Positions 1-39,948 of a stretch of DNA of 39,948 bases are shown one piece after another. Position numbers and translations under genes: made by a program. A model generated the notes under the pieces. It worked only from the letters and a program-made list of their open reading frames with translations, was not told the DNA's origin and made no database searches. The first letter of the stretch is position 1. Each line of letters starts with the position of its first letter. Origin of the DNA: Melioribacter roseus (GTDB taxonomy: Bacteria > Bacteroidota > Ignavibacteria > Ignavibacteriales > Melioribacteraceae); the NCBI GenBank assembly GCA_020722085.1, contig DYLN01000018.1:1-39948 (forward strand), written 5' to 3'.

Positions 1-356
1 AACCGGTTTATCTGCTCCATTTTACCTGCCTTGCTTATGTAGTGTCTGCTTTTATAACATTTCTGCGTCCATTGTTCAAGGATAAAATTTTGTATCCATT
101 TAAACTCTGCTGACAGTATTCACTGCTGGTTTTCAGCTTTGGAATAGTTTTGACGTATTTGTTTGCCTATTTAATAATTTTAGCCGATGTATCACATATA
201 TCATTTTTCTATTTGAATTTACAGGCTGACTTTAAGTATTGGAGTTGCCTTTTATTTATCAAATAAAAGAAACGGCTTAAAAATACAACAGCAAAAGAGG
301 CGGCATAAAAAAGTTACTGCCCATTTAATCACAGGCAAACAAGAATCGGAGTGATA
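1..356. other. Left-edge stretch without a supportable gene
   Basis: No complete gene is visible. The plus strand is T-rich. Reading frame 3 is open from position 3 to the TGA at 111-113 and again from 114 to the TAA at 264-266. Both pieces translate into hydrophobic, membrane-helix-like residues such as LAYVVSAFITFL and IVLTYLFAYLIILA. This could be the C-terminal end of a membrane protein whose start lies outside the window, or a decayed one. T-rich DNA gives hydrophobic translations by chance, so this is weak. The last part, about 267-356, is intergenic and lies downstream of the minus-strand ligase gene; I see no convincing terminator there. Confidence 0.3.
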
Positions 357-2066
357 TTATTCGGTTGATACCAAATACCTTTTTATTTTTTGGGTTGTAG
401 TTTTTTCAAATTCCTGTTCACGGATGTAAAACTTTCTTATTTGTTTATAGCTCGCAAGTTCTTTATTTATTTTTTCTATCTCTTCGCCTATCACCTTTTC
501 AATTAATTCGTCACTTATCTGGATTTTTTCCAGTTCAGATTTTTCTATAAAAGCTTCGGCATCCGGAACAATCATTGCTGCTATTATCTCATCATGTTTC
601 AAATCTTTCTCGCCGTAAACCAAACTTTCTAAAATAAACTGGCTTCTATTCAGCAAATCTTCTATTTCTTCAGGAAAAACATTTTTACCGCTTCGTGAAA
701 TAATTACATTTTTCTTCCTTCCATTTATATGCAGAAAACCATTATCATCCACGTAGCCGATATCTCCGGTTTTAAACCAGCCGTTTTCAAATACAGCATT
801 TGTCATTTTTTCATTTTTGTAATAACCGAGCATTACATTGGGTCCTTTTGCCCATATTTCACCGCTGCCAAGTTCATCGGGTTCATTTATTTTCAATTCA
901 ACAGTTGGCAGAGGCAATCCGGCAGCATTATCCATAAAATTATCAATTCTATTTAATGTAAGAATTGGGGAGGTTTCCGTTAATCCGTAGCCTTGTACAA
1001 AATTAAAACCAAATTCACGTAAGCCTTTCGCAACAAGCGGATCGGGAGCCGCACCGCCGGCAATAAATAATCTAATTGCACCGCCAAATCTACGATGAAG
1101 TTCGGCAAATATTTTTTTCTTAATCTCTTTCAATCCAACCAGTGAAATTAGATTGGTGAGTTTTAAGAGCGGCGGAACAATAAATGATTTAATCTTATCT
1201 TCTTTTATTGATTTCATTATTCTTTTAAACATCTTATCGTAAAGCAAAGGGACAGCTAATAAAATTGTTGCTTTTACTTTTTGTAGGTCATCAACGATTG
1301 TTTTCAGTGACCGTGCATAATGGACCGAACTTCCCGAATAAAGCGGACACAGCATGCCGCAAGTACATTCATAAGTATGATGAATTGGAAGAACCGATAA
1401 AAAACGGTCGTTTTCGGTAATGCGAATCATGCTCGTCATATCCATCAAATTTGAGGCAAGATTTTTTTGTGAAAGCATTACACCTTTAGCTCTCCCGAGT
1501 GAACCTGAAGTGAAAATAATTTCTGCTAGTTCATTTGGATTAATGACTGGGAGATCTTCAAGCTGAGATTCCTTTGCATCGGAAATTAATTTTATCATGC
1601 TCACAAAATTTTTGTCTTCCAGTGTTTCATCCATACAAATAAAATATCTTAAATTCTTTAACGATAGTTTGGCTTCAGCCATCATGCTTGAAAAAGAACC
1701 AGAAAAAATAACTGCTTCCGAATCCGATTCGTGAAGTATGTTAAAAATTTCATTTGAGGTTAAGTTTTTATCGATGGGAACAACAACATAGTTGAAACAC
1801 ATACATGCCAAATAGCTTATTGCCCATTGAACCCGGTTTTCGCCAATTATTGCTATGTGAGTTTTTTCTTTCAGCCCAACGTGTTTTAAAGCCGAGCCAA
1901 ATTTTAAAATATAAGAAAGCAATTCTTCATAGGTTACCCTTCCTATTGGCGACGTATTCAAGTCCTCTAAAGCCAGTTTATTCCCAAAACGCCTTGCCGA
2001 CTTTAGGATCATATCTTGAATAGAATCAATTTTAGGGACATCAAAAAGTTTTAATTCTTTTTTCAT
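357..2066 (-). CDS. AMP-forming acyl-CoA synthetase (long-chain fatty acid-CoA ligase type)
   Basis: This 569-residue member of the ANL adenylating family should activate a carboxylic acid, probably a fatty acid, to acyl-AMP and then acyl-CoA in the cytoplasm. Visible motifs in order are the phosphate-binding loop TSGSLGRAKG (186-195, a variant of TSGTTG), YGLTETSP (360-367), GWFKTGD (429-435), the hinge GRKKN (about 449-453) and the C-terminal A10 segment TTTQKIKR with the expected catalytic Lys at about 560. Length is normal for the family. The ATG start follows a GAGGG Shine-Dalgarno sequence four bases upstream. It is the last gene of the clpS-ychF-pepD-ligase run, 59 nt after pepD. The exact substrate cannot be read from the sequence; an acyl-ACP synthetase role is also possible. 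It is unrelated in architecture to the second, giant ligase-like protein at 21383-26158. Confidence 0.9.
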   Translation of the reverse strand: MKKELKLFDVPKIDSIQDMILKSARRFGNKLALEDLNTSPIGRVTYEELLSYILKFGSALKHVGLKEKTHIAIIGENRVQWAISYLACMCFNYVVVPIDKNLTSNEIFNILHESDSEAVIFSGSFSSMMAEAKLSLKNLRYFICMDETLEDKNFVSMIKLISDAKESQLEDLPVINPNELAEIIFTSGSLGRAKGVMLSQKNLASNLMDMTSMIRITENDRFLSVLPIHHTYECTCGMLCPLYSGSSVHYARSLKTIVDDLQKVKATILLAVPLLYDKMFKRIMKSIKEDKIKSFIVPPLLKLTNLISLVGLKEIKKKIFAELHRRFGGAIRLFIAGGAAPDPLVAKGLREFGFNFVQGYGLTETSPILTLNRIDNFMDNAAGLPLPTVELKINEPDELGSGEIWAKGPNVMLGYYKNEKMTNAVFENGWFKTGDIGYVDDNGFLHINGRKKNVIISRSGKNVFPEEIEDLLNRSQFILESLVYGEKDLKHDEIIAAMIVPDAEAFIEKSELEKIQISDELIEKVIGEEIEKINKELASYKQIRKFYIREQEFEKTTTQKIKRYLVSTE

Positions 2067-2125
2067 ACTGCCCTCGTTTTTAAATTAGAGATACCTTCTT
2101 CACAAAAGACGGCATCTATTTATCC

Positions 2126-3589
2126 CTACAGTGAAGCAATCTTTTCTAGGATTGCTTTAATCAAATTATAAAATTTTTCAACGTCTTTGATATTTACGCG
2201 TTCATCTGGTGAATGCGCTCCAACGATTGTCGGCCCAAAAGAAATCATATCTAAGCCAGGATATTTATCACCAAGTATTCCACATTCGAGTCCGGCATGG
2301 ATTGCTTTTATTTCCGGTTCGTCACCGAACCGTTGTTTGTAAACCTCACATGAGATTTTTAGAATTTGAGAGTTCATATTCGGCTTCCAGCCCGGATAGC
2401 CATCGCCTACGGTTACATCAGCACCGGAAAGATCAAACACTGCCTTAACGCTTTGTGCAATTGATTTCTTTGCAGTCTCTATGGAACTTCTCTGGCTCGT
2501 GCCGATTTTTAACAGACCATTATCAATAACAACTGTGGCAAGATTTGTAGACGTCTCAACCAGACCGGGAATATCAGGACTTACGGCAATAACTCCGTGC
2601 GGCATTGCCAACAGCACATTCAAAATTTTGGCAAGAAACTTTCCTGTAAAAGCCTTATCTATATTTTCGTTATATTTTTTTATTTCCATTTTCAAACCGC
2701 CGTCGTTTGTTTTGTACTCATACAAAGCTTCCAATATGAATTTTTCAGCTCTCTTCCTAAGTTTCTTTTCATCGTCCGGATTGATCGAGATGATAACCTC
2801 GGCTTCGCGCGGAATAGCATTTCTTTTTGAACCGCCGGTTAAAGACGAAATCTGAAATTCAATATCACCTAAACCGGATAAAAACCTTGCAATTAATTTA
2901 ATTGCATTTGCTCTGCCGTCAGAAATATTTAACCCCGAATGTCCTCCTTTTAATCCACCAAGCAGAAGTACATACGGTACAAAGCCTTTGTTGAGATGTT
3001 CGTATTCAACAGTGTAACTCCCAACAGTATCCTGCCCACCGGCACAGCCCACATAAAACACACCGTCTTCTTCAGAATCAAGATTCAATAATATTTTACC
3101 GCTCAGGAATCCCGGCTGCAAATTATTTGCTCCTGTTAAACCGGTTTCTTCATCCACAGTAAATAACAGTTCGATTGGACCGTGTTTAAAACTGTTGTCG
3201 GTAGCAACAGTTAAAGCTGCAGCCACTCCGATTCCGTTATCTGAGCCTAATGTAGTTCCGTCTGCTTTTATCCAATCACCGTCTCTAATTAATTTAATCG
3301 GGTCACTCTCAAAATCATGAACGGTTTCTTTATTTTTTTCGCAAACCATGTCCACATGTCCTTGAAGAACTACTGTAGTAGAATTTTCAAAACCGTCAGA
3401 CGGCGGAACTTTTATTAAAATATTTTTAACGCTGTCTTCTTTCATTTCAAGGCTGTGTTGTTTAGCAAAATTTTTTAAGAACTCCACAATTTCCCCTTCA
3501 TGTTTGGAAGGACGTGGAATTTGGCTTATCTCATAAAATCTTTGCCAGAGGGTTTCTGGTTTTAATCCTTCAATTACTTTTCGTGGCAT
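2126..3589 (-). CDS. pepD: Aminoacyl-histidine dipeptidase (peptidase D, M20 family)
   Basis: This 487-residue cytoplasmic di-zinc metallopeptidase hydrolyses Xaa-His and other dipeptides. The M20 metal ligands and catalytic residues are all visible: GHVDM with His78 and catalytic Asp80, the bridging Asp117 in LGSDNGIG, the Glu pair at 147-148 in TVDEETG, Asp171 in NLDSEEDG, and a late His in GAHSPDERV. The insertion between the two halves of the catalytic domain contains the lid/dimerisation region, as in PepD. The length equals that of the E. coli enzyme. The ATG has an AGGAG site eight bases upstream. It begins only 12 nt after the ychF stop, so co-transcription is likely. There is no sign of a signal peptide. 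Confidence 0.93.
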   Translation of the reverse strand: MPRKVIEGLKPETLWQRFYEISQIPRPSKHEGEIVEFLKNFAKQHSLEMKEDSVKNILIKVPPSDGFENSTTVVLQGHVDMVCEKNKETVHDFESDPIKLIRDGDWIKADGTTLGSDNGIGVAAALTVATDNSFKHGPIELLFTVDEETGLTGANNLQPGFLSGKILLNLDSEEDGVFYVGCAGGQDTVGSYTVEYEHLNKGFVPYVLLLGGLKGGHSGLNISDGRANAIKLIARFLSGLGDIEFQISSLTGGSKRNAIPREAEVIISINPDDEKKLRKRAEKFILEALYEYKTNDGGLKMEIKKYNENIDKAFTGKFLAKILNVLLAMPHGVIAVSPDIPGLVETSTNLATVVIDNGLLKIGTSQRSSIETAKKSIAQSVKAVFDLSGADVTVGDGYPGWKPNMNSQILKISCEVYKQRFGDEPEIKAIHAGLECGILGDKYPGLDMISFGPTIVGAHSPDERVNIKDVEKFYNLIKAILEKIASL

Positions 3590-3601
3590 TTGCAGCTCCT
3601 T

Positions 3602-4681
3602 TTAATTGTGACGAATATTTAGAATATCACCGTCTTTAACAATGTACTCTTTACCTTCAAGTCTCCACGTACCGGCTTCTTTACATTTGTTAAATGAACC
3701 GTGAGCAATAAAATCGTTATAATGGACAACTTCGGCACGTATAAATTTATTAAAGAAATCAGTATGAATTACTCCGGCTGCCTGCTGTGCTGTATAATTT
3801 TTTTTGATTGTCCACGCACGGCATTCATCCTCACCGACTGTAAAGAAAGATTGAAGACCGAGTATTTCATACGAGGTTCTTAAGATTTTGCTGAGTGCGG
3901 ATTCCTCAATTCCATAGTCTGCCATGAAAGATTGTCTGTCGGCTTCTTCCAGTGCTGACATTTCATATTCTATTTTTGCAAAAAACGGAATTACCGGTGC
4001 ACTAAGTCTTGGAAGTTTACTGTCGATTTCTTTCATAAATTCATTAATTTTATTTACAGAATCTTCATCAAAATTTACTGCTACGGCAAGCGGTTTTAAT
4101 GTAAGTAATTGATATCCAGATAGAAGTTTTAGTTCATTCTCATCTAATTCCAACAGACGCAGCGGCTTTTCCTTCTCGGCATGCGCAAAACACTTTTCAA
4201 TCAAAGGCAGTTCTCTCTTTATCCTTTCATCTTTTGATTTTAAGGCTTCTTTACGCAGTTTCTCAAGCCTGTTCTCAAGGAATGAAAGATCTGAGAATAA
4301 AAATTCTGTTTCTAAGAATTCTATGTCCCGTACAGGATCAACAGATAACATAGGGTGTGGAATTGACTCATCTCGAAACTGCCTGATAATATAAAATAAA
4401 GCATCGTTGTTCCGAACGCTGTTTAGAAATTGAGTAGTAATTTTGACTTTGTTATCTTCCGACATCCTAAGTCCCGGAAAATCAAAAACTTCAATTGTAG
4501 CGTTAACTTTCTTCTTAGGGTTAAATATTTCGGTAAGTTTATCCAATCTTTTGTCGGGGATTTTAACTACTTCGACCGCTGCTTCTTCTTTTCCTAGCTG
4601 GGCGTGTGAACTTTCTTTTGAAAGAGTATTAAAGAGAGTTGTTTTACCGGAAGATTGTAAACCAACTAATCCTATTTGCAT
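3602..4681 (-). CDS. ychF: Redox-regulated ATPase/GTPase YchF (Obg family)
   Basis: This 359-residue OBG-family P-loop NTPase corresponds to YchF/Ola1, which prefers ATP, binds ribosomes and is linked to translation and oxidative-stress responses. The P-loop GLQSSGKT lies at about residues 6-13, a DFPG switch II lies near 67-70, and the base-recognition motif reads NFDE rather than NKxD, which is the substitution that gives YchF proteins ATP preference. A coiled-coil segment occupies roughly residues 120-175, and a C-terminal TGS domain ends in a conserved VKDGDILNIRHN stretch. The length is typical. The start is ATG without a recognisable Shine-Dalgarno site. It follows clpS by 81 nt in A+T-rich DNA and precedes pepD by 12 nt. 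Confidence 0.95.
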   Translation of the reverse strand: MQIGLVGLQSSGKTTLFNTLSKESSHAQLGKEEAAVEVVKIPDKRLDKLTEIFNPKKKVNATIEVFDFPGLRMSEDNKVKITTQFLNSVRNNDALFYIIRQFRDESIPHPMLSVDPVRDIEFLETEFLFSDLSFLENRLEKLRKEALKSKDERIKRELPLIEKCFAHAEKEKPLRLLELDENELKLLSGYQLLTLKPLAVAVNFDEDSVNKINEFMKEIDSKLPRLSAPVIPFFAKIEYEMSALEEADRQSFMADYGIEESALSKILRTSYEILGLQSFFTVGEDECRAWTIKKNYTAQQAAGVIHTDFFNKFIRAEVVHYNDFIAHGSFNKCKEAGTWRLEGKEYIVKDGDILNIRHN

Positions 4682-4762
4682 ATAATTAATTTAGTTTTAT
4701 CAAAGAAATTTTTCAGAATTGAAATATATAAAAATATTATATGGAATCAGCTGTTTTCCCGG

Positions 4763-5050
4763 TTATGCAACTACCTGTGTATGAAGTGCTATTTCTTCAA
4801 GGACGGAACTTACTTTCAAACATTCGGATAATTCACCGTTGTACACTACCGCTTTACCTTTAACATGAACTTCAAAAGTATAATCTCGTGCCTCTTCATA
4901 ACTGCAGTTTATAGCTTTCATCAACTGAGCAATTACTTCGTCAAATGTATGCCAGTCATCGTTAAATAAAATCACTTTATACGCAGTCGCTATTGTAGTT
5001 TCTTCTTCAATTTCAGGTTGAATTATAGTATTTGTCTTTTGGTCATTCAT
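4763..5050 (-). CDS. clpS: ATP-dependent Clp protease adaptor ClpS
   Basis: This 95-residue protein is the N-end-rule adaptor that delivers substrates with destabilising N-terminal residues to ClpAP/ClpCP. The core begins with YKVILFNDDWHTFDEV, equivalent to the NDD motif of ClpS that helps form the N-degron pocket. It continues through a helix with the conserved A..YTFEVH.KGKA segment and ends with a short helix near the C-terminus. A flexible N-terminal tail of about 22 residues, rich in Glu and Thr, precedes the core as in other ClpS proteins. The partner clpA or clpC gene is not in this window. The ATG has no clear Shine-Dalgarno sequence. It is divergently oriented to etfB and is the first gene of its transcription unit. 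Confidence 0.93.
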   Translation of the reverse strand: MNDQKTNTIIQPEIEEETTIATAYKVILFNDDWHTFDEVIAQLMKAINCSYEEARDYTFEVHVKGKAVVYNGELSECLKVSSVLEEIALHTQVVA

Positions 5051-5087
5051 AAATACAGCAGAATTGAATGGTTATTAATTTATAAAA

Positions 5088-5117
5088 TTGATGCACAAAA
5101 ATAAATTTTAGTATATT
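5088..5117 (+). promoter_or_regulatory. Candidate sigma-70-like promoter for the etfB operon
   Basis: TTGATG at 5088-5093 and TATATT at 5112-5117 are separated by 18 nt, close to the general bacterial -35/-10 consensus. Transcription would begin near 5124, leaving a leader of about 45 nt before the strong AGGAGGT ribosome binding site at 5162-5168. It overlaps the candidate clpS promoter on the other strand, so the two units may compete. This rests on pattern match only. Confidence 0.35.
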
Positions 5118-5124
5118 GTACCAA
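5096..5124 (-). promoter_or_regulatory. Candidate Bacteroidota-type promoter for clpS
   Basis: On the minus strand a TTG (RC of 5122-5124) is followed 18 nt later by TATTTTTG (RC of 5096-5103). This matches the known Bacteroidetes housekeeping pattern of a TTTG/TTG box, a 17-23 nt gap and TAnnTTTG. Transcription would start near 5088-5090, about 38 nt before the clpS ATG. That Ignavibacteria use this consensus is an assumption. The region is A+T-rich, so a chance match is possible. Confidence 0.35.
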
Positions 5125-5171
5125 TAATTTAACTATAATTACCATATTACAAATTGAATTCAGGAGGTATA

Positions 5172-5918
5172 ATGAAAATAGCGGTTTGTGTTAGTCATGT
5201 ACCGGATACAGCGGCTAAAATTGTAATAGGAGCAGATGGTAAATCAATTGATCCGACAGGCGTTCAATACATCATTAATCCTTATGACGAATTTGCAATT
5301 GAAGAGGCTTTGAAATTAAAAGAAAAGCTAGGCGGCGAAACTGTTGTAATTACTCTTGGGGGAGAAAGTTCAAAAGAAACAATTCGTAAATCTCTGGCAA
5401 TGGGAATTGACAACGCTGTTTTATTAAAAGATGACAATTTTAGAGATTCTTTCTTGGTTGCTGCGGCTTTGGCATCCGAAATTAAAAATCAAAATGCAGA
5501 ACTTGTTTTTTTCGGAAAACAATCAGTCGATTACGATAACTCAATTGTCGGACAAATGACTGCAGAAATTTTAGGCTACAATTGTGTAACTGTTGTAGTA
5601 AATTTGAAAATAGAAGGGAATAAAATTTTGGCTGAAAGAGAGATTGAAGGCGGCAAAGAGGTTGTAGAAACATCGCTTCCAGCAGTCATCACAGCACAAA
5701 AAGGACTGAATGAACCACGCTACGCATCTCTAAAAGGAATTATGACGGCAAAGAAAAAAGTGATTGAAGAAAAAAAGCCTGCTGCCGGCAGTAATAAACT
5801 GGAAATATTAGCCATGAAAAAACCTCCGGCAAAGCAGCCGGGTAAAATTATCGGTACAGACGCCGGCGCAGTCCCAGAACTGGTCAAATTGTTAAAAGAA
5901 GAAGCAAAAGTAATTTGA
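5172..5918 (+). CDS. etfB: Electron transfer flavoprotein, beta subunit
   Basis: This 248-residue EtfB forms a heterodimer with EtfA, carrying electrons between acyl-CoA or other dehydrogenases and the quinone pool. The N-terminus KIAVCVSHVPDTAAKI and the segment INPYDEFAIEEALKLKE are hallmark EtfB sequences. The AMP/FAD-binding part includes FFGKQSVDYDNSIVGQMTAE and the loop ending in TAQKGLNEPRYASLKGIM, equivalent to the partner-recognition loop. An upstream in-frame TTG at 5154 could extend the frame, but the ATG at 5172 is preceded by an ideal AGGAGGT at 5162-5168 and matches the family start, so it is chosen. It is followed by etfA after only 10 nt. The nearby acyl-CoA ligase at 357-2066 would suit a role in beta-oxidation, but no acyl-CoA dehydrogenase is present here. 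Confidence 0.95.
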   Translation: MKIAVCVSHVPDTAAKIVIGADGKSIDPTGVQYIINPYDEFAIEEALKLKEKLGGETVVITLGGESSKETIRKSLAMGIDNAVLLKDDNFRDSFLVAAALASEIKNQNAELVFFGKQSVDYDNSIVGQMTAEILGYNCVTVVVNLKIEGNKILAEREIEGGKEVVETSLPAVITAQKGLNEPRYASLKGIMTAKKKVIEEKKPAAGSNKLEILAMKKPPAKQPGKIIGTDAGAVPELVKLLKEEAKVI

Positions 5919-5928
5919 GGTGAAAATC

Positions 5929-6903
5929 ATGGCAAATAAAATTTTAGTATTTATCGAACAACGAAACGGGCAGATTAAAAGGTCATCTTTTGAAGCCGTG
6001 CATTTAGCTGCCCAGATGGCATCAAAATTATCAACCGGAGTGGAAGCGATAGCAATTGGAAATGAAATCCAAAATCTTGAAAAAACTGGCGGTTACGGCG
6101 CAGTGAAGGTAACTCATTACAAAAACCAGCAGCTTGAAAATTATTCTGCTTCCGCCTATAAAGACATTCTTGCAAAACATTTTATTGACAATAATTTTGA
6201 CATCCTGATTATTTCCAATACTTCCCTTGGAAAAGATCTCGCACCGCGTATAGCCGTTAAAATTGATGCAGGAATTGCTATGGATTGTACTTCATTTTCC
6301 TACGAAAACGGAAACATAATTGCGACTCGGCCTGTATATGCCGGTAAAGCATTAATTGATGTTAAAATAACAAGTAACAAAAAAGTGTTTTCGCTTAGAC
6401 CTAATGTGTTTGCTGCCGGTACTCCAACAGACCTTCAATCGGAGATTGAAGTGAAAAACGTTGAAAATCCAAATCTTGCTGAAAAAGTTGTTGATATCAA
6501 AAAATCCGACAGCAGGCTTGATGTCGCAGAGGCTGACATCATTGTCTCGGGCGGCAGGGGTTTGAAAGGTCCAGAAAATTTCAAATTGGTTGAAGAGCTT
6601 GCCTCTCTATTAGGAGCTGCAACCGGCGCATCCCGCGCTGTTGTTGATGCAGGCTGGCGTCCGCATAGCGAGCAGGTTGGACAAACAGGTAAAACCGTCT
6701 CCCCCTCTCTTTATATCGCCTTGGGCATTTCGGGTGCTATTCAGCACCTTGCAGGTATGCGATCTTCGAAATATATTGTTGCTGTTAATAAAGACAAAGA
6801 TGCTCCGATTTTTCAAATTGCAGATTACGGAATTGTCGGGGATGTTTTTGAAATTGTTCCGGCTTTAATTAATGAACTAAAAAAAATAAAGGGACAAAAG
6901 TGA
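5929..6903 (+). CDS. etfA: Electron transfer flavoprotein, alpha subunit
   Basis: This 324-residue EtfA is the FAD-carrying partner of EtfB. The N-terminal domain runs to about residue 190. The C-terminal FAD domain shows SGGRGLKGPENF, then GASRAVVDAGWRPHSEQVGQTG, SPSLYIALGISGAIQHLAGM and NKDKDAPIFQIADYGIVGD, all standard EtfA flavin-binding segments. The ATG at 5929 is preferred over the GTG at 5920 because GAGGTG directly upstream serves as its ribosome binding site and the family normally begins MxxILVFIE. Its stop codon overlaps the GTG start of the next gene (GTGA, 4 nt), so the BFN/UVR protein is probably translationally coupled to it. The length is normal. Confidence 0.95.
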   Translation: MANKILVFIEQRNGQIKRSSFEAVHLAAQMASKLSTGVEAIAIGNEIQNLEKTGGYGAVKVTHYKNQQLENYSASAYKDILAKHFIDNNFDILIISNTSLGKDLAPRIAVKIDAGIAMDCTSFSYENGNIIATRPVYAGKALIDVKITSNKKVFSLRPNVFAAGTPTDLQSEIEVKNVENPNLAEKVVDIKKSDSRLDVAEADIIVSGGRGLKGPENFKLVEELASLLGAATGASRAVVDAGWRPHSEQVGQTGKTVSPSLYIALGISGAIQHLAGMRSSKYIVAVNKDKDAPIFQIADYGIVGDVFEIVPALINELKKIKGQK

Positions 6904-7502
6904 ATAAAGTTCAGGTAGAAATATTAGGTTTATCTGCAAGCCCTTCCACTGGAGGGGCTTATGCTCTCCTGCTGAAAGAGGTTTTTGGCGTTCGAAGACT
7001 TCCAATAATTATTGGTGCATTTGAAGCACAATCCATTGCATTGGAAATGGAAGGAATAAAACCTCCGCGCCCGTTAACACATGATTTGCTTAAAAATGTA
7101 ATCGATCATTTGGGCGGCAGCGTTACAGAAGTTATCATTGATGAATTACGCGATAATACATTCTTTGCAAAAATTAAATTAGAAATTTCCTCCCTTTCAA
7201 ACGAAATTGATTCCCGTCCTAGCGATGCAATAGCTCTTGCCGTAAGAGCCGGCGCACCGTTATACGTTGCCGAGGATGTAATGAAGATAGCTGCTTTTGT
7301 CCCTTCAAGTGAAGATAAAGAAGAAAGCGAAGAAGATAACTTAGAAAAACCTTCAGAAAAAAGGGACTCCATAAAATCATACCCTGAAACGAAACTAGCA
7401 CAATTACAGGATCAGCTTAGGGAAGCAATTGAAAAAGAGGATTACGAAAAAGCTGCTAAAATCAGAGATGAAATTAACAAACTTTCCGGCAGCTCAAATT
7501 AA
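6900..7502 (+). CDS. Bifunctional nuclease (BFN/DUF151) domain protein with C-terminal UVR motif
   Basis: This 200-residue protein has an N-terminal BFN (DUF151) domain at about residues 1-135, with LLKEVFGVRRLPIIIGAFEA, the THDLL segment and SRPSDAIALAVRAGAPLYVAE, all diagnostic of the family. After an acidic, low-complexity linker (about 137-160) comes a UVR helix pair at about 165-198, with LREAIEKEDYEKAAKIRDEI, the motif UvrB, UvrC and ClpC use for protein contacts. BFN proteins of plants and bacteria are reported to have nuclease activity; the role of this two-domain form is not established. The start is GTG with AGGGA five bases upstream, overlapping the etfA stop by 4 nt. It ends 34 nt from the convergent DUF2851 gene. 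Confidence 0.9.
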   Translation: MNKVQVEILGLSASPSTGGAYALLLKEVFGVRRLPIIIGAFEAQSIALEMEGIKPPRPLTHDLLKNVIDHLGGSVTEVIIDELRDNTFFAKIKLEISSLSNEIDSRPSDAIALAVRAGAPLYVAEDVMKIAAFVPSSEDKEESEEDNLEKPSEKRDSIKSYPETKLAQLQDQLREAIEKEDYEKAAKIRDEINKLSGSSN

Positions 7503-7536
7503 TAATTTCGCTCGTTAGAAGGCTGTAAGCTGCATG

Positions 7537-9018
7537 CTAATTAAAAACCACCTTCCCGATATCGCATTCAAGGCATTTATTTTTTGAACAGTAACCTCTG
7601 AAAAGTTCAATCATTCCCTGCGATATAACAGTTCTTTTTGCATCTTCTTTTAATCCGAGTGAGGATGCTACTTCAATTATCAAATTATTATCCGAGCGCT
7701 GGTTGAACAAATCGTATATCTTCAGCACTTTTTTTGAAAGAGCATTATTGCCGAAAATTTCGTAATAAACAGAAAAGAAAGGAAGAATTACATTTACAAT
7801 GATTTCGTCGGCTCTTGCAGCGCCGACAAAATATTTAATATCATTTTTAGCTTTTCGATCAAAAATATAGTGGCTATGCCAGTAACCTTCCGACTTAACA
7901 ATAAATAATGATCGTAAAGAATTTATAAGAACGTTCGGGTTTCTGATTTCATTAATTTTTTTGCTAAGCGTGCCGATTAAATTGTTATTTATTATTTCAT
8001 TCAATATTCTCGCACCTGCTGCAATTCTGATGGTTGGGAAATTTTGAGGTCTCAGCCTGAAAAAATGCCATTGAGTCTCGGATAAATATTCACCATCGTA
8101 TAAATGACTGAAAGCATTCCAGAGGAGATTTAATTTTTCCAAATATTCTATCGACTCTTTGTCTTTAACTGTCTGTATCTTAGGTGCAAGTCCTGCAATA
8201 TTAAACAAAACCGCTTCATATTTATTTACCAACACACCATCTTTTTCTATTTTCATTAAATAATCAATTTTAGCATGCTTAGCAAGTTCCATCATTATTG
8301 TTTTATTCTTTGAATATCCCAATGCTTCAAAAATCAATTCATACAATAATTGCTGCCAAATTTCTTTAATATTGAAATCGGAATGACTAAAATCTCTCTC
8401 ATGAAATTTAGCGGAAAGCTCGTAAGATATTACCGGCTCTTTGATTTTAAACTCACTAATAAATTTTAGTTCTTTTAGTCTGCTATAAATCTTCTTGCAT
8501 TTCTTGTTGAACCTTTGCATTCCGAGGTGTGAGAGAAATTTTTCTTTTTCTTCTTTTGAAACTATCTCGTTTAACTGATAACATTTCAGTCCGTGTTTCC
8601 CATCTACATGGTTTTCGTTCGGCTTTTGAGATAATTTTTCAACAATATCTTTCGGAAGAAATTCAATCATGCAGATAGTAGGAATTTTTCTTCCGTCACG
8701 TGAATAAACGTAAGGATGTTTGTTCTTGTTATTTAACGAGGCATGTAAGATTACTTTATTGTATTTACCGTCGATGTTATGTCCGTGCAGTTTCCAATCG
8801 GTGTAATCCGGGTCAATCTCAATATCGCCTACAAACGTCAGGTTGCCAATACGAATACGGGCATTCCGGTAATCGGGTCCGCCGTTGTCGTCGTTCCTAA
8901 CCCCTACATCCAGAACTTGAACATCTTCGCCTGCTACGGTGCGAAGTGCTTTGGTATAGATTTGCTTTTCCCAAATTTCATAGAGCTGAGTTTCGTAGAC
9001 TTTTGATGAAGGGTTCAT
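7537..9018 (-). CDS. DUF2851 family protein, function unknown
   Basis: This 493-residue protein has the hallmarks I associate with DUF2851, a family common in the Bacteroidota/Chlorobiota group. The N-terminal region contains LYEIWEKQIY, then a block with GGPDYRNARIRIG, GDIEIDPDYTDW, HGHNIDGKYN and KVILHAS. The spacing of the GPD and EI acidic residues resembles a PD-(D/E)XK nuclease core, but that is only my inference. A helical middle follows. The C-terminus ends in a cysteine cluster C-x4-C-x2-C (Cys477, Cys482, Cys485) that could bind metal. The ATG start follows GAGGG/AAGGG purine-rich sites. It is the last gene of the long nucleotide/elongasome run, 53 nt after pyrF, and is convergent with the BFN/UVR gene. 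No biochemical function is known to me. Confidence 0.85.
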   Translation of the reverse strand: MNPSSKVYETQLYEIWEKQIYTKALRTVAGEDVQVLDVGVRNDDNGGPDYRNARIRIGNLTFVGDIEIDPDYTDWKLHGHNIDGKYNKVILHASLNNKNKHPYVYSRDGRKIPTICMIEFLPKDIVEKLSQKPNENHVDGKHGLKCYQLNEIVSKEEKEKFLSHLGMQRFNKKCKKIYSRLKELKFISEFKIKEPVISYELSAKFHERDFSHSDFNIKEIWQQLLYELIFEALGYSKNKTIMMELAKHAKIDYLMKIEKDGVLVNKYEAVLFNIAGLAPKIQTVKDKESIEYLEKLNLLWNAFSHLYDGEYLSETQWHFFRLRPQNFPTIRIAAGARILNEIINNNLIGTLSKKINEIRNPNVLINSLRSLFIVKSEGYWHSHYIFDRKAKNDIKYFVGAARADEIIVNVILPFFSVYYEIFGNNALSKKVLKIYDLFNQRSDNNLIIEVASSLGLKEDAKRTVISQGMIELFRGYCSKNKCLECDIGKVVFN

Positions 9019-9071
9019 CCCTTACCCTCTTTTTACCGTATTTTGAATTTAGCACATTACAAATGAAAATG

Positions 9072-9890
9072 CTATAATTTTTGTTCAATAATTTGCCGGA
9101 TTTTCTCTGACTGGGATAAGATATAATTTCTTACCGCATATCCGAATTTAGGAGTACTGTTCAAATAGAGCAATGCCCTGCTTATATTTATAAGAAAGTT
9201 TTTCCTGTTATTTGAAATGAATTGTTTTGTTAGTTCTTCAAGATTGCCGCCTTGTGCTCCAACGCCGGGCAATAAAACCGGAAGGTCATCGAAAAGTAAA
9301 ATGTCTTTTTTTAATTCTTCAGAATTTGTTGCTCCATAAACGATGCCGCAGTTTTCTTCTGTATTCCACTCTTTAATTTTTTCTAAAACTTTTTGATACA
9401 GAAACTTCCCGTCCTCCAGTTTTGTTTTTTCAAAGTCTTCCGCACCTTTATTCGAAGTCAAAACCAAAATAAAGTTTAGTTTATCTTTATAGGCTAAAAA
9501 CGGTTGTATGGAATCAAAACCCATATACGGACTAAGAGTAACGGCATCAAATTTTAGTTCATCAAAAACAGCTTTTGCATACATTTGCGATGTATTACCG
9601 ATATCCCCTCTTTTCGCATCTGCAATTGCAAGTGTATCCGGTGGAATTAATTTTCTTGTTTGCGAAAGATATTCAAATCCTTTTGCGCCAAGTTTTTCAT
9701 AAAAGGCAAAATTTATTTTATATGCCGATGTAAATTCATACGTATTTTCTATTATTATTTTGTTGAATTCCAGAACAGGATCGGCAGACCTCAAAAGATG
9801 CCGGGGAATTTTAGCCGTGTCGGTATCAAGTCCAACACAGATATGAAGATTTTTGTCAATCTTATTTTTTAGTTTTTTCAGAGCTGTCAT
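9072..9890 (-). CDS. pyrF: Orotidine 5'-phosphate decarboxylase (type 2)
   Basis: This 272-residue enzyme catalyses the last step of UMP synthesis, decarboxylating OMP. The catalytic motif DAKRGDIGNT is intact, with its Lys flanked by the two Asp residues of the charge network, and the substrate contacts GLDTD near the N-terminus, SPYMGFDSIQPF and LLPGVGAQGG near the phosphate-binding loop are visible. The length of about 270 and the DAKRGDI form place it in the long subfamily found in mycobacteria, Myxococcus and many Bacteroidota rather than the 240-residue E. coli type. Its ATG lies 29 nt inside the end of dcd, so translation is probably coupled. It is followed by the DUF2851 gene. Confidence 0.95.
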   Translation of the reverse strand: MTALKKLKNKIDKNLHICVGLDTDTAKIPRHLLRSADPVLEFNKIIIENTYEFTSAYKINFAFYEKLGAKGFEYLSQTRKLIPPDTLAIADAKRGDIGNTSQMYAKAVFDELKFDAVTLSPYMGFDSIQPFLAYKDKLNFILVLTSNKGAEDFEKTKLEDGKFLYQKVLEKIKEWNTEENCGIVYGATNSEELKKDILLFDDLPVLLPGVGAQGGNLEELTKQFISNNRKNFLINISRALLYLNSTPKFGYAVRNYILSQSEKIRQIIEQKL

Positions 9891-10428
9891 TTTTATTAAA
9901 ATTTTTGAACATCATTGATTCAACAGGGTATTTTGTACGTTCGGTATACTTTGCTGTTTTTTTTGAATTGTATGGTGTAGCAATTTCACCGTCAACATTA
10001 AAATAAATTATTTGCCCTATCGGCATCCCTGCATATATTTTTACCGGTTGTTTGACACTTATTTCAAGAGTCCATGTATTGCAAAAACCAGCATCGCCTT
10101 TTCCAGCAGTAGAGTGAATATCTATACCAAGCCGTCCAACACTAGATTTCCCTTCAAGAAAAGGAACATAATTTCTTGTTTCTGTATATTCTTCGGTAAC
10201 TCCAAGATAAAGTTTAGACGGGAATAATATAAAACCGTTTTCGGGAATTTCGAGAAGTTTAATTTTATTGTGTGCCTTTGCATCAAGAATTTCATCTTCG
10301 TAAATGCCAAGCCATTTGCCGAGATGAACATCGTAGCTGTTGGTGCCCAAATTATTGATGTTAAACGGTTCGATTAAAATATTGCCGTTGTTAATTTCTT
10401 CTAAAATTTTTTTATCAGAAAGTATCAC
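9862..10428 (-). CDS. dcd: dCTP deaminase (possibly bifunctional dCTP deaminase/dUTPase)
   Basis: This 188-residue member of the dUTPase superfamily deaminates dCTP to dUTP to feed dTMP synthesis. The core FLEGKSSVGRLG (about 90-101) is followed by HSTAGKGDAGF and TLEISV, where Glu122 is the expected catalytic base, and then AGMPIGQIIYF. The frame stays open to a TTG at 10485, but that would run back into rodA. The GTG at 10428 is chosen because AAGGTG sits just upstream, at the rodA stop, and because it gives the usual family length and an N-terminus beginning MILSDKKI. It has TAG where the E. coli enzyme has TAH, resembling the bifunctional Mycobacterium and Methanocaldococcus enzymes that also hydrolyse dUTP. 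It lies 10 nt after rodA and overlaps pyrF by 29 nt. Confidence 0.9.
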   Translation of the reverse strand: MILSDKKILEEINNGNILIEPFNINNLGTNSYDVHLGKWLGIYEDEILDAKAHNKIKLLEIPENGFILFPSKLYLGVTEEYTETRNYVPFLEGKSSVGRLGIDIHSTAGKGDAGFCNTWTLEISVKQPVKIYAGMPIGQIIYFNVDGEIATPYNSKKTAKYTERTKYPVESMMFKNFNKNDSSEKTKK

Positions 10429-10438
10429 CAGTATCACC

Positions 10439-11668
10439 TTATGTGTGCATTTTTCGGTTACGATAAATATTAAGGACAATTCCAATTAATATCATATTTG
10501 TCATTAACGAACTTCCGCCGTAACTGAGAAAAGGAAGCGGCAAACCAATTACGGGTGTGACGCCTACATTCATTCCAATGTTGATTGCAAAATGAGCAAA
10601 AAACATGGAAAGTGCTCCGATAATAATTAAAGCGTGATATTTATCTTTTGCGATCGAAGCTAATTTTAATAATCTCAAAAATAATATAAGAAACAAAGCT
10701 ATCACAAAAACGCTGCCAATAAACCCGAACTCCTCACCGATTACACAGTAAATAAAGTCAGTCCACTGTTCGGGAATGAATCGCAACTGTGTTTGATTTC
10801 CTTGAAGATATCCTTTTCCAAAAATTCCGCCGGAGCCGATAGCTACCTTTGCCTGAAGTGCGTTGTAGCCTGCACCGAGCGGATCTGCATTTGGATTAAG
10901 AAAAGTTTCCAATCTTTTCTGCTGATGCGGTTTTAGAATTTTATATATATAATCGAAAAAAAAACCGGAAGCCAGATTCATAATAAATATAGTCACGCTG
11001 TTGAACATGTCTCTTTTAAAGAATATCAAACAAGCAAAGACAAAGATTAACGAAACAATAAACGAAACAGTTCCAAACAGCGATGCAAAAACAACAATGC
11101 CGGGTGATAAAACAACAAAGATTGCAAATAAACTTATACCGCCCCAAAACAAAATTGATATCGTGATTATTACAAACACTATTGCAGTACCAAGATCGGG
11201 TTCGAGTAAAATTAAGACTACGGGGAGAAATCCAATCACCAGGGCAATGCCTATGTCCTTAATATTGTTAATATCTTCTTTTTTATCGGTAAGCCATCTG
11301 GACATTAAAAAAATAACTCCTATTTTAGCAAACTCGCTGGGCTGAAATCCCAATGGTCCAATATTAAGCCAGCTTTTAGCACCGTAAACAGACCTTCCCA
11401 TTGCAAGAACAAGTACAAGAAAAAATATCGAAAGCAGATAAGCCGGAAGAGCAATCCCTTTTAAGCTGTTAGACGGAAGAAAATAAATTATAAAAAGAAT
11501 TATCAATGAAACAACAGCAGAAAACAACTGTTTCTGAAAATTACCTGAAGCAAACGGCTGATTATATGTTGCACTGAATATTGCAACCAGTCCAAGAATA
11601 ATAAGCAAAACAGACGGGATGAAAATCGCTAAGTCAAATTTATCCTGTAGTTTATAACTAATTTGCAA
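10439..11668 (-). CDS. rodA: Rod shape-determining protein RodA (SEDS glycosyltransferase)
   Basis: This 409-residue polytopic inner-membrane protein of the SEDS family polymerises lipid II into glycan strands for lateral wall growth together with PBP2. About ten membrane helices are visible. Conserved landmarks include [28 protein letters not shown] with the essential Asp-containing loop, [22 protein letters not shown] and GEEFGFIGS, followed by [13 protein letters not shown]. The start is unusual: the only in-frame initiator is TTG at 11668, preceded eight bases upstream by AAGGAA just beyond the mrdA stop. The gene follows mrdA by 16 nt and precedes dcd by 10 nt. The family length is normal, so no truncation is suspected. 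Confidence 0.96.
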
Positions 11669-11684
11669 ATGAAAATTTCCTTAC

Positions 11685-13511
11685 TTATTGTTTTTGGGAT
11701 TTAGAAACTAAATTAGTTAATAAATCTTTTGTAATCCCTTTTTCCTTATTTTCTGTTGTATCTTTTTCAAGATAAGCTTTGATCACATCTCTTGCAATCG
11801 GTGCTGCAGCAGTACTTCCAAAGCCGGCATTTTCTACAACAACGGCAATTGCAATCTTGGGATTTTCAAAAGGAGCAAATCCAAGAAATATCGCATGATC
11901 CTCTCCGTGTGGATTTTGAGCAGTTCCCGTTTTACCTGCTATAGCAATTCCGGGCAGCCTTATATTAGTCGCTGTGCCAGCGCCGTTTACAACTTCATAC
12001 ATTCCCTGCCTTACTATATCGAAAGTTTTTTTGCTGATACCAACATCAAAATATTTTGGTTTAACCGGAATAAATTCATGAGTAACGCTTTTAATAAAAC
12101 CTTTTAAAAAATGCGGCTTAGCAACTTTGCCATACGCTGCAAATATTGCTGCATACTGAGCAAGTTGAATTGGTGTAACACTTAACTCACCCTGCCCAAT
12201 TCCGAGGCTAAGCAGAATTCCTTTAGGAAAACGATCTTTGCCGAATATTCGGTCGTAATACTGCTGGTCAGGCACTAATCCCTTTGTCTCTTCACTAATA
12301 TCGACACCGGTTTTTTGTCCGAGTCCAAATCTGCGTGAATACTCCGACCATTTTTTCAATCCCAATCTTAAAATGACCTGATAGAAAAAAGTATTGCATG
12401 ATTTTTCAATGGCAGTAACAACATTAACTGTGCCGTGAACATGAAGACACTTGAAAAATCTATCTCCAAACTGCAAACCGCCGCGGCAGGTAACCATAAA
12501 ATCGGGTGTTATTACCCCCTCTTCCAAAGCAGCAGTCGCAGCTAAGAGTTTATAAGTTGAACCGGGAGAATAGATAGACATGGTAGCTCTATTGAAGAGA
12601 GGTTTATTAGGATCATTATTCAATTGATTCCAGACCTCAGATGTTGTAACCGTAGCAAAATCCGACAGGTTAAATTGCGGCGCACTTACAAATGCTAAAA
12701 TTTCACCAGTGGACGGTTCAATAGCTACAACAGCGCCGCGTTTTCCTTCAAAATCTTTTTCAGCTACCATCTGTGCATCTTTATCAATCGTCAGCAGAAG
12801 ATCATATCCTTTGACCGCACTTTTATCTTCATTACCATTGTTATATTTTCCTATAGTTTTCTGCTGAGCATCAACAACAACATATTTAATCCCTTTAACG
12901 CCCTTCAACTGTTCTTCATAAGTTTTCTCCAGTCCGCTGTAACCAATATTATCCCCCATGTCATATTCATTCTTTTTCATCTTTAACTGTTCTGCACCGA
13001 TTTCTTTTGTGTAACCGAACATGTGCGAACCATTAACGCCGAAGGAATAGTCTCTTTGAGTTTCTATAACATAGTCGACACCGGGCAAATTTGATGCGTT
13101 TTCTTCATACCATGCAATAGTTTTAAAATTAGCATCTTTCTTAATTTTAATCGGAATGTACTTAGAATAACCGCTGTTTTCTTTCAGCAGTTTTGAAATA
13201 AATCCCGGCTCAGCACCGATTATCTGTTCAATATATTTATTCAGTCTTTGATCGTAATCGGCAGGAGTAATTCGAAGCGTAAATGACGGTTTATTTCCTA
13301 CAAGTACTTTATGATTCCTGTCGAAAAAGATTCCGCGTGGAGCGGTTTGATTTATTGGTTTAATGCTGTTTTCTTCAGACTTAATTGTGTATTGAGGATT
13401 TTCCAGTATTTGCATACTAAATAACTGCAGCATAAGTACAGCAGAAAAACCAATTACAACGAAGGCAAGTATATTCTTTCTGACAGCAGATCCAAATAAT
13501 GAATCGTTCAT
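11685..13511 (-). CDS. mrdA: Penicillin-binding protein 2 (class B transpeptidase of the elongasome)
   Basis: This 608-residue bitopic membrane protein crosslinks peptidoglycan during cell elongation. A single N-terminal anchor (about residues 13-33) is followed by the pedestal/dimerisation region starting PRGIFFDRN. The transpeptidase domain has all three active-site motifs: SPGSTYKLL with nucleophile Ser in the S-x-x-K box, SCN in EKSCNTFF, and KTG in AGKTGTAQNPHGEDHA. The ATG overlaps the mreD stop (ATGA), which implies translational coupling. It is followed by rodA, giving the conserved mreBCD-mrdA-rodA order. The C-terminal tail of about 40 residues after the catalytic domain is Lys-rich and probably disordered. 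Confidence 0.96.
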   Translation of the reverse strand: MNDSLFGSAVRKNILAFVVIGFSAVLMLQLFSMQILENPQYTIKSEENSIKPINQTAPRGIFFDRNHKVLVGNKPSFTLRITPADYDQRLNKYIEQIIGAEPGFISKLLKENSGYSKYIPIKIKKDANFKTIAWYEENASNLPGVDYVIETQRDYSFGVNGSHMFGYTKEIGAEQLKMKKNEYDMGDNIGYSGLEKTYEEQLKGVKGIKYVVVDAQQKTIGKYNNGNEDKSAVKGYDLLLTIDKDAQMVAEKDFEGKRGAVVAIEPSTGEILAFVSAPQFNLSDFATVTTSEVWNQLNNDPNKPLFNRATMSIYSPGSTYKLLAATAALEEGVITPDFMVTCRGGLQFGDRFFKCLHVHGTVNVVTAIEKSCNTFFYQVILRLGLKKWSEYSRRFGLGQKTGVDISEETKGLVPDQQYYDRIFGKDRFPKGILLSLGIGQGELSVTPIQLAQYAAIFAAYGKVAKPHFLKGFIKSVTHEFIPVKPKYFDVGISKKTFDIVRQGMYEVVNGAGTATNIRLPGIAIAGKTGTAQNPHGEDHAIFLGFAPFENPKIAIAVVVENAGFGSTAAAPIARDVIKAYLEKDTTENKEKGITKDLLTNLVSKSQKQ

Positions 13512-13993
13512 AAATTACTTCCGGGTTTTAATATAAGAACAGGAACACAGAAAATTACCGTGTACACTGCTGGAAGAAGTCCCGTATTCAAAAATAAGAA
13601 AAAGAAGCCAAGTTCCTGAATTCTCGTAGAAACGGCAGAGTAAATAAAACAATTAATTACAGCACCAATAAAAACAATTCCGGCAAAAATAAAAGTAGAA
13701 GTATTTTGTTCTATTTTATTTTCATTCGAGAAATAACCACACAGGAAAGCAGAAATTGTAAAAGTAAACATCGAAGCGCCCAATAAACCGCCGGATGCTA
13801 AATCGAAAATTAATCCGGCAGTAAATCCGAAAAAAGTCCCGAATAATTGACCGTAAACAAGAGTATAATATATTATGGTGATAAGCGGAAGATTAGGTAT
13901 AATACCATCAACAGAAATTAAAGGAACAAAAGTAAATTGAAGGATAGTCAGTATAACAACATATAAAATCGGTTTTAAGAATTTTCTGTACAT
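13508..13993 (-). CDS. mreD: Rod shape-determining protein MreD
   Basis: This 161-residue, highly hydrophobic protein has five to six predicted membrane helices, in keeping with MreD, the membrane partner of MreC in the elongasome. It is recognised from the position between mreC and mrdA, its size and the pattern LPLITIIYYTLVYGQLFGTF followed by GLIFDLASGGLLGASMF, which resembles the G..F...AG...D...G..LG segment of the family. Sequence conservation in MreD is low, so synteny carries much of the weight. The start ATG overlaps the mreC stop in TAATG, and its own stop overlaps the mrdA start in ATGA. Both junctions point to tightly coupled translation. Confidence 0.9.
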   Translation of the reverse strand: MYRKFLKPILYVVILTILQFTFVPLISVDGIIPNLPLITIIYYTLVYGQLFGTFFGFTAGLIFDLASGGLLGASMFTFTISAFLCGYFSNENKIEQNTSTFIFAGIVFIGAVINCFIYSAVSTRIQELGFFFLFLNTGLLPAVYTVIFCVPVLILKPGSNL

Positions 13994-14826
13994 TATTTAC
14001 GTTTATGAAATTTTTCCTGTAGTTCTATTATTTGTTTGCTGGGTTGTATTTTAACTATAAAAAGATTTTTTATAGATTTAATATCTACAAACGGTTTTAC
14101 GGTAAGATTATGAAGAAGTCCTAAAACATTGGATTGTTTCTTGCCTATAATGCCAACCGGAATAGCAGGCGGAAACAAAGTGCTGAAATCCGACGTTTCA
14201 ATTCTATCTCCTTCTTCAACATCGTATGTAGTAGGAATGTCCTTAATAACCAATTGTCTGCCGTCCCACGACATAATTCCTTCCACATTATTTTTTTGAA
14301 TTGTTACGGCAATGCTCAGGTTGCTGTTTTCAATAGTTCTTATTGAACAAAAATTTTCGCTCACATCGGATACAATTCCTACAAGTCCTTTATCGGTAAT
14401 TGCAGGCATTCCAAATCTCACACCGTCTGAATAGCCTTTATTCAGGATATAAATCCCCTGCACTTTAGAAACCATTTTAGAAATAACAGATGCGGGCAAC
14501 AGCTTAAAGCTTGAGGTGTCCCTAAACGAAAGCATATTTCTAAGTTCTTCATTTTCCAGTCCGTATTTTCTCAGCAAATTAACTTCGAGAATTAGCCGGG
14601 CATTTTCTTTTTTCAATCTTTCAATTTCAGAATCGTCAATGAAAAAGTCTTTTAAAGAGCTTACTGCAGAGTTAAGGAACGCAAAATTTCCCAGAGCAAA
14701 GGTTTTTATTTTTTTTATTTGCGGTTTTTCGTTGCCGGTAAGAAGATAAAGACTAAAGATAGAGAGAACAATTAGGGCAATGTATTCCTTAAAATCATAA
14801 AAAAATTTACTGACAAAGTTTCTCAT
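13993..14826 (-). CDS. mreC: Rod shape-determining protein MreC
   Basis: This 277-residue protein is anchored by one N-terminal membrane helix (about residues 12-32) and has a periplasmic coiled coil around residues 63-100, followed by the two beta-rich domains typical of MreC. Recognisable segments include ELRNMLSFRDTS, NKGYSDGVRFGMPAITDKGLVGIVSDV and the VEEGDRIETSDFSTLFPPAIPVGIIG turn. MreC activates PBP2-RodA and links them to MreB. The ATG at 14826 overlaps the mreB stop as TGATG; a TTG three bases upstream is possible but less likely. The downstream junction with mreD is TAATG. The short Lys-rich C-terminus is not family-specific. Confidence 0.94.
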   Translation of the reverse strand: MRNFVSKFFYDFKEYIALIVLSIFSLYLLTGNEKPQIKKIKTFALGNFAFLNSAVSSLKDFFIDDSEIERLKKENARLILEVNLLRKYGLENEELRNMLSFRDTSSFKLLPASVISKMVSKVQGIYILNKGYSDGVRFGMPAITDKGLVGIVSDVSENFCSIRTIENSNLSIAVTIQKNNVEGIMSWDGRQLVIKDIPTTYDVEEGDRIETSDFSTLFPPAIPVGIIGKKQSNVLGLLHNLTVKPFVDIKSIKNLFIVKIQPSKQIIELQEKFHKRK

Positions 14827-15851
14827 CAATATGTTCTTTTGCGAATAAATACTCTAGAATATTTATTCAGATTTTCCAGTGCCTTGCCTGCTCCGCGAAC
14901 CACAGCCGTCAGAGGATCTTCCGATATGTGCACCGGTAAATTTGTTTCCATTCTTATTCTTTCATCCAAACCTTTCAATAATGCACCTCCGCCTGAAAGT
15001 ATAACCCCCCGGTCCAAAATATCTGCAGAGAGTTCAGGCGGGGTCCTTTCGAGTGTCTGTTTAAGGGCATCAATTATCTGTGAAATATTTTCATTCAGTG
15101 CATCTCTAATTTCTACAGAGCTTACTTCGGATGTTTTAGGTACGCCGCCAACAAGGTCCCTGCCTTTAACCTGAATTGTTATTTCTTCTTTCAGCGGAAC
15201 AGCCGAACCAACTTCACATTTAATGGCTTCTGCAGTACGTTCGCCGATAAGTAAGTTATAGTTTTTCTTAAAGAACTGCATTATTGCATTATTCATCTCA
15301 TCGCCTGCGATGCGGATGGACTCTTCATTTACAATACCGGCAAGAGCGATTACAGCAATTTCTGTTGTGCCGCCGCCGATATCAACAATCATATTACCTA
15401 CTGGTGCTTCAACATCAAGCCCTACACCTATTGCTGCAGCCATAGGTTCAGCAATTAAATGGACTTCTTTAGCACCTGCATGTTCGGCGGCATCACGCAC
15501 GGCTCTTTTTTCAACTTCCGTTACTCCGCTGGGAACAGCAATAACAATTCTTTTACTGGAAAATGTATTAGGAGTTACTTTTTTAATAAAAGCTCTTATC
15601 ATACCTTCGGCAATTTCAAAATCTGCAATCACCCCGTCTCGCATAGGTCTTGTTACCCTAATATCCCTATGCTCTCTGCCCTGCATCTCTTTAGCTTTAT
15701 TGCCAAGTTCAATTATTTTTTTTGAATTCCTGTCGAAAGCAACAATCGAAGGTTCATTCAAAACAATTCCTTTGCCTTTAATATATATTAAGGTATTAGC
15801 TGTACCAAGGTCAATTGCAATATCGGTAGAAAAAAAATCAAAAATTCCCAT
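14826..15851 (-). CDS. mreB: Rod shape-determining actin homologue MreB
   Basis: This 341-residue bacterial actin forms membrane-associated filaments that guide cell-wall synthesis. Diagnostic segments are DIAIDLGTANTLIYIKGKGIV at the N-terminus, VIAVPSGVTEVEKRAV, AEPMAAAIGVGL, the phosphate-2 loop DIGGGTTEIAVIAL, and ILSGGGALLKGLDERI near the C-terminus. The N-terminal MGIFDFFSTD could act as a membrane-inserting end. Length is normal. The start is ATG with GGAGG four bases upstream, a stronger ribosome site than most neighbours have, which fits the high dosage MreB needs. It follows purH by 41 nt and starts the uninterrupted mreB-mreC-mreD-mrdA-rodA set. Confidence 0.97.
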   Translation of the reverse strand: MGIFDFFSTDIAIDLGTANTLIYIKGKGIVLNEPSIVAFDRNSKKIIELGNKAKEMQGREHRDIRVTRPMRDGVIADFEIAEGMIRAFIKKVTPNTFSSKRIVIAVPSGVTEVEKRAVRDAAEHAGAKEVHLIAEPMAAAIGVGLDVEAPVGNMIVDIGGGTTEIAVIALAGIVNEESIRIAGDEMNNAIMQFFKKNYNLLIGERTAEAIKCEVGSAVPLKEEITIQVKGRDLVGGVPKTSEVSSVEIRDALNENISQIIDALKQTLERTPPELSADILDRGVILSGGGALLKGLDERIRMETNLPVHISEDPLTAVVRGAGKALENLNKYSRVFIRKRTY

Positions 15852-15892
15852 ATATCCTCCGCATTACGACAGATATTTTCTGCGTAATATGG

Positions 15893-17410
15893 TCAGTGTT
15901 TAAAGTTACGAATTCCGGTTAGTACCATTGAAATATTTCGTTCTTCTGCCGCATTAATTACTTCTTTATCTTTAACAGAACCCCCCGGTTGAATTATTGC
16001 TGTAATTCCGTTTGCTGCAATCTCGAGCACGCCGTCAGGAAAAGGGAAAAAAGCGTCTGAAGCAGCAACTGCATTTTTCAAATCGTGTCCAAATTGTTTA
16101 GCCTTCATAGCAGCAATTTTTGCAGAATCTACCCTCGACATTTGTCCTGCTCCAACGCCCAATGTTTTTCCATCCTTAGCGTAAATAATAGCGTTAGATT
16201 TTGTGTGTTTGCAAACAGTCCAGGCAAACATAAGATCTTTAATTTCAGCTTCGGATAAACTTCTTTTAGTTACCAGATTCATCATCTCTTTTGTTATAAT
16301 CGAATTATCTTTGTCCTGAACAATTAAGCCGCCCGGAATATTTTTTATCATCCGTTCGGATTTATCCGGTGCCCTTAATATTTTTATCAATCGTCTATTT
16401 TTCTTTGTCATTAAAATCTGCAAAGCTTTTTCAGAAAAAGAAGGCGCACAAATAATTTCTAGGAATATTTCATTTAATTTATTGGCAGTCAATTCATTTA
16501 CTTCCGAATTAAATGCAACTATTCCTCCAAAAGCAGAAACCGGATCGCACAATAAGGCTTTTTCATAAGCTTCCAATATCGAATTTGCTACCGCAGCACC
16601 GCATGGATTTGTATGTTTAATTATTGCGCATGAATTTTTCGGAAGGTCATTTATCAGCTCCACTGCTGCAAGAAGGTCAATTATATTGTTATACGAAATT
16701 TCTTTCCCGTGAAGAATTTCGAAATAGCTGTTGAAATTTCCATAAAGGTAGGCTTTCTGATGAGGATTTTCTCCATATCTAAGTTCACCGGCTAAGGAAT
16801 AATTCAATCTAATATTTTTCTGTGGAAGGTTAAATTCCTTTTCAAAATAATTTGCTATTAGGGTGTCGTAAAACGAAGTGTAAGCAAAAGCCTCGGCAGC
16901 CAATTTTCTTCGTGTCTGCTCACTTATACCGCCATTGGACAATTCTTCAATAAAACTCTCATACTGATTTGGATTGGTCAACACAGAGACAGCCCTATAA
17001 TTTTTAGCCCCCGCCCTAATGAGGCTTGGTCCCCCGATGTCAATATTTTCAATTTTTTCTTCGAGAGAAATATCATCCCTTTCAACTATTTGAGGGAAAG
17101 GATAAAGATTAACGCAAACGACATCTATTGGAACGATATTGTTTTCATCGGCTTGTTTTAGATCAGAGGGATTATTCCGGCGCATTAGGATACCCCCGAA
17201 GATTTTGGGATGAAGTGTCTTTACCCTGCCGGAAAAAATTTCCGGTGAATCAGTAAAATTTACCACTTCTGTACATGGGATATTATTTTCCAAAAGTAAG
17301 CGGGCTGTTTTGCCGGTAGCCAGAATTTCGTATTTATATTTCAAAAGTGCTTGTGCAAACTCAACAACTTTGGTTTTATCCGAAACACTGATTAAAGCAT
17401 ATTTTTTCAA
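15893..17410 (-). CDS. purH: Bifunctional AICAR transformylase/IMP cyclohydrolase
   Basis: This 505-residue two-domain enzyme performs the last two steps of IMP synthesis. The N-terminal cyclohydrolase domain (about 1-190) begins YALISVSDKTKVVEFAQAL and carries GRVKTLHPKIFGGIL and NIDIGGPSLIRAGAKN. The C-terminal formyltransferase domain has the Lys-His pair in IKHTNPCGAA, then DPVSAFGGIVAFN and DAFFPFPDGVLEIA, and ends VLTGIRNFKH. The only in-frame initiator at the family start is TTG at 17410; the ATG six bases earlier runs straight into a stop and is out of frame. It lies 14 nt after purN. Purine genes placed directly before mreB are part of the unusual nucleotide/elongasome cluster. Confidence 0.96.
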   Translation of the reverse strand: MKKYALISVSDKTKVVEFAQALLKYKYEILATGKTARLLLENNIPCTEVVNFTDSPEIFSGRVKTLHPKIFGGILMRRNNPSDLKQADENNIVPIDVVCVNLYPFPQIVERDDISLEEKIENIDIGGPSLIRAGAKNYRAVSVLTNPNQYESFIEELSNGGISEQTRRKLAAEAFAYTSFYDTLIANYFEKEFNLPQKNIRLNYSLAGELRYGENPHQKAYLYGNFNSYFEILHGKEISYNNIIDLLAAVELINDLPKNSCAIIKHTNPCGAAVANSILEAYEKALLCDPVSAFGGIVAFNSEVNELTANKLNEIFLEIICAPSFSEKALQILMTKKNRRLIKILRAPDKSERMIKNIPGGLIVQDKDNSIITKEMMNLVTKRSLSEAEIKDLMFAWTVCKHTKSNAIIYAKDGKTLGVGAGQMSRVDSAKIAAMKAKQFGHDLKNAVAASDAFFPFPDGVLEIAANGITAIIQPGGSVKDKEVINAAEERNISMVLTGIRNFKH

Positions 17411-17424
17411 TCCATCCGTCCCCG

Positions 17425-18033
17425 TTATTCAATTAATATTTTATCATCGATTATTTTTATTTTATTTTCAGAGAATTTCAAAACAACATAGGGCAAAATC
17501 TCGTGCTCTATCTTCAACACTTTAGCAGCAATTTCCTCAGGGCTGCCGGCATCGGAAATATCTACCTTTTTTTGATAAATTATTCTGCCGTGGTCGTAAA
17601 TCTTATCTACAAAATGAATTGTAGCTCCCGAAACCTTCGAACCGGATTTCCAAACAGCGTTATGAACATTCATCCCGTACATACCTGCTCCGCCAAAGGA
17701 GGGAAGCAAAGCAGGATGAATATTTATTATTTTATTTTCAAAATGGTCTATAAAATTATCGGGAATTTTTTTTAAAAATCCAGCCAGGACAATTAAATTT
17801 ACTTTTAATTCTGCAAGCCTATCTGCCAGTTGGTTGTAATTAACAAAACCGGTTTTTTCTTTTTCACTAATAAAAAATACGTCTATATTTTTTTGCTTTG
17901 CGAATTCTATTGCGGGACAATCGGGTTTATTGGATACTACGGCAACAATTTTTGCTTTATTATCCGGCACCGAATTATAAATCGATACAAGATTCGAACC
18001 CCTTCCCGAAACAAACACAGCCAATCTCAGCAT
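17425..18033 (-). CDS. purN: Phosphoribosylglycinamide formyltransferase
   Basis: This 202-residue folate-dependent enzyme formylates GAR in purine synthesis. The N-terminus LAVFVSGRGSNL is the phosphate-binding GxGSN loop. The catalytic region shows NIHPALLPSFGGAGMYG, containing the invariant Asn and His, followed by VSGATIHFVD and YDHGRIIYQK with the catalytic Asp. The frame can be extended to a TTG at 18051, but the ATG at 18033 gives the normal family start, so it is used. It lies 79 nt after the TPR gene and 14 nt before purH. The length agrees with PurN of about 200 residues. Confidence 0.95.
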   Translation of the reverse strand: MLRLAVFVSGRGSNLVSIYNSVPDNKAKIVAVVSNKPDCPAIEFAKQKNIDVFFISEKEKTGFVNYNQLADRLAELKVNLIVLAGFLKKIPDNFIDHFENKIINIHPALLPSFGGAGMYGMNVHNAVWKSGSKVSGATIHFVDKIYDHGRIIYQKKVDISDAGSPEEIAAKVLKIEHEILPYVVLKFSENKIKIIDDKILIE

Positions 18034-18112
18034 AAACAAATTTTCCGACAAAAATTATCGAAATATGCCTAAATTATCAATAAAAACAACATACGAGAAG
18101 AATATTCCCCCT

Positions 18113-21246
<3,134 letters not shown>

Positions 21247-21382
21247 TTAAAATTAAGAGTGGATTAAAAATTTGTTTACGAAAAATAAGAAAAAAAGTTG
21301 ATTTGTCTACTTAAGTTTTTCTGCTTTTTAAAATTTTTTCAGAGCTTGGAAACAAACTGAAGGCATGCGAAGATATCTTCCA

Positions 21383-24300
21383 TTAAATTTCCGACAGGTT
21401 TTTCACCAAGCCGGAGTATTTCTTTTCAATTTTAAAACCAAAACGGTAGAAATATTCCGGTCTAAAATAACCTGTAGTAAGTGATTTATAACCGTCGTTT
21501 TTCAGCCTTTTGATAAGTTCAGTCATTAACCCTTCGCTTACACCTTTTCTTCTATACATATTAGAAACAACTATCTTTTCCATGTGTACTGTATTTTCGT
21601 CTATCTGAAGGTAGAAAAGACCGCCGATTATAAATCCTCTCTCAGAAAGAGCAACCAGAAACTGGTGTTCAGGTCTGAAATTAACTATTAAATTTGCTTC
21701 GATAAAGAGTTGGTGAAGCCGAGAAATTTCTTTTGGAGAAATTGGTTTTCTTACTAAAAAAATATTTCCGTCGTAGTCGGCTAACTGAACAACAAGGTTC
21801 GACTGCTCTGAGCCTTCAGATTTCACTTTTATGATAACTGCAGAATCGGTCGGTTTAAGAAATGGATAGGTTAACCGCGTTAAGAAAAAGTTTTCTTTAT
21901 CAGATAAATTGAATTTAGCATGTAGATCCGTTAAAAGCGATGTAGCTTCATCTTTTGTAATCTCATGAAATTTCTGACGTTTCATAATATCAAATAATGC
22001 GTTCCGAAAAGTCGGGTCAGAATCATTAAATACTGTTTCAAGGAAAAATCTGATTCTTGTTTCCGGGAAATGTTTTTCAAGCTCAGGCAAAAAGTAAGTC
22101 TCATATAAGTCGTATAGCATTGTAGCCTGTGCACTTATATCGGCATCTTTGTTTAATGCAAACCACCGATTGAATCGTTTAATCGAAAAAAATAACTGCT
22201 TAGGAATATAACCGTAATTTTCAACCTGTTCTATAAATTTGCTCAATTCTTTTTCAAGTTCTTCCAGTTGAGGATTTATTGTGTCGCTGATAATTTCCTT
22301 TTTGAGTAAACGAAGCAATTTTAATCCATTGCTTTCTCCTTCTGCATTTAATAAGCCAGAAAAGATATAATTCCACGCGGATTTTGATTTGAGCAAAGGA
22401 AATTCTTTCTCTGTTAAAAGTACAAATCCAGTATAAAAACTTGTCAAAAAATCAATTAGTGATTTAAATTCTCCTCTTTCAGAAAAAGAAACTATCCTTG
22501 TTCCTGTTTGATAATCATGGGGAGGAATAATAAAATTATCTGCTTTAGGGTCGGTAAGCTGAAGTTTATATCCGGTCAATTTCCAGAAATTGCAGTAAGC
22601 AGCAGCGGCATTCCATATAAAAAACTGCCATAGCAGTGAAAGTTTTACGCTGCTTGTTTCATCTTTTTTTCTTAACTCTTTTTGAATATATTTTTTTACT
22701 GTATCGCCGGGTACAAACTTACCGGTCCACATATCGTAATGCTCCCAGTAGCCGCCGAAGTCTTCAAAAAATTCATTAGTAAAATGACCACTGCCAGCAA
22801 GTATTAGCCAGTTGATTTCTTCCAGAATATTTTCCTTAGATAATTTCTTATTTATGTTAAGCACAAATTCAAAGCCGCCGTAAAATCTTGTCTGAACAGA
22901 AACCCGGTAAACGGATTTATCATGGTAGCTCCTTAAGTGGCTTATCCAGATTCCGCGTGGGAAAATATCATCAAGACGGACAAGTTTCCCGTGAGAAAAA
23001 ATAAATATTGCTTCCCGAAGAAGCGCGGTTTCGATAAGAGCCTCGGTAATTATTCCTCTATCGCCGACGTCAATGTTTTCATCATAAGTAATAACGTCAC
23101 CCCATGTGTATTCATATCCGGTCTCGGCATCAACGGCAATTTTTTGATTGGGACCAAGCCATTCTCTAAAGCTGTCTCTTAATTTTAAGCGACTGTTCAG
23201 CGCCAATAAAGATAATTCATCCCAGTCTTTACGAATCTGATACTTTACATAAATTTGTCTTATTCTTTGATAGGAAGCTGGATGATTCGTTCCATAAATT
23301 TTCAATAAATCAAATAATCCTGGCACATAAGTATTTTTTAATGGATAAACTACTTCGACGGTTTTATCATCTATGAGATTTTCAATAATCGATATAAGAT
23401 CAAAATCACGCGTGCATTTAACAACATTCTCTATTACATTATCATTCAGTAAGTCATTATCATAATTAAGATAGTTTTTAAAGAGGACTGTCAAATTAAG
23501 ACTATTTTGGGCGGCGAAAGAAACAATGAACATTTCTCTTCTTAATTCAATCGATTTACAGAGACTAGGTCTCAACAGGATATCAAGTGTTAATCTATAA
23601 ATCGAAAGTGAAGGATCGTGTAAGATGTTTGAAATATAGTTCAACGCTAATTTGCTTTCTTGAGAATCTGATTGAAGTACAAGAACGGCAAGACTCAATC
23701 CGCGCAAAGAATATTCGCCAGAAAAAGAAATTTTCTTGAATGAATTTATGAGGGATGAACAATCAATTCTTTCACTGGCTGCAGAATAGAAGTAAATATT
23801 TTTATCGGGATTATTCTGTCTAACCCATTCAAGTACTGCACTGCCGGTAAACTGAAATATTTCATAATTGCCGAGCCACAAAAGCGGATTCGTAAATATT
23901 GACTGCAAATCTATATGATCTGTATTAACCAAATAATTAAAACTTCCTATCTTTATAATATTATCATTCTTCTTTTCTATCGATAAAGACAAGTTTAATT
24001 TAGGAATAACAAGAAAAGAACCATTTGATGATACCTCCCTGCTTAAACTTCCCTTCTCACGCAAAAACCAGTTTGGCATCCAAACTTCCAAACCGTTTAT
24101 TTGAATTTGAGTATGAGGCTTAACATACATCTGCTCAATAAGATGTTGAAAATTTTTTTCGATGATGCGTCTTTTATAAGTTCCTTTCGGAGTCAACTCA
24201 TCGTATTGAGAAGAAAACGGTCTGTCGGTCAAACGAAAATCAACTATTCTTTCGAACGGTGAAAGAAATTTATTGACTGATACTACAGTTGAAGCAAAAT

Positions 24301-26158
24301 ATTCTTGCTTTTGCTGTAAAGTCATCTCTGCAAGTACAGTTTCTTCAAATTCCTTTTTGGGGTTTATAAGAATTGTATTGAACGGTTTGTGATCCCCTAC
24401 TAAAAAAACTTGATTAATGAATCCAAAATCTCTAAAAAGATTCTCTATTTTCTGGGGTGCAATTGTTTCGCCCTTAATATTCTTGTATATCTCTTTTTTT
24501 CTATCAACAATTTCAATAAAGCCATTAGAGTCCATTTTCATTACATCGCCTGTATGAAACCAGCCCTCTTCATCAAAGGTAGTATTTTTATCTTCGTCAA
24601 AATAACCAAGCATCACATAAGGACCTTTAATTGCCAATTCCCCGTCAGACAAAACTTTGATTTCGATTCCTGGAAGGGCACAGCCTAAAGAATCATGCAT
24701 ATATTTGCCAGGAGGTGTCATTGTTATTCCGCCGGTTGCTTCAGTCATTCCAAAACCACTCATCAATTCAACACCATATCTTTGAAAGAACTGAAAAATT
24801 TCGGAGGGCAGATAGCCGGCAGCCGATAATCCCCATTTTAACTTCTCACCGGTGACTGCCTCTATAACAGATTTAATTTTAGTTTCCTCTTCGGTTTCAA
24901 TGTTAATTTTAGATGAAATAAGCTCATAAAGCTGCATCCATTTCTTGGGCACGCTTATAAATATTGTCGGCTTAAATATCCGCATGTTTTCAGTCATCGT
25001 TTCAACAGAAGGGTTCTCCATAAAACAATATTCAGTCCCCCAGAAAATAGAACCAAGCATTTCAAAGTATCTGCCGAATGTATGATACAAAGGAAGGTAT
25101 GCTAAAAATCTGTCGGACTCTCCTATTTCGGGTATTGCCATGGCTCGGCAGAATCTTTTATAGACAATATTTAATTGTGAAAACATAATCCCTTTCGGGT
25201 CACCAGTGGTTCCGGATGTATACATTATTGTTGCAAGAGAATCTATTTTAATTCTGGCTCTGAATTCATTCTGATCTTTTTCGGATGTACGAGCAGCAAG
25301 AAGTTTAAAATCATCAAAAGAAGTAATCCAATCGCCCGCAGCTATTCCTTTAACAAGGATTATTTTCTTTAAATATTTCAATTCATCTTTTATTGAACGG
25401 ATTTTTATCAGTTCTTTTTCATCGTAAATAAATAAGACTGAAGCTTTGGTTTGGTTTAATATGTAAGATACATGGCTGGGGACAGAATTAGCGGGAATCA
25501 TAACATTAACAATGCCGGTTGATAAACATGCAAGGTCTAGCAGAGCTGTTTCGAGCGAGTTGTCCAGCAAAAAAACAACAAATTTATTTTCTTCTTTATA
25601 TACAAGCGAGCACAATGATTTTGAATAAATCTCAACAATTGATTTTACGTCAACCCATTTGAATTCCCTGATACTACCGTTATCAATTAATTTAAATAAG
25701 ATTTTATTACCGTAGTCTTTTACTCTTTGGTTAAAGAGCTTTTCTACGGTAAAATTGGAATGAACTATTAAATCGAGTATTAGCTTTTCCCACTTTTTCT
25801 CTCCGTAAATTCTTGTTAAGAAGCCTGGCAGTCTAAACAAATCAAGATAATCATAAATAATCTGATTTATAGTTTCGGATTGGCTCGTGCTCAGTAAGTA
25901 TCGACCAAAGTTAAAATAAATTTCCTTGTTAATTTCCGAAGAAAATATTTTGTAAAAATTCGAGGGGAATAAGTTCAGAAATATTTGGGAGATTTTTGGG
26001 GGAATTTCTTTTACTGCAAATGAGTTTGTATTTATAATTTCATTAAGGCATTCATCAAAAAGTTGGGTTAATTCCTTTGTTTCTTCTTCAGAAACCGAGC
26101 CTTTTCCGGCTAAAAGTGTTGAAATAATCTGTGAAAGTTTTTCCGTGAGGTTATTCAT
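21383..26158 (-). CDS. Giant multidomain protein: AMP-forming ligase-like domain, unassigned middle, C-terminal GNAT
   Basis: This 1591-residue protein is unlike standard acyl-CoA ligases of 500-600. Residues 1-130 are helical and unassigned. An ANL adenylation domain spans about 135-680, with YTSGTTGDPKG (about 313-323), GFGMTEATGG (468-477), GWFHTGD (532-538) and DRKKE (552-556). The A10 segment LTPKGTYKRR (655-664) appears to have Thr660 where a catalytic Lys is expected. Residues 690-1430 match nothing I recognise; they include a helical stretch at about 800-990, DPKADN (1203-1208), which resembles the D-x-K-x-x-N of kinases, and more helices. The last 120 residues form a GNAT acetyltransferase with RRKGVSEG (1536-1543) and YFYRFGF. 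It starts 2 nt after the lytic transglycosylase stop. No signal peptide or anchor is visible. It may be acyl-group or acetyl-group transfer machinery; the substrate is unknown. Confidence 0.85.
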   Translation of the reverse strand: MNNLTEKLSQIISTLLAGKGSVSEEETKELTQLFDECLNEIINTNSFAVKEIPPKISQIFLNLFPSNFYKIFSSEINKEIYFNFGRYLLSTSQSETINQIIYDYLDLFRLPGFLTRIYGEKKWEKLILDLIVHSNFTVEKLFNQRVKDYGNKILFKLIDNGSIREFKWVDVKSIVEIYSKSLCSLVYKEENKFVVFLLDNSLETALLDLACLSTGIVNVMIPANSVPSHVSYILNQTKASVLFIYDEKELIKIRSIKDELKYLKKIILVKGIAAGDWITSFDDFKLLAARTSEKDQNEFRARIKIDSLATIMYTSGTTGDPKGIMFSQLNIVYKRFCRAMAIPEIGESDRFLAYLPLYHTFGRYFEMLGSIFWGTEYCFMENPSVETMTENMRIFKPTIFISVPKKWMQLYELISSKINIETEEETKIKSVIEAVTGEKLKWGLSAAGYLPSEIFQFFQRYGVELMSGFGMTEATGGITMTPPGKYMHDSLGCALPGIEIKVLSDGELAIKGPYVMLGYFDEDKNTTFDEEGWFHTGDVMKMDSNGFIEIVDRKKEIYKNIKGETIAPQKIENLFRDFGFINQVFLVGDHKPFNTILINPKKEFEETVLAEMTLQQKQEYFASTVVSVNKFLSPFERIVDFRLTDRPFSSQYDELTPKGTYKRRIIEKNFQHLIEQMYVKPHTQIQINGLEVWMPNWFLREKGSLSREVSSNGSFLVIPKLNLSLSIEKKNDNIIKIGSFNYLVNTDHIDLQSIFTNPLLWLGNYEIFQFTGSAVLEWVRQNNPDKNIYFYSAASERIDCSSLINSFKKISFSGEYSLRGLSLAVLVLQSDSQESKLALNYISNILHDPSLSIYRLTLDILLRPSLCKSIELRREMFIVSFAAQNSLNLTVLFKNYLNYDNDLLNDNVIENVVKCTRDFDLISIIENLIDDKTVEVVYPLKNTYVPGLFDLLKIYGTNHPASYQRIRQIYVKYQIRKDWDELSLLALNSRLKLRDSFREWLGPNQKIAVDAETGYEYTWGDVITYDENIDVGDRGIITEALIETALLREAIFIFSHGKLVRLDDIFPRGIWISHLRSYHDKSVYRVSVQTRFYGGFEFVLNINKKLSKENILEEINWLILAGSGHFTNEFFEDFGGYWEHYDMWTGKFVPGDTVKKYIQKELRKKDETSSVKLSLLWQFFIWNAAAAYCNFWKLTGYKLQLTDPKADNFIIPPHDYQTGTRIVSFSERGEFKSLIDFLTSFYTGFVLLTEKEFPLLKSKSAWNYIFSGLLNAEGESNGLKLLRLLKKEIISDTINPQLEELEKELSKFIEQVENYGYIPKQLFFSIKRFNRWFALNKDADISAQATMLYDLYETYFLPELEKHFPETRIRFFLETVFNDSDPTFRNALFDIMKRQKFHEITKDEATSLLTDLHAKFNLSDKENFFLTRLTYPFLKPTDSAVIIKVKSEGSEQSNLVVQLADYDGNIFLVRKPISPKEISRLHQLFIEANLIVNFRPEHQFLVALSERGFIIGGLFYLQIDENTVHMEKIVVSNMYRRKGVSEGLMTELIKRLKNDGYKSLTTGYFRPEYFYRFGFKIEKKYSGLVKNLSEI

Positions 26159-26160
26159 TT

Positions 26161-27099
26161 TTAATTTGAATTTATGTTAATTGTACCGGACTTTGGAATT
26201 TTGATAAAATATTCCTGTCCTTCTTTTACCGGCAAATAATTTTCACGCAGCCATGGATTAAAATATTTCAGATACTTGTAGTTAATTCCTTTTGCTTTAG
26301 CATAATCGGCTAAATCCTCTATTGTTCTGGTGACTTTATCTTCCTTTGTCGGTATCGGTTTATAATAGTCTTCAGGCTTAAGATGATAGCCGTAGACTTC
26401 AGGATCCAGAATGATAGTCTTAAGCGCAAGAACACGAAAAATATAACGTGATGTTTCCGAATTCAAAACGAGGTCGTAGTAATTATTTGCTTTTTGTCTT
26501 TTAATTTGATTATCAAGATTTTCAAAACCAATATTAAACGAAGCTGCTGCCATAGTCCAGCTTCCGTACTTTTTATAAGCCTTGTTTAAATACTTGCATG
26601 CAGCTTCGGTAGATTTTTCAACATTATATCTTTCATCTACCTCTTTTGTAATTTCCAATCCATATTGTTTTGCCGTAGTTTCCAAAAACTGCCAGAACCC
26701 GACAGCGCCTGCAAGCGACGTTGAATTATTAAAATTACTTTCAGCAGCACAAAGATATTTAAAGTCATCCGGAATTCCGTTTGCTTTTAGGATCGGCTCG
26801 ATAACCGGAAACCATCGTGTAGATTTTTTAAGCATCTGAACGGTTGATGAATACCAGTAGAAATTTACAATTATTTCTCTTTCTACTCTTTCCTTCACTT
26901 CGATATCGTTCATCGGGACTTTCTCTCCACAAAATTCCAATTCATCTGGGACAGTCGGCATTTCTATTTTAAAATCCCCGGCACTGCTTTCTTGATTTTT
27001 TGTATCAAGCGGTTTCTCTAACAGTGCATTTATAGTTATAATAAGAATAACGGCAACGGCAGGGGAAAAAATAGTTAAAAAAATTTTGGTTCTTTTCAT
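26161..27099 (-). CDS. Membrane-anchored lytic transglycosylase (SLT/GH23, MltD-like)
   Basis: This 312-residue protein cleaves peptidoglycan glycan strands, forming 1,6-anhydro-muropeptides. An N-terminal hydrophobic segment (about residues 8-26) forms a signal anchor, so the enzyme should act in the periplasm. The catalytic SLT domain spans about 95-235, with the catalytic Glu in CAAESNF followed by AGAVGFWQFLETTAKQYGL and, further on, MAAASFNIGFENLD, the usual family motifs. The C-terminal 70 residues (TRTIEDLADYAKAKGINYKYLK to the end) look like a LysM-related wall-binding module. There is no Cys lipobox. It begins with ATG and ends 2 nt before the giant ligase-like protein, so both should share a transcript. 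The upstream gap of 105 nt after the citrate synthase terminator probably holds the promoter. Confidence 0.9.
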   Translation of the reverse strand: MKRTKIFLTIFSPAVAVILIITINALLEKPLDTKNQESSAGDFKIEMPTVPDELEFCGEKVPMNDIEVKERVEREIIVNFYWYSSTVQMLKKSTRWFPVIEPILKANGIPDDFKYLCAAESNFNNSTSLAGAVGFWQFLETTAKQYGLEITKEVDERYNVEKSTEAACKYLNKAYKKYGSWTMAAASFNIGFENLDNQIKRQKANNYYDLVLNSETSRYIFRVLALKTIILDPEVYGYHLKPEDYYKPIPTKEDKVTRTIEDLADYAKAKGINYKYLKYFNPWLRENYLPVKEGQEYFIKIPKSGTININSN

Positions 27100-27171
27100 C
27101 GGTAAATTATAATTGATTTCGGAACGCGAATAAAATAATTAAATGAATTAAAAGATACACGAGGATGTGAA

Positions 27172-27196
27172 AAGAGCCGCTGTTTAAGCGGCTCTT
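27172..27196 (-). terminator. gltA: Hairpin terminator after citrate synthase
   Basis: A perfect 9-bp inverted repeat, AAGAGCCGC at 27172-27180 and GCGGCTCTT at 27188-27196, encloses a 7-nt loop. It lies 8 nt downstream of the citrate synthase stop codon on the minus strand. Only a short T-run (TTTT) follows, so termination may be partial. It separates the hpnC-hpnD-hpnE-gltA unit from the lytic transglycosylase unit. Confidence 0.7.
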
Positions 27197-27204
27197 ATAA
27201 CGAA

Positions 27205-28521
27205 CTATTTGACTTCTACTTTCTTGGCTGCAAGCTCTTCTAACATTGCAGTGGTAACAGACTTAGGTCTTTCAATTGGATAGCCTAAAGCCCTTGCCCA
27301 GATAATGTTCGAACAAACGCCCAATGCGCGTCCAACGCCGAATAATACGGTATAAAATTCGTATTCCCGTACGCCATAATACCATTGTATAACACCAGAT
27401 TGTGCATCGACATTTGGCCAAGGATTTTTGGCTTTGCCCTGTTCTAGCAGAATTGGCGGCACGACTTTAAACAGTATATCGACATATTTGAAAATTAGAT
27501 CATCCGGCAAATGCTTTAAACAAAATTCTCTCTGTGCCATGTAACGCGGGTCGGTTTTTCTCAAGACTGCATGACCGTAACCCGGAATAACCTGGCCGCT
27601 TTTCAAAGTATCCCAAACAAATTTTTTCATTTCTTCTTCGGTAGGAATTTTGCCGCCCATCTTATCCATAACACCTTGAATCCACCTAAGAACTTCTTCA
27701 TTTGCCAAACCGTGCAGCGGACCGGCTAAACCATCTAGCATAGCGGAAATTGCATAATAAATATCTGAAAGTGCACTTGCAACCAAATGGCCAGTGTGAG
27801 CACTTACATTACCACTTTCATGATCGCTGTGTAAAATGAAGTACAAACGGGCAACATCATCATAAGGTTTTCGAATTCCCATCATATGAGCGAAGTTACC
27901 CCCGAAATCCAAATTAGGATCTCCTGGAATAATATTATCATTTTTATACTTCATCCGGTAAATGTGAGAAGCTATCTCAGGAAGTTTTGCCAGAAGATTC
28001 AAAGCATCTTCGTAGTAAGGTTCCCAGTAATTCATCTTGTTTATGCCTTCATGGTACTTCTTTACAAATTCAGATTCCCGCTGCATCGCAAGAATAGCAG
28101 CGGAAAACATTGTCATCGGATGTGTATCACGCGGCATTGCACGAATTACATCAAAAACATACTGCGGTACTTTTTTCCTTCGGTTAAACTCTTCATGAAC
28201 TTCTTTAACTTCTTCTACTGTTGGAATATCTCCGGTTAATAACAGATGAAAGAAACCTTCGACGTACGGCATTTCGCCGCCGGGAACCTTGGGTAATTTT
28301 TCAAGAACTTCAGGTATTGTAAAGCCTCTGAACCTAATACCTTCGTAAGGGTCAAGATATGAAATATCGGTAACGAGACTTTTCACACCGCGCATTCCAC
28401 CTATAGCCTGTTCTATTGTAACCTCTCCAATCTTTACATCACCGAATTCCTTGACAAGTTTTGCTGTGCGGGGACGCCATTCATTGATTTTTTCTGCGAG
28501 TTTGCTTTTTAATGTGGACAT
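27205..28521 (-). CDS. gltA: Citrate synthase, mitochondrial/Geobacter type
   Basis: This 438-residue enzyme condenses oxaloacetate and acetyl-CoA to citrate. It is unusual because its sequence follows the eukaryotic mitochondrial enzyme rather than the usual bacterial type: PGYGHAVLRKTDPRY, LEQGKAKNPWPNVD, YYTVLFGVGRALGV and LGYPIERPKS nearly match the pig protein. The catalytic residues equivalent to pig His274, His320 and Asp375 are His270, His317 and Asp372 here. Such forms are known in Geobacteraceae, so the gene need not come from a eukaryote. The start ATG has a near-perfect AAGGAGG eight bases upstream (28530-28536), one of the best ribosome sites here. It follows hpnE by 74 nt, so it may also have its own promoter. 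A hairpin terminator follows the stop. Confidence 0.95.
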   Translation of the reverse strand: MSTLKSKLAEKINEWRPRTAKLVKEFGDVKIGEVTIEQAIGGMRGVKSLVTDISYLDPYEGIRFRGFTIPEVLEKLPKVPGGEMPYVEGFFHLLLTGDIPTVEEVKEVHEEFNRRKKVPQYVFDVIRAMPRDTHPMTMFSAAILAMQRESEFVKKYHEGINKMNYWEPYYEDALNLLAKLPEIASHIYRMKYKNDNIIPGDPNLDFGGNFAHMMGIRKPYDDVARLYFILHSDHESGNVSAHTGHLVASALSDIYYAISAMLDGLAGPLHGLANEEVLRWIQGVMDKMGGKIPTEEEMKKFVWDTLKSGQVIPGYGHAVLRKTDPRYMAQREFCLKHLPDDLIFKYVDILFKVVPPILLEQGKAKNPWPNVDAQSGVIQWYYGVREYEFYTVLFGVGRALGVCSNIIWARALGYPIERPKSVTTAMLEELAAKKVEVK

Positions 28522-28595
28522 TAGTTATTCCTCCTTGTGAACAATGTAGTACGTTAACAAATAAGTTATATGTGTGCCCAACTTTATTTTCATAA

Positions 28596-29900
28596 CTATG
28601 CCGTTACTAATTTACTAATTATTTTCTCTGCTGCCAAATGTCCGCTATAAACTGCGCTCTCAATTGTCGAAGGTAAACCCGTATCAGTCCAATCCCCTGC
28701 AAAAAAAAGATTACTAAAAGGAGAGTCTATCTTTTTTCTGACTGAACAAAAATTGTTATTTGGAATAAATGTGGCGCGTTTTTCCTTAATAATTTTCCAA
28801 TCAACCACGTTTTCCCTTTGAAACAAATTAAAATAAGATTCCAGCTCGGAATAAAACATCCCAAGTATTTTTTCGTTTGGAAGATCTATAAGATTATCAG
28901 CCGCACTTGTAACTAACGTAATATGTTTTTTATGGTTAAACAGCCAATGAATTTTTGAATCAATTAATCCATAAAATTTTTGAGAAAAATTATTTTCTTT
29001 GAGCCATAAATGTACGTTCAAAATAGGTGAATAAGAAAAAACGGCTTTATAGTTTTTAAACATCTCATCGAAAGGCTTTATTTTAAGAAGCGAATAGAAT
29101 GGAACAGCAACAATAACAAAGTCAAAATCGGAATAGGAATTTTTGTCAGTTAAAATAGTAGCTGCTCTGTTTTTATCATCGAAAAGTATTTCATTTAATT
29201 TTTCGGAAACGTAATAACTTCCACCCTTTCCCAAAATATATTTAAGTGACGTTTCCACAAAAATTTTGTTCAAACTGGCATTCGGTAAAACAAGTACAGA
29301 AGCTTCGTCCCCTTCTAAAAACATTTTTTTTAAGATATGAGCGAACTGGGAAGCCGCTGCTTTTTCAGGTTTTGTATTCAAAGCCCCGACAACCAAAATT
29401 TCCCAGAAAGCTTTGATGGCATTTCCCGGTTGTTTTTTTTCGTTAAGCCATTCTTTAACAGTGATATTTTCTAAGTCTTCTTCATAACAAAATAATAAGT
29501 CAATTAAAAAATCAATAATCTTCAATCGTTCATGCACAGTAATCGCTTTGTAATTCATCAATCCGGCAAGAAGATTAAACGGATAGTGCTTCTCCGTAGT
29601 TTTTAAAAAGGAAATTTTATTGCCCCGATGGGCAAAGGGTATATTAAGCGATTTTTGAAAGTCCAGATAATCGAGAGAGCCAATACGCTTTAGAAAAGAA
29701 ATTGTATTATAGTAGCATCCCATTAAAATATGTTGACCGTTATCATATTCGTCGTCAAATTTTTCATTATACAACGAATACGCCCTGCCGCCAATTTTAG
29801 GAGATGCTTCTATAAGGTGAACGTCAATTCCATTTTCTAAAAGAAGGGATGCTGCCGATAAACCTGCGAAACCACCGCCGACAACGATACATTTTGCCAT
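28596..29900 (-). CDS. hpnE: Hydroxysqualene dehydroxylase (HpnE-type FAD amine-oxidase-fold enzyme)
   Basis: This 434-residue flavoprotein is predicted to reduce hydroxysqualene to squalene as the third step of the HpnCDE route, with FAD. The N-terminus has the dinucleotide fold IVVGGGFAGLSAASLLLENG with an acidic loop at EASPKIGGRA that contacts the flavin. The C-terminal FAD segment reads FFAGDWTDTGLPSTIESAV. The length is in the normal range. Its ATG overlaps the hpnD stop in TAATG. The alternative is a carotenoid desaturase of the CrtI group. The context of hpnC and hpnD supports HpnE. Confidence 0.87.
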   Translation of the reverse strand: MAKCIVVGGGFAGLSAASLLLENGIDVHLIEASPKIGGRAYSLYNEKFDDEYDNGQHILMGCYYNTISFLKRIGSLDYLDFQKSLNIPFAHRGNKISFLKTTEKHYPFNLLAGLMNYKAITVHERLKIIDFLIDLLFCYEEDLENITVKEWLNEKKQPGNAIKAFWEILVVGALNTKPEKAAASQFAHILKKMFLEGDEASVLVLPNASLNKIFVETSLKYILGKGGSYYVSEKLNEILFDDKNRAATILTDKNSYSDFDFVIVAVPFYSLLKIKPFDEMFKNYKAVFSYSPILNVHLWLKENNFSQKFYGLIDSKIHWLFNHKKHITLVTSAADNLIDLPNEKILGMFYSELESYFNLFQRENVVDWKIIKEKRATFIPNNNFCSVRKKIDSPFSNLFFAGDWTDTGLPSTIESAVYSGHLAAEKIISKLVTA

Positions 29901-30742
29901 TAATAAACTAGACTATATTTTGCCCATACGCCTAAAGAGATTGCTGCTTTTTCAAACTTGTTTACTTTTATTTTTTTATTATAGACATCAAATTTTTTTG
30001 TTTCAAGTTTGCGCAGAAGTTTTTTATAGATATGTTCCATCGCTCTTGCAGCAAACATTGCCGGTTTGTCATCAAAATCCAATGAAGCATCAGCTTGTTG
30101 AAAGAGCAGCTTTGCTCTGTCGGCTTCGTACTGCATTAACGAAACAAAATTTTGATTGTAATTCCCATTTAGAAGGTCATATTCAGAATAGTTGAATTTT
30201 ACCATATCGTTCTGCGGTAAATAGATTCTTCCGGCTTTTGCATCTTTGTAAACATCCCTTAGAATATTAGTCAATTGCATTGCCAAGCCAAGATTAATCG
30301 CATATTCTCTAGCGGATTTGTTTTTATAACCGAAAATCTCAATGCTCATTAAACCGACAGTCGATGCGACACGATAACAGTATTGTTTAAGATCATCAAA
30401 TGTGAGATATCGTTTTCGCTGCAGGTCCATTCCCATGCCGCGTATCAACTCAAAGAAAGGTTCGAGAGGAATGTTAAACTGTTTGATTATAGAAGCCAGT
30501 TTGTTTAGTAAAAAATATTCGGAATCACCTTTGATTGATTTTTCTAATTCTATTCTCCACTTACGAAGTTTTTCATAACGAATATCATCTGTCTCAATTC
30601 CTTCGTCAATTATGTCGTCTGTTTTTCTGCAAAATGCGTAGACGGTATTCATGGCATCACGTTTAGCAGGTGCAAGCAGACTAAATGCATAATAAAAACT
30701 GCTCTGACTTTTTTTAGCTATTTGTTTTGCTTGATCTGTCAT
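29900..30742 (-). CDS. hpnD: Presqualene diphosphate synthase (HpnD)
   Basis: This 280-residue isoprenoid synthase should condense two farnesyl diphosphates to presqualene diphosphate. The two Asp-rich motifs that bind diphosphate-Mg are DDIIDEG (about 41-47) and DVYKDAKAGRIYLP, and the N-terminus SSFYYAFSLLAPAKR is typical of HpnD. The ATG at 30742 follows the hpnC stop by 2 nt; a TTG at 30748 overlapping that stop is also possible and would add two residues. The stop overlaps the hpnE start. The length matches the family. In carotenoid pathways the same fold makes phytoene or dehydrosqualene, but the HpnC and HpnE neighbours argue for squalene. Confidence 0.9.
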   Translation of the reverse strand: MTDQAKQIAKKSQSSFYYAFSLLAPAKRDAMNTVYAFCRKTDDIIDEGIETDDIRYEKLRKWRIELEKSIKGDSEYFLLNKLASIIKQFNIPLEPFFELIRGMGMDLQRKRYLTFDDLKQYCYRVASTVGLMSIEIFGYKNKSAREYAINLGLAMQLTNILRDVYKDAKAGRIYLPQNDMVKFNYSEYDLLNGNYNQNFVSLMQYEADRAKLLFQQADASLDFDDKPAMFAARAMEHIYKKLLRKLETKKFDVYNKKIKVNKFEKAAISLGVWAKYSLVY

Positions 30743-30744
30743 TA

Positions 30745-31596
30745 TCAAATCAATGCTTTTATCATTAGTAATAAGTATTCTTTTCTGGATAATTTCGGTC
30801 TATTATTTAGTACATCGTAATCCAAATCTTTTATCTTTTGCAAGATTTTCTCTCCTCCTAAAATAGTCCATTTAATTTGGAATCTTAAACTTCTGGGAAG
30901 ATACTTTAATATATTTTTACCATGAACAAACAAATTACGAACTCTTTCTATCTGATAGAGCATCAGCGATTTAAAATTAACATTTATTCTTTTTAACTCA
31001 AACACATTTTCCGGTACATGATGTTTTCTTAATTCATCTTCAGGTAAATAAATTCTTCCCTTCCCGTAGTCAAACGAGACATCCTGATAAAAATTAGTTA
31101 GTTGCAGTGCCGTACATATTGAATCAGAATATGGAATAATTTTTTCATCTTTAATTCCGTACAGTTCAAGGATAATTCTGCCAACGGGATTTGCCGAATA
31201 GCTGCAGTATTTCAAAAGTTCGTCATAATTTTGAAATCTTTTTTTTGTACAGTCGAGTTTAAAAGCACGCAGAAGATTATAAAAATTTTCATGCTCAAGA
31301 TTAAAGATGTCAATTGTATTTTTTAGTGCGCCCCAAAAATCATTTACACAATTTCCCGAAAGGCAATCTGTGAATTCTTTCTTATATACTTTTAGTTTTT
31401 GCAGCTTTTCTTCTTCAGCATCATTACCTTCATCTGCAATATCATCGGCTTGCCTGGCAAATTGATAAATAACAGCTATATGCTTTTTTAATTTATGCGG
31501 AATAAAAAATGAAACAACAGGAAAGTTTTCGTAATGGGAGGAGGTAAATTGAATTGCAAAATCGTAAGCCGGTTTATAAATGTTATCGGTCTTCAT
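30745..31596 (-). CDS. hpnC: Hydroxysqualene synthase (HpnC)
   Basis: This 283-residue squalene/phytoene-synthase-fold protein is predicted to convert presqualene diphosphate to hydroxysqualene. It carries the N-terminal block SHYENFPVVSFFIP that marks HpnC, the first Asp-rich motif in RQADDIADEGND and the second in NFYQDVSFDYGKGRIYLP. The ATG has no Shine-Dalgarno site I can recognise. It is the first gene of hpnC-hpnD-hpnE and lies downstream of tRNA-Leu, after 137 nt of A+T-rich DNA that probably holds the promoter. No squalene-hopene cyclase gene is in the window, so the end product (hopanoid, other triterpenoid, or C30 carotenoid) cannot be told from here. Confidence 0.9.
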   Translation of the reverse strand: MKTDNIYKPAYDFAIQFTSSHYENFPVVSFFIPHKLKKHIAVIYQFARQADDIADEGNDAEEEKLQKLKVYKKEFTDCLSGNCVNDFWGALKNTIDIFNLEHENFYNLLRAFKLDCTKKRFQNYDELLKYCSYSANPVGRIILELYGIKDEKIIPYSDSICTALQLTNFYQDVSFDYGKGRIYLPEDELRKHHVPENVFELKRINVNFKSLMLYQIERVRNLFVHGKNILKYLPRSLRFQIKWTILGGEKILQKIKDLDYDVLNNRPKLSRKEYLLLMIKALI

Positions 31597-31732
31597 TTAA
31601 CCAATTTGAATTCTAGATGCTTGTCTGTAGAACTTTTCGGAGTCACTGAATACTAAATCGGATCTTTTGATGATTGGAAAAATTTTGGAATTCTTAACCC
31701 CACGTTCTTAGTTCACATTACGCACTAAAAAG

Positions 31733-31816
31733 TGCCCGGAGGGGGACTCGAACCCCCAAGCCGTTACCGGCACTAGACCCTGAACCTAGCGTGTTTGCCA
31801 ATTTCACCATCCGGGC
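31733..31816 (-). tRNA. tRNA-Leu (anticodon CAG)
   Basis: An 84-nt class II tRNA gene lies on the minus strand. The acceptor stem pairs GCCCGGA with TCCGGGC over 7 bp, and the discriminator is A. The anticodon arm pairs CTAGG with TCTAG around loop TTCAGGG, giving anticodon CAG that reads CUG. A long variable arm forms from GCCG-GTAA-CGGC, which is typical of leucine tRNAs, and the T arm has GGTTCGA. The CCA end is not encoded; CTTTTT follows directly and may end the transcript. It lies between the class A penicillin-binding protein gene and hpnC. Confidence 0.95.
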
Positions 31817-31873
31817 AATAATTTAGAAAAGAACTATGGTAAGATAAATAAGTGAATCAACTATTACAAAATT

Positions 31874-34159
31874 CTATTTTATCTCCGCAGCCTGGTGAGA
31901 TGTGCTGTCTTGAACTAAGTATTTATCAAAAATCTTTATATTTCTGTCTGTGTCCTCGTTAAAAGTAGAAGGAAGATCGCGAATATTAATAATATCGCTG
32001 TATACACCATCTGAGCAGTCCGACGAATACAATTTCGGATCTCCGTACTCAAAAATACTTTCTTTGCAGAATTTTGCTGTTACAACATTACCGCTGGAAG
32101 GAGGGGTAAAATCTTCCAAGGGTAAATTTAATTTTTCATAAACATCGTGCATAAAAATTGCCCAAATTGGTAGGGCTGCTCGTGCTCCTTGACCGTACTG
32201 CCCGGTAAATGAAATTCGCTGGTCATCAAAGCCAACCCACACAGCAGCAGAAAGCTGAGGTGTAAATCCAACAAACCACGCATCCGCAAAATCCTGTGTT
32301 GTTCCGGTTTTACCTGCTGCAGGCCTTTGAAAATTGTATGTTAATCTAACTCGAACACCTGTACCTTCGTCAATAACGGAACGCATCATGTCTGTAACAA
32401 TATATGCCGTTTCTTCGGGTATTGCTTCCCTTGCCGCAGAATTATATTCTGCAATTGTAATTCCGTTTTTATCTTCGATTTTGGTAATCGATATCGGCTC
32501 GTTATAAATCCCTTTATTTCCCAGAGTGCCAAATGCGCTTGCCATTTCCAACGGTGAAACCAATGAAGTACCTAACACAATCGAAGGAACTAAATCAAGG
32601 GGACTTTTGATTCCCATTCTTTCTGCGAATCTGCCGACTTTCCAAAGCTCAACATGTCCTTCTATGATTAATCTGGCTGAAACAATATTTACTGAATTAG
32701 CAAGAGCCTGGCGGAGAGTCATAAATCCGCCGGTTGATTGGTCAAAGTTTTGTGGGCTCCATCCGTTGTAATCAAACGGCTGATTCATAATCGGGTAGGC
32801 GGGGTATAAACCGTTATCGATGGCAACAGCATAAATAAATGGTTTGAAAGCAGAACCGGGCTGTCTTTTAATTTGTGTAACATGATTCAAACCATAAGCA
32901 AAATTTTGATCGCGCCCTCCTACCATTGCCTTTATTGCGCCGGTTTTTGTATCCAGGCATACAAATCCAACTTCAATTTTTTGTTCTTCTTCTTTTACAG
33001 AATCGACAAAAGATTTATTGTGCAAAAAATTGTTATAAACTTCTTTTTTTTCAGCAAGGGTAGATGCGTTTTTATAATCGGGTTGGTTTTTAATCGCCTT
33101 ATCAATAACATCTTTCATGATCTCATTATACTTATCCCAATTCCATCTCTTATCAAATTCTTTTTGGAATGGATCTAGGTGTTCTTTGACGGCATTGTTT
33201 GCTATTTGCTGCATCCGTGAATCAAGCGTTGTGTAAATATTTAATCCATCGCTGTAAAGATCGAATCCGTACTTTTGAGATAATTTTACCATTTGCTGCC
33301 GCACATACTCAAGAAAATGAGGCGCCAGTTTTCCGGCAATTCCTTCTTCAATCCTTTTGTTAGAAAGTTTTATTGGTTGTACTTTCAGTTTTTGGTAATC
33401 TTCATTACTTAAATAGCCCGCATCAACCATATTATAAAGAATAAGATTTCTTCTTTTTAAAGCATTATCGTATCTTTCAAACGGATCATAGTAATAAGCA
33501 GATTTAAGCAATGCAATCAAAACACCGGCGTCATTAATGGTAAGCTGTCTTACATCTTTATTAAAATAAACTCTTGAAGCAGTTTCAATTCCGTATGCAC
33601 CGTGACCAAACCAAGAAATATTAAAATACATTTCAAGAATTTCTCTTTTAGTATATGTTTTCTCTATTTGAATTGCTGTAATCCATTCCCTAATTTTTCT
33701 AACAATCGTGTCGAAGGCAGTTTCGTTTTTTACTTTAAGGTCGTACAGATTTTTTGCAAGCTGCTGCGTAATGGTGGAAGCACCTTCTCTTCTAAAAAGA
33801 AAAATGTTTTTAATCATTGCTTGAATAAGCCTTTGCAAATCCACTCCCCAATGACTGTAAAATTTTCTATCTTCTGTGGCGATTAAGGCATTAACAACAT
33901 CAGGAGGAATGCTGTCGATGTTTACTTCAACTCTGTTTTGCCTGAAAAATTGTCCTACTATTTCGCCGTCAGCACTGTAAACAGTTGAAGCTAATTGAGG
34001 CTTGGGATTTTCGAGTTGTTCTAAAGAAGGGAGCCCCGAATAAATATAACCGATGAACCAAACGAAAAAAATAAATAAAATTATTGCCGCTCCAAGTATA
34101 ATTCTGAAGAGCTTTTTATTACTTTTTACTTTCTTTTTAGCTTGCATGTAATCAGCCAT
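31874..34159 (-). CDS. mrcA: Penicillin-binding protein 1A, class A bifunctional transglycosylase/transpeptidase
   Basis: This 761-residue inner-membrane protein polymerises and crosslinks peptidoglycan. After a short cytoplasmic Lys-rich N-terminus and one membrane helix (about residues 20-42), the GT51 domain has ATEDRKFYSHWGVD with the catalytic Glu, EGASTITQQLAKNL and REILEMYFN. The transpeptidase domain has PGSAFKP (nucleophile Ser), SVN in ANSVNIVS and KTG in GKTGTTQDFADAWF. The frame could extend to 34240, but the ATG at 34159 is chosen because it gives MADYMQAKK and a normal cytoplasmic tail; it overlaps the lpxH stop by 8 nt. The C-terminal part after the KTG box has Cys residues in AKFCKES and SDCSDG, which might form a disulfide. 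It is the last gene of the aminopeptidase-lpxH-PBP run. Confidence 0.94.
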   Translation of the reverse strand: MADYMQAKKKVKSNKKLFRIILGAAIILFIFFVWFIGYIYSGLPSLEQLENPKPQLASTVYSADGEIVGQFFRQNRVEVNIDSIPPDVVNALIATEDRKFYSHWGVDLQRLIQAMIKNIFLFRREGASTITQQLAKNLYDLKVKNETAFDTIVRKIREWITAIQIEKTYTKREILEMYFNISWFGHGAYGIETASRVYFNKDVRQLTINDAGVLIALLKSAYYYDPFERYDNALKRRNLILYNMVDAGYLSNEDYQKLKVQPIKLSNKRIEEGIAGKLAPHFLEYVRQQMVKLSQKYGFDLYSDGLNIYTTLDSRMQQIANNAVKEHLDPFQKEFDKRWNWDKYNEIMKDVIDKAIKNQPDYKNASTLAEKKEVYNNFLHNKSFVDSVKEEEQKIEVGFVCLDTKTGAIKAMVGGRDQNFAYGLNHVTQIKRQPGSAFKPFIYAVAIDNGLYPAYPIMNQPFDYNGWSPQNFDQSTGGFMTLRQALANSVNIVSARLIIEGHVELWKVGRFAERMGIKSPLDLVPSIVLGTSLVSPLEMASAFGTLGNKGIYNEPISITKIEDKNGITIAEYNSAAREAIPEETAYIVTDMMRSVIDEGTGVRVRLTYNFQRPAAGKTGTTQDFADAWFVGFTPQLSAAVWVGFDDQRISFTGQYGQGARAALPIWAIFMHDVYEKLNLPLEDFTPPSSGNVVTAKFCKESIFEYGDPKLYSSDCSDGVYSDIINIRDLPSTFNEDTDRNIKIFDKYLVQDSTSHQAAEIK

Positions 34160-34919
34160 TAAGTTTCCAATCCACAATTTCGAAATTGTCTTTAAATTTT
34201 CCGTAACACGGGTTATCCAGCCATGACCCCAAGTTGACATAAAAACCTTGCTTATATTTTATAAATTCTCTTTTATGCGAGTGACCGAAGAGAACATAAT
34301 CAAAGCCATCTTCGATTTTCTGCTTTGCTGACTCAATCAATCCGTCAATTTCGCCGTAACTTTTGACTTTAGTATAATCTCTGCTTTTTTTGCTTGAAGA
34401 ACTCGCTATTTTAATCCCCAGGTCGGGATGTATAAGTGAGTAAAGTTTTTGAAGAAATTTATTCCTCAAAATCAATTTTAATATTTTGTAACCGGTATCA
34501 TTCTTTACCAAGCCGTCTCCATGCCCGAGGTAAAATTTCTTCTGATTAAGAGTAATTGTGAAATCTTTTTCATATAAACTAGCTCCAATTTCTTTAGTAA
34601 AAAAATCTCTGTGCAAAAAATCATGATTGCCGATAATATAGTGTATTTTAACCCCAGCTTCCGAAACTTCCTTCAGTCCTGCAATTGTTTTGTAAAAACC
34701 TTTTTGAATAACTCTTTTGTATTCAAACCAGTAGTCAAATAAATCGCCGAGAATAAAAAGCTCATTGCAGTTATCTTTAGCAAATCTTAAAAATTCAACA
34801 AGTGCCTTCTCCTTAATTTTTTCTTTTTCCGATGACTCAAGCCCCAGATGGATATCGGATATAAACAAATATGTTTTGTTTTCGTTCAAGTCTTTAAAAT
34901 TGCTAATGGAAATAAACAA
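34152..34919 (-). CDS. lpxH: UDP-2,3-diacylglucosamine diphosphatase-like metallophosphoesterase
   Basis: This 255-residue calcineurin-fold enzyme likely cleaves UDP-2,3-diacylglucosamine to lipid X in lipid A synthesis at the inner membrane face. The di-metal site is complete: FISDIHLG (about 19-26), GDLFDYW (about 57-63), GNHDF (about 97-101), GHGD (about 131-134) and GHSH (about 213-216). DYW after GDLFD and the Arg/Lys-rich central insert fit the LpxH/LpxI-like group better than generic phosphatases, but a different UDP-sugar substrate cannot be excluded. The only upstream initiator is TTG at 34919, 11 nt after the aminopeptidase stop; another TTG at 34889 is possible. Its stop overlaps the PBP1A start. 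Confidence 0.8.
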   Translation of the reverse strand: MFISISNFKDLNENKTYLFISDIHLGLESSEKEKIKEKALVEFLRFAKDNCNELFILGDLFDYWFEYKRVIQKGFYKTIAGLKEVSEAGVKIHYIIGNHDFLHRDFFTKEIGASLYEKDFTITLNQKKFYLGHGDGLVKNDTGYKILKLILRNKFLQKLYSLIHPDLGIKIASSSSKKSRDYTKVKSYGEIDGLIESAKQKIEDGFDYVLFGHSHKREFIKYKQGFYVNLGSWLDNPCYGKFKDNFEIVDWKLNG

Positions 34920-34930
34920 ATATCCGAAAA

Positions 34931-36631
34931 TTATTTCTGTTTTTCTTGATTTATAATTGTCAGCAGCCAGCTTTCTGGATCAAGTTCTATTTTTTTTATT
35001 CTTTTCTTAAAATTAATTTTAAGTATAGTATCTCTTGTTGTTATGTAAAAACTTTTGTCGGAAAAACCACTATCGTTCTTGTAAAAAAATCTTATATCGA
35101 GCTGAAATTTAAACAAGTCATATAATTTTTGTTTTTGAGAAATTTTTACCTGTACGGTGTATTTATTTTTGACTGAATCCACTCCCCAGTCATAACTCAA
35201 CTCAGGAATTCCTTTTCCCTTGTACACCCACTGTTCAAAAAAGTTTGTTAAATTTTTACCGGAAATTTTCTCGCATATATTTTCAAAATCAGCAGTAGAC
35301 GCATTTTTATATTTATACGTTTGATAATACTCCTTCAGGATTTTGAAAAAAGTACTATCCCCCATTTCCCTTCGCAGCATGTGTAAAACCCAGGCACCTT
35401 TATCATAAACCATTCTATCGAAAAGATTATCAAGTGGTGCGTAAAGTGTTCCAAATTCAAACTTTCCGGAAAAACTTTTCATCGAAGAAATAAGGGCATC
35501 TCTGCCGGCATAATTTTCCCAATAAAGAGCTTCGGAATAAGTAGCAAACCCTTCATTCAACCAAATATCTTTCCAGGATTTTGGAGTGACCGCATCACCC
35601 CACCATTGATGTGCAAGTTCGTGAATAAGGGTGCCCGAAAAAAATTTTTTGCCGGTAATAAATTTAGAGCCGATACCGGTTATAGTTTGACTTTCCATTG
35701 CCCCCATGTTCCATAAAAATTCCGCCACCCCGTATTTTTCTTTTATGAACGGATACTCTCCAAATGTTTTGCTGAAAAATTTCAAGTACGCGGGATGATC
35801 CTCGAAATCTCTGCGTGCATCACTTAATTTACCGGGCATAACATAATAAACAAGAGGTAAAACCTTTCCGTCATCCGCCGTAAATTTATCTTCAAATGTT
35901 TTGTAGGGAGCCGAATATATTGCAATTAAATAAGTCGCAATAGGATAAAGTGTCTTCCAGTGGTAAGTTTTCTTTGAACCGGAAATCGATTGTCCGGCTA
36001 AGAATCCGTTTGAGACGGATATGCTCGATGAATCATTCGTAATATAAACATCAGCCAACGCTTTATCTGTTGGCAAATCGTTGCACGGAAACCAGGTTGA
36101 AGCAAAAACCGGCTCGCTTAAACTGTAAATCAGACTTTTACCTTCCGTCTCTCCAAATTCAAATGAACCAAAGCCGAGACTTTTGGGTTCACCGGAATAT
36201 TCGACAGCAACGTTAAAAGTATCTTTTAATAATGCGTCTGAAAATATTTTCAAGTGAGTCCCGCTGTTTTCAAAATCCACGGGATTTCCATTCAGCGACA
36301 ATTTGCTGATTTTCAAGTTATCATAAAAATTCAGGTAGATTTCATGCGAAGGCTTGTCAAGGATTCCGCTGATAATAACTTCTGCCACAATTGATTTCTT
36401 CTTTGGAAAAAGATCAAGATGTAAATCATAATGCCGGACATTGAGATTCTTTTGCTGCGGTAAATAATATTCTGCTAAGAGTTTCTCATTGAAACCTTTG
36501 AAAACAAATTTTTTCGAAACATAATTCTTAATTTGATGTAAAATCGAAGAATAATTTAAAATTACAATCAATGCGGCAGCAAGAATAATAACGACGGGCA
36601 TGCCAAAAATTAAAATCTTCTTTAATTTCAT
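34931..36631 (-). CDS. M1-family zinc aminopeptidase, membrane-anchored
   Basis: This 566-residue protein removes N-terminal residues from peptides, probably in the periplasm, as one membrane helix near residues 7-28 anchors it. The zinc site is complete: HELAH at 337-341 with Glu338 as the catalytic base, and the third ligand Glu360 in NEGFATYSE, 18 residues after the second His. The catalytic Tyr lies in RMVYDKGAW. The exopeptidase motif is GAMES (about 310-314) rather than GAMEN, an unusual change at the Asn position. It lacks the large C-terminal helical domain of PepN, which gives the short form. ATG at 36631 is preferred over TTG at 36637. It is the first gene of its run, divergent from glgC. 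Confidence 0.9.
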   Translation of the reverse strand: MKLKKILIFGMPVVIILAAALIVILNYSSILHQIKNYVSKKFVFKGFNEKLLAEYYLPQQKNLNVRHYDLHLDLFPKKKSIVAEVIISGILDKPSHEIYLNFYDNLKISKLSLNGNPVDFENSGTHLKIFSDALLKDTFNVAVEYSGEPKSLGFGSFEFGETEGKSLIYSLSEPVFASTWFPCNDLPTDKALADVYITNDSSSISVSNGFLAGQSISGSKKTYHWKTLYPIATYLIAIYSAPYKTFEDKFTADDGKVLPLVYYVMPGKLSDARRDFEDHPAYLKFFSKTFGEYPFIKEKYGVAEFLWNMGAMESQTITGIGSKFITGKKFFSGTLIHELAHQWWGDAVTPKSWKDIWLNEGFATYSEALYWENYAGRDALISSMKSFSGKFEFGTLYAPLDNLFDRMVYDKGAWVLHMLRREMGDSTFFKILKEYYQTYKYKNASTADFENICEKISGKNLTNFFEQWVYKGKGIPELSYDWGVDSVKNKYTVQVKISQKQKLYDLFKFQLDIRFFYKNDSGFSDKSFYITTRDTILKINFKKRIKKIELDPESWLLTIINQEKQK

Positions 36632-36719
36632 AAGCAAATTTCAGAGTAAATGTCATTAAGAAAAATAAACTTAACAATTTCTTTGATTGCCAATCAATTT
36701 AATATTAGATATATTTTAT

Positions 36720-37985
36720 ATGAATAAACAAAAAGTCAAAATGGCTTACAAAGGATCTACAATTTTAAGAAAGACATTAACAATGATACTTGCCGGCGGA
36801 CAGGGTGAGCGGCTTTTTCCTCTTACCAAAGTGAGAACAAAGCCTTCGGTGCCTTTTGGCGGTAAGTACAGGATAATTGATTTTACACTTTCCAACTGTC
36901 TTAATTCCGGCTTAAGAAAAATTTACGTGCTTACTCAATACAAATCGGATTCTCTCAACAAGCATTTATATGAAGCATGGAATATCTTTAATCCGGAACT
37001 AAATGAGTTCATTTATTCAATTCCGCCACAGTTTAAGATCAGCAACAATTGGTATTTAGGAACCGCAAATGCAATTCATCAAAACTTCAATTTGATTGAA
37101 GATGATCCTTATGACTGGGTTTTGCTTCTTTCCGGCGATCATATTTATAAAATGGACTATCTTAAGATGATTCAATATCATATTGAAAAGAAATCGCACT
37201 TGACTCTTTCTGCCATCAACATTCCAAAAGAGCAGGCGAACAGATTCGGAGTAATTGAAATCGACAATAATTACAAAGTGCAATCGTTCGTTGAAAAACC
37301 TGCTCATCCGCCGTCTATTCCTGATGATCCAAATTCATCTTTTGTTAATATGGGAATATATATTTTCAGTGTACATGCTCTAAAAGAAGTAATGTCAAAA
37401 ATGGAAGCTGATAAAATTAAGAATCACGATTTCGGCAAAGATGTAATTCCTTACATGATAAAAAACAACTACAATGTATATGCATACAGATTTGTAGATG
37501 AAAACAAAAAAGAAAAACCTTACTGGGTAGATGTAGGCACAATTGACAGCTATTATGCAGCAAGCATGGACTTAATAAGTGTCAACCCGCATTTTAATCT
37601 TTATGATAACGAATGGCCGCTCAGAACAAAACAGCTCCAATATCCTCCGGCAAAAACGGTTTCGCACGAAGGTGAAAGAGTAGGCAGAGCTTTTAATTCA
37701 TTGATTTCAGACGGAACAATTATTTCCGGCGGACTCGTTGAAAGGTCCATTCTAGGATTTAATGTAAGAGTAAACAGCTACACTTACATAACCGATTCTA
37801 TCATAATGGATAACTGTAAAATCGGAAGGCATTCACGAATCAGAAGAGCAATTATCGATAAAAATGTAACAATACCTGAAGGAACTGAAATTGGTTTTGA
37901 TATTGAGACTGATAAAAAAAGATTTACAGTTTCTGATACAGGCATCGTAGTTATTCCGAAAAATTATGTTTTTAACAGCATGTAA
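36720..37985 (+). CDS. glgC: Glucose-1-phosphate adenylyltransferase
   Basis: This 421-residue enzyme forms ADP-glucose from ATP and glucose-1-phosphate, the committed step of bacterial glycogen synthesis. It closely tracks E. coli GlgC: LAGGQGERLFPLT with the nucleotide loop, KPSVPFGGKYRIIDFTLSN, GDHIYKMDY, VEKPAHPPSIPDDP, HDFGKDVIPY and PYWVDVGTIDSYY, followed by a left-handed beta-helix at the C-terminus with VNSYTYITDSIIMDN. The ATG at 36720 is chosen, and a second ATG at 36741 is possible; a TTG at 36687 would add eleven residues but is less likely. No clear Shine-Dalgarno site precedes any of them. It is followed by uvrC after 20 nt. No glgA, glgB or glgP gene lies in the window. Confidence 0.94.
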   Translation: MNKQKVKMAYKGSTILRKTLTMILAGGQGERLFPLTKVRTKPSVPFGGKYRIIDFTLSNCLNSGLRKIYVLTQYKSDSLNKHLYEAWNIFNPELNEFIYSIPPQFKISNNWYLGTANAIHQNFNLIEDDPYDWVLLLSGDHIYKMDYLKMIQYHIEKKSHLTLSAINIPKEQANRFGVIEIDNNYKVQSFVEKPAHPPSIPDDPNSSFVNMGIYIFSVHALKEVMSKMEADKIKNHDFGKDVIPYMIKNNYNVYAYRFVDENKKEKPYWVDVGTIDSYYAASMDLISVNPHFNLYDNEWPLRTKQLQYPPAKTVSHEGERVGRAFNSLISDGTIISGGLVERSILGFNVRVNSYTYITDSIIMDNCKIGRHSRIRRAIIDKNVTIPEGTEIGFDIETDKKRFTVSDTGIVVIPKNYVFNSM

Positions 37986-38005
37986 CACCGCAGTTTGTTT
38001 TATCT

Positions 38006-39847
38006 ATGAACGAAGTACTTGAAAATAAACTTAACAACATGCCAATACTGCCAGGTGTTTATCTTTTCAAAAATGAAAACGACAAAATTATATATGTAGG
38101 AAAAGCCAAGAATCTAAAGAACCGGGTAAAAAGTTATTTCCAAAATAGAATTGACACTCCTAAGACTGCTGCCCTTGTCAGTAAAATCCACGACATCGAA
38201 TTAATTGTAACGGATACCGAGATAGAAGCCTTGGTACTGGAAAACAATTTAATTAAGGAATTCAAACCAAGATACAATGTAAACCTTAAAGACGACAAAT
38301 CATTTCCTTACATTCGTGTTACTAATGAACCTTATCCGAGAATTTTTTCTACAAGAGAAATTATTAAAGACGGGTCAAAATATTTTGGACCTTATACAAA
38401 TGTAAGAGAAATGAAATCATCTTTAAGAATGATTAACCAGATTTTTAAGATCAGAAGCTGCAACTATGATATTAACGAAGAAGCTATCCAAAAAAAGAAA
38501 TTCAAGGTCTGTCTTGATTACCACATAAAAAAATGTGACGGTCCTTGTGAAGGACTTATTAGCCAGCGTTCGTACAATGAAATGGTAAACCAGGTAGTCA
38601 AACTATTGCGGGGAAAAACCGAGGATCTTATAGAAGAGTTAAAAATCCAGATGCAGATTCTTTCTGAAAAATTAGACTTTGAAAAAGCAGCGGAAATAAG
38701 AGATAAAATTGAACAGCTACAGATATATTCTTCCAAACAAAAAGTTGTTACAAGTGATTTAGAAGATAAAGATATAATCAGTGCAGCATTTGAGGGCAGA
38801 GATGTTGCTGCCACAATTCTAAACATACGCCGTGGTAAACTTGTAGGCAAAAAACAATTAAACCTGTCCTGTGAATTGGAAGAAGAACTAAACCAAATTT
38901 ATAACGCCATAATTAAATTTTACTACAACGAGTATGTGGAAGTACCACAGGAAATAATTGTTGAAACCGAACCTTCCGAAAGTGAATCATTAATAGAATG
39001 GTTAAACAGCAAAGCAATTAAAAAATGCAGACTTATAATTCCGCAGAGACAAAGTGAAGCTATGTCGCTGCTTAAAATGTGCAAGCAAAATGCCTTGCTG
39101 CAGCTAAAAGAAATCCAACTTCAGAAGATGAAAAGAGAAGGAAACGTCCCGTATGTGCTCTCTGCCCTTCAGCGGGATCTGCGTTTAAAATCTTTACCGC
39201 GAAAAATTGAATGCTTTGACATTTCCAATCTCCAAGGAACAGATACAGTCGCAAGCATGGTTGTATTTGAGGATGGAAAACCAAAGAAAAGTCAATACCG
39301 TAAGTTTATTATCAAGACAGTTGATGGTCCCGATGATTTTGCAAGCATGAATGAAGTAATAACAAGGCGCTACTCAAGATTAATAGAAGAGAATCAAAAA
39401 ATGCCTGACTTGATAATGGTTGACGGCGGCAAGGGACAATTGTCAGCGGCAATAAATGCACTTAATAAACTCGGCTTAAAAAGTTATGAAATTATAGGAT
39501 TAGCAAAAAGACTTGAAGAAGTATTTTTGCCGGAACATCCAGAACCCCAATCAATTCCAAAAACGTCATCAAGTTTGAAACTGCTTCAGCACGTGAGGGA
39601 CGAAGCACACCGTTTCGCTATAACATTTCATCGCAAAAGAAGAAGCAAAAGAACTTTTACAACTGAACTAACCGAAATTAAAGGAATCGGTACAAAGCTT
39701 GCGGAAAAACTTCTGATAGAGTTCAAAAGTCTGGATGATATAAAATCTGCCGAAGACGAAAAACTTGCCGAGATAATCGGTTGGAGTAAAACAAAATTGT
39801 TAAAGGAATATTTTGCCAGTAAAGAGCAAAATTCAGAACAAGTATAA
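38006..39847 (+). CDS. uvrC: Excinuclease ABC subunit C
   Basis: This 613-residue endonuclease makes the incisions of nucleotide excision repair with UvrA and UvrB. The N-terminal GIY-YIG nuclease domain (about 10-95) begins PGVYLFKNENDKIIYVGKAKNL. A cysteine group, SC-x(20)-KVC and KCDGPC at about residues 152-178, matches the positions of the iron-sulfur cluster reported for E. coli UvrC. The UVR motif lies at about 205-250 (LDFEKAAEIRDKIEQL). The RNase H-like second nuclease domain carries CFDISNLQGTDTVASMVVF and DLIMVDGGKGQL, and two helix-hairpin-helix units end the protein (EIKGIGTKLAEKLLIEF). The length matches the family. It has an ATG start and probably shares a transcript with glgC. 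About 100 nt of A+T-rich DNA follow, with no feature I can support. Confidence 0.97.
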   Translation: MNEVLENKLNNMPILPGVYLFKNENDKIIYVGKAKNLKNRVKSYFQNRIDTPKTAALVSKIHDIELIVTDTEIEALVLENNLIKEFKPRYNVNLKDDKSFPYIRVTNEPYPRIFSTREIIKDGSKYFGPYTNVREMKSSLRMINQIFKIRSCNYDINEEAIQKKKFKVCLDYHIKKCDGPCEGLISQRSYNEMVNQVVKLLRGKTEDLIEELKIQMQILSEKLDFEKAAEIRDKIEQLQIYSSKQKVVTSDLEDKDIISAAFEGRDVAATILNIRRGKLVGKKQLNLSCELEEELNQIYNAIIKFYYNEYVEVPQEIIVETEPSESESLIEWLNSKAIKKCRLIIPQRQSEAMSLLKMCKQNALLQLKEIQLQKMKREGNVPYVLSALQRDLRLKSLPRKIECFDISNLQGTDTVASMVVFEDGKPKKSQYRKFIIKTVDGPDDFASMNEVITRRYSRLIEENQKMPDLIMVDGGKGQLSAAINALNKLGLKSYEIIGLAKRLEEVFLPEHPEPQSIPKTSSSLKLLQHVRDEAHRFAITFHRKRRSKRTFTTELTEIKGIGTKLAEKLLIEFKSLDDIKSAEDEKLAEIIGWSKTKLLKEYFASKEQNSEQV

Positions 39848-39948
39848 CACTGCATAAATATAGAAATTCAGCTTATAACAAAAAAATATATATACCTAAA
39901 TTATGCATTAGAAAATTATATTTTGCACAACGACTTCTAACTCGTCTA

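Follow-up and report, generated by a model that had tools for sequence, protein, structure and literature searches.

A bacterial fusion of an AMP-forming ligase, a kinase-like middle region and a GNAT domain: a probable new type of large enzyme for acyl transfer

A stretch of DNA of 39,948 nucleotides from Melioribacter roseus (contig DYLN01000018.1; the whole stretch is referred to below as the window) encodes a large fusion protein, probably an acyl-transferring enzyme of a new kind, in which an AMP-forming ligase of the ANL superfamily, a small beta-rich domain, a region of helical repeats, a kinase-like domain and a GNAT acetyltransferase domain follow one another in a single chain. The gene is complete and lies on the minus strand (21383..26158), with its ATG at 26158 and its stop codon at 21383–21385, and the single open frame runs for 1,591 residues without an internal stop; translation of the plus strand meets many stops, and the first-pass annotation had named no strand. 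Pfam models match the protein at residues 160–519 (AMP-binding, E = 1.6e-55), 560–679 (AMP-binding_C_3, E = 7.7e-11) and 1492–1574 (Acetyltransf_1, E = 1.3e-7), and the roughly 750 residues between the latter two have no Pfam match in the query protein. The first-pass annotation, made from the sequence alone, had described an ANL domain and a C-terminal GNAT domain in one uninterrupted frame, and both the Pfam matches and the open frame agree with that description. Taken singly, the domains have known folds or folds that resemble known ones. New to us are their combination, the pseudokinase-like middle and a change in the A10 motif of the ligase, and no description of this ANL/kinase-like/GNAT architecture was found in the literature searched (which covered few subscription papers).

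The architecture of the fusion protein is firm. The same fusion is present in more than 60 relatives, in separate genomes, distributed over the phyla Ignavibacteriota (among the named genomes scanned, many Melioribacteraceae and Ignavibacterium), Calditrichota, KSB1 and Acidobacteriota, which answers in the affirmative the earlier question of whether it is one family across phyla. It is common to three sequence groups (a near form, a distant form and a third group, family f56), and the order of ligase, beta-rich, helical, kinase-like and GNAT domains does not vary among the four phyla or across three levels of divergence; nearly all uncut frames are about 1,510–1,640 residues long (1,513–1,553 in f56). 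Dozens of mutually independent genomes have this fusion at this length, and two of the loci lie on complete chromosomes (CP070637.1 and CP053447.1), which rules out an assembly artefact joining separate genes. Among 58 relative genomes, the near form occurs in 31 (44–75% identical, counting both complete copies and copies truncated where a contig ends) and the distant form in eight (about 30% identical), and none carries both. An even sample of the phylum has the fusion in 21 of 395 genomes, leaving aside two weak family-f31 matches that proved to be unrelated open frames; within the class, 55 of 391 genomes match, one of them trivially, and these include the third, more divergent group. In the phylogenetic tree the distant form makes up one clade and the near form the other, the Calditrichota sequences are nested among those of Ignavibacteriota, and the locus L071 is sister to the gene in the window. 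In the genomes searched, every occurrence of the middle region was joined to the ligase and the GNAT, contig-cut fragments and trivial short matches aside.

The N-terminal region (residues 1–130; 25769..26158, minus strand) is poorly conserved, with 28–38% identity to near relatives as against 48–61% for the ligase domain, and has no match in Pfam. The ligase domain that follows it (residues 131–685, PF00501 and PF23562; 24104..25768, minus strand) is long-chain acyl-CoA-synthetase-like in its Pfam, NCBIfam and PDB matches; it matches AMP-forming ligase models only, long-chain acyl-CoA synthetases being the closest, and it belongs to the ANL superfamily by its P-loop motif A3 (residues 313–323) and by motifs A5 (468–473), A7 (535–538) and A8 (552–560), which are conserved in all three groups. 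The exception is the A10 motif, which reads ELTPKGTYKR here (residues 654–663; 24170..24199, minus strand) and ELTPKG[TS]xxR across the family. We aligned the A10 column of 63 members with those of two long-chain synthetases from the same genome, one further paralogue and three plasmid ANL homologues: the canonical lysine column (position 660) holds threonine in 57 and serine in six of the 63 members, and the two synthetases (ELTPSLKIKR and ELTPTLKLKR), the paralogue (EKTTTQKIKR) and the plasmid homologues all have lysine there. The third group shares the change seen in the near and distant forms. Lys658, two residues before the canonical column, is invariant (63/63). Judged from the motif, either the lysine may have moved or the first half-reaction may have been lost. 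Feruloyl-CoA synthases have a similar T-x-K-G motif and yet are active. In several ANL enzymes, adenylation is strongly impaired when the A10 lysine is mutated (PMC11255334). Since the canonical column is threonine or serine throughout the family, we go no further than to infer, as the first-pass annotation did, that an activated acyl group could be the product of the ligase half. Elsewhere in the window (357–2066) lies the gene for a second, ordinary AMP-forming acyl-CoA ligase, with an electron-transfer flavoprotein gene (5920–6903) about 4 kb away.

The middle region had been described at first pass as matching no known family, and this still holds: 36 homologous middle regions gave no repeatable match in Pfam (isolated chance matches aside), and a profile of the region had no match among PDB sequences. 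An AlphaFold model of residues 690–1591, built with 39 relatives (pLDDT 88.9), comprises a small beta-rich domain (residues 690–775, IPNWFLREKG...LWLGN; 23834..24091, minus strand), supported also by conserved columns, helical repeats (residues about 776–1010; 23129..23833, minus strand), a mixed domain and the GNAT domain. The helical-repeat region is all-helical in the model and fast evolving, with 13–34% identity to relatives outside the genus. Foldseek comparison of this model with the PDB retrieved PI3-kinases (Vps34, E = 1e-4), protein kinases and GNATs. When the mixed domain was modelled alone (residues 1000–1435, 57 sequences; pLDDT 91.1, pTM 0.86), its best 50 matches in the PDB were all kinases (best E = 7e-6, probability 1.00), and the predicted domain (residues about 1015–1435; 21854..23116, minus strand) has the bilobal fold of protein and lipid kinases. 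The TM-scores of these matches are modest (0.35–0.56 by target length), and the kinase-like fold is thus a distant one. By a reading of secondary structure rather than by superposition, the predicted strand order fits beta1–beta5, hinge, alphaE, catalytic loop, beta7 and beta8; the hinge region is shorter at three of the four third-group loci L140–L143.

On this reading of the strands, column counts over near and distant members give the residues that would stand at the catalytic positions of this domain. The equivalent of the catalytic loop is DPKADN (residues 1203–1208; 22535..22552, minus strand), in which Asn1208 is kept in 44 of 53 near and 10 of 10 distant members; the position of the HRD aspartate is occupied in the near form (n = 53) by D in 25, N in 18 and E in 7, and has no conserved acid in the distant groups. 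The DFG equivalent is SFS(ER) (residues 1224–1228; 22475..22489, minus strand), where the column of the metal-binding aspartate is serine in 50 of 53 near and 10 of 10 distant members (60 of 63 rows) and likewise in the third group, and no conserved beta3 (VAIK) lysine was found across the aligned members. With serine for the DFG aspartate, no conserved beta3 lysine and a variable HRD aspartate, the domain does not have the residues of an active protein kinase and looks inactive, and for these reasons we call it pseudokinase-like. The family adds a conserved bacterial domain of this kind that has no Pfam family. A His-Asp pair in the beta7–beta8 turn (HDYQTG, 22502–22519) is invariant in the near form (53/53).

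The GNAT domain (residues about 1436–1591; 21386..21853, minus strand) is among the best conserved, at 57–91% identity across the near relatives tested, and its superfamily is clear from Acetyltransf_1 matches in 25 of 25 members and from the fold matched by Foldseek. Its coenzyme A motif (R/Q-x-x-G-x-G/A), within YRRKGVS (residues 1535–1541), reads R-R-K-G-V-S here, with serine last; the distant group has the canonical R-G-R-G-I-G, and the third-group loci L140–L143 have R-G-x-G-x-G. Glu or Asp at position 1527 is kept in all aligned rows, L106 left out. The best solved relatives of the GNAT profile are GCN5 histone (lysine) acetyltransferases (E = 1e-9), with the next GNATs at 5e-6, a relationship that is only suggestive of protein lysine acetyltransferase activity; curated acetyltransferase families match weakly, RimI and the amino-acid acetyltransferases as well as any, and the GNAT sequence does not indicate the acceptor.

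The conserved neighbour of the fusion gene is a type I (mitochondrial-like) citrate synthase (PRK09569; NF007128, 740 bits; 27205..28521, minus strand). Among the near-form Ignavibacteriota loci, 36 have 2 kb or more of upstream sequence and are informative, and in 25 of these the citrate synthase gene is found upstream of the fusion, on the same strand and at a distance of one to three genes; in the acidobacterial locus L122 this type of citrate synthase is convergently adjacent to the fusion and in L121 it is five genes off, and no such linkage was seen in the loci examined of the distant groups and Calditrichota. Type I citrate synthase is present in 30 of the 31 near-form genomes versus 10 of the 27 others (Fisher 1e-6, an association partly confounded by phylogeny), and within family f3 alone it accompanies the near form in 5/5 versus 2/14 others (p = 0.002). 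Across the 58 relatives, some lineages have replaced type I citrate synthase by types that are roughly 49% or 30% identical, and the near fusion goes with type I rather than with the replacements. The outer neighbours vary, with an hpnCDE block and CTP synthase to mreB in some loci and unrelated genes in others.

The closest known systems in working principle are Pat/PatZ and AcsA–AcuA. In Pat/PatZ the synthetase domain, NDP-forming but inactive, serves as an acetyl-CoA sensor through which the fused GNAT is controlled (PMC8556138). Like Pat, PatZ and SlPatA (type I/II), the protein described here joins a large acyl-CoA-synthetase-like domain to a GNAT, and in those proteins the synthetase domain works as a regulatory sensor (PMC8556138); unlike these NDP/ADP-forming proteins, it has an AMP-forming ANL ligase and about 750 extra residues, including the kinase-like domain, before the GNAT. 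Because its ligase is AMP-forming the fusion falls outside Pat, as the early remark that the pairing is unlike PatZ had anticipated, and none of the five types into which bacterial GNAT protein acetyltransferases have been classified is AMP-forming (PMC8556138). In Bacillus subtilis, the GNAT AcuA binds the AMP-forming synthetase AcsA and acetylates its A10 lysine (PMC11255334), so that an AMP-forming acyl-CoA synthetase is paired with a GNAT in that system too; AcsA and AcuA are, however, two proteins with no middle region, whereas the fusion is one polypeptide whose A10 lysine column is threonine or serine. With the long-chain acyl-CoA synthetases of the AMP-binding_C_3 type (FadD11-like) it shares the ligase fold and motifs A3, A5, A7 and A8, but its canonical A10 lysine is replaced and its ligase is joined to the middle region and the GNAT. 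As an analogy only, helical repeats, a PI3K-like dead kinase and a Gcn5-type acetyltransferase also occur together in Tra1/TRRAP and Gcn5 of SAGA (PMC5982823); SAGA is a eukaryotic multi-subunit complex without an ANL ligase, and there is no evidence of common descent of the two architectures.

We tentatively favor the reading that the protein is cytosolic and acts as a large N-acyltransferase dependent on acyl-CoA, most likely acylating protein lysines in the manner of Pat/PatZ but with an AMP-forming ligase module. In its favor are the fixed domain order, the strong conservation of the GNAT and its GCN5 relatives, the changed A10 column beside conserved nucleotide motifs, which recalls the inactive sensor ligase of PatZ, and the type I citrate synthase neighbor; against it are the missing citrate synthase linkage in the distant groups and Calditrichota, the weak matches of the GNAT to RimI and amino-acid acetyltransferases, and Lys658, which may simply stand in for the A10 lysine. 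The ANL module would bind ATP, acyl-AMP and CoA and would either make acyl-CoA in cis or sense its supply; the helical and pseudokinase module would be a scaffold (or regulator) that binds the target and couples the state of the ANL module to the GNAT; and the GNAT would acylate an amine, probably that of a lysine in some protein of central metabolism, with the type I citrate synthase next door as the first candidate for target or partner. A sirtuin is encoded in the same genome and could reverse the modification; sirtuins occur both in fusion-bearing genomes and in genomes that lack the fusion. A search of this genome for an NDP-forming ligase frame of PatZ size gave none. Should the protein prove to be a protein acyltransferase, it would extend the five accepted domain types by one with an AMP-forming ligase and would combine, in a single chain, the activation of an acyl group with scaffolding of the target and transfer. 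The most specific form of the idea is a sixth, so far unrecognised type of bacterial protein acyltransferase, in which one chain would unite an AMP-forming ligase that supplies or senses the donor in cis, a PI3K-like helical and pseudokinase scaffold and a Gcn5-like GNAT. Its substrate would be type I citrate synthase, at the branch point of acetyl-CoA, and it would amount to a bacterial counterpart of Tra1–Gcn5 in a single chain; taken whole it is a long shot. Lysine acylation of citrate synthase in these little-studied phyla is a directly testable idea.

The main competitor to a protein acyltransferase, somewhat unlikely in our estimate, is a self-contained biosynthetic N-acyltransferase, in which the ANL domain would activate a fatty or aryl acid and hand the thioester in cis to the GNAT, giving an N-acyl small molecule or aminolipid, with the middle region as a structural scaffold. 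The closeness of the ligase to long-chain acyl-CoA synthetases, the retained nucleotide motifs and invariant Lys658 (which may replace the A10 lysine and leave the ligase fully active), and the weak similarity of the GNAT to amino-acid acetyltransferases are consistent with it, but the fusion has no carrier-protein domain, the neighborhoods examined have citrate synthase rather than biosynthetic genes as the conserved neighbor, and GCN5 proteins are the best solved relatives of the GNAT. An ANL domain that is purely a sensor, binding acyl-AMP or CoA without ligase activity and gating the GNAT, is a decidedly less probable reading: Lys658 could be a displaced catalytic lysine, and the feruloyl-CoA synthases point the same way. 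For it speak the A10 column (Thr/Ser in 63/63) beside otherwise invariant nucleotide motifs, a combination that recalls the inactive sensor ligase of PatZ, together with the precedents of Pat, with its inactive NDP-forming domain (PMC8556138), and of AcsA–AcuA, where an AMP-forming synthetase and a GNAT form a regulatory complex (PMC11255334).

That the middle region works as an atypical kinase, with the ligase on one side and the acetyltransferase on the other, is very improbable, for although the predicted fold, the mostly retained catalytic-loop asparagine, the Asp or Glu at the HRD position of many near members and the invariant HD of the beta7–beta8 turn would suit it, the DFG aspartate is serine in essentially all members, the beta3 lysine is unconserved and the distant groups lack a conserved acid at HRD; on this evidence we set it aside as the default reading. 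Least credible of all is a role in the envelope or in peptidoglycan, as an enzyme coupled to the neighboring SLT-domain lytic transglycosylase (PF01464; 26161..27099, minus strand). The 2-nt gap between the two genes, which the first-pass annotation took as a hint of an envelope link, is real, but the transglycosylase adjoins the fusion gene only in the window and in its sister locus L071, so the comparative neighborhoods speak against that link; inspection of the model of residues 690–1591 brought up neither secretion nor membrane features. A defense-system reading was dropped after a PADLOC search returned no match.

Several other genes recur around these loci. In part of the distant group, a 379-residue multi-pass, acyltransferase-like membrane protein is the conserved neighbor at position -1 on the opposite strand (L129, L130 and L131), and L127 has a related frame of 456 residues. 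A 500-residue TPR-like secreted protein encoded at 18113–19615 of the window has no Pfam match at 1e-10; in about 15 loci it is retained on the downstream side of the CTP synthase gene. Upstream of citrate synthase, many near-form loci carry a block like the squalene synthesis genes hpnC/hpnD/hpnE, and the corresponding block of the window, named from its sequence, spans 28596–31596.
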